Shown here: positions 1 through 41,713 of the stretch, in pieces
How the letters are laid out: every line of letters begins with the position of its first letter
How positions within the stretch are numbered: position 1 is the first letter of the stretch
Origin: Prochlorococcus sp. AG-409-P01
GTDB taxonomy: Bacteria; Cyanobacteriota; Cyanobacteriia; PCC-6307; Cyanobiaceae
DNA: 41,713 nucleotides
Assembly: GCA_003215335.1 (NCBI GenBank)
Contig: QCKM01000012.1
Location: 1-41,713 of the forward strand
Direction of reading: 5' to 3'
Made by a program: the position numbers and the translations under genes
The notes under the pieces: model-generated
What the model saw: only the letters and a program-made list of their open reading frames with translations
What the model was told of the DNA's origin: nothing
Databases searched by the model: none

Positions 1-117
1 TTCAGAAAGCGACAAGGCGACCAAATCAACTTTATTGAGTTATGTAAAGCATATCGCTAAGAAGCATTAAGCCAGGTACGGCATCCAATGCAATGCATAA
101 AAATTAAGCATAAATAC
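1..117 (+). other. Window edge, possibly the 3' end of an upstream plus-strand gene
   Basis: This short stretch lies downstream of the mgtE stop codon. Two plus-strand frames are open from the window edge: one ends at a TAA at 58-60 and reads ...NFIELCKAYR, the other ends at a TAA at 68-70 and reads ...SYVKHIAKKH. One of them is probably the C-terminus of a gene that converges on mgtE, but I cannot tell which, and I recognise neither. The remaining bases to 117 show no clear terminator hairpin. Confidence 0.3.
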
Positions 118-1539
118 CTACAGCGCTAATCCATGCATATGCTCAAGTAACCAAGAAGCAGTTCTCAGATAAATCAAAACTCCAGCGACATCTGTTGCCG
201 TAGTAATAAAAGGTGCTGACATCAGAGCAGGGTCAAAACCCATTCTGTCGAGCATTAACGGCAATGCCGCTCCTGCAGTAGCAGCCAATGTAGTAATTGC
301 CATCAAGCTAATCCCGACAGCTGTTCCCACCAAAGGCCCCTCTCCACGCCACCATGCGAAAGGGACTACCACCACAAGCATTAGAAGACCCAACAGAGCA
401 CCAGCTATCGCCTCCCTGCCAACTGCTTTCATTGGACCAAGGGCCTGAATCCTCTGAGTACTAAGACCTCTAATAACAACGGTGGAGCTCTGAGCGCCAA
501 CATTCCCACCAGTCCCAATCAAAAGTGGAATAAAAGCCGCTAACAGCACAACTTCTTTCAGCACGACATCATTCATCGCAATCACTTGTGTAGTTAAACC
601 ATTCGCTAAGACAAGTACCGCAAGCCAAACAACACGACGACGAGCAACGATGAATAAATTGCTCTGGAAATAATCATCTTCATCTCCAGCCTGGACAGCA
701 CCAGCCGCATAAAGGTCTCTAGTGGCCTCTTGTTCAATGACATCAATGACATCATCAACCGTGACTATCCCAACCAGCCTTTGTTCAAGATCAACAACAG
801 GTACAGCAAGAAAGTCATATCTCTGAATAGCCCTAGCGACCTCTTCCTGATCAGTATCAGTCCTCACACTCACGACATCCCTAGTCATTACATCACCAAT
901 TAAGTCTTCAGGATCAGCAGTAACAAGATCTCTAAGAGAGAGGATTCCTGTCAGATGTCGTTCCCTATCTGTGACGTAAAGGCTGTATATAGTTTCTGTT
1001 TCTGGAGCCCTACGTCTAACAATTGTCAGGGCTTGTGCAGCACTATGAAATTCTTTTAAATCGATGAACTCTGGAGTCATTAATCTGCCAGCAGTCTCGG
1101 ATTGATAACCAAGCAACTGAGCAGTCACTTTTCGTTCAGAAGGACTTAGCTCTGTTAATAACCTACGAACCACTTTCGCTGGCAATTCATCAAAGAGACG
1201 AACTCTTTCATCTGGCGACATCTCCTCAACCAACTCAAGCACCTCTCCAGACCGAAGCCGATCAAGCAGGCTCTGCTGGACAAGAGGATCCAGATACTCA
1301 TAAACCTCGATCGCCTCATCTTTGCTAAGCAATCGAAATGCCATTGCCTGAAAAACAAGCGGAAGACTGCCTATAGCTTCAGCAATATCAACTGGTTGAA
1401 CCGGTTGAAGAAGCATCTTTACTGCGTCATAGTTGCCAATTGAAAGCAGGTTTTCTATCTGTTGGGCCACCACATCAGCCAACTGAGGATCGCTGACTAC
1501 TGATACAGATGGATTAGGCACACCAATTGCCTTGTTCAT
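118..1539 (-). CDS. mgtE: MgtE-family magnesium transporter
   Basis: Inner-membrane Mg2+ channel/transporter of 473 residues, a normal length for the family. The order of domains is typical: an alpha-helical MgtE_N domain at about residues 30-135, a pair of CBS domains at about 140-265 that sense cytosolic Mg2+ in characterised members, and a C-terminal membrane domain of about five helices from about residue 295. The membrane part carries the family signatures IGTGGNVGAQSS and, near the end, GFDPALMSAPFITT-TDVAG, which includes the acidic residue of the ion pore. The start is an ATG. The gene is divergent from the glutathione peroxidase gene with 73 bases between start codons. That gap is too short for the long Mg2+ riboswitch found upstream of mgtE in Bacillus. 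Function is known from the family; regulation is not visible. Confidence 0.95.
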   Translation of the reverse strand: MNKAIGVPNPSVSVVSDPQLADVVAQQIENLLSIGNYDAVKMLLQPVQPVDIAEAIGSLPLVFQAMAFRLLSKDEAIEVYEYLDPLVQQSLLDRLRSGEVLELVEEMSPDERVRLFDELPAKVVRRLLTELSPSERKVTAQLLGYQSETAGRLMTPEFIDLKEFHSAAQALTIVRRRAPETETIYSLYVTDRERHLTGILSLRDLVTADPEDLIGDVMTRDVVSVRTDTDQEEVARAIQRYDFLAVPVVDLEQRLVGIVTVDDVIDVIEQEATRDLYAAGAVQAGDEDDYFQSNLFIVARRRVVWLAVLVLANGLTTQVIAMNDVVLKEVVLLAAFIPLLIGTGGNVGAQSSTVVIRGLSTQRIQALGPMKAVGREAIAGALLGLLMLVVVVPFAWWRGEGPLVGTAVGISLMAITTLAATAGAALPLMLDRMGFDPALMSAPFITTATDVAGVLIYLRTASWLLEHMHGLAL

Positions 1540-1612
1540 GGCACGCCCTCAGAGCGAGATAAGTGTATGGCGAACAGCCCCGCTATGTTCATTAACAGTG
1601 AAGCCAAGCTCA

Positions 1613-2092
1613 ATGAAAACGAACGTCAGCCAAGTAATAGTCACAACCTCCACAGGAGAGCAAAAACGATTAGGGGACTACCAAGGTGATGTTCTTTTAA
1701 TCGTAAATGTAGCCAGTAAATGTGGTTTCACGAAGCAATACACAGGCCTCCAGGCCTTACAAGAGAAATATGGAGCAAAGGGTCTTCAAGTGCTTGGTTT
1801 CCCTTGCAACGACTTTGGCTCACAAGAACCAGGAAGTCTGCAAGAAATCCAAGAATTTTGCTCATCAACATATGGAGCCAAGTTTCAATTATTTGAGAAA
1901 GTACATGCCATGGGCAACACCACTGAGCCTTACACCACACTCAATCAAACTCCACCTATAGGTGATGTTGCTTGGAATTTTGAAAAATTTTTAATTAGCA
2001 AAGACTCCTATGTCTTGGGCCGCTTCAAAAGCGGAGTAGAGCCAGAAAGTCCTGAATTAATCTCCGCAATTGAGGAAGCACTTGCTGAATAA
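1613..2092 (+). CDS. gpx: Glutathione peroxidase family (thioredoxin-type GPx)
   Basis: Peroxide-reducing enzyme of 159 residues with a thioredoxin-like fold. The motif NVASKCGFT places the peroxidatic residue at Cys37 (cysteine, not selenocysteine). Gln71 lies in NDFGSQEPG, and Trp121-Asn122 lie in WNFEKF; together they complete the catalytic tetrad of the family. Cys83 sits where thioredoxin-dependent bacterial and plant GPx enzymes have the resolving cysteine, so thioredoxin is the more likely reductant than glutathione (inference). I chose the ATG at 1613. The frame stays open back to 1532, but the extra 27 residues do not look like this family and would overlap the mgtE start. Its last 68 bases overlap the 3' end of the convergent crcB gene. 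Confidence 0.93.
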   Translation: MKTNVSQVIVTTSTGEQKRLGDYQGDVLLIVNVASKCGFTKQYTGLQALQEKYGAKGLQVLGFPCNDFGSQEPGSLQEIQEFCSSTYGAKFQLFEKVHAMGNTTEPYTTLNQTPPIGDVAWNFEKFLISKDSYVLGRFKSGVEPESPELISAIEEALAE

Positions 2093-2429
2093 ATAATCTG
2101 CCAGAGAAATACCCCAAGAAGATCCCGAAAATACCCATTAAGAAAGTAATCAGAAGTAAATATATAGCCTTCAATAATGAGCCTTTACCAATAAGAGCAG
2201 CAACACTAATTATCCAGCCACTAAAAGTAGTCAGTGCGCCACAAAAGCCAATGGAAACTAATAAGAAATAACGTTTGTAAAAAGGCATTGCCAAAAAAAA
2301 GCCCAAAATCAATGCTCCCAAGACATTTACTAAAAAATGATTACCAATCTGCCAACGAATTAAACCAGCTGGAATAGCACCAAAAGAAATCAACAGGCAT
2401 TCCCTTATTTCCTTATCTATTTTTTTCAT
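2025..2429 (-). CDS. crcB: CrcB/Fluc fluoride channel, second of a tandem pair
   Basis: Small integral-membrane fluoride exporter of 134 residues with four predicted helices. Family signatures are present: a GAIPAGLIRW-like first helix, NVLGALILGF in the second, and GFCGALTTFSGW in the third, where the TFS segment with its helix break belongs to the dimeric fluoride pore. The ATG at 2429 starts 5 bases after the stop of the other crcB copy, so the two are almost certainly co-transcribed. The frame is open upstream to 2486, but that extension would run inside the neighbouring gene. The C-terminal tail is encoded antisense to the last 22 codons of gpx. Function follows from the Fluc family; that the two subunits pair is inferred from the arrangement. 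Confidence 0.9.
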   Translation of the reverse strand: MKKIDKEIRECLLISFGAIPAGLIRWQIGNHFLVNVLGALILGFFLAMPFYKRYFLLVSIGFCGALTTFSGWIISVAALIGKGSLLKAIYLLLITFLMGIFGIFLGYFSGRLFIQQVLPQLRRLIQDFLALLRF

Positions 2430-2434
2430 CCAAT

Positions 2435-2827
2435 CTAAATAGTCCCAAAAACATAACCAAGCATTACTGCTAAAAGTCCACCACAAATTGACAAAAGAGT
2501 CAATCTAAAAAACTCATAAATTCTCTTGGATTTCAAAAGAAAAAATAATTCCATAACAAATGAAGAAAAAGTGCTAAGACTTCCCAGAAAACCAATAATC
2601 ACAAAAAGAATAAAAGAAATTGAGTTAAAAAGAGGATTATCTTGAGACTGCAAAGCAAAGACAAAGCCAACCAGAAATGATGCTATTAGGTTAATGAAAC
2701 AAGTACTCCAATATTTTTTAGAAAACAACGTATCAAAATAAATAACGCCCTTAAAACGCAACCAAGAACCTATTACAGAGCCCAAAACAACAAATATCGC
2801 TTCATCAAAACCAGATGCAAAATTCAT
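2435..2827 (-). CDS. crcB: CrcB/Fluc fluoride channel, first of a tandem pair
   Basis: Integral-membrane protein of 130 residues, the usual Fluc size. It has GSVIGSWLRF near the N-terminus, NLIASFLVGF in the second helix and GFLGSLSTFSSF in the third. These match the conserved Arg, Asn and TFS positions of the family. It differs clearly from its tandem partner, so the pair is an old duplication rather than a recent one. Many bacteria carry such paired crcB genes; I infer that here the products may form a heterodimer, whereas single-copy Fluc is a homodimer. The start overlaps the stop of the upstream SH3-like gene by 4 bases (ATGA), which indicates translational coupling in a run that begins with gyrB. 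Confidence 0.9.
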   Translation of the reverse strand: MNFASGFDEAIFVVLGSVIGSWLRFKGVIYFDTLFSKKYWSTCFINLIASFLVGFVFALQSQDNPLFNSISFILFVIIGFLGSLSTFSSFVMELFFLLKSKRIYEFFRLTLLSICGGLLAVMLGYVFGTI

Positions 2828-3158
2828 GCATTTAACCAGCCCCTAATTACCGTTTGAGCAAAGCTTTCTTTATGCACTAATTGAGTCCGAACATGCAGCC
2901 AATGACTACCATCTTCACTCTGCCAACAATGAACAACTCTTAAAGGAGTTCCTACTTTCAACGTTCCTATAATTGGAGCCGAAGATAAAGGGCTAGAACG
3001 TAAAAAATAACCATTTCCTGAAAGGAATGGTTCAGATCCATCTCTCCTGCGTATCTCAGGCTGCTGCCTCTGACCACCACCTGCAGGAAGAGTGGTTGGT
3101 GCCAAAAGAGACACTCCAAGCAAGCAACACCAAGTTAGAACGCCCCCCATCACGCTCA

Positions 3159-3159
<1 letters not shown>
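2824..3159 (-). CDS. Small secreted protein with an SH3-like domain, unknown function
   Basis: A 111-residue protein that I do not recognise by name. Residues 1-27 look like a signal peptide: a hydrophobic core with LLGVSLLAP followed by TLPAGG, a possible signal peptidase I site. Residues 45-110 resemble a bacterial SH3-like domain, with the pattern YFLRSSPLSSAPIIGTLKVGTPLRVV and a conserved Trp-rich end. Such domains often bind peptidoglycan or cell-surface ligands. The start is a GTG that shares its G with the gyrB stop (TAGTG), so it is read by coupling from gyrB. An alternative ATG three codons later (3150) is possible. Its stop overlaps the crcB start by 4 bases. Periplasmic location is inferred from the signal peptide. 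Confidence 0.7.
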
Positions 3160-5156
<1,997 letters not shown>

Positions 5157-5260
5157 CTAAGCGGCCCCATGAGCGAGATCCCTCGACTGGGCAGCAATAA
5201 TCTAACACTGGTACGCCAGAGAGGCTCATAGAGGTCACTGAGATCTAATTTCCCCAAGGG

Positions 5261-6199
5261 ATGCACCCCGTCAATCAAATGGCACTGCTGACAAATACTG
5301 ATTCTCCTAGGAAACCATTAGTGATTGCCCTGCTAGGTCCTACTGCTAGTGGCAAAACCGAATTGGCAATTGATTTAGCCGAAAAACTTCAAATAAGCAT
5401 CCTGAATGTTGATTCACGCCAGCTATACAAAGGCATGGATATAGGAACAGCTAAACCGACAAAGGAGCAGCAGGAAAGAGTTCCTCATGAGCTTCTGAAT
5501 CTCCGCGATCCAGATGAACCAATCACTCTTAAAGATTTTCAAGAAATAGCGGAAAGGAAAATAAATGAATCTCTAAATTCAAAAGGAATTGCTTTTTTAG
5601 TAGGTGGGAGTGGACTCTATTTGAAAGCCTTAACAGGTGGCCTTCGCCCCCCAGCAGTTGCTCCACAAAGGAACATAAGAAAACAACTAAATGAAATGGG
5701 GCAAGAAATTTGCTATCTACTTCTCAAAACAGGTGATCCATTGGCGGCCAATCATATTGGCCCTGATGATGTTGTTCGCACCCAAAGGGCACTTGAAGTT
5801 CTCTATGCAACAGGAAAACCAATTAGTACACAACAAACGAAAATTCCACCACCTTGGCGAGTCTTAGAACTTGGACTTAACCCATTAAATCTAAAAGCAA
5901 GAATCTGTAAACGCACTCAACAGATTTACGAGAATGGACTTTTAAAAGAAACCGAGGAGTTGATTGAGCGCTACGGGCCAAACCTGCATCTATTAGAAAC
6001 AATTGGATATGGAGAAGCCTTACAAGTTCTTCAAAGCAAAATCAGCCTTGCCGAAGCAATCGAGATCACTACTGTTAGAACCAAAAAATTCGCAAAGCGG
6101 CAGGGCACCTGGTTTCGAAACCAACATCAGGCACATTGGCTAAATAGTGAGGAACCGCTTAGTGAAGCTCTAACACTGATCAGAAGCGTTCTAGGCTAA
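5261..6199 (+). CDS. miaA: tRNA dimethylallyltransferase
   Basis: Transfers a dimethylallyl group to N6 of adenosine-37 in tRNAs that read codons starting with U. The protein has 312 residues. The P-loop GPTASGKT is at about residues 26-33, the [17 protein letters not shown] substrate-binding motif follows at about 52-68, and [11 protein letters not shown] at about 118. The C-terminal half keeps the ETIGYGEA and [10 protein letters not shown] segments typical of MiaA. Two starts are possible: ATG at 5261 or the in-frame ATG at 5279 (MALLTN). The stretch before the P-loop is not conserved, so the choice stays open. It diverges from gyrB and lies 57 bases ahead of infC. Confidence 0.96.
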
Positions 6200-6256
6200 T
6201 TGATGAGCACATATTTTTTTATGGCTGTCTTCTTTCCTGTCCCCTCAACCCACTGA

Positions 6257-6922
6257 ATGCCACCTCGTCCTCGTTTTGATCGTCGCGCCCCCGTCCGGGA
6301 GCTCCCAAACATCAATGACCGCATCAACTATCCCAAATTGCGTGTAGTTGACTCAGACGGCACTCAACTCGGAGTAATCGATAGGGAAGAGGCCCTAGAG
6401 GTTGCGAAAGAAAGGGAACTCGATCTTGTTCTCGTTAGTGAAAAAGCCGATCCTCCCGTTTGCCGAATCATGGATTACGGCAAATTCAAATTCGAACAAG
6501 AAAAAAAAGCCAAAGAAGCTAAGAAAAAATCTCATCAGACCGAAGTCAAAGAAGTCAAGATGCGATACAAGATCGACCAGCATGATTACGCTGTTCGAAT
6601 TGGTCATGCAACTAGGTTTCTCAAAGCAGGCGACAAAGTCAAATGCACCGTAATTTTCCGTGGTCGTGAAATTCAGCACACTTCCCTAGCTGAAACCCTG
6701 CTTAGACGGATGGCAAAAGACCTTGAAGAACAGGCAGAAGTTCAACAACATCCCAAACGAGAAGGACGGAACATGATCATGTTCCTGACACCAAGGAAAA
6801 CGCCCTTGATTAAAAAAGACATTGAGGAAGGGCCCACCAAGCGTGCTGTAAGGACTATTACAACTACACCTCGTGCCAATTCCACAAAATTTTCAGGCCA
6901 GTCAAAAAAGAATGTGACTTAA
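6257..6922 (+). CDS. infC: Translation initiation factor IF-3
   Basis: Binds the 30S subunit, prevents premature joining of 50S and checks the initiator tRNA. The 221-residue length includes a long basic/Thr-rich C-terminal tail of about 40 residues beyond the usual core, as often seen in cyanobacteria. The N-terminal domain shows [22 protein letters not shown] and [19 protein letters not shown] lysine-rich linker (about residues 75-95) leads to the C-terminal domain with [13 protein letters not shown] and [14 protein letters not shown]. The start is an ordinary ATG at 6257, not the rare ATT that gives autoregulation in Escherichia coli. The gene follows miaA on the same strand. No rpmI-rplT follows it, unlike the arrangement in many other bacteria. 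Confidence 0.97.
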
Positions 6923-6958
6923 AAAAGATTCTTCAACCAAAACTTGCTAGAGCCCGTT

Positions 6959-6981
6959 CTTCTTAACCAAGGTCTAAGAAG
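6959..6981 (+). terminator. Hairpin downstream of infC, possible terminator
   Basis: The arms CTTCTTA (6959-6965) and TAAGAAG (6975-6981) are perfectly complementary. Nested inside, ACC and GGT pair around AA, so the stem can reach 10 base pairs with one bulged C. It lies 36 bases after the infC stop. The following bases TATTAACTT are only modestly T-rich, so this is not a textbook rho-independent terminator. Confidence 0.35.
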
Positions 6982-7004
6982 TATTAACTTGCCAGGACTA
7001 CTGC

Positions 7005-7031
7005 TATGCCAATGCTTCAGGAAGTGGCATA
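7005..7031. promoter_or_regulatory. Inverted repeat upstream of the GntR-type regulator gene
   Basis: TATGCCA (7005-7011) and TGGCATA (7025-7031) form a perfect 7-base inverted repeat with a 13-base spacer that itself contains CTTC-AG-GAAG. It lies about 80 bases before the regulator start. It could be an operator for autoregulation or a second hairpin after infC. I cannot separate the two from one sequence. Confidence 0.3.
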
Positions 7032-7109
7032 AGACAACATGACACACATCTAATTGTCACCAGCGCTTCGCCAAATTATGGTGGCCGCATTACAACCTGT
7101 CCCAATGGC

Positions 7110-8099
7110 GTGAGATTCCATATCCAACAAGAAAGCGACATCCCAGCTTCGACTCAGCTCTACAACCAAATTTGTTTCGCAATCGCAGCAAGGCATTATC
7201 CACCTGGCCATAGGCTTCCGAGCACTCGCCAATTGGCCATGCAAACTGGCCTACATCGAAATACCATCAGCAAGGTTTACAGACAGCTAGAAACTGACGG
7301 GGTCGTAGAAGCCATGGCCGGTTCTGGAATCTATGTTCGTGATCAACAAAAACCTAGAGAGATCAAAACACCACCTCGTCTAAGAAACAAATCAATAACC
7401 GATATTGATCAGGAAGTACGTAAATGTATTGACGGCCTCTTAAATGCTGACTGCACACTTCAGCAAACTAGAGAGCTACTAACAAGAGAAATTGACTGGC
7501 GCCTCCGCTGTGGGGCAAGAGTGCTGGTAAGCACCCCTAGAGAAGATATTGGTGCTTCTCTTCTTATTGCTGAGGAGCTTCAGCCAAATCTTGATGTTCC
7601 GGTAGAAGTTGTGCCTATGGAAGAACTTGAAAGTGTCCTAGAAAGCTCAAACAATGGCACCGTAGTGACGAGTAGGTACTTCATACAGCCACTTGAGAGT
7701 CTCGCCAAGCTTCATGGAGTACGAGCAGTAGCAGTTGATCTAAACGATTTCCGTCATGAATTAAATATGCTGAAAGAGCTCCGTGCAGGAAGTTGCGTTG
7801 GCTTAGTCAGTATTAGTCCAGGCATCTTGAGAGCTGCGGAAGTGATCCTTCACAGCATGAGAGGAAATGAGATTTTGCTAATGACCGCAACACCTGACGT
7901 TGGCAGCCGACTCTTGGCATTGCTTCGTGCTTCAAGTCATGTTCTTTGCGATAAACCTAGCCTTCCACTAGTAGAACAGAGTCTTAGACAAAACCGATCG
8001 CAATTGATGCGCATGCCCCAATTACATTGTGCAGAAAGTTATCTCAGCAACGACACAATCGATCAGCTCCGCAAAGAAATCGGCCTTCAGAAGTCTTAA
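7110..8099 (+). CDS. GntR-family transcriptional regulator with unassigned C-terminal domain
   Basis: A 329-residue DNA-binding protein. Residues 1-75 form a clear GntR winged helix-turn-helix: [32 protein letters not shown], then [21 protein letters not shown] and the wing GSGIYV. The remaining 250 residues do not resemble the aminotransferase domain of MocR proteins or the usual FadR/HutC effector domains that I know, so the ligand is unknown. The start is a GTG at 7110. It overlaps the stop of an 11-codon reading frame beginning at ATG 7078 (GTGA overlap). The cysE gene follows 19 bases downstream on the same strand, so the two are probably co-transcribed and the regulator may act in sulfur or amino acid metabolism (inference). 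Confidence 0.85.
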
Positions 8100-8118
8100 C
8101 CAAAAGCCCAGTAAATCT

Positions 8119-8874
8119 ATGCTCAAAGCAATCCGTGCAGACCTGGCAATAGTCAGGGAACGAGATCCAGCGGCGAGAGGCCTAGCTGAGATTTTGCTCT
8201 GCTATCCAGGCTTTCAAGCTCTAACGATTCATCGACTCAGCCATCGACTTTGGAATGCGAAGCCACCTTTGTTGCCCATGAAGCTTTTTGCTCGTCTAAT
8301 AAGCCAAGTCAATAGAAGTCTTACTGGTATCGAAATCCATCCAGGAGCACGAATTGGAGCTGGTGTGTTTATAGATCATGGGATGGGAGTCGTAATCGGA
8401 GAAACAACAGAAATCGGCAATCGATGTCTTCTTTACCAAGGTGTAACTCTTGGTGGAACAGGGAAAGCTCATGGCAAAAGGCATCCAAGCCTTGCTGAGA
8501 ACGTTGTAGTAGGAGCAGGAGCAAAAGTTCTTGGAGCTATCAACGTTGGGGCAAACACAAGGATTGGAGCTGGCTCAGTAGTAGTAAGAGATGTAGAAGC
8601 AGACAGCACAGTGGTAGGCATCCCTGGAAGAGTTGTTCATCAAAGCGGTGTACGAATAAACCCTCTTGCACACTCAGCATTACCAGATGCAGAAGCAAAT
8701 GTGATCAGAAATCTGATGGAAAGAATTGATCAATTAGAGAGTCAAGTAACTGCGTTACAAAATTGTTTAAAAGATGTGGCAGAAGGACGTTCGCCAGCAA
8801 GCATTGCAGACAAGCATGCCAAGAGTCAAAGTCTGAAAGACAAAGAAATAATAGAGTTCTTAGGTGATAACTAA
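8119..8874 (+). CDS. cysE: Serine O-acetyltransferase
   Basis: Makes O-acetylserine from serine and acetyl-CoA, the first committed step of cysteine synthesis. The protein has 251 residues. The N-terminal helical part has [11 protein letters not shown]-like and [18 protein letters not shown] segments. The left-handed beta-helix domain follows with [31 protein letters not shown] and [12 protein letters not shown], including the catalytic His-Asp pair of the family. After VVGIPGRVV comes a 75-residue tail with a probable coiled coil ([14 protein letters not shown]). I chose the ATG at 8119; the frame is open 30 codons further up, but that would overlap the regulator gene. It ends 15 bases from the convergent secA gene. 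Confidence 0.95.
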
Positions 8875-8889
8875 CTCACAAAAATCCAT

Positions 8890-11742
8890 TCACAATGATA
8901 CTGAATCCTCAGCCGGAGCAGGCTGAAAAACAAACATGGAATAAATAACATTTCTCCTCATATTTGTCATCATTTCCAAGAACATATCATAACCTTCATT
9001 TTTATATTCAATAAGAGGATCTTTTTGGCCATATCCTCGCAATCCAACAGATTCACGAAGAGCATCCATTGCCTGTAAATGTTCACGCCATAAAGTATCT
9101 ATTTGTTGAAGTATGAAAAATCTTTCAGCTTCTCGCATTAAATGTGGACGCATTTGTTCAATCTGAGCCTCCTTAATATCATAAGCACTACGCAATTGTT
9201 CTTGAAGAAAAGCCTTAAGCTCTTCCATTCCCAACCCTTGTAATTGCTTAGGATCTAAATCTTCAAGTATATAGATAAACTGCTTCACTTTTCCAACCAG
9301 CTGATCAACATCCCACTCCTCAGGAGGTAAGTCAGGATTAACATAAGCCTCAACAATATCCTCCATTGTTCTCTCTCCATATCCAATTACTTGCTTCTTA
9401 AGACCTACACCTTCAAGAACTCTTCGTCTTTCTGAATAAACAGCTCTTCGCTGATTGTTCATAACTTCATCATACTCAAATACCTGTTTTCGAATATCAT
9501 AGTAATAAGTTTCTACCTTTTTTTGAGCACCTTCCAATGAACGTGTAAGCATTCCAGATTCTATCGGCATATCTTCTTCCACCCTAAAAGCATTCATCAA
9601 GGCTGCAACTCTTTCTCCACCAAAAATACGAAGCAAATTATCTCCTAAAGAAAGGAAGAATCTTGTGCTGCCAGGATCTCCTTGCCGAGCAGCTCTACCA
9701 CGCAATTGATTGTCAACTCGACGGGATTCATGACGTTCTGTTCCAATAACATGTAATCCACCTGCTGTCCTAACTCGACTCTCTTCCTCCCTAACTACTA
9801 AATCATATTCTTCTTTAACACGAGCAATCGCTGAACGAAGAGAAGAGATCTGAGGGTCCTGAGTAGGAGCCTTTTCAGCAGCATTAGCAATACGGTCTTC
9901 TAACTCAATTACTGAAAGAGCTCTATCTCCCCATGCTCCAACTAATTCTTGAGCCAATTCAACTAACGAATCATCTGCTTCATCTGATAGAGGACATGGA
10001 TAAAGGCTCCCTATTGCTCGAGCCTCACTTACAGCATGATTGTGAGAAGAAGCCGCTGAATCATCAGTCTTGGCAATAAACCCGCTGCCTTTTTCAAGAT
10101 TGCGTTGAAGTGGAACTGGCGGACGATGTGAGTCTTCTGGCCTTACCAATCTTGGCAAAAGAACCTCTCTAAGTTTTAGTCGGGCCATATAGTCACTATT
10201 TCCTCCCAAAATTATGTCGGTACCCCTTCCAGCCATATTGGTTGCAATAGTTACAGCTCCAGCACGACCAGCCTGAGCAACAATTTCAGCTTCTCGCTCT
10301 ACATTTTCTGGTTTAGCATTTAACAAGTTATGCGGGACATTTTTTTCTGCTAGCAAAGCACTTAATAACTCACTTTTCTCAACACTGGTAGTTCCAACTA
10401 GTACTGGCCTTGACTTTAGATGTATCTCAGCAGTTTCATTAGCAACAGCTCGCCATTTTGCAGCTTCAGTTTTATAGACCTGATCAACCCAATCTTCTCG
10501 AGCACGAGGTCTATTTGTTGGAATCACAGTGGTCTCAAGCTTATAAGTCTTATCAAATTCAACTTCTTCAGTCTTAGCTGTTCCCGTCATCCCAGCCAAA
10601 CGTGGGTATAGGAGAAAGAAATTCTGATAAGTAATTGAAGCAAGTGTCTGAGTTTCCGGCTGAATATCAAGCTTTTCTTTTGCCTCAATTGCCTGATGTT
10701 GTCCATCACTCCATCTACGACCTGGCATTACTCTGCCAGTAAACTCATCAACAATTACGGCTTCTCCATCACGCACAATGTAATTAACATCTCGAATAAA
10801 TAACTCCTTAGCTTTTAAAGCATTCGTGATGTAATGAGCCCATGGATCAGCAGGGTCAAAAAGATCATTTACCTTAAGAATTTCCTCCGCCTTAGCAAAT
10901 CCCTCATCAGTCAGAGTGCAACTACGTTGCTTCTCATCTACCTCATAATCCCCCTCAGGGTCTATACCATCCTTTCCTATTTCCGCAGCCCTAACAAGCC
11001 TTAAAGCAACATCCGAGGCCTGTTGATATTTTTCCTGAGGACGTTCTATTTGGCCTGAAATGATTAATGGCGTTCTTGCCTCATCGATAAGTATTGAATC
11101 AACCTCATCAATTACACAGTAATGAAACTCTCTTTGTACAACATCATTGATATCGGTGGCCATATTATCGCGCAAATAATCAAAACCAAGCTCTGAATTA
11201 GTTGCATAAGTGATATCACAGGCATAATTTTTTCTCCTCTCCTCTGGACTCATGTCCTGTTGAATCAAGCCAACTTCTAACCCTAAGAAGCGGTGGACCT
11301 GACCCATCCACTCTGCATCTCGACGTGCCAAATAATCATTAACAGTGACTACATGAACTCCTCGTCCCGTGAGGGCGTTCAAAAAGCTAGGCAAAGTGGC
11401 CACAAGTGTTTTCCCTTCTCCGGTCTTCATCTCTCCAATCTGACCCTCATGAAGAATCATTCCTCCAAGTAGCTGAACGTCAAAGTGACGCATACCTAGA
11501 ACTCGTTTACTTGCCTCTCGAACTACTGCAAAGACTTCAGGCAGAATCTCATCTAAAACAGGTCTCTGTAATTCAAGAGTTCCAGCATTTTCCAAAAGTT
11601 GGCGAAATTCAGCTGTTTTCCCTCGTAGCTGGTCATCACTTAGAGGTTGAATATCCTCCTCAAGCAGGTTGATATCAGTAACAATCGGCTGATAGCGCTT
11701 CAGCTTGCGGGCATTGGGATCACCCAGCAGTTGCTTGAGCAT
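8890..11742 (-). CDS. secA: Preprotein translocase ATPase SecA
   Basis: Motor ATPase that drives unfolded proteins through SecYEG in the plasma and thylakoid membranes. At 950 residues it is in the range for cyanobacterial SecA. It has [13 protein letters not shown] (Walker A), [45 protein letters not shown] and [20 protein letters not shown], in that order. A poorly conserved insertion of roughly 110 residues lies between the GGN and [15 protein letters not shown] motifs, as in cyanobacterial and plastid SecA. There is no C-terminal zinc-binding CxC motif. The ATG start at 11742 gives the usual [10 protein letters not shown]. It is the last core gene before the polysaccharide island. Confidence 0.98.
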
Positions 11743-11768
11743 GATTAAAAGAAAACCCTCTTAATAAG

Positions 11769-11813
11769 TTCAGAATACTGAAATTAGGGTAGATAAAAAA
11801 AGAGGATTACCCT
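11769..11813. promoter_or_regulatory. Two inverted repeats upstream of secA
   Basis: TTCAG-AATA-CTGAA occupies 11769-11782, centred about 34 bases upstream of the secA ATG. AGGGTA (11786-11791) and TACCCT (11808-11813) form a second repeat around a 16-base A-rich spacer. They lie where a secA promoter or operator should be. No known regulator site is recognised. Confidence 0.25.
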
Positions 11814-11894
11814 CCGATTTCTTAAAAGGTCAAACGAACACATAGCTCAAAGAAAACATGTGCTTAGCAAAAAGGCACCTTCTAAAAAAATGGA

Positions 11895-11923
11895 TTGAAC
11901 CTTGATAGGAAGGATTTTATACA
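11895..11923 (+). promoter_or_regulatory. Candidate sigma-70 promoter of the ABC exporter gene
   Basis: TTGAAC at 11895-11900 and TATACA at 11918-11923 are separated by exactly 17 bases. Each hexamer matches the consensus at four of six positions. The predicted start site would give a leader of about 85 bases before the ATG at 12014. The divergent spacer of 271 bases between secA and this gene holds no other gene. Confidence 0.4.
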
Positions 11924-12013
11924 GCAAGTCTAAACAAACCGATTGTGGCGATCACCCAACCAACTGGCCGAAGCTCAAAGAAAGACCTGGCTTTTGATGA
12001 GTAGTTTTTGGTC

Positions 12014-13846
12014 ATGGCTGATACAAGCAAGACATATAAAAGCCTGGTGCGTTTGTTTAGGGCATTGCCTAGACATCGCAAGAGATCTCTAATAGGACTA
12101 GCACCTGTTGCCATTTTCACGGGTTTATCAGATGTATTGGTGGTAGCTGTCGTTTCCAGACTGTTCACAGTTCTGGTAGGACAGCCAAACAGGCCATCGA
12201 TCCCATTTACAGAAATCATCCCGAACGACCCCAAAATAAAAGTCATTGGGCTGATCATCGGATTTATAGGACTTTGTTGGATCTCATCATTTTCAAAGTT
12301 ATTTCTAAGATCATGTCAATTCAAATTGAAATGTGGGATATGGAGAGACTTGTCCGAAATGGCTCAAAGAAAAATACTCGCCCAACCATATGAATTTTTT
12401 CTCGGCAAACGAAAGAGCGAATTATCCACAATAGTTCTAGTGAATATTTCTCGCGTTGCAGATAAAATGGTTCTGCCAATAATACAACTTATTAGTGGAG
12501 TATTCGCAATAATCCTTTTATCAGTAGCGATATTAGCCATAGGAAGAATGGCTGCATTTATGCTTATAAGTTGTTTAGTTATATGCTACATAACTATTAC
12601 ATTAATAATCACACCTTTCCTAAGATTCAGCACTCGACAAAGAATCACATTAGAAAAGCAGACTAATAACATCTTAAATGAGTCCATGAGAACAATTCTT
12701 GACGTTCAACTAAGTGGTTCCGAACCGTATTTTGAAAAAAGGTATTCGACAGCTGGAAGAACAGCAATCCCATTCATCTGGAAAGGAGAATTGCTCCCAG
12801 AAACACCTAGGTTATTAATTGAACCAATTGGAATAACACTAATCTTTGCATTTGGAATGCTGCCACTAATCTCAATCAATGAAACAAGTGAAGTAGTGAA
12901 AATAGTTCCTTTTTTAGCAACAATAGCTGTCACCTGCTTAAAGCTTACTCCACCTTTACAAGACTCATTTAGAGCACTAACAACACTGAGAGCATCACTT
13001 CCTGATCTAGAAGAAACTCTGAGGTTAATTGAATTGCCGTCAAGCAGGTTAACTATTAGATCAAACCAAGTCCCATCAATTCAAGGAATCGCACCAAGGA
13101 ATAACATAAGGATAAAAAATTTAGACTACCAATACCCTGGCAGTAAAAGTAAGGTGCTAAATGATATCAATATAACAATTCCAGTTGGTGGGAGAATAGC
13201 CTTTGTCGGACATACAGGGAGTGGTAAAAGTACAACTGCCAACCAACTACTTTGCCTTTTAAGGCCTGCATCAGGATCAATTCAACTAGATGGAATAGAC
13301 ATTACTGATGCTGATATACCTGCTTGGCAAGCAAATTGTGCTTATGTACCTCAATCGATCACACTACTTAATAGTAATATAATTGAAAATGTTGCTTATG
13401 GAAAGGAGCCAAAGGATATAGACGAAGCAAGCGTATGGGAGGCATTGCAGGCAGCACAATTAGCCGAATTAGTTTCGGAGCTTCCGCTTGGTTTATACAC
13501 AGAGGTTGGCGATAATGGAATAATGTTGTCAGGTGGTCAAAGACAAAGGCTTGCATTGGCAAGAGCCTTCTATAGACAAGCCAGATTGCTTGTTCTTGAT
13601 GAAGCAACAAGTGCTTTAGATAATAAAACAGAAGCTGAAGTGATGGATGCAATAGAAGTTATTGGTAGGAGATGTACTTTGGTAGTGATAGCACATAGAT
13701 TATCGACAATAATGAGATCTGACTGCATTTATGAGTTCGAAAAAGGACGAATCAAAGCTTCAGGCAGATATGATGAACTCAGAGAAACCTCTCCCTCATT
13801 TAGAGACCTGACTTATATTGAGCAAGTCAATAAGAAACTCATTTAG
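12014..13846 (+). CDS. ABC exporter, polysaccharide or lipid-linked glycan type
   Basis: A half-transporter of 610 residues with a fused membrane domain (about residues 1-345, several hydrophobic helices) and ATPase domain (about 360-605). The ATPase shows Walker A GHTGSGKST near residue 399, the signature LSGGQRQRLALARAF near 505, Walker B LLVLDEATSALD near 525 and the H-loop IAHRLS near 560. It would act as a homodimer. The class includes MsbA, multidrug exporters and PglK, which flips lipid-linked oligosaccharides. Its place at the edge of a sugar biosynthesis cluster favours glycan or glycolipid export (inference). The ATG at 12014 is preferred to a TTG two codons earlier. It is the only plus-strand gene of the island and converges on the next gene. 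Confidence 0.85.
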   Translation: MADTSKTYKSLVRLFRALPRHRKRSLIGLAPVAIFTGLSDVLVVAVVSRLFTVLVGQPNRPSIPFTEIIPNDPKIKVIGLIIGFIGLCWISSFSKLFLRSCQFKLKCGIWRDLSEMAQRKILAQPYEFFLGKRKSELSTIVLVNISRVADKMVLPIIQLISGVFAIILLSVAILAIGRMAAFMLISCLVICYITITLIITPFLRFSTRQRITLEKQTNNILNESMRTILDVQLSGSEPYFEKRYSTAGRTAIPFIWKGELLPETPRLLIEPIGITLIFAFGMLPLISINETSEVVKIVPFLATIAVTCLKLTPPLQDSFRALTTLRASLPDLEETLRLIELPSSRLTIRSNQVPSIQGIAPRNNIRIKNLDYQYPGSKSKVLNDINITIPVGGRIAFVGHTGSGKSTTANQLLCLLRPASGSIQLDGIDITDADIPAWQANCAYVPQSITLLNSNIIENVAYGKEPKDIDEASVWEALQAAQLAELVSELPLGLYTEVGDNGIMLSGGQRQRLALARAFYRQARLLVLDEATSALDNKTEAEVMDAIEVIGRRCTLVVIAHRLSTIMRSDCIYEFEKGRIKASGRYDELRETSPSFRDLTYIEQVNKKLI

Positions 13847-13905
13847 TTGGCGAACTAATTTAACACCTCTCATTCAAAAGTGATAACAGAAGCTAATCTT
13901 CAGAT

Positions 13906-15456
13906 TTATTGTTCTATCTGATTTGCTAAAAAATTATTGTGATTTTCTCTACAATTAATAATAGCAACAGCTAAATTTGTAGTTAAAAAATCAAAACTAT
14001 AACTAGATGCCTGAGCAGCTAAAAAAGAAAAAGAAGAAATGAAAGAGTAATTAGATAAGGTTTTAAGGAAATCAGATCGATCGTTAAAGACTGATTCTGG
14101 GCTTTTTAAAGTTAATCTATGAATCGCTTTTTGAATACCAGATTTACTCTGAACAATAGGTGTACTAATACAAGATGAATGCCAAGTTGGTCCAAATGTA
14201 ATTCCAGGCTTTGAGGTTTGCAACCCTTCCCAAACTGTTGTACCTGTACATGAAGCAGTACAAATGCATTTGTCAATCAATTCATTGGAAGAAGTACTTA
14301 ATGGTGCAATCGTAACATTCGGCAAAGTAGATAGTTCTTTATATAGTTCTACTTCTGGAAAATTCATTCTACGAAGGTCAGGATATAAAAAATCATCTAA
14401 CTGTCTGGGATGTTCTTTGATAACTATTTTTATACTTGTTTCAAGAAGGGCGGAAGATAAAAGTTTCAATGCTGAAGCTTGATCATAATATTCAGATGCT
14501 TCTGGAATAGTTGTGCGTTCAGGTCGATAGTGTAAGGCATAATAAATAAATGACTCTGAGAAATCTACAGGGTTAGTATTTAAAAATAACCACTGCAAAG
14601 CTCTTATCCTCCTAACCGAACGTCGGACACGAAATAAGAGCATCCTTAATGAAGAATGCTGAAAATAAAGGTTATCAGGAGAAATCCAGTATTTAACCAC
14701 TTTTAGTGGCTGCTTTATAGTTGACAAAATAGCTTTGAAAAGCTCAAAGGGAGAATTTAATGAATAATATTTAGCCTTAAAAGGATTTTCACCCTGCAAT
14801 GCAAACCTTCTACCAACCATAGCCTTAGAATAAGTTGTTGCGTATGATTCTTTTTCTGAAGAAATAAATAAGAGGTCATCATCTGAAGAAACACCTGTAG
14901 ACGACAAATCAAGCAAAGATGAATAATTAGGTCTAAAGTCATGATCTAAAACCATATAATCAGTTATAGAAGTACGTCTAAGAATTATTGTTTCTCGGCC
15001 TAAGAACTTGGCAGCATAGAATAAAACAAATTCTGCAGGGAAATGTGGGACACAATGAAAAATAATTTTATTTATATCCTCCCTATTACGTAAATATCCA
15101 ATCCAATATGCAAGCAATTCCCTAAAGTAATTGTCGTTATATAAATTAGTTTTAGGTACTAAAAATATTCGATCAAGAATTCGTAAAAATCCACTCTTAC
15201 ATTCTGAAAAATACAAGTATTCTGATGAGTCCAGAATAGCCTTATCGGACAAAGGAAAAGCTTTGCCAACAGTTTCTAATCGGTATAGATAGTCATATTG
15301 TATAAGCTCTAATCCAGGCATCGTGGAAAAAATAGGAAGACTTTCTTTATCAGATAGAACGACAAGTTTCTGATTCCTTTCTTTAAGCTTACGTACAACT
15401 TCACAAAAAAATGGATCTAAAAAACCTACTAGAAGAAGTGTGCTTATAGATGACAT
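13906..15456 (-). CDS. Putative capsule/surface-polysaccharide biosynthesis protein
   Basis: A 516-residue protein without predicted signal peptide. The most recognisable part is in the second half: YYALHYRPERTTIPEASEYYDQ followed by KIVIKEHPRQ. That pattern (PE-T-P, then KEHP) recurs in capsule polysaccharide biosynthesis proteins related to KpsC/KpsS and in some GT-B glycosyltransferases. A later segment, CTGTTVWEGLQTSKPGITFG, has the T-x-WE-x-G-P pattern of a GT-B nucleotide-sugar site. A transferase role in surface glycan assembly is therefore likely, but donor and acceptor are unknown. It is the last gene of the minus-strand cluster, 54 bases after the glycosyltransferase-like gene. Its sequence is AT-rich, about 35% G+C in the one 60-base line I counted. 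Confidence 0.65.
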   Translation of the reverse strand: MSSISTLLLVGFLDPFFCEVVRKLKERNQKLVVLSDKESLPIFSTMPGLELIQYDYLYRLETVGKAFPLSDKAILDSSEYLYFSECKSGFLRILDRIFLVPKTNLYNDNYFRELLAYWIGYLRNREDINKIIFHCVPHFPAEFVLFYAAKFLGRETIILRRTSITDYMVLDHDFRPNYSSLLDLSSTGVSSDDDLLFISSEKESYATTYSKAMVGRRFALQGENPFKAKYYSLNSPFELFKAILSTIKQPLKVVKYWISPDNLYFQHSSLRMLLFRVRRSVRRIRALQWLFLNTNPVDFSESFIYYALHYRPERTTIPEASEYYDQASALKLLSSALLETSIKIVIKEHPRQLDDFLYPDLRRMNFPEVELYKELSTLPNVTIAPLSTSSNELIDKCICTASCTGTTVWEGLQTSKPGITFGPTWHSSCISTPIVQSKSGIQKAIHRLTLKSPESVFNDRSDFLKTLSNYSFISSFSFLAAQASSYSFDFLTTNLAVAIINCRENHNNFLANQIEQ

Positions 15457-15510
15457 CTCAAATACAATTTAAAGTAGAACACATGACTAATTTGAATCTA
15501 AACACATTAA

Positions 15511-16506
15511 TCATAAGATGAGCTGTGCAGCTTGCATGGCACCATTAGAGTCTAGTTTAAACCGATCAGATAGCATCTGATCGGTTGATAATTTTTGATC
15601 CAAAAATAAAGCAGCTGAATGCCATGCGTGCTCAAGATTATCCAATGCTTTGCCATATTTATAGCGATCAATACGAGATGCATTGAGGCAAATCTCTTGA
15701 TTATCCTCTTCAAAATAGGTAAATATTGGTACTCCTGAAACTATCAGATCAGTCAAGGTCCCAACACCAGCTCTTACAACTGCAAATCTCAAACGATGGT
15801 ACATATTAGGGGTATAATCTGCGGGTTGAATCCAATCAGGCATAGTACTTCTATATAATATTGGTTCAATCCAAAGAGTATTTAAATTAGGCTTAGGGAG
15901 TTTTATTATCTTGTTCAATAATGAGTTTGTAATAGATTCGCAATGTCCTCCTTTACCACAAGACAAAAGCGCATCTTCTCTTTCGTTCCCGATATGATTA
16001 GTTAATGAATCGAAAGAATATAATCCTACTCGATGGATCCTAGTCATTTCAGCTAAATAATCCGACTCAAATATTGAAGAAGTTATTAAGCGCGGAAAGG
16101 TGTTTAAAAGTAAGTCATCTATTTTTTGCTTATGGGACTGTGGAAAACACTTTAATGATCTGTGCCAGAAAAATGATCCTGAGATCCATGAATCAGGACG
16201 AACAGCAAGTATTTCCAGCAGATTATCACTAACAACAACATCAAATTGAGAAATTTCAGACTCCAATTTCTTAACAGCCTGAAAGTCTAAAAGGTATGGT
16301 TTAGATCTTTCAAAATAATTATCTATAGGATAAATTTGAGGAACCTTTACCAAATATATACTTGCTAGCTTATTCACTCGATCTTTAGGAGCAAATATAG
16401 TTACTTGAGCTCCTTGAACCCTAAGTTCATGGGCTAGGGACAACATTCTTCGAACATGACCTAAACCATTAGGACATGCTATTAAAGCAACTTCCTTCGC
16501 TCTCAT
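15511..16506 (-). CDS. GT-B glycosyltransferase-like protein (MurG/PseG superfamily)
   Basis: A 331-residue protein with the N-terminal motif CPNGLGHVRRMLSLAHELRVQG, the glycine-rich loop plus GHVRR found in MurG-type glycosyltransferases and in the UDP-sugar hydrolase PseG. The C-terminal half has VVRAGVGTLTDLIVSGVPIFTY followed by DNQEICLNASRI, matching the nucleotide-binding G-T-D/E-G-P-NQ pattern of the same superfamily. It could be a glycosyltransferase that adds a sugar to the glycan, or a diverged PseG that removes UDP from the PseC-derived intermediate; the sequence alone does not decide. The start overlaps the stop of the upstream dehydrogenase gene by 4 bases (ATGA). Confidence 0.65.
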   Translation of the reverse strand: MRAKEVALIACPNGLGHVRRMLSLAHELRVQGAQVTIFAPKDRVNKLASIYLVKVPQIYPIDNYFERSKPYLLDFQAVKKLESEISQFDVVVSDNLLEILAVRPDSWISGSFFWHRSLKCFPQSHKQKIDDLLLNTFPRLITSSIFESDYLAEMTRIHRVGLYSFDSLTNHIGNEREDALLSCGKGGHCESITNSLLNKIIKLPKPNLNTLWIEPILYRSTMPDWIQPADYTPNMYHRLRFAVVRAGVGTLTDLIVSGVPIFTYFEEDNQEICLNASRIDRYKYGKALDNLEHAWHSAALFLDQKLSTDQMLSDRFKLDSNGAMQAAQLIL

Positions 16507-18233
16507 TTATGGGGCGACATATAGCCCATAGTTGCATATGTATAGTCAGGTATATTTTCAATAGTCAACTTATCAAGTTGATGCCAACCATCAAAAATCA
16601 ATTTTTTATTAGAAGGATTATAATATGATTTTGATTTTGCATTGTCACGATGGTTATTTAAAATCAAAACGACATCAGAATCTATAATAGCCTGATCTAA
16701 AGAAGATGCTGGGTTTAATCCGATATCAACCAAAAGAGAAGAGGTGACAACAGCATCCCAGACAAAGAGTCTATAAACTTTATCTTTTAGGTGCTCACAT
16801 AAATATATAGATGTAGAATTTCTAATGTCAGAAGTATCAGGTTCTCCTTTAAAAGCTAAACCGACTATTAAAACCTTGAGGTGATTTAAATTAATGGCAT
16901 TTCTCTGGCAATAGTGATTAATAATAGTAAGTGGGTATTTAGAAGCCATTTCATTAATTGAGCGGCTGATATTTCCTAAGACCGCTTGATTTCGATTTCC
17001 CTGATGATCGGAGCCATATATTATCGGGTCTTTAGTTAAACAATACCCTCCAACACCTGGGCTAGGAGAAGGTATAACATTGCGAGGATAACCTTCATTA
17101 GCAGCTTGAATTAAATCAAATGCATCTACATTAAATTCATGTCCCAAAAGAGCTAATTCGTTAGAAAAAGCAAATGATAGATCTCGAAACGTGTTATTAG
17201 CAAGTTTGACCATCTCACTAGCTTCTAATGAAGATACCTGGACAACTGATGGTGTAAGTGTTGACCAGAATTGAGACGCCTTGCTAACACATGAATTACT
17301 AAAGCCACCGATCACTTGTGGTAGTGATCTTAATTCATGCATAGCCTTGCCCTCTATTGTTCTCTCTGGAGCAAATGCTACAGAAAAATTCTTTCCAGGT
17401 TCAAGTCCTGAGAGTCTAGACAAAGTTTTAATTACAATATTTCTAGTTGTTCCAATTGGTATCGTTGATCTAAGCATAACCAAATCACCATGTTTTAAGA
17501 GCCTGCCAATTACATTTAAAACGCTATTAAGGGCTTCAAGATTAGGGTGAAAAGAATCATCTAATGGTGTACCAACTGCAATTATGTATATATCATTATT
17601 AGGTAGCTTTAATTCTGATGAAAACTCAATAGATTTAGCTTCTAAAGCGGACTTCAACATCTCCTGTAGACCCGGCTCATAAATGTGTGGAATACCCTTG
17701 TCTAATTGAGCTCTAACACTCCGATTGATCTCAACACCAGTTACTAAATGTCCTCTACTAGCCAAAGCAACCGACAAAGTCAATCCTACATACCCCATTC
17801 CAAAAATAGCTACTGATTGATGACTACCACTTTGACTAATTAAAAGGTCGAAAAAGTCAAGTAAGTCAACCAAGACTCCCTTTTCATTTACCAAAGGAAT
17901 ATGCCTAATGCTATTAGAACTATGTCGTGGAGACTGGCGTACTAATCTATAAATCTCAGGTATGATTTTATCTACAGGCAAGTCTGATGAAACACTTATA
18001 GGGTCTTTTACCATTATTTCTGAAATCGGAGATTCAAAACTTACATTTTTTGTATATGCTCTCCGAACATCTCCATCAGTCACTATACCTATCAAATGAA
18101 AGGACTCATCAACAACCAGAGCAATTCCTTTATGTATAAGTTGATGCGATTTCTCCGCCATCAAACGAAGAGTAGAGTCAAGAGTATCTTCAGGAGATGC
18201 TATTACAACTAATTTTGAGAAATCTGGTTTCAT
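16503..18233 (-). CDS. Fusion of a CBS-domain pair and a UDP-sugar dehydrogenase
   Basis: A 576-residue fusion. Residues 1-135 are a CBS pair with LIGIVTDGDVRRAY (about 47-60) and IMVKDPISVSSD (about 73-84), of the type seen on sugar nucleotidyltransferases and KpsF-like isomerases. Residues 140-575 are a UDP-glucose/GDP-mannose dehydrogenase of the WecC/Ugd family. GMGYVG at 145-150 binds NAD, EASEMVKLANNTFRD lies at about 337-351, the catalytic Cys398 is in GVGGYCLTKDP, and GLAFKGEPDTSDIRNS marks the UDP-binding C-terminal domain. It should oxidise C6 of a UDP-hexose or UDP-HexNAc to the uronic acid. The CBS part could sense an adenine nucleotide. It overlaps both neighbours by 4 bases. The substrate is not determined. 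Confidence 0.87.
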   Translation of the reverse strand: MKPDFSKLVVIASPEDTLDSTLRLMAEKSHQLIHKGIALVVDESFHLIGIVTDGDVRRAYTKNVSFESPISEIMVKDPISVSSDLPVDKIIPEIYRLVRQSPRHSSNSIRHIPLVNEKGVLVDLLDFFDLLISQSGSHQSVAIFGMGYVGLTLSVALASRGHLVTGVEINRSVRAQLDKGIPHIYEPGLQEMLKSALEAKSIEFSSELKLPNNDIYIIAVGTPLDDSFHPNLEALNSVLNVIGRLLKHGDLVMLRSTIPIGTTRNIVIKTLSRLSGLEPGKNFSVAFAPERTIEGKAMHELRSLPQVIGGFSNSCVSKASQFWSTLTPSVVQVSSLEASEMVKLANNTFRDLSFAFSNELALLGHEFNVDAFDLIQAANEGYPRNVIPSPSPGVGGYCLTKDPIIYGSDHQGNRNQAVLGNISRSINEMASKYPLTIINHYCQRNAINLNHLKVLIVGLAFKGEPDTSDIRNSTSIYLCEHLKDKVYRLFVWDAVVTSSLLVDIGLNPASSLDQAIIDSDVVLILNNHRDNAKSKSYYNPSNKKLIFDGWHQLDKLTIENIPDYTYATMGYMSPHK

Positions 18234-19201
18234 GCAATATTAATGTCCTCCCAATTATAGATCATACGGGATCCATTTATACTTTCACTCCTAGGACTTG
18301 CAAATCTACCTCGATAATAATCGCGATTTAATAGTTCAGCTTCAGATAAGAATCTATGCTCATTCCCTAGTAAAACTTCTGACCATTTTGGGTAATCATG
18401 ATTCATGATATCTAAACGTTCGGCTTTTGAAAGCTTTGAAAAATCAGCTAATTCTTTAAGTGCTTTTGGATCAATAGATACTGGGCCATCCTTAGTTTCA
18501 TGGGTATCTAAGATTGTAAAATGTCTCTCAATTATCTCAGCCCCCATTGTGATAGCAGCCTTTGAAGCAATTAATCCATCTCTGGCAAAGAGTGAATGAT
18601 CAGAAAAGCCAACAGAGGGCGCCAACTCCTTTAACCAATTCATTCGTGCCAAATGCATCTCATGTAGAGGTGTAGGGTATAAAGTAACACAATGCAAAAA
18701 AGAGAATTTAGTGCCATGCAAAATTTCAGAGGCTTTTATAACCTCATCTTCGTAAGATGCACCAGTAGAAACAATAATTTCGTCAAATAGACTCCTTAAA
18801 TCACGAAGTAAAGGAAAAGATGCGCAATCATAACTTGCAACTTTAATTGATCTAAAGCCCATCTCCGATAAACTTTTTGCTTGACATCTTGTAAAACACG
18901 TAGTCATTGGTATAAGCCCATATTCTTTACATCTACCAATAAAAGTCAGCGTTTCCGTTTCAGTTATCTCAAGCTTTTTCAATCTATTATATTCATCAAT
19001 GTAAGGGCGCTTAATAAATTTAATAACTCCATTGATTTCTAATCCTTCTTCAAACTGTGGTCTATAAGCTACCGTGTCAGCCGAAATAGATTGCATCTTT
19101 CCATGGGTTGCTCCTGATTCAGCAGCCTGATCTATCATTCTACTTAAGGTATCGATATTGCCATTATGGTTTTGGCAAAATTCTGCAATTAATTTTGTCA
19201 T
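18230..19201 (-). CDS. NeuB-family sugar acid synthase lacking a full SAF domain
   Basis: A 323-residue homologue of the sialic/legionaminic/pseudaminic acid synthases, which condense phosphoenolpyruvate with an amino sugar. The TIM barrel is complete: IAEFCQNHNGN at 5-15, a Lys at 35 in GKMQ (usually VKFQ), IKVASYDCASFPLL at 119-132, LHCVTLYPTP at 169-178, GFSDHS at 198-203 and ERHFT at 225-229, so the expected metal and substrate histidines are kept. The C-terminal antifreeze-like SAF domain, about 55-60 residues in characterised NeuB proteins, is cut to roughly 28 residues after YYRGRFASPR. The next gene starts within the stop codon (ATGA overlap), and I see no frameshifted remainder of SAF. 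The exact product is unknown. Confidence 0.85.
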   Translation of the reverse strand: MTKLIAEFCQNHNGNIDTLSRMIDQAAESGATHGKMQSISADTVAYRPQFEEGLEINGVIKFIKRPYIDEYNRLKKLEITETETLTFIGRCKEYGLIPMTTCFTRCQAKSLSEMGFRSIKVASYDCASFPLLRDLRSLFDEIIVSTGASYEDEVIKASEILHGTKFSFLHCVTLYPTPLHEMHLARMNWLKELAPSVGFSDHSLFARDGLIASKAAITMGAEIIERHFTILDTHETKDGPVSIDPKALKELADFSKLSKAERLDIMNHDYPKWSEVLLGNEHRFLSEAELLNRDYYRGRFASPRSESINGSRMIYNWEDINIA

Positions 19202-19272
19202 GATTTGAGTTTAGATTTTCCAGATTGAAACCTTGAACAATGCAATAATAAGCATATTAGTATTTCATTAGA

Positions 19273-20229
19273 TTAGTGTCCACTTCTTTCCACATATTCA
19301 AAATATCTATCAAGTATGAATCGATCCGTTTTTTCGACACTCTCATATGTAGCCCCTCCAATATGAGGTGAAATGAGTAGATTCTCATTTTCCTGAGAAT
19401 AAACGATCAATGGGTGTTTTTTTCCGTTTAATATTAGAGATTCATTTTCAACAACATCAAGTGCTGCGCCTGCGAATGTCTTGTTCTTCAAGGCTTTTAA
19501 TAATGCAATTTCGTCTATAATTGCTCCTCTTGAAGTATTTATCAATACTGATTCCTTTCCTAATAGACTCAATTCTTGCTCTCCAATCATATGATAGTTT
19601 CTGGTATTTAATGGGACATGTAAAGTCACTATATCAGAAATAGAAAACAATTTCTGGATGTTATTTTCTCGATAGGAACCCGAAGGTAATCGTTTAATCC
19701 AAGGATCATAAATATGCACATCCATTCCAAATGCCAAACAAATACGTGCAACTTTATTACCAAGTCTTCCACAACCAACAATACCTAATTTTTTTCCTGC
19801 TAATTCATGGCCTCTAAATAAACCTGGATTCCAAATCCCTTGTTTAGTTGCAGCAAATGCGGAAGACAAGTTGCGTTGAAGACTAAGCATTAAAGCTATT
19901 GTCAACTCTGAAGTAGCAGAGATTTGTTTAAGAAATCTTTTTTGGCCTCTCAAATGAAAAACTTTGACCGAAAATTTCTCAGCTGATTTCATATCAATAT
20001 GATCAAGCCCAGTTGTTGGTGAAAGGATGGCAGTAAGTCTTCTTGCAGACTGCAGAAGACATGTAGAAACTTTTGTATTAAAGCGAATTAATACTGCATC
20101 ATATTCTGGTGCTAAAGCTTCAAATTTAGATTGTGTTAGCTCCTCTTTAAATAGATCAGCTCGAGAGGCAGCATATTGCAAACCAGAATCACTAAAGCTA
20201 GATGGCTCCGGGCAAAGTATTTTAAGCAT
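19273..20229 (-). CDS. D-2-hydroxyacid dehydrogenase (SerA-like)
   Basis: An NAD(P)-dependent dehydrogenase of 318 residues in the family of D-3-phosphoglycerate dehydrogenase. It has the Rossmann motif GIVGCGRLGNKVA, then VTLHVPLN, INTSRGAIIDE with the catalytic arginine, GAALDVVENE with the catalytic glutamate, and ISPHIGGAT with the catalytic histidine. It lacks the C-terminal ACT domain of housekeeping SerA, so a pathway-specific role is likely. It lies 3 bases after the NeuA-like gene and 71 bases before the NeuB-like gene. A 2-hydroxyacid dehydrogenase is not part of the standard nonulosonic acid pathways. It could reduce or oxidise a 2-keto or 2-hydroxy acid in this cluster; the substrate is unknown. 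Confidence 0.87.
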   Translation of the reverse strand: MLKILCPEPSSFSDSGLQYAASRADLFKEELTQSKFEALAPEYDAVLIRFNTKVSTCLLQSARRLTAILSPTTGLDHIDMKSAEKFSVKVFHLRGQKRFLKQISATSELTIALMLSLQRNLSSAFAATKQGIWNPGLFRGHELAGKKLGIVGCGRLGNKVARICLAFGMDVHIYDPWIKRLPSGSYRENNIQKLFSISDIVTLHVPLNTRNYHMIGEQELSLLGKESVLINTSRGAIIDEIALLKALKNKTFAGAALDVVENESLILNGKKHPLIVYSQENENLLISPHIGGATYESVEKTDRFILDRYFEYVERSGH

Positions 20230-20232
20230 AAT

Positions 20233-20937
20233 TTAGTTGGTTGATTCTTTTAACAAAATCTCGGCCATTTTAAAATCCAAATAGGTATCTATATTTATAG
20301 AGTCTCTAAGATCCATTTCTATCCCAAGGCAATCTGTGCCAACAATAGTATTTTTAAGCGCTATTAAATCTCGCTTAGCTAAATAAATCGCTCCATTTCT
20401 TATATATACTTTGGGCAAGTCTTGTCTTGGTCTCATATCCTCAAATCCTTGATCTACTAGATTAATCAGCTTGTTACCGATTAATCGTTTCATGCGAAAT
20501 GGGTGATGACCTTCAACTGAAACTACGCTAACAACACTGTCGCATGGATTAGAAGTCATCATTTGAATAGCAGAGACAATATGATGTGATTTACGTAAAG
20601 GTGTAGTTGGTTGCAACATCAAAACTGCATCATAAAAATTTAAACCTCTTTTACTGTCCTCCATATGCGACAAAGCATGTTTCAAAACAGGCGCAGATTG
20701 TGCTTGATCCGTCGCCAAATCATGAGGACGTATAAAAGGAACATTCACGCCTAAATTTTCACCTATAGACGCAATCTCTTCATCTTCTGTACTTAAGATT
20801 AAGTCTGTTATTAATTCGACTTTTTGAGCTTCCTCTATTGTATAAGCAATCAACGGCTTACCATCAATTAACGCTATATTTTTTCGCGGCACTGTCTTTG
20901 AACCACCTCTTGCTGGAATAACTCCTAAAATATTCAT
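20233..20937 (-). CDS. NeuA-like cytidylyltransferase (CMP-sugar acid synthetase)
   Basis: A 234-residue enzyme of the CMP-N-acetylneuraminate synthetase family, which activates a sugar acid with CTP. The N-terminus has IPARGGSKTVPRKNI, the CTP-binding loop of the family. LMLQPTTPLR follows at about residue 110, RPRQDLPKVYIRNGAIYLA at about 170-190 and a conserved D-x-D near the end (DSINIDTYLDF). It is short and lacks the extra phosphatase domain of some NeuA proteins. It lies between the TylF-like gene (7 bases away) and the 2-hydroxyacid dehydrogenase gene (3 bases away). The product of the nearby NeuB-like synthase is the natural candidate substrate. Confidence 0.88.
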   Translation of the reverse strand: MNILGVIPARGGSKTVPRKNIALIDGKPLIAYTIEEAQKVELITDLILSTEDEEIASIGENLGVNVPFIRPHDLATDQAQSAPVLKHALSHMEDSKRGLNFYDAVLMLQPTTPLRKSHHIVSAIQMMTSNPCDSVVSVVSVEGHHPFRMKRLIGNKLINLVDQGFEDMRPRQDLPKVYIRNGAIYLAKRDLIALKNTIVGTDCLGIEMDLRDSINIDTYLDFKMAEILLKESTN

Positions 20938-20944
20938 AGGAAAA

Positions 20945-21718
20945 TCAGAGTTTTACAACAGACCATCTTTCAAATTGATCCCCTGGTTTCAATGGTGACA
21001 TAATCATACGGTGCTGGTGATCAGCCAAAAATTGATCGCAAGCAATCTTAGCTCCAGGAAATTTTAAAGACCAATATTCATCTAAATAACAAAGTCCACC
21101 TTTGATTAATCTAGGCCAAACAAAGTTAAAAGTAGTTATATATGATTCAAATAAATCACAATCAAACATTGACGCGAAAATTTTCATAGGGAATTGCTCT
21201 TCATTCATTGTGTCTGAAAAGTTACCTTCTACCAGGACAATATTATCTAAGCCTAGTAATTCTATTTTTTTATTTAAAACTTGCTTAGACGTATTCGAGA
21301 AATTACCGCTTGAAGATATAGTTGAAGCATTTACATCTTCGGTCTGCAGATAATGCTTGATAGCCAAATTCTTCTTGATAGATTCATAATGCTCACGATG
21401 AATATCGCCTGATTCGAAAAGTTGATCAAATTTACTCATGTGATCATTTTGATGATAAATAGGCGGGAAACCACTAAAGGAGTCAAATCCATAGACTTTT
21501 TTAGGAGAATCAATTTCTTTTAATAAAAGTGCTGTTGCTAATAAACTTTTTCCTCTGAAAACACCTGCCTCTACAATGTCTCCTTCAGAATGACTATCAT
21601 TCAAACGAATATAATTAAAATAGGCATCATGAGGACCTGGTTTTCTATAATCATATATCCCGAGAGAGTTAAACTCCCAGTCATATTTTAAATTAATTTG
21701 ATTGTTTTTAGATGTCAT
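20945..21718 (-). CDS. TylF/MycF-like SAM-dependent methyltransferase
   Basis: A protein of 257 residues counted from the ATG at 21718; a TTG seven codons upstream is less likely. It resembles the macrocin O-methyltransferase family (TylF, MycF) that methylates sugar hydroxyls. VEAGVFRGKSLLATALLL matches the SAM-binding loop, VYGFDSFSGFPP follows, then VEGNFSDT and a FDCDLFESY metal-binding-like stretch, and GGLCYLDEYW. A role in O-methylating a sugar of the surface glycan is inferred. It heads the second half of the minus-strand cluster after a 193-base gap that may carry a promoter. Confidence 0.78.
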   Translation of the reverse strand: MTSKNNQINLKYDWEFNSLGIYDYRKPGPHDAYFNYIRLNDSHSEGDIVEAGVFRGKSLLATALLLKEIDSPKKVYGFDSFSGFPPIYHQNDHMSKFDQLFESGDIHREHYESIKKNLAIKHYLQTEDVNASTISSSGNFSNTSKQVLNKKIELLGLDNIVLVEGNFSDTMNEEQFPMKIFASMFDCDLFESYITTFNFVWPRLIKGGLCYLDEYWSLKFPGAKIACDQFLADHQHRMIMSPLKPGDQFERWSVVKL

Positions 21719-21798
21719 AAGATCTATATTAAAAGTCAAAAAAAGATCAGAATGAATATGACCAGTGTACTAAAGTCTCATGAAGGAACAGAATTAAT

Positions 21799-21804
21799 AG
21801 TATA
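21799..21804 (-). promoter_or_regulatory. Candidate -10 element for the second half of the sugar cluster
   Basis: The minus strand reads TATACT here, five of six matches to TATAAT, about 80 bases before the TylF-like gene. The position 17 bases upstream (TAGCCT) does not resemble a -35 box. The 193-base gap 21719-21911 holds no gene and is strongly AT-rich, which fits a promoter region between two sub-operons. Confidence 0.3.
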
Positions 21805-21911
21805 GGTCAACAACAATTCTAAGGCTAATCCATTTAAAATAATGATAGGGTCTAAATATTTATTGTAGATTATTAGCAATACTTAAAAGCTATGGCATGG
21901 ATTGCTTGTAA

Positions 21912-22814
21912 TCATATAGGCCACAGCCTTGGATCGATTAATCTTGGTTCATCTAAAGACTGTTGATATAAAACCTGAAGCATATCAGAATCAAGAGCAC
22001 CAAATTCAGCAGATTTTAAGGCAGTCTCCAACTCGGATCTCTTGGTTGGGCCTATTAGAACATAATCTACGCATGGATCACTTATACAAAAGCGCAAAGC
22101 GATCTCTGGGAGTTGTTGTAGTGAGCATTTGCAAGTCTTCTGAATAGAGAGAACATGGCTCTTAAGCAAGCGCATTTGATAAGGCAAGCTGTTAACTCTT
22201 GGCGTAAGGGTACCTTTCAGAAAAGCTGAGCGAGTAATTAATTTGACGCCAGAGGACCTGGCTAAATGGAAAACTTTAGAAGACATTCTTTGGTCTAATA
22301 AATTATAAGGAACCTGGACTATACGGATCCAACCCAACTCCAGTGCAATCAAGGCTTCTTCTTCTGTATAAATAGAAGCCCCCAACTCGCCTATGATTCC
22401 ATCTTCCACGAAAGGCTTAAAGATCTCATTTAGCTTTTCTATTTTAAGGAGTTCTATAGATGAATTATGAATCTTAAGTACATCTAATTTATCTCTATTT
22501 AATTCTTTCAAACTCTTCTTTAATGATGAATGTATTAACTCTTTCGCTATCCTATTACCTCCTAAAAAGTCTGAAGGATTAAGTGCCACTTTTGAAGATA
22601 TAGTTGCATCATTAATTCCAGCCAAAGCCACCCCAATTAATTTTTCAGCATCACCATATGTTGGGGCAGTATCAAAAAAACGAATGCCTTCATCATAAGC
22701 TTGTCTGATAATCTTTAGAGATTCATCCCTATGCGTACTAGCATGGTATGGATCAAAAGAACTTAAGCCATATTGCATGCCAAGGCCAACTGTTCCCAAA
22801 GCAAGTTTACTCAT
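21912..22814 (-). CDS. Aldo/keto reductase, surface sugar cluster type
   Basis: A 300-residue NAD(P)H-dependent oxidoreductase of the aldo/keto reductase fold. GTVGLGMQYG opens the barrel. FFDTAPTYGDAEKLIG contains the catalytic Asp and Tyr, KVAL carries the catalytic Lys position, and LDVLKIHN holds the His. VDYVLIGPTKRSELE near the end is the NADP-binding pattern. Such reductases occur in spore-coat and nonulosonic acid gene clusters, where their exact step is not settled. Its start overlaps the stop of the aminotransferase gene by 4 bases (ATGA). It ends ahead of the 193-base gap, so it is the last gene of the upstream sub-operon. Confidence 0.85.
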   Translation of the reverse strand: MSKLALGTVGLGMQYGLSSFDPYHASTHRDESLKIIRQAYDEGIRFFDTAPTYGDAEKLIGVALAGINDATISSKVALNPSDFLGGNRIAKELIHSSLKKSLKELNRDKLDVLKIHNSSIELLKIEKLNEIFKPFVEDGIIGELGASIYTEEEALIALELGWIRIVQVPYNLLDQRMSSKVFHLARSSGVKLITRSAFLKGTLTPRVNSLPYQMRLLKSHVLSIQKTCKCSLQQLPEIALRFCISDPCVDYVLIGPTKRSELETALKSAEFGALDSDMLQVLYQQSLDEPRLIDPRLWPI

Positions 22815-24112
22815 TCTCGTGTCAATCTCTTAAAGCCTTTGTGAGCTACAGGTCCCCTAAGAGATTCAGAAGCATCTAGTTTCAAAATGCTACCAAAAAC
22901 TTCATCAACTGCTTCACCATATTGATCTATATGGACATTTTGATGAGCTAAACACGGCTTAAACTGACGAAAAGCTAAAAACCCTTTATCAAGCATTAGT
23001 GTTGTAAAAAGTGTCTGAAGTTCCTGATTATTTGGAAGATCAAATTGAAAATTTGCAAGTGTTGGCAGACCAGAGATTTGTATAGGTATCGAATTTTTTA
23101 TTGCAGCATTCTTCCATATTTCCTTGACACGATTTCCCATCTTAATGATATGTTGATCTACCCGGCAATCAACATATTTTTCAATAGTTGCTAATGATGC
23201 TGTTGGTCCAATTCTCTCAGTCCAATTTGTACTGGAAAGAAATGTTTTTTGAGCAGCTTCCATTACATCTGAAACACCCATAATCGCAGACATGGCATAA
23301 CCATTAGCCATCGATTTAGCAATTACAGCAAGATGCGGATTAACGTTATATCGCAAGTGAATACAACCTGGATTCATTCTAAAAGCAGAAGTTATCTCAT
23401 CAAATATCAAAACAGCTCCAATAGACTCAGCCTCTTTCTTCAAATCCAAAAGATAATTTGGCTGAGCCTCTTCGGCCCGTGCAGGTTCAAGCACAATAGC
23501 AGCCACCTCATTCTCTCTACCTTGAATCGCAGACTTTAAGCTTTTAATTGAATCTGTCAAAAAAGGAACCGATGTTCCTTCAAGGCTTTTAGGAACACCT
23601 ACAGGATCCAATCCGGGCATTAGATGACCATCTAATGCTTCCTTACTACTTAAGTTGGCGGCTAAATACCAATCTCCACAGCCATGATAACCACTAAAGA
23701 CAACTAAATCACGGGCAGTGGCAGCACGGGCAATACGAATAGCATTGCTCATAGCCTCCCCTCCACTCCTCGAATAACGAACCATTTCTACCCAAGGGTG
23801 TAACTCAACCAAGAGTTCTGCTAGCTGAACCTCCTCGGGACAATTGAGACTTGAAGAAACTCCATTATTAATAGATTTTATGACTTCTCCATCAACCTCA
23901 TCATCGGCATATCCCAAGATGCATGCGCCCACATTCAAGATGCTCATATCAATCCAACGAGTACCATCAACACCCCAAACATCTACACCCTTGGCCCTGC
24001 TGTAATAAGCAGGCCAAACATCTGGTGCAAAAAGTTCGGGGCGCTTAGAAAAAAGCTGAGTACCACCAGGAATTAATTGGCGGGCTCGCCGATACAATTC
24101 AGGACCATTCAT
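22811..24112 (-). CDS. Class III PLP aminotransferase (glutamate-1-semialdehyde mutase-like)
   Basis: A 433-residue pyridoxal phosphate enzyme of the HemL-like group. The N-terminus PGGTQLFSKRPELF resembles the start of GSA aminomutase. SGGEAMSNAIRIARA at about 116-130 binds the cofactor phosphate, FDEITSAFR at 237-245 holds the PLP-binding Asp, and AKSMANGYAMSAIMG carries the Schiff-base Lys266. It is unlikely to be the housekeeping HemL, because it lies within a sugar cluster and overlaps both neighbours by 4 bases. Similar genes sit beside SpsF-like cytidylyltransferases in other surface glycan loci. It could aminate or isomerise an amino-keto intermediate; the substrate is unknown. Confidence 0.83.
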   Translation of the reverse strand: MNGPELYRRARQLIPGGTQLFSKRPELFAPDVWPAYYSRAKGVDVWGVDGTRWIDMSILNVGACILGYADDEVDGEVIKSINNGVSSSLNCPEEVQLAELLVELHPWVEMVRYSRSGGEAMSNAIRIARAATARDLVVFSGYHGCGDWYLAANLSSKEALDGHLMPGLDPVGVPKSLEGTSVPFLTDSIKSLKSAIQGRENEVAAIVLEPARAEEAQPNYLLDLKKEAESIGAVLIFDEITSAFRMNPGCIHLRYNVNPHLAVIAKSMANGYAMSAIMGVSDVMEAAQKTFLSSTNWTERIGPTASLATIEKYVDCRVDQHIIKMGNRVKEIWKNAAIKNSIPIQISGLPTLANFQFDLPNNQELQTLFTTLMLDKGFLAFRQFKPCLAHQNVHIDQYGEAVDEVFGSILKLDASESLRGPVAHKGFKRLTRE

Positions 24113-24909
24113 TCTTGCCTACCAGTATCTACATTATTGTCCCAAAGTGATTCATAGCCTTCATGACCAATCCACTTGGCATTGATCTTGTTTAGCTCAG
24201 GTTGCTCCTTAAGTAGTGCTAAAACATCATCCATGCCAAAATGTTCTCCATTAGGGCCTAACGCAGCAAAAACCTGTCTGACAAAAGAAAGGTCTTCCTG
24301 ATGATCTACGGTCCACCTTTGCAAGGAATAATCCTCAGACGACCTTAATGAGCCCACTCTAAATCGATTTGGTTGCCGCCATAGGAAACTAGTTACATGC
24401 TCCCTATCATCTTTTGATCTAGCTTCTTTCCACGCAGTGGAAAGTGCTGAATAACTAAAGCACTCTGCATCTAAACCATTTGGATAGCAACCATCGTCCA
24501 AGTGGATTGAACCTGCCCCAGCCGCTATGGAGGCATATTCATAATTCCCTTCAAAAAATAAGTTCAATAGCTTAGAAATTAATGAAGACTCGATCAAAGG
24601 ACAATCTGCTGTAATTCGTACAATACAATTTGCATTGTTAATAGTAGCTGCATTATAAAACCTATCTAAAACATCATCTCTACTACCAGCAAAACAAGTT
24701 ATATTTTTTTTTCTGCAAAATTCTTGAATAATCTCATCTTCTAATTCTGTTGAGGTTGCCACTATTACATCATCTAAATCATCAACAGCTCTCAATCTTT
24801 CAATAATATGTTGAAGCATTGGCCTGTCCTCTATAAGCTCCATTACCTTTCCAGGCAGACGAGAAGAGCTCATTCTTGCTTGAATTATAGCCTTACAAAA
24901 GTCAATCAT
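24109..24909 (-). CDS. SpsF-like cytidylyltransferase
   Basis: A 266-residue nucleotidyltransferase similar to SpsF of Bacillus spore coat clusters and to acylneuraminate cytidylyltransferases. IIQARMSSSRLPGKVM at the N-terminus is the family CTP-binding loop, VIVATSTELEDE follows, then FAGSRDDVLDRFY and VRITADCPL with the metal-binding acidic residue, and later LDAECFSYSAL. It is distinct from the NeuA-like protein in the same cluster, so two CTP-dependent activation steps may exist. Its stop region overlaps the aminotransferase start by 4 bases; 66 bases separate it from pseC. The function by family is sugar acid or polyol activation with CTP; the substrate is not known. Confidence 0.85.
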   Translation of the reverse strand: MIDFCKAIIQARMSSSRLPGKVMELIEDRPMLQHIIERLRAVDDLDDVIVATSTELEDEIIQEFCRKKNITCFAGSRDDVLDRFYNAATINNANCIVRITADCPLIESSLISKLLNLFFEGNYEYASIAAGAGSIHLDDGCYPNGLDAECFSYSALSTAWKEARSKDDREHVTSFLWRQPNRFRVGSLRSSEDYSLQRWTVDHQEDLSFVRQVFAALGPNGEHFGMDDVLALLKEQPELNKINAKWIGHEGYESLWDNNVDTGRQE

Positions 24910-24975
24910 AATCTATAAATAGTAATGGTAAAAAGAATAAGAGTCCGCCTAGAGTATTTAATACAAAGCATATGG

Positions 24976-26160
24976 TTATAAGCTTTTAAGCAGTGCATTC
25001 TCGAGCTCTGCAACAACGCGCTTCTGATCTTCCTCGGTCAATCCAGGGAACAACGGCAAGCTAATTACACTAGATGAATAAGTTTCGGAAACCGGGAAGT
25101 CACCAACATTGAAACCACGATTTCTATAATAAGGCTGCAAGTGAACAGGTGAATAATGCAACTGCACTCCAATATTTGCCGAGCGCATTAATTGAAAAAT
25201 TTGCTTATGCTTTTGTCTAGAAGCTGACAAAAAACGAACAACAGCAAGGTGTCCTGCTGTGCGAACATCTTCTGGTATACTCAATAACTCCATAGGTAGA
25301 TTAATTAAAAGTTTGCGATAATTTTCAAGTAATCGATTGCGTTCATCAACTATATATTCCAGTTGCTTTAACTGACTTAATCCAAGTGCCGCTTGTAAAT
25401 CTGTAATTCTGTAATTAAAACCTAAGTTTTGTTGTTCATAGCCCCATGGACCTGCTTCCTCATAATGAAATCTTTTCTTATCGCGAACAATGCCATGATT
25501 TCTAATATCACGCATATAGTCCGAAAGCTCAGGTATATTTGTAGTTGCCATACCTCCCTCGCCAGTAGTAATAATTTTAACTGGATGAAAACTGAAAACT
25601 GTTATTGAGCTATTTCGACAACTTCCTACTTTTTGCTTCTTATATGTTCCTCCAATAGCATGACTTGCATCTTCCAAAATTGAGAAACCATATCTTTTTG
25701 ATAATGAAGAAATAGCTTCCATATCGCAGCTACTTCCTGCAAGGTGTACAGGAACAATAACTTTTGGAAGTTTCCCGACTGATTCTGCTATCTCCAACTT
25801 ATGTTCAAGGCAGGGTATGCTCATCAAACCAGTGGAAATGTCAATATCTACAAAATCAACTTCCGCCCCACAATATCTTCCACAATTTGCAGAAGCCACA
25901 AATGTAATTGGTGTTGTCCATAAGTAATCTCCAGGTCCAAGCCCTAGTGCTAAACAAGCAATATGTAAAGCACTCGTTGCACTATTAACGCCAATTGCAT
26001 ATTGAACAGAAACTTTTGCAGCAATTGCTTGTTCAAAAGCAGGCAATACTGGTCCCTGGGTGATCCAATTGCTCCGAAGCACCTCTGTAACTGCTAAAAT
26101 ATCATCTTCAGTAATATTCTGGCGACCGTAAGGTAAGAACGGAGGTTCATAATTAATCAT
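24976..26160 (-). CDS. pseC: UDP-4-keto-6-deoxy-HexNAc aminotransferase, PseC type
   Basis: A 394-residue PLP aminotransferase of the DegT/DnrJ/EryC1/PseC family, which puts an amino group on C4 of the PseB product. LPYGRQNITEDDI at the N-terminus and NWITQGP near residue 31 are typical. EDASHAIGGTY lies at about 163-173, and the PLP lysine is Lys195 in FSFHPVKIITTGEGG. A second signature, NHGIVRDKKRF, and GFNYRITDLQAALG follow. The start overlaps the stop of pseB by 4 bases (ATGA), the classic PseB-PseC pairing. The family gives UDP-4-amino-4,6-dideoxy-beta-L-AltNAc. Confidence 0.93.
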   Translation of the reverse strand: MINYEPPFLPYGRQNITEDDILAVTEVLRSNWITQGPVLPAFEQAIAAKVSVQYAIGVNSATSALHIACLALGLGPGDYLWTTPITFVASANCGRYCGAEVDFVDIDISTGLMSIPCLEHKLEIAESVGKLPKVIVPVHLAGSSCDMEAISSLSKRYGFSILEDASHAIGGTYKKQKVGSCRNSSITVFSFHPVKIITTGEGGMATTNIPELSDYMRDIRNHGIVRDKKRFHYEEAGPWGYEQQNLGFNYRITDLQAALGLSQLKQLEYIVDERNRLLENYRKLLINLPMELLSIPEDVRTAGHLAVVRFLSASRQKHKQIFQLMRSANIGVQLHYSPVHLQPYYRNRGFNVGDFPVSETYSSSVISLPLFPGLTEEDQKRVVAELENALLKSL

Positions 26161-27176
26161 AAAGGTATAAAATTATGATCTACATGCTTAGTAATTAGTT
26201 CACGCAAATCATTTACCTTAAGAAACCTAGGGTTATCACCTGAATTATAAGAAAATCCGGGTTTTACAGCGGTAAAATCAATGCCAAGCTCTTTATATTT
26301 CTTCAGCAGGACTCCATCACTAGGCAAAATCGCATAATACTCTCCGAGATCTATCGTTGTAAGACTATCCGACGTTGTAATCATTTCTTCATGCACTTTT
26401 TCGCCAGGCCTTATTCCTATTACGGTTTTTTTGCAATTAGGTCCAATCGCTTCAGCAAGATCTGTAATTCTATAGCTAGGTATTTTAGGTACAAACAACT
26501 CGCCACCCAATGCATTCTCTAAAGCCCAGAGAACCATGTTTACCCCTTCATTCAGAGAAATATTAAATCGGGTCATTTGAGGATCGGTAATTGGCAAAGT
26601 TCCATTCTTTGCTTTCTCAAGAAAAAAAGGTATTACAGATCCCCTAGAACCCATAACATTTCCATAACGAACTACTGAAAGCCTTAAGTCTCTAGCTCCT
26701 TTTATATTATTAGTAGCAATAAATAATTTATCGGAACATAATTTAGTTGCTCCATAAAGATTAATAGGAGCAGCTGCTTTATCTGTACTTAAAGCAATCA
26801 CGCGTCTTACCGACGTATCAAGACATGCCTGTAATAGATTTTCTGCTCCAAGAACATTAGTATTGATAAATTCCATTGGATTATATTCAGCAGCTGGAAC
26901 CTGTTTAAGTGCTGCAGCATGAATAACAGTATCCACACCAACCAAAGCTCTTCTCAAGCGATCTCTATCTCGAACATCTCCAATAAAAAATCGAAGTTGA
27001 GGATATTCTTTTTCTGGATAAATTTGCTGAAGTTCCCATTGCTTCAACTCATCCCGACTATAAATAACAAACCGCTTTACATCAGGATATCTTCGAAACG
27101 TTTCCGCAATAAAAACCCTTCCGAAACTGCCAGTGCCACCTGTAATTAAAATGCCTGAGTCTGAGTTGAAAGTCAT
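26157..27176 (-). CDS. pseB: UDP-GlcNAc 4,6-dehydratase (inverting), PseB type
   Basis: A 339-residue short-chain dehydrogenase/reductase that converts UDP-GlcNAc to UDP-4-keto-6-deoxy-L-AltNAc, the first step of pseudaminic-type pathways. GGTGSFG at 13-19 binds NADP, YSRDELKQWELQ at about 39-50 is a PseB/FlaA1 hallmark, HAAALKQVPAAEYNP follows, STDKAAAPINLYGATK at 130-145 holds the catalytic Asp-Lys and Tyr-x-x-x-Lys, and RYGNVMGSRGSVIPFF follows. It lacks membrane helices, so it is the soluble short form. It is followed by pseC with a 4-base overlap and preceded by rfbB with a 78-base gap. Confidence 0.94.
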   Translation of the reverse strand: MTFNSDSGILITGGTGSFGRVFIAETFRRYPDVKRFVIYSRDELKQWELQQIYPEKEYPQLRFFIGDVRDRDRLRRALVGVDTVIHAAALKQVPAAEYNPMEFINTNVLGAENLLQACLDTSVRRVIALSTDKAAAPINLYGATKLCSDKLFIATNNIKGARDLRLSVVRYGNVMGSRGSVIPFFLEKAKNGTLPITDPQMTRFNISLNEGVNMVLWALENALGGELFVPKIPSYRITDLAEAIGPNCKKTVIGIRPGEKVHEEMITTSDSLTTIDLGEYYAILPSDGVLLKKYKELGIDFTAVKPGFSYNSGDNPRFLKVNDLRELITKHVDHNFIPL

Positions 27177-27254
27177 GGAAGGCTTTTGCTACTTAGAAGA
27201 GAGGATGGAATCAAATAATCCCGAAGGTTTCTGATGAAGTTAATGAGCAGATGT

Positions 27255-28337
27255 TCAGGCTCCAATACGTTCGCCAGCATAACCAGCACGATTAAGGACC
27301 TTCTCACACCAAGGAATATGTGCCAAATACCAATCAAGAGTTGAGGCAAGACCTAACTCAAAAGTGTGCTGGGGCTTCCAACCAAGTTCCTCCTGAATAC
27401 AAACAGAATCAATCGAATAACGATGATCATGGCCAGGACGATCAGATACAAGTTTAATCAAGTCGGTATGAGGAGCCAGCTCTGGCTGACGCTCATCCAT
27501 CAATTCACACAACAATTCGACCACCTGCTTATTGCTTCGTTCACCAAACCCTCCTATGCAATAGCTTTGGCCAAGTCGTCCTTTAATAGCAGCAAGTAGT
27601 AACGCATCAACATGATCCTCTACAAAAAGCCAATCTCTAACATTAGATCCATCTCCATAAAGTGGAATAGATTGACCCGTCATAGCCTTAGTTATCACTA
27701 GAGGAATTAACTTCTCAGGAAATTGCCATGGTCCAAAGTTGTTTGAGCAATTAGTTAAAACAATCGGCAAGCCAAAAGTGTGATGCCATGCACTAACTAA
27801 ATGATCACTAGAAGCTTTAGTTGCAGCATAAGGAGAACGGGGTGCATACCGAGTTAATTCGGTAAAAGACCCTGAATCACCAAGGGAACCAAATACCTCA
27901 TCAGTACTTATGTGATGAAACCTGAAAAGCTCCTTTCTCTGTTTAGGCAGACTTTGCCAATGAGTTCTAACTCCCTCCAAAAGATTATATGTACCTATGA
28001 CATTGCTAAATACAAAAGCATTAGGTCCATCTATTGATCTATCAACATGAGTTTCAGCTGCCAGATGAAAAACCAAATCAGGATCTGCTTTCTTAATAGC
28101 AGCTGTGGTTGAATCTCCATCCACTAAATCAACTCGAAATAAGTGATGGCGATGTCCGTAATCAATTTCTTCAATACTTGTGAAATCACTTGCATATCCA
28201 CATTTATCAAGATTAAAAACCTGAGCATTGGACTTTGTCAAAAGTCGACGAACCAAACAACCTCCAATGAAGCCACCACCGCCGGTAACCAATACCCTTG
28301 TCCCTGGTGATAAATACTCATTCAAGAAATTATCCAT
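27255..28337 (-). CDS. rfbB: dTDP-glucose 4,6-dehydratase
   Basis: Second step of dTDP-L-rhamnose synthesis: dehydration of dTDP-glucose to dTDP-4-keto-6-deoxyglucose. The protein has 360 residues. TGGGGFIGG near residue 18 binds NAD, HLAAETHVDRSI and ISTDEVFGSLG follow, then YAATKASSDHLV with the catalytic Tyr-x-x-x-Lys, and NCSNNFGPWQFPEKLIPL, which is strongly diagnostic of RmlB. DRPGHDHRYSID near the C-terminus completes the match. It follows rfbD by 9 bases. The order rfbA-rfbC-rfbD-rfbB makes a complete rhamnose set. Confidence 0.97.
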   Translation of the reverse strand: MDNFLNEYLSPGTRVLVTGGGGFIGGCLVRRLLTKSNAQVFNLDKCGYASDFTSIEEIDYGHRHHLFRVDLVDGDSTTAAIKKADPDLVFHLAAETHVDRSIDGPNAFVFSNVIGTYNLLEGVRTHWQSLPKQRKELFRFHHISTDEVFGSLGDSGSFTELTRYAPRSPYAATKASSDHLVSAWHHTFGLPIVLTNCSNNFGPWQFPEKLIPLVITKAMTGQSIPLYGDGSNVRDWLFVEDHVDALLLAAIKGRLGQSYCIGGFGERSNKQVVELLCELMDERQPELAPHTDLIKLVSDRPGHDHRYSIDSVCIQEELGWKPQHTFELGLASTLDWYLAHIPWCEKVLNRAGYAGERIGA

Positions 28338-28346
28338 AAATAAAGA

Positions 28347-29276
28347 TTAAAGAGAACTTTTAGTTTTAATTACATACTTCAATCCATCTCTCCAATGTCT
28401 ACCTTCCAAATCAAGGGCCTTACGAGTTTCATTGCAATCCAAAATTGAATAGCAAGGGCGTTTAGCCTGACTGGGATAATCAGATGTACTAATTGGTTCA
28501 ACTTTTGCAGCACTTGGGAAAAGTCCGCCTAAAACACCTAACTCACCAATGGCACAAGCAAAGTCATACCAACTAGCAACTCCAGCATCACACCAATGAA
28601 GGATGGAGGGGATGTTAGTCATGACTCTGCTCTCATTAGATTTACTACTGGCAAGTTCCAAAAAACGCCAAGAAGCTTTTGCAAGGTCGCCTGTATTTGT
28701 TGGACAACCAACTTGATCAGAAATGACCCGAATAGGCTTATCGAGCCTCGCATTCTGACTATGCAATTTGAGCATAGTTAGAAAAAAATTCTTACCTACA
28801 GGTCCATACAGCCAACTAGTGCGTAAAACATATGCTCTACTCCCCAAATGCTCAAAAACTGCTGCTTCACCTGCAGCCTTACTTAAACCATAGATGCCAA
28901 GTGGTTCAAGAGGATAATCAGGAGGATATGGGCTACTCCTAGAGCCAGAGAATACAAAGTCAGTACTGATATGTAGCATCCTGCCTCCCAAAAAAGATTG
29001 AGCCTTTGCTAAAGCAGCAGGGGCATCAGTATTGATCGCATAAGTTAATTCAATTTCATGTTCTGCCTTATCAACATCGGTATATGCTCCAGCATTAATT
29101 ATCCAATCAGGTCTACATGCCTCTACAAAAGATTGACATGCTTGTGAATCAGCAAGATTCAAATGCTGGCGACTACAAACTATCAATTCAATCTTTTGAT
29201 TAGCCAATGTATTTGGCTTATACTTAGTCAATGCATTTCCCAACTGGCCAGAAGCACCTGTCAATAGTATCTTCAC
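28347..29276 (-). CDS. rfbD: dTDP-4-dehydrorhamnose reductase
   Basis: Final step of dTDP-L-rhamnose synthesis, reducing dTDP-4-keto-L-rhamnose with NADPH. The protein has 309 residues. TGASGQLG near residue 7 binds the cofactor; INAGAYTDVDKAE, STDFVFSG and YGLSKAAGE (catalytic Tyr-x-x-x-Lys) follow, then LRTSWLYGPVGKNF. The start codon is GTG at 29276 and shares its G with the rfbC stop (TAGTG), so translation is coupled. It carries a somewhat longer, less conserved segment before the last 60 residues. Confidence 0.95.
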   Translation of the reverse strand: MKILLTGASGQLGNALTKYKPNTLANQKIELIVCSRQHLNLADSQACQSFVEACRPDWIINAGAYTDVDKAEHEIELTYAINTDAPAALAKAQSFLGGRMLHISTDFVFSGSRSSPYPPDYPLEPLGIYGLSKAAGEAAVFEHLGSRAYVLRTSWLYGPVGKNFFLTMLKLHSQNARLDKPIRVISDQVGCPTNTGDLAKASWRFLELASSKSNESRVMTNIPSILHWCDAGVASWYDFACAIGELGVLGGLFPSAAKVEPISTSDYPSQAKRPCYSILDCNETRKALDLEGRHWRDGLKYVIKTKSSL

Positions 29277-29863
29277 TAAATAAGCTCCTTAACATTCAAA
29301 TCATTCATGAACGGTGCTGATCCATCCTTTGAAGATACCTTAATCTCTAAATCAGATTCAGGCCATTCAATCTGAAGATGAGGGTCATCCCAACGAATTG
29401 ATCTCTCACATGAATGGTTCCAAAAGTCGGTAGTTTTATATAAAACTTCTGCAACGTTTGAGAGTGTTAAAAAGCCATGTGCAAATCCTTCCGGGACCCA
29501 CAATTGTTGATGATTTTCTGAATTAAGAATAACACCACACCACTGACCAAAACTTAATGAATTTCTACGAATGTCAACTGCTACATCAAAGATTTCTCCA
29601 GCAATACATCTAACTAATTTTCCTTGAGGATGAGGAGGCAACTGATAATGCAAACCTCTTAATACTCCTTTGGATGATAAAGAATGATTGTCCTGTACAA
29701 AAGGTTTTACTACTTGGCCACTTAGACCCATTGATTCATTCCACCGTAATTGATTCCAGCTCTCAAAAAAAAAGCCCCGGTCATCCTTAAATAAATCTGG
29801 AGTAATTAACATAGGTCCTATCAATTGTGAGCCCTGAGAATTCGTAAGCGTTTCAATTTTCAT
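29276..29863 (-). CDS. rfbC: dTDP-4-dehydrorhamnose 3,5-epimerase
   Basis: Third step of dTDP-L-rhamnose synthesis. The cupin-fold protein has 195 residues from the ATG at 29863; a TTG three codons upstream is a weaker option. DDRGFFFESWN near residue 30, VLRGLHYQLPPHPQGKLVRC with the catalytic His, and WVPEGFAHGFLTLS are diagnostic of RmlC. It lies 10 bases after rfbA and overlaps rfbD by one base. The C-terminal 25 residues are less conserved than the core. Confidence 0.95.
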   Translation of the reverse strand: MKIETLTNSQGSQLIGPMLITPDLFKDDRGFFFESWNQLRWNESMGLSGQVVKPFVQDNHSLSSKGVLRGLHYQLPPHPQGKLVRCIAGEIFDVAVDIRRNSLSFGQWCGVILNSENHQQLWVPEGFAHGFLTLSNVAEVLYKTTDFWNHSCERSIRWDDPHLQIEWPESDLEIKVSSKDGSAPFMNDLNVKELI

Positions 29864-29873
29864 TAGATTCAAT

Positions 29874-30755
29874 TCAATTTTGTGAGTTATCTAGTAACTG
29901 CAAAAGATATTCACCATAACCACTTTTTCTCAAAGTTTCTGCCAAGACCGAAAGCTCATTATTGCTTATCCAACCCATCCTCCAAGCAACTTCTTCAGGA
30001 CAACCAATCTTCAAGCCCTGTCTATGCTCCAATGTTCTTATATAAGCCGATGCCTCGTGCAAAGAATCACATGTCCCTGTGTCCAGCCATGCCATACCAC
30101 GGCCCATCAATTCCACTCGCAAAGAACCCTCTGATAAATATTGAAGATTGATATCAGTAATCTCCAATTCACCCCTTGAAGATGGGGTGACTAAACGAGC
30201 TCGATCAATAACAGTATTGTCATAGAAATAAAGGCCAGTGACTACATAAGGACTTTTAGGCTTAAGGGGTTTTTCTTGAATATCTAAAACATTTCCATCG
30301 GCTGAAAACTCCACTACCCCATAACGCTCAGGATCTCGTACTGGATAAGCAAAAACTGTCGCACCACTATCACAATGATCAGTCAAACCAAGCTGTGGCA
30401 CTAAATCATTTCCATGGAAAAGATTGTCACCCAAAATCAATGCAACTGGCGAATTACCCAAAAAATCAGCGCCAATCAAAAAAGCTTGGGCCAAGCCATC
30501 TGGACTTTGCTGTACCGCATAATTTATCTCCATACCCCAAGCACTTCCATCCCCTAACAAACGCTGAAATGCAGCTTTATCTATAGGAGTGGTAATGATT
30601 AAGACCTCACGGATGCCAGCAAGCATCAATGTGGTCAGTGGATAAAACACCATTGGCTTGTCATAAACAGGTAATAACTGTTTACTGACAGCCCTAGTAA
30701 TGGGATGAAGTCTAGTCCCACTCCCACCAGCCAAGATGATGCCCTTGCGATCCAT
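29874..30755 (-). CDS. rfbA: Glucose-1-phosphate thymidylyltransferase
   Basis: First step of dTDP-L-rhamnose synthesis, joining dTTP and glucose-1-phosphate. The 293-residue length is standard for Rml[21 protein letters not shown] at the N-terminus is the nucleotide loop and [12 protein letters not shown] follows, then [22 protein letters not shown] with the catalytic Asp, and [18 protein letters not shown]. It is the first gene of the long minus-strand sugar run and diverges from the GNAT gene across only 43 bases, so the promoters of both must lie close to or inside that gap. Confidence 0.97.
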
Positions 30756-30798
30756 TTGGGCCCAGTCACTGGGAGGATGCTGACACAGAGCTAATCAA

Positions 30799-31278
30799 AT
30801 GGCCTACATAAAGCTCATAAAACATGCCCCTGGCGCCCCTGGACTGCGTTTGCTCGGCCTTGGGCCAGGATTACTGCCTACACGCGGACTTGCAAAGCTA
30901 AGGCGACTATTTGACAAGCATGCGTTCTGGGCAAATGGAAGAAGCTTCTATCAATTGCGACAACTATTAGCAGGAAGCCAAGTGGTTGTAAGCCTCTGGC
31001 AAGGAAAGCGCATGGTTGGCTTTGGAAGAGCTACTAGTGACGGAATATGTAGAGCAGTGCTTTGGGATGTGGTTATCCCTGTTGATTTGCAGAGACAAGG
31101 ATTAGGTCGCCAAGTAGTCGAAGCACTGCTTAATTCCAAATCAATTAATGAAGTTGAGCGTGTTTATCTCATGACAAGTAACTCAGCAGACTTTTACAAG
31201 CAAATGGGATTCCAAAACGTTGAAGATCAACAGCTGTTAGTCAAAAAACAGGCTGAAGGACAAATATTCAAAAATTAA
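30799..31278 (+). CDS. GNAT-family N-acetyltransferase
   Basis: A 159-residue acetyltransferase. The acetyl-CoA loop is in VIPVDLQRQGLGRQVVEALL (about residues 90-109), followed by VYLMTSNSADFYKQMGF, the usual last strand and helix of the fold. The N-terminal 40 residues are basic and glycine-rich. The sequence resembles the cyanobacterial and plastid GNAT group that includes serotonin N-acetyltransferase-like enzymes; I do not assign a substrate. Its TAA stop (31276-31278) touches the 3' end of the convergent tRNA-Gly. It marks the return to core genes after the island. A role as the missing PseH is possible but not favoured by its position. Confidence 0.8.
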   Translation: MAYIKLIKHAPGAPGLRLLGLGPGLLPTRGLAKLRRLFDKHAFWANGRSFYQLRQLLAGSQVVVSLWQGKRMVGFGRATSDGICRAVLWDVVIPVDLQRQGLGRQVVEALLNSKSINEVERVYLMTSNSADFYKQMGFQNVEDQQLLVKKQAEGQIFKN

Positions 31279-31349
31279 GCGGATGAAGAGATTCGAACTC
31301 TCGACCCTCTCCTTGGCAAGGAGATGCTCTACCACTGAGCTACATCCGC
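31278..31349 (-). tRNA. trnG-GCC: tRNA-Gly (GCC)
   Basis: A 72-base cloverleaf on the minus strand. The acceptor stem GCGGATG pairs with CATCCGC and the discriminator base is U, normal for bacterial tRNA-Gly. The D arm is GCTCAGTGGTAGAGC. The anticodon stem TCTCC/GGAGA encloses the loop TTGCCAA, with the anticodon GCC. The T arm contains GAGAGTTCGAATCTC. The CCA end is not encoded. It converges with the GNAT gene and precedes the ribH 3' end. Confidence 0.97.
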
Positions 31350-31434
31350 ATGACTCAAATAGGAATGTACCCCTGAGATTTAGACAGCATGCACCAGAAC
31401 AGGGTGGAAGGTCAATTCTGGAAGACGAAATCAA

Positions 31435-31920
31435 CTAATTCTTCGTGTTCAGTGCTTTCATCAGAGAACCCATTTCCAAAGCCTGTAATGCATATGTCCA
31501 TCCCAAATTGCTCTTGATACCAGCACGCTCAAGAGCTTGTTGCATCGTGTCAGTAGTAAGAACTCCAAAAATAACTGGCACAGCAGTATCTCTAGAAACA
31601 GCAGCAATGCCCTTACTTGCCTCTGATATAACTACATCAAAATGAGGAGTATCACCTCGTATGACTGCACCAAGAGTAATCAGCACCTGATAACTTCTGG
31701 ATTTAGCAAGTTTTTGGGCAACGATAGGCAACTCAAATGAGCCGGGTACCCATATCACATCCAGCTGCTTACTACTTTCTGAGGTATCCAAACCATGCCG
31801 AGAGAGGCAATCGAGGCACCCGTTCAGTAGTTTTGTTGTGACCAAATCATTAAAACGGGCTACAACTACACCAATGCGCAGGTGAGTTGTATCAGTAAAA
31901 CGTCCTTCAATTGTGGCCAT
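31435..31920 (-). CDS. ribH: 6,7-dimethyl-8-ribityllumazine synthase
   Basis: Penultimate step of riboflavin synthesis: joins 5-amino-6-ribitylaminouracil with dihydroxybutanone phosphate. The protein has 161 residues, a usual size. [17 protein letters not shown] at about 18-34, [30 protein letters not shown] with the catalytic His, and [11 protein letters not shown] are all present in order. The ATG at 31920 is preceded on its own strand by a 16-base palindrome (31923-31938) that covers the ribosome-binding region. psbZ lies 122 bases upstream on the same strand. Confidence 0.97.
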
Positions 31921-31922
31921 CT

Positions 31923-31938
31923 TGTAATTCCAATTACA
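31923..31938 (-). promoter_or_regulatory. Palindrome covering the ribH ribosome-binding region
   Basis: TGTAATT (31923-31929) and AATTACA (31932-31938) form a perfect inverted repeat with a 2-base centre. On the minus strand it ends 2 bases before the ribH ATG. It could be a protein-binding operator or hide the weak GGA ribosome site. A 2-base centre is too tight for a simple RNA hairpin unless the inner pairs open. Confidence 0.35.
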
Positions 31939-31940
31939 TC

Positions 31941-31970
31941 CATAAGCTCTTACCAGAGTAGGAGCTTATG
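31941..31970 (-). repeat. Perfect 9-base inverted repeat in the ribH leader
   Basis: CATAAGCTC (31941-31949) and GAGCTTATG (31962-31970) are perfectly complementary around 12 bases. No T-run follows on the minus strand, so it does not look like a rho-independent terminator. It may be a leader structure of ribH or an mRNA-stability element. Confidence 0.5.
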
Positions 31971-31985
31971 AGACTATCTAGATTC

Positions 31986-32037
31986 TCAGACGGCCTACAA
32001 ACTAATCAGGCCCTGAAATCAATCCTGAAATTGATTT
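31986..32037 (-). terminator. Paired hairpins just after psbZ, possible terminator or RNA 3' end
   Basis: AAATCAAT (32016-32023) and ATTGATTT (32030-32037) make a perfect 8-base stem with a 6-base loop, 5 bases after the psbZ stop on the minus strand. Next, GGCCT (31992-31996) pairs with AGGCC (32008-32012), extended by TCAG/CTGA across a 2-base bulge. No clear T-tract follows. These may protect the psbZ message end or reduce read-through into ribH. Confidence 0.4.
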
Positions 32038-32042
32038 GTGAA

Positions 32043-32267
32043 CTAGAAAGAAACACCCACAACTTGATGGGCAATATATTCAGACAAGAGACCGTTGACC
32101 AATAAGACATGGAACCAGATACCACAACCGATCTCAATCCATCTGACATTCCTTGAGCGGCCACCATAGGCTTCAGTATCAGATGCAAAAAGGACTGGAA
32201 CCCCTATCACCAATACCAATGAAGCTAATAAAAGGGCGTTCGCAGCAATAAATGAAAGAGTGTTCAT
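32043..32267 (-). CDS. psbZ: Photosystem II protein PsbZ (Ycf9) candidate
   Basis: A 74-residue protein with two hydrophobic helices. The first, ALLLASLVLVIGVPVLFAS (about residues 11-29), carries the VIGVPV motif and following Ser typical of PsbZ. A polar loop leads to a second helix IGCGIWFHVLLVNGLL. PsbZ lies at the edge of the photosystem II core and helps bind antenna and other subunits. Usual PsbZ is about 62 residues; this one has a longer polar loop and a C-terminal tail SEYIAHQVVGVSF not seen in the canonical form. The start is an ATG at 32267. The 159-base spacer to mutS must hold its promoter. Confidence 0.75.
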   Translation of the reverse strand: MNTLSFIAANALLLASLVLVIGVPVLFASDTEAYGGRSRNVRWIEIGCGIWFHVLLVNGLLSEYIAHQVVGVSF

Positions 32268-32426
32268 GGTGAATAAATTAGCGGAGCACTCGCTCTAAGC
32301 ATTGGCATAATTCTCCCATGAGCTAGACCCCTCTGCTGAAAAGAATCCCTCGTGTGTCGCGAGGCTTCACATGACAAAACGATTACACCCTTACGATGCG
32401 AAGTCTTCACTGGCAGGGATCATCTA

Positions 32427-35234
32427 ATGGCTGCCGACCATGAAGCCTTGCAAGGCAGCTTATTTAGGGATGATGCAGATGTAATCGAATCCCCAAAAAC
32501 CCACTCATCAGTAAACATCAGTCCTCCTAAGAAGATTGATTTTTCTGACGAAGAACTTGCTGAAGATGCTCAGAATCGTCCAAGAACTAGGCAAAAAAGA
32601 ACTTATAAAGACAATCCACCAGCTACTGAAAATGTCGAAACTGATCTGGAGTCCAATGAAGATGACCTCCCAGCATGGTCAAATCATCAATTAGTAGATC
32701 CAGAGCAGCTAACACCAATGCTGCGCCACTATGTAGAACTGAAATCAACTCATCCAGAAAGAATTCTTCTCTACAGACTTGGCGATTTTTTTGAATGTTT
32801 CTTTGAAGATGCAATAGCAATTTCAAGACTCTTAGAACTCACGCTCACTGGCAAAGAAGGTGGAAAAGCTATTGGTCGAGTACCAATGGCTGGCATCCCT
32901 CATCATGCAGCTGAACGGTATTGCAAAGAACTGATACTTCGTGGTTTAAGTATCGCAATCTGCGATCAGCTAGAAACAACACCTGCCAAAGGAGGTCTTC
33001 TAAAACGTGAGATAACAAGAATCCTTACCCCAGGGACCGTTCTTGAAGAAGGAATGCTCACTGCTAGTCGGAATAATTGGTTGGCAGCAGTGGTCATTGA
33101 AACCATTCCAGACAACCAATCATTCATTTGGGGACTGGCTCATGCAGACATAAGTACAGGAGATTTTCTTGTAACAGAAGGGAGAGGGGAAAGCTCTCTT
33201 CAACAGGAGTTGGCACAACTAGAAGCATCAGAACTGTTATTGAGCAAAAGTACGGCCACAAGTTTCAAAGACTTGTTTCCCAGAAAATTAAGAATCACTG
33301 AGATGGGGAATACTCCCTTCAGCCTCGCCGAAGCCGAACGTGGTTTAAAAAATCACTACCAACTAACTACTCTTGATGGTTTAGGACTACAAGATCTACA
33401 GCTAGCTCTTAAAGCCGCAGGAGGCCTCCTCAACTATTTATATGAAACGAACCCAATTGACTTTGAAGAGAGCTCCTCTCACAATTCCATCTCCATTCCA
33501 CTAGATAGACCACGAAAAACATATGCAAAAGATTGCCTCGTAATAGATGCACAAACTCGACGAAATCTTGAAATAACAACTACCCAAAGAGATGGACAAC
33601 TTCAGGGTTCTCTTTTGTGGGCTATTGACCAAACATTGACGGCTATGGGGGGTCGCTGCTTGAGACGCTGGCTAGAAAAACCCTTGGTTGATTTACAAGA
33701 GATCCATTGCCGCCAGGCATTAATTAGCAAGCTGGTAGAAAACAGACAACTCCGCAATTCAATCCGAAGGCTAATGAGGCCCATGGGGGATCTAGAACGA
33801 CTAGCAGGACGTGCAAGAGCTGGTCATTCAGGAGGAAGAGATTTAATGGCAATTGCTGATGGACTTGACCGAATTCCTCGACTGGCCAAACAAATTGAAA
33901 GCCTATTAAATTGTGCTCCTGAATGGACAAAAAACCTCAAAAATATTAATCCAGATCTATTAAAGTTAGAGAAAATAATTCGTGATCAATTAATAGATAA
34001 TCCCCCACTTAGCATTACTGATGGTGGCTTAATAAATGATGGTGTCGATCCAATACTCGATGGCCTAAGGAACCAATTAGATGACCAAAATAACTGGTTA
34101 AATCGTCAAGAATCCCTAGAGCGTCAAACAAGTGGCATATCTAACCTTCGGCTTCAATATCACAGGACTTTTGGCTATTTCCTCTCAGTTAGTAAAGCAA
34201 AAGCATCTAACGTCCCTGAACACTGGATAAGAAGACAAACATTGGCAAATGAAGAACGGTTTATAACTCCTGAACTGAAAGCAAGAGAAGGGCAAATTTT
34301 TCAATCCAGAGCAAGAGCTGCACAACGCGAATATGAGTTGTTTTGTCAACTTCGTGAACTAGTCGGCACTCATGCAGATGCTCTAAGAAAGGCCGCTAGA
34401 GCTGTTGCAGGGCTAGATGCTCTAAGTGGGCTAGCAGAAGTTGCAGCAACCAATGGTTATTGCTGTCCAGAAATCTTTGGAGCTCATGAACAAAATTCAC
34501 GTGAATTAAATATCCAAGGCTGTAGGCATCCAGTAGTGGAACAACTACTTGTAGAAGAAACCTTCAGGCCTAATGACTTACAAATTGGGAATAAGACTGA
34601 TCTAATTGTGCTTACTGGTCCAAATGCAAGCGGCAAAAGTTGTTATCTGCGTCAAGTTGGACTTGTGCAATTACTAGCTCAAATAGGCAGCTGGGTACCA
34701 GCCACCAAAGCCAGCATCGGTATAGCCGATCAAATTTTCACAAGAGTAGGGGCAGTTGATGATCTTGCATCAGGCCAATCAACCTTCATGGTTGAGATGG
34801 CGGAAACTGCATATATTCTCAATCATGCAACAAATCGCTCGTTAGTTCTCTTAGACGAAATAGGGCGTGGTACCGCTACTTTTGATGGTCTCTCAATTGC
34901 TTGGGCAGTAAGTGAGCACCTAGCAAACAACTTACGAAGCAGAACTATTTTTGCTACTCATTACCACGAATTGAATACCCTTGCAGAACACCTCTCCAAT
35001 GTTGCAAACTTCCAAGTACTTGTTGAAGAAACTGGTAAAGAGCTTCTCTTTCTTCATAGCGTTGTACCTGGAGGAGCTAGTCGGAGTTATGGAATAGAGG
35101 CAGCCCGGTTAGCTGGAGTACCAACAAATGTAGTTAAACGTGCTCGTAACGTTCTAAAAGCTCTTCAAAATGACGACCACCTTCAACAGCCAATAAGAAT
35201 TGATCAACTTTCAACGCAGGAATCACTCCATTAA
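32427..35234 (+). CDS. mutS: DNA mismatch repair protein MutS
   Basis: Recognises mismatches and starts repair as a dimer. The protein has 935 residues from the ATG at 32427. A GTG 25 codons upstream is also in frame but looks unlike the family. The first 80 residues are acidic and low in conservation. The mismatch domain begins at about residue 85 with [25 protein letters not shown], which keeps the Phe-x-Glu wedge. The C-terminal ATPase has [28 protein letters not shown] and [20 protein letters not shown]. The ending LQNDDHLQQ lacks an obvious beta-clamp motif that I can name. It converges with cobH 17 bases away. Confidence 0.97.
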
Positions 35235-35251
35235 TCAACATGTTTCAATGA

Positions 35252-35899
35252 TCAATTAGAAATCTGAGATGCACGCAACAAAGCATTTACTGCACCAGCA
35301 ACCAAACCAGAACCACCTCGATTCCCATTCAAAAGAATATATGGCAAACCACTATTAGCAAGGCGTTTCTTACTTTCAAGAACCCCCACAAACCCAACTG
35401 GCATGCCAATTATCAAACTTGGGGCAGCAGCACCTTGGTTAACCAGATCTAAAAGAGCATTCATCGCAGTTGGAGCGCTGCCAATCAAGACAATTGGAGA
35501 ACATGTTTTGGCAAACTGAGAGGAAAGCTCTTTCCATGCAAGTTCCATACCTTCGGCGGTTCTTGTTGAACCAGCTCGAGCCTCCAAAGGTGCCCATTCC
35601 AAAACACTTCGCACAGAAGTATTCAAAGTGCGCAATGCCATGGGTCTTACACCTGCTGCTGCCATTGAAGTGTCAGCGAGGATTGGAGCTCCTGCCGTTA
35701 ACGCTGACAACCCCAACTGACATGCTCTAGGGCTGAAACTCAGCAACGGTGCTAACTGAAAATCACCACTGCTATGAATCAAACGCTCAAGAACCATTTG
35801 CTCCAAATCAGTCAAACCGGTAGAGCCCAACCGAGCCTTAATAAGCCGAATGCTCTCAATAAAAATCGGATGATCAATCTGTTGCACCTGACTAGGCAT
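35252..35899 (-). CDS. cobH: Precorrin-8X methylmutase
   Basis: Moves a methyl group from C11 to C12 of precorrin-8X to give hydrogenobyrinate in cobalamin synthesis. The 215-residue length is usual. ERLIHSSGDF at about 39-47 contains the catalytic His42, ILADTSMAAAGV follows, then APTAMNALLDLV and a glycine-rich end MPVGFVGVLESKKRL and NRGGSGLVAGAVNALL, all diagnostic. It is divergent from holA with 52 bases between start codons, too short for a cobalamin riboswitch. Confidence 0.95.
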   Translation of the reverse strand: MPSQVQQIDHPIFIESIRLIKARLGSTGLTDLEQMVLERLIHSSGDFQLAPLLSFSPRACQLGLSALTAGAPILADTSMAAAGVRPMALRTLNTSVRSVLEWAPLEARAGSTRTAEGMELAWKELSSQFAKTCSPIVLIGSAPTAMNALLDLVNQGAAAPSLIIGMPVGFVGVLESKKRLANSGLPYILLNGNRGGSGLVAGAVNALLRASQISN

Positions 35900-35951
35900 T
35901 ACTCAATCCTCTAAGCCATCATCAGTTGAAGACCATCAATATGCTTCATAA

Positions 35952-36974
35952 ATGCCAATTCATTTGATCTGGGGAAATGATTGCAGCGCATGTGAAAGGG
36001 CTATCGAAACACTGATTAAAAAAGCAATTGATCCTGCTTGGAGCAGCATGAATCTGAGCAGATTGGATGGTTCGGCCGACTCTGGGATTGCAATGCAAGC
36101 CCTTGAAGAAGCAAGAACTCCTCCATTTGGGAATGGCGCAAGAGTTGTTCTTCTTATGAACAGCCCCTTCCTCAATAACTGCCCTCGTGAACTTGCAGAA
36201 TGCTTTGAAGAAGCCTTAGAGCTCATCCCAGAAGATAGTTACTTGGTATTAAGAAATTCGAACAAGCCAGACAATCGTTTACGCACTACAAAAGCCATCC
36301 AAAAACTTTTAGCATCCAAAAAAGCAAGCGAACAAAGTTTTGTTCTACCAGCAACCTGGGATGCAGCTGGCCAAAAAAATCTTGTCGAAAGAACAGCTAA
36401 AGAGTTAGGGATAACAATCGAACCTGAAGCTGCATCTCTTCTCGTAGAAGCAATTGGGAATGACAGCTCCAGGCTCTCAACCGAACTACAAAAATTATCT
36501 CTTCATGCAGAAATTGAAGCAAAAAATCCCCTTGATAAAAACCAAGCATTTATTACCTCACAAACAGTCCGAGCTTTGACAGATGGAATTGCAACAAATG
36601 CTCTAGAAGTTGGAAATGCACTTGTAGAAGGTGATGCAGGGACTGCAATTCTCCTCATCGATGCATTACTTGAAGATGGTGAACCAGCTCTTCGAATCCT
36701 TGCAACGCTGACAAGCCAAATCAGAGGATTGCTTTGGGTCAATCTACTTGAACAACAAGGAGAAAAAGATGTAGCTGTCATTGCAAAAGCAGCTGGAATT
36801 AGTAATCCAAAACGTATCTACTTCTTACGAAAGCAATTAAAAGGTCGATCTCCACAAACTTTCTTGGCTTTGCTTGGAGCCCTATTAGAAATAGAAGTCT
36901 CAATTAAAAGTGGAGTTCAAGCTCGAGATGCTTTTCGAGAATTTCTCTTAAATACTCAAAATCGAGCACACTGA
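35952..36974 (+). CDS. holA: DNA polymerase III subunit delta
   Basis: Clamp-loader subunit that opens the beta sliding clamp. The protein has 340 residues, close to the family norm. The N-terminus HLIWGNDCSACERAIETLI replaces the degenerate ATP-site region of delta; the middle has DSYLVLRNSNKPDNRLRTTKAI; the C-terminal collar domain carries IGNDSSRLSTELQKLSLH and TLTSQIRGLLWVNLL, which match cyanobacterial HolA. It is 30 bases ahead of lysC on the same strand, so the two are probably co-transcribed. Confidence 0.88.
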   Translation: MPIHLIWGNDCSACERAIETLIKKAIDPAWSSMNLSRLDGSADSGIAMQALEEARTPPFGNGARVVLLMNSPFLNNCPRELAECFEEALELIPEDSYLVLRNSNKPDNRLRTTKAIQKLLASKKASEQSFVLPATWDAAGQKNLVERTAKELGITIEPEAASLLVEAIGNDSSRLSTELQKLSLHAEIEAKNPLDKNQAFITSQTVRALTDGIATNALEVGNALVEGDAGTAILLIDALLEDGEPALRILATLTSQIRGLLWVNLLEQQGEKDVAVIAKAAGISNPKRIYFLRKQLKGRSPQTFLALLGALLEIEVSIKSGVQARDAFREFLLNTQNRAH

Positions 36975-37004
36975 AATAATCAAGACTATCTATCTGAGCC
37001 CTGG

Positions 37005-38762
37005 ATGGCATTACTGATACAGAAATTTGGTGGGACATCAGTCGGCAACGTCGAAAGAATCAAGGCGATAGCAAAGCGCATTGCCTCATGCAAACAACTT
37101 GGAAATGACTTAGTGGTAGTCGTTTCAGCAATGGGTCATACGACTGATGAACTAACAAGCCTTGCAAAAGAAATAAGCTCAAACCCACCTGAAAGGGAAA
37201 TGGATATGCTTCTCTCTACCGGAGAGCAAGTCTCCATTTCATTGTTATCCATGGCTCTTCATGAGCTGGGAGTTCCCGCAATATCTATGACTGGGCCTCA
37301 AGTAGGCATAGTCACTGAATCCTCACATGGCAAAGCCCGAATATTAGAAGTCAGAACTGATCGACTCAAAGCCCTTCTAGATCAAGGGAAGGTAGTGGTT
37401 GTTGCAGGATTTCAAGGCACCAGTGTCAGTAGTGGAGGTACTGCAGAAATTACAACTCTTGGCAGAGGAGGCTCCGACACTTCAGGAGTGGCTCTTGCCA
37501 CTGCACTAGAAGCAGACGCATGTGAAATATATACAGACGTTCCTGGTGTGCTCACAACGGACCCTCGGAAAGTTCCGAATGCAAAACTCATGAAGGAAGT
37601 CAGTTGTGATGAAATGCTCGAACTAGCAAGTCTGGGAGCAGAAGTTCTTCATCCACGGGCTGTTGAAATTGCACGAAATTACGGTGTTACCTTGATCGTC
37701 CGTTCCAGCCTGGACAATGAACTGGGAACCAAAATTACAAATAAATCCGAAAAAAAAATTGGGAAAGAAGGTTTAGAGCTTGGCCGCCCAGTAGATGGGG
37801 TGGAATTAATAGAGAGCCAAGCTGTGCTTGCACTGTCCAATGTGACTGACAAACCTGGAGTGGCAGCAGAACTCTTCGAGACACTTTCAGCTGGAAGTGT
37901 CAATGTTGATCTAATTATCCAGTCCAGTCATGAAGGCAATTCTAATGACATAACATTTACCGTATCTCAAGATGAAATTGATAAGGCTAAAACACTATGC
38001 AAAGACTTCATCAAAAAAGCAGGTGGAAAACTTCAATATGAAGCAGAAATGTCAAAATTAAGTATCAGTGGAGCAGGTATAATGGGAAGACCAGGAATAG
38101 CAGCTAATCTGTTTGATACCCTCTCCAGAGAGGGAATAAATATAAGGCTCATTGCAACTAGTGAAGTCAAAGTTAGCTGTGTCATAGACTCAAGTCTAGG
38201 CAACAAAGCAATCCGAGCAGTTACCGAGGCATTTGAACTTAAAGTAAGCCAAACAAGCATAAACCCCTCAATCAAAAATATTAACTGCCCTGCAGTTAGA
38301 GGCGTGGCTTTAGATCAAGGCCAAGCACAAGTAAATGTTCTACATATACCTGACAAACCTGGCATAGCAGCATCATTATGTATGGCTATGGCAGAAGGAG
38401 GCATTTGCCTAGAGGGAATAGTTCAATCAGAACGACAACATTTAGATGGCACTAGAGATATAAGCTTCACACTTAAACGGCATGATCTACAACTTATTGA
38501 TCATATTCTTGATCCCTTGCTTTCAAAATGGCCAGGAGCCAAGATGGAAGAAGGCCCATCTATTGCACGAGTAAGTGCTGTGGGAGCAGGTATGCCATCA
38601 ACACCAGGAACAGCAGCTAAGATGTTTCGTGCTTTGGCAGAATCAAATATAAACATCGCGATGATAGCTACTAGTGAAATACGAACCAGCTGTGTTGTTA
38701 GCGAACTAGATGGATTGAAAGCCCTTAATGCTGTTCATGAAGGATTCAATTTAGGGACTTAG
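37005..38762 (+). CDS. lysC: Aspartate kinase with four ACT domains
   Basis: First step of the Lys/Thr/Met pathway: phosphorylates aspartate. The protein has 585 residues, the long form known in cyanobacteria. The kinase domain (about 1-250) has QKFGGTSVG, STGEQVSISLL, TTLGRGGSDTSGVALA and EIYTDVPGVLTTDPR. Two pairs of ACT domains follow in about residues 265-420 and 430-585. They are visible from repeats of a pattern such as ALSNVTDKPGVAAELF, SGAGIMGRPGIAANLF, LHIPDKPGIAASLC and VGAGMPSTPGTAAKMF. These would bind Lys and/or Thr for feedback control. The ATG is at 37005. Confidence 0.96.
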   Translation: MALLIQKFGGTSVGNVERIKAIAKRIASCKQLGNDLVVVVSAMGHTTDELTSLAKEISSNPPEREMDMLLSTGEQVSISLLSMALHELGVPAISMTGPQVGIVTESSHGKARILEVRTDRLKALLDQGKVVVVAGFQGTSVSSGGTAEITTLGRGGSDTSGVALATALEADACEIYTDVPGVLTTDPRKVPNAKLMKEVSCDEMLELASLGAEVLHPRAVEIARNYGVTLIVRSSLDNELGTKITNKSEKKIGKEGLELGRPVDGVELIESQAVLALSNVTDKPGVAAELFETLSAGSVNVDLIIQSSHEGNSNDITFTVSQDEIDKAKTLCKDFIKKAGGKLQYEAEMSKLSISGAGIMGRPGIAANLFDTLSREGINIRLIATSEVKVSCVIDSSLGNKAIRAVTEAFELKVSQTSINPSIKNINCPAVRGVALDQGQAQVNVLHIPDKPGIAASLCMAMAEGGICLEGIVQSERQHLDGTRDISFTLKRHDLQLIDHILDPLLSKWPGAKMEEGPSIARVSAVGAGMPSTPGTAAKMFRALAESNINIAMIATSEIRTSCVVSELDGLKALNAVHEGFNLGT

Positions 38763-38803
38763 TTACCAAGGTACACAAAAATAATCTATCAAAATCATAA
38801 GTA

Positions 38804-40843
38804 TTAAAATTTGCCTACCATCTTTTGTCGCAACTGTTTAATCCTATCTCTCAAATTAGCAGCCTCTTCAAAATTAAGATTGGCGGCTGCAGATTTCATC
38901 TCTCTCTCTAACTGATTTATTAATTCTGGCATTGCTTCTAATGCAATGCCTAAATCCTCTTTCTCGGTTAACGAATTAGCCATTTTTCCTGCAATTTCAA
39001 CTAAATCAGTGTCAAGGCTGTCCTTTTGCAAGCGACGCGATAGTTCAAGGAAATTCAGAATTGAATTACTAGCTTTCTTATAAGCAGGCTTAGGTGTTAT
39101 TCCATGCTTTTTATTATATAATTCTTGAATATTTCTTCTACGTTCTGTTTCATCAATTGCCCTAACCATTGAATCTGTAAGATTATCTGCATACAGAAGA
39201 GCCGCACCTTCAACATGTCTAGCAGCCCGACCTATTGTTTGAATCAGTGAGCGCTCTGCTCTTAAAAATCCCTCCTTATCAGCATCTAAAATAACAACTA
39301 ATGAAACCTCAGGAAGGTCAAGACCCTCTCTCAACAAATTGACACCTACAAGCACATCATATTCACCAATTCGTAAGTCCTGAATGATTTCAATCCTTTC
39401 TATTGAATGAATTTCTGAATGCAGATATCTCACCCGAACTTGATTTTCAGCCAAATAATCAGTCAGATCTTCTGCCATTCTCTTTGTAAGTGTAGTAATA
39501 AGAACTCTCTGTTTCCTTTTAGTTCTTATCTTAATTTCAGCCAATATGTCATCGATCTGACCATTCGTAGGTCGAACCTCAACCAATGGATCCAAAACAC
39601 CTGTGGGTCGAATAACCTGTTCGACTATATCTTTATCACTTAATTCTAATTCCCAATCCCCTGGAGTTGCACTTATAAAAATAGTTTGACCTGATTTATC
39701 CCAAAACTCCTCGCTTTTCAAAGGTCTATTATCAGCAGCACTTGGAAGTCGGAAACCATGTTCAATTAACACCTTTTTACGAGCCTGGTCACCGTTATAC
39801 ATGGCCCTTAATTGTGAACAAGTTACATGACTTTCATCAACAACCAACAACCAGTCATCTGGGAAATAGTCAATTAAACACTCAGGAGGTGTCCCCGCAG
39901 ATCTACCTGACAAATGCCGCGCATAATTTTCCACTCCATTGCAATAACCTACTTCACTCAACATTTCTAAATCATAAGTTGTTCGCTGTTCTAGTCTCTG
40001 GGCTTCTAACAACTTGCCCTGAGAGTCTAATTCACTAATACGTTCACTTAACTCTTGACGAATAGCCATCAATGCCATGTTCAAACTATCTTTTGGGGTA
40101 ACAAAATGCTTTGCAGGATAAATACTAATCAATTCAAGACTCTGCAATATTTCCCCTGTAATTGGATCTACATAACGTATTGCTTCAACCTCATCACCAA
40201 AAAGCTCTATACGTACAAGGCGATCTTCATATGCAGGGCCAATCTCTAAAACATCACCCTTAACACGAAATCTTCCACGTCCGATATCAAAATCATTTCT
40301 TGAATATTGATTATTAACTAACTCTCGCAATGATTGACGAAGATCTAGCGTCTCTCCAACTTTAAATTTAACCGCAGCATTAAGATATTCACTAGGCATG
40401 CCAAGACCATAAATGCAACTAATTGAAGCAACTACAATTACATCTCTTCTCTCAAATAAAGATCTCGTAGCAGAGTGTCGAAGCATATCTATCTCTTCAT
40501 TAATTGAAGCCGTTTTCGCAATATATGTATCGCTTACCGGAACATATGCCTCAGGCTGATAGTAATCATAATAAGAAATAAAATACTCAACAGCATTATC
40601 AGGAAAAAATTCCCTCAACTCATTACATAATTGGGCTGCAAGTGTCTTGTTATGTGCAAGAACAAGAGTGGGCCTAGATGTCTCAGCTATCACATTGGCA
40701 ATAGTAAAAGTCTTACCAGTACCCGTTGCACCTAAAAGAGTCTGAAAGCGTTTTCCACTATCTATTCCCTTAACCAAGCTTTTAATAGCTTCAGGTTGAT
40801 CCCCCTTTGGACTATATGGAGCCTTGAGGTTATAAGAAGTCAT
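38804..40843 (-). CDS. uvrB: Excinuclease ABC subunit B
   Basis: Damage-verifying helicase-like subunit of nucleotide excision repair. The protein has 679 residues from the ATG at 40843; a TTG six codons upstream is disfavoured because [20 protein letters not shown] is the usual N-terminus. [10 protein letters not shown] is the P-loop, [17 protein letters not shown] lies in the beta-hairpin that grips [16 protein letters not shown] and [12 protein letters not shown] are helicase motifs, and the last 50 residues form the UVR domain ([23 protein letters not shown]) that binds UvrA or UvrC. It converges with lysC across 41 bases that hold only a weak TACC-AA-GGTA repeat. Confidence 0.97.
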
Positions 40844-40921
40844 AAATAAAACCAATGGCAATAAACTTTCTAAAAACCAATCTCCACAAACTGGAATTCT
40901 TACAAATTCAAGTAAGAAAAA

Positions 40922-41695
40922 TCAAAGAGCCTGTACAAGCCGATTGACATTAACTGCCTCTCTTAAACATCTAAGCTCAGCAATCATTGCTACCTCATCA
41001 TTCAATCGGTTCACGGCCGAGCCAATCCCTACTCCTGATGCACCTGCAGCAAACGCCATCGGCACAGTAACGCTAGACAATCCAGAGGCACAGAGAACTG
41101 GAACCTTTCTAACGTGGCTAGATAAGGCTTTTTTAATTGTGTAAGTAGCAGCCAAGGTAGGAGCCGCCTTCTCTATCAAGCCAAGGCTCCCTGGACTAAA
41201 TGGTTTAGCACTTGTACCGCCTTCCGTCTGAATAAGGTCAACATCAAGATTCACCAAATCCAACGCAAGCTGTGCTTGCTGATCTAAAGGCAACACATGT
41301 GGAACAGTCACTGACAAAAACACCTCAGGAAGCAAACTTCTTGTCTTTTTGGCAAGAGAAAGAACTTCTTTAGCTTCAAAAGTCCTACCTGAGGGATAAA
41401 AGCTATCAAAATTTCCTATCTCGACGATTGCTGCACCAGCAGAAACTGCGGCTGGGAACAAATCTGGTTCAACAGCACTAACACAAACTGGCATTCCAGA
41501 AACTCTGATTGCTAAGCGAACTAAATCAGGATCACAAGCAATATCTAACAAGTCTGCACCACCTGCCCCAGCAACACGTGCAAGACGTTCCACTGAAGAT
41601 GCTTCAAAGTTATTCAGACCAGCTATCAACTTCAACAATCGAAACTTCTCAAGGCTTTGGGTAAGAGGTCTTGGAAGATGTTGAAGGCGGTTCAT
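40922..41695 (-). CDS. Ycf23/DUF561 family protein, TIM-barrel-like
   Basis: A 257-residue protein of the family conserved in cyanobacteria and in some algal plastids (Ycf23, DUF561). FRLLKLIAGLNNFEASSVERLARVAGAGGADLLDIACDP at about residues 19-57, VCVSAVEPDLFPAAV, QTEGGTSAKPFSPG and VPVLCASGLSSVTVPMAFAAGASGVGIGSAV are the recognisable parts. The last is a phosphate-binding-like glycine pattern of TIM barrels. The biochemical function is not established to my knowledge. I chose the ATG at 41695 over a TTG one codon upstream. It lies 78 bases ahead of uvrB on the same strand and may share its transcript. Confidence 0.88.
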   Translation of the reverse strand: MNRLQHLPRPLTQSLEKFRLLKLIAGLNNFEASSVERLARVAGAGGADLLDIACDPDLVRLAIRVSGMPVCVSAVEPDLFPAAVSAGAAIVEIGNFDSFYPSGRTFEAKEVLSLAKKTRSLLPEVFLSVTVPHVLPLDQQAQLALDLVNLDVDLIQTEGGTSAKPFSPGSLGLIEKAAPTLAATYTIKKALSSHVRKVPVLCASGLSSVTVPMAFAAGASGVGIGSAVNRLNDEVAMIAELRCLREAVNVNRLVQAL

Positions 41696-41713
41696 CAAAA
41701 CACAAACGAATAA

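What the first reader, a model, noticed from the sequence alone, without database searches (positions are those of the whole stretch)
18230..21718. Atypical sugar-acid block: NeuB-like, 2-hydroxyacid dehydrogenase, NeuA-like and TylF-like genes
Seen: four adjacent minus-strand genes, with spacers of 3 to 71 bases, encode a phosphoenolpyruvate-condensing NeuB homologue, a SerA-like dehydrogenase, a CMP-transferase and a sugar methyltransferase-like protein. Established: NeuB and NeuA homologues make and activate nonulosonic acids. A 2-hydroxyacid dehydrogenase has no place in the sialic, legionaminic or pseudaminic pathways that I know. Inference: the block may make a reduced or otherwise altered, possibly methylated, CMP-sugar acid. 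This is my best candidate for an undescribed pathway in the window.
Basis: partly seen in the sequence, partly recalled or inferred. Interest (0 to 1): 0.65.

Follow-up and report, generated by a model that had tools for sequence, protein, structure and literature searches.

The report
New sugar-acid pathway with linked dehydrogenase
A small bacterium, probably a picocyanobacterium, carries a gene block for an undescribed sialic-acid-like sugar acid, and the odd dehydrogenase in it belongs to an enzyme subfamily that travels with, and is sometimes fused to, sugar-acid-activating enzymes in many bacteria and in large phages.

Summary
The four genes are real.

The dehydrogenase (HADH) belongs to a distinct 2-hydroxyacid dehydrogenase subfamily with an intact catalytic triad, an invariant His77 and a 4-5 residue insertion. 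All 36 members found in cellular genomes lie beside NeuA and/or NeuB, and nine are NeuA-HADH fusions; none of 20 other 2-HADHs does. Similar modules occur in large phages.

The NeuB belongs to a clade that lacks the SAF domain and is accompanied by CBS-UGD. Nearby is either GT331 or a Nudix-fold protein, never both. I infer that the sugar is oxidised as its UDP form, released, condensed with phosphoenolpyruvate and activated as a CMP-sugar acid, possibly a dicarboxylic ulosaric acid. HADH's substrate is not settled; it probably acts at the 2-oxo/2-hydroxy acid of the sugar acid.

I found no description of such a pathway in the open library. It is a new variant of a known kind: linkage strongly supported, chemistry inferred.

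The parts
20945..21718 (-). TylF-like methyltransferase (ATG at 21718; a TTG at 21739 is also in frame); variable tailoring gene
   Evidence: Pfam TylF 58 bits; TylF relatives at 37% in L045 and 28% in L057, unrelated methyltransferases at other loci
20233..20937 (-). NeuA: CMP-ulosonate (PseF/NeuA-like) cytidylyltransferase
   Evidence: CTP_transf_3 69.9 bits; PseF 148.7 bits, under the 205.7 cut-off; adjacent to HADH at most loci, fused to it in nine
19273..20229 (-). HADH: member of a NulO-linked D-2-hydroxyacid dehydrogenase subfamily; triad R234, E263, H289; Asp175 at the end of beta2 (NAD type); H77 and an insertion around residues 95-104
18230..19201 (-). NeuB clade without SAF domain: predicted PEP-condensing ulosonate synthase with a changed acceptor loop (IKRPY) and the tail LLNRDYYRGRFAS...IYNWE
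   Evidence: PF03102 158 bits, no SAF match; relatives at 46-64%
16503..18233 (-). CBS-UGD: two CBS repeats fused to a UDP-HexNAc/UDP-hexose 6-dehydrogenase; catalytic Cys398 retained
   Evidence: linked to the NeuB clade
15511..16506 (-). GT331: GT-B fold protein with a PseG-like GxGHxxR motif; predicted UDP-sugar hydrolase or glycosyltransferase
   Evidence: AlphaFold2 pLDDT 89, Foldseek/VIA GT1, MurG and a UDP-GlcNAc 2-epimerase, PseG E 2.8e-5
13906..15456 (-). 516-aa protein of unknown family, next in the same direction; possibly a transferase for the product (inference)
   Evidence: no Pfam or NCBIfam match; no relative in the 25 loci
21912..27176 (-). Upstream sugar genes on the same strand: aldo-keto reductase, GSA-type aminotransferase, SpsF-like cytidylyltransferase, PseC, PseB; possibly a second, partial pathway
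   Evidence: PseC 525 and PseB 496 bits, over cut-off; not conserved around the NeuB clade elsewhere

Best explanation
The block is a dedicated, horizontally spread pathway for a CMP-activated, probably methylated ulosonic (sialic-acid-like) sugar acid of undescribed structure. Shown: the genes, their intact catalytic motifs, their recurrent linkage and the HADH subfamily. Inferred steps: (1) CBS-UGD oxidises C6 of a UDP-sugar to a UDP-uronic acid. (2) GT331 hydrolyses the UDP-sugar as PseG does; in the sister form of the block a Nudix-fold pyrophosphatase, mostly with a HAD phosphatase, does it instead. (3) The SAF-less NeuB condenses the free sugar with phosphoenolpyruvate, which would give an acid with carboxylates at both ends (an ulosaric acid). 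(4) NeuA makes the CMP derivative. (5) HADH, which is fused to NeuA in other genomes, performs an NAD-dependent 2-oxo/2-hydroxy acid interconversion. Its most likely substrate is the sugar acid itself, because C1-C2 of the ulosonic acid is the only such group shared by all the pathways that carry HADH. In this block the alpha-hydroxy acid made by CBS-UGD at the other end is a second candidate. (6) TylF methylates.
For: HADH profile hits of 256 bits or more in cellular genomes lie beside NeuA and/or NeuB in 36 of 36 cases, with nine NeuA-HADH fusions in one frame; 0 of 20 lower-scoring 2-HADHs have NeuA or NeuB within 1.5 kb. These HADHs form one side of a branch (91/85), share R234, E/D263 and H289 in 37 of 37 rows, and differ from the others by His77 and an insertion. 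CBS-UGD lies with 22 of 28 NeuB-clade loci (two more have an unfused UGD) although it is rare in genomes at large. GT331 (15 loci) and the Nudix-fold protein (9 loci) never occur together, as expected of alternative UDP-sugar hydrolases; the Nudix fold is supported by AlphaFold2/Foldseek (NUDT17, MutT, NUDT22). The NeuB clade has lost SAF and replaced the acceptor loop with a conserved, basic IKRPY segment. The catalytic Cys of UGD is invariant. Control: of the other NeuB loci of this genome and its relatives, one has HADH nearby and none has CBS-UGD, GT331 or Nudix within 1.5 kb.
Against: HADH also occurs in clusters with NeuC, NeuA and NeuB but no CBS-UGD (L106, L107) and as a stand-alone NeuA-HADH-NeuB-GT2 set (L141), so it cannot depend on the uronate; and more than half of the CBS-UGD loci lack HADH. 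Reduction at C2 would abolish CMP activation at that carbon. GT331 scores far below the PseG cut-off (23.9 against 153.55 bits) and its best fold matches are glycosyltransferases, so step 2 may be wrong. L058 and L067 carry the NeuB clade without any UGD in the DNA held. No chemistry was tested.
Confidence: 0.5

Rival explanations
1. The sugar acid is an ordinary nonulosonic acid made from a HexNAc. CBS-UGD and GT331 serve the surrounding glycan (a uronic acid and its transferase), and HADH supplies a small D-2-hydroxy acid (glycerate, lactate or glycolate) that is attached to the sugar as an N- or O-acyl group.
For: Hydroxyacyl groups on bacterial nonulosonic acids are known (my own knowledge); GT331's best structural matches are glycosyltransferases; HADH resembles SerA, glyoxylate reductase and D-lactate dehydrogenases.
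Against: No acyl-activating or conserved acyltransferase gene accompanies HADH in the stand-alone NeuA-HADH-NeuB-GT2 set (L141). Fusion to NeuA points to the sugar acid rather than to a side substrate. GT331 and Nudix replacing one another is hard to explain if GT331 is only a glycosyltransferase.
Confidence: 0.2
2. HADH is a redox epimerase or tailoring enzyme that changes a carbon other than C2 of the free or CMP-bound acid (for example C4, C7 or C8), working outside normal 2-hydroxyacid chemistry.
For: Tight NeuA linkage and fusion; clade-specific His77 and insertion near the substrate loop suggest a changed substrate.
Against: The Arg, Glu/Asp and His of normal 2-hydroxyacid chemistry are kept in 37 of 37, and that geometry places hydride transfer next to a carboxylate.
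Confidence: 0.15
3. The block is a modified pseudaminic acid pathway that uses the PseB and PseC genes upstream in the window, with this NeuB acting as PseI.
For: PseB and PseC are over their cut-offs on the same strand; NeuA is nearest to PseF.
Against: NeuB scores 117 bits against the 340-bit PseI cut-off and lacks SAF. PseB or PseC accompany the NeuB clade only sporadically (L045, L053). The genome has three other NeuB homologues with SAF that could serve PseB and PseC.
Confidence: 0.1
4. HADH is a generic SerA paralogue that hitch-hikes in polysaccharide loci without a role in the pathway.
For: It resembles SerA in sequence (PGDH model 193 bits, under the 454 cut-off).
Against: 36 of 36 linkage, nine fusions, a separate subfamily, and retention in phages beside NeuA and NeuB; a separate SerA exists in the genome.
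Confidence: 0.04

Closest known systems
Bacterial sialic acid pathway (NeuC, NeuB, NeuA)
   Same: NeuB- and NeuA-family enzymes: PEP condensation, then CMP activation; HADH even occurs inside a NeuB-NeuA-HADH-NeuC cluster (L107)
   Different: Here no NeuC lies in the block, the NeuB lacks SAF and scores 150 against a 400-bit cut-off, and CBS-UGD, GT331 and HADH are extra
Pseudaminic acid pathway (PseB, C, H, G, I, F)
   Same: PseF-like NeuA; GT331 shares the GxGHxxR motif and a weak profile match with the UDP-sugar hydrolase PseG
   Different: NeuB is not PseI by cut-off; UDP-sugar dehydrogenase and 2-HADH are not part of that pathway
D-3-phosphoglycerate dehydrogenase (SerA) and other D-2-hydroxyacid dehydrogenases
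   Same: Fold, NAD site and catalytic Arg, Glu, His
   Different: No regulatory C-terminal domain, His77 in place of Asn, a 4-5 residue insertion, and linkage or fusion to NeuA
UDP-N-acetyl-mannosamine dehydrogenase (WecC family)
   Same: Nearest equivalog of the UGD part; catalytic Cys and GVGG motif retained
   Different: N-terminal CBS pair, under the WecC cut-off (216 against 459 bits), location beside NeuB
Plant 3-deoxy-D-lyxo-heptulosaric acid (Dha) of rhamnogalacturonan II
   Same: A known ulosaric acid, the type of product that UGD plus NeuB would give
   Different: Plant sugar with 7 carbons; its enzymes and its activated form are unknown (PMC12168206)

Membership tests
N-acetylneuraminate synthase (NeuB) | NeuB catalytic domain (PF03102) | tested here: met
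   158 bits against 22.1
N-acetylneuraminate synthase (NeuB) | Equivalog score TIGR03569 | tested here: not met
   150 bits against 399.65
N-acetylneuraminate synthase (NeuB) | C-terminal SAF (antifreeze-like) domain | tested here: not met
   No SAF match in the window, L065, L055, L050 or L061; SAF found in the three other NeuBs of the genome
Pseudaminic acid synthase (PseI) | Equivalog score TIGR03586 | tested here: not met
   117 bits against 340
Phosphoglycerate dehydrogenase (SerA) | Equivalog score TIGR01327 | tested here: not met
   193.5 bits against 454
Phosphoglycerate dehydrogenase (SerA) | Only SerA of the genome | tested here: not met
   A separate SerA lies at C5:146051-146581 (206 bits, 528-554 aa)
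D-2-hydroxyacid dehydrogenase superfamily | Both Pfam domains and the catalytic Arg, Glu, His | tested here: met
Pseudaminic acid cytidylyltransferase (PseF) | Equivalog score TIGR03584 | tested here: not met
   148.7 bits against 205.7
Nucleotide sugar dehydrogenase | TIGR03026 subfamily score and catalytic Cys | tested here: met
   329 bits against 189.8; Cys398 invariant
UDP-ManNAc dehydrogenase (WecC) | Equivalog score NF008286 | tested here: not met
   216 bits against 459
PseG UDP-sugar hydrolase | Equivalog score TIGR03590 | tested here: not met
   23.9 bits against 153.55
PseG UDP-sugar hydrolase | PseG-like structure | tested here: inconclusive
   GT-B fold, AlphaFold2 pLDDT 89; GT-B neighbours; PseG itself is not among the rows listed
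PseG UDP-sugar hydrolase | Hydrolysis of a UDP-sugar without an acceptor | not testable with these tools
   needs an assay
TylF methyltransferase | PF05711 score | tested here: met
   58 bits against 23

The most novel reading that the evidence does not exclude
The CBS-UGD/NeuB-clade block is the first recognised biosynthetic route to CMP-activated ulosaric acids (sugar acids with a carboxylate at both ends), and HADH defines a new enzymatic step on the activated-sugar-acid branch that is shared by several nonulosonic pathways in bacteria and by large phages.
Probability: 0.33. Interest if true: 0.85.

Novelty: new variant of a known kind. Interest (0 to 1): 0.67.

Why it matters
Nonulosonic acid pathways are usually predicted from a short list of genes (NeuC, PseB, LegB and so on). 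A 2-hydroxyacid dehydrogenase that is linked to NeuA, and sometimes fused with it, in many lineages and in phages means that a step of sugar-acid metabolism has been overlooked. Surveys with alpha-keto-acid reagents could miss such products if the dehydrogenase reduces them. The CBS-UGD, GT331/Nudix and SAF-less NeuB logic gives a concrete, testable route to dicarboxylic ulosonic acids; the biosynthesis of the one well-known ulosaric acid, plant Dha, is still unknown (PMC12168206).

Tried and rejected
Plasmids: the NeuB clade is absent and HADH gives only weak matches. INPHARED phages: only SerA-like or host-type matches, nothing of the block. Literature: no paper describes a 2-HADH in a NulO pathway or CBS-UGD with NeuB. 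PMC4758666 mentions in passing an L. [quoted passage not shown] santarosai with DMB; suggestive, but not checked in sequence. My first idea, that HADH acts only on the alpha-hydroxy acid created by CBS-UGD, was demoted when HADH turned up in NeuC clusters and stand-alone sets without UGD. A link between SAF loss and HADH was dropped: HADH-linked NeuBs of the GT2 type often have SAF, and Nudix-type NeuBs lack it without HADH. PseG was not among the structural rows shown for GT331. Pfam gave no Nudix match for C5; only the Nudix-like box and the predicted fold support it. I recalled NmNeuB active-site numbering but did not rely on it. One call used a placeholder accession and returned nothing.
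Full report
What is there. They are part of a longer run on the minus strand. NeuB (18230-19201) is followed without a gap by a fusion of two CBS repeats with a UDP-sugar 6-dehydrogenase (CBS-UGD, 16503-18233) and by a 331-residue protein (GT331, 15511-16506). The stretch from 12 to 30 kb has 34-40% G+C, against mostly 39-46% in the flanks, and the closest NeuB relatives are in other phyla; I infer horizontal transfer. The genome has 1.78 Mb in 31 contigs; its size, its relatives and a chlorophyll-synthase-like gene suggest a marine picocyanobacterium (inference). It holds four NeuB homologues.

A separate SerA exists (C5), so the dehydrogenase is not the serine-pathway enzyme. The block recurs: a scan of genome contigs with NeuB gave 25 loci at 46-64% identity in records labelled Alphaproteobacteria, Gammaproteobacteria, Planctomycetota, Bacteriovoracaceae, Saprospiraceae, Sulfuricurvum, Nitrospirae, Elusimicrobia, Armatimonadetes and others. 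In many of them NeuA, HADH, NeuB, CBS-UGD and GT331 stand together.

The NeuB clade. It aligns with canonical NeuB through the catalytic barrel and keeps the Glu, Lys, Gln and His motifs. The SAF domain is missing in every member tested, whereas the three other NeuBs of this genome have it. Instead the clade ends in a conserved tail (NRDYYRGRF...YNWE), has ASYDC in place of the usual Glu motif, and has a new acceptor-side segment (FEEG...IKRPY..EY.RLK). It scores far below the NeuB and PseI equivalog cut-offs.

CBS-UGD belongs to the pathway. It is found with 22 of the 28 NeuB-clade loci examined (one on another contig of the same genome), and two more have an unfused UGD; of the four without, two are cut by contig ends. 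In contrast, no full-length CBS-UGD occurs in 397 sampled Pseudomonadota, and one occurs in 394 sampled Bacteroidota. That one lies in NeuA-NeuB-CBS-UGD-GT331. Searching the same Bacteroidota set for the NeuB clade returned exactly the genomes with CBS-UGD. The catalytic Cys is invariant, and the best equivalog, under cut-off, is UDP-ManNAc dehydrogenase.

GT331 and its substitute. Fifteen loci have GT331; nine have instead a 220-300 residue protein (C5), mostly with a HAD phosphatase (C9) near by; none has both. C5 has a Nudix-like box, and its predicted structure (pLDDT 89) finds mainly Nudix-fold chains, among them NUDT17, MutT and NUDT22. GT331 is a GT-B protein (pLDDT 89) with GxGHxxR as in PseG (motif from my own knowledge of PseG) and a weak PseG profile match; its best folds are GT1 glycosyltransferases, MurG and a UDP-GlcNAc 2-epimerase. 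Two unrelated solutions at the same place suggest one shared job: freeing the sugar from UDP before NeuB uses it. This is inference.

The dehydrogenase. A profile of block HADHs was searched in the 25 genomes and in 398 Pseudomonadota. All 36 cellular members at 256 bits or more, window and L069 included, have NeuA and/or NeuB within 2.5 kb; 20 hits at 234 bits or less have neither within 1.5 kb. L087 is a frame-shifted member and is linked too. Nine are NeuA-HADH fusions of about 590-630 residues, one confirmed with Pfam. The linked HADHs form one side of a branch (91/85, 37 rows). All keep the catalytic Arg, Glu/Asp and His; all have His77 where 18 of 20 others have Asn; all have an insertion near the substrate loop that none of the 20 others has. 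The linked rows fall into a few lineages, so they are not 36 independent events, and the starting set was found through NeuB; the 24 Pseudomonadota hits beyond the centre genome were not chosen by neighbourhood.

HADH is not tied to CBS-UGD. It also occurs as NeuB-NeuA-HADH-NeuC (L107) and NeuC-NeuA-HADH (L106), with NeuC over its cut-off, and as a NeuA-HADH-NeuB-GT2 set between unrelated genes (L141). Among NeuB-clade loci it appears in the GT331 form (8 of 15) and never in the Nudix form (0 of 9). The control of other NeuB loci in this genome and relatives shows HADH at only one (L008, the same place as L069) and CBS-UGD, GT331 or Nudix at none within 1.5 kb.

Phages. A scan of viral contigs with the HADH alignment gave 80 loci, 54 non-redundant, of which 47 have NeuA and/or NeuB within 5 kb. 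The order NeuA-HADH-NeuB-GT2 matches the cellular stand-alone set. Eight of 22 records tested carry a terminase, in contigs from 48 to 341 kb. The phage NeuBs tested (266-267 residues) have no SAF. The module was not found in INPHARED, and PHROGs gave no family for its NeuB and NeuA.

How it most likely works. See Best explanation. Steps 3 and 4 follow from the families; steps 1 and 2 from conserved motifs and linkage; the ulosaric product is inference. For HADH, the retained catalytic residues argue for ordinary 2-oxo/2-hydroxy acid chemistry, and the only such group common to all its contexts is C1-C2 of the ulosonic acid. The difficulty is that a C2-reduced acid cannot be activated at C2, so the direction, timing or carbon could differ. 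I put the dedicated role of HADH in sugar-acid metabolism at about 0.9 and the C2 chemistry at about 0.35.

Novelty. No paper in the open library describes a 2-HADH in these pathways or a CBS-UGD with NeuB; subscription papers were not searched. [quoted passage not shown] santarosai without following it up (PMC4758666), a species in which an alpha-keto-acid assay saw no identifiable nonulosonic acid (PMC3438082). The kind of system is known; the variant and the enzyme subfamily appear undescribed.

Noticed in passing
L161, L176, L180, L189, L213, L205, L226, L230 (viral loci): Large tailed phages carry NeuA-HADH-NeuB-GT2 or HADH-cytidylyltransferase-NeuB modules inside glycan islands; NeuB is SAF-less where tested, and some cytidylyltransferases are only about 180 residues long.
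   Followed up: partly
L161:9463-10311, L176:5310-6164: The same phage islands hold a UGD-like protein of about 280 residues; in L161 it has the NAD-binding and central domains but no match to the C-terminal UDP-binding domain.
   Followed up: no
window 21912-27176: PseB, PseC, an SpsF-like cytidylyltransferase, a GSA-type aminotransferase and an aldo-keto reductase lie upstream on the same strand: a possible second amino-sugar or sugar-acid pathway.
   Followed up: partly
L072, L073, L074 (G000 contigs C10, C1, C4): Three further NeuB loci, with SAF domains, in a 1.78 Mb genome; two have HisH/HisF-like and N-acetyl sugar amidotransferase-like genes near by.
   Followed up: no
L068 (G059, same family as the window genome): A relative carries the Nudix form of the NeuB-clade block (CBS-UGD, Nudix, NeuB) while the window carries the GT331 form, so both forms have entered one bacterial family.
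   Followed up: partly
window 13906-15456: A 516-residue protein with no Pfam or NCBIfam match lies next to GT331.
   Followed up: no
L138, L139, L140: In the stand-alone block an acetyltransferase-like (hexapeptide type) or carbamoyltransferase-like gene may sit next to HADH, suggesting variable tailoring.
   Followed up: no
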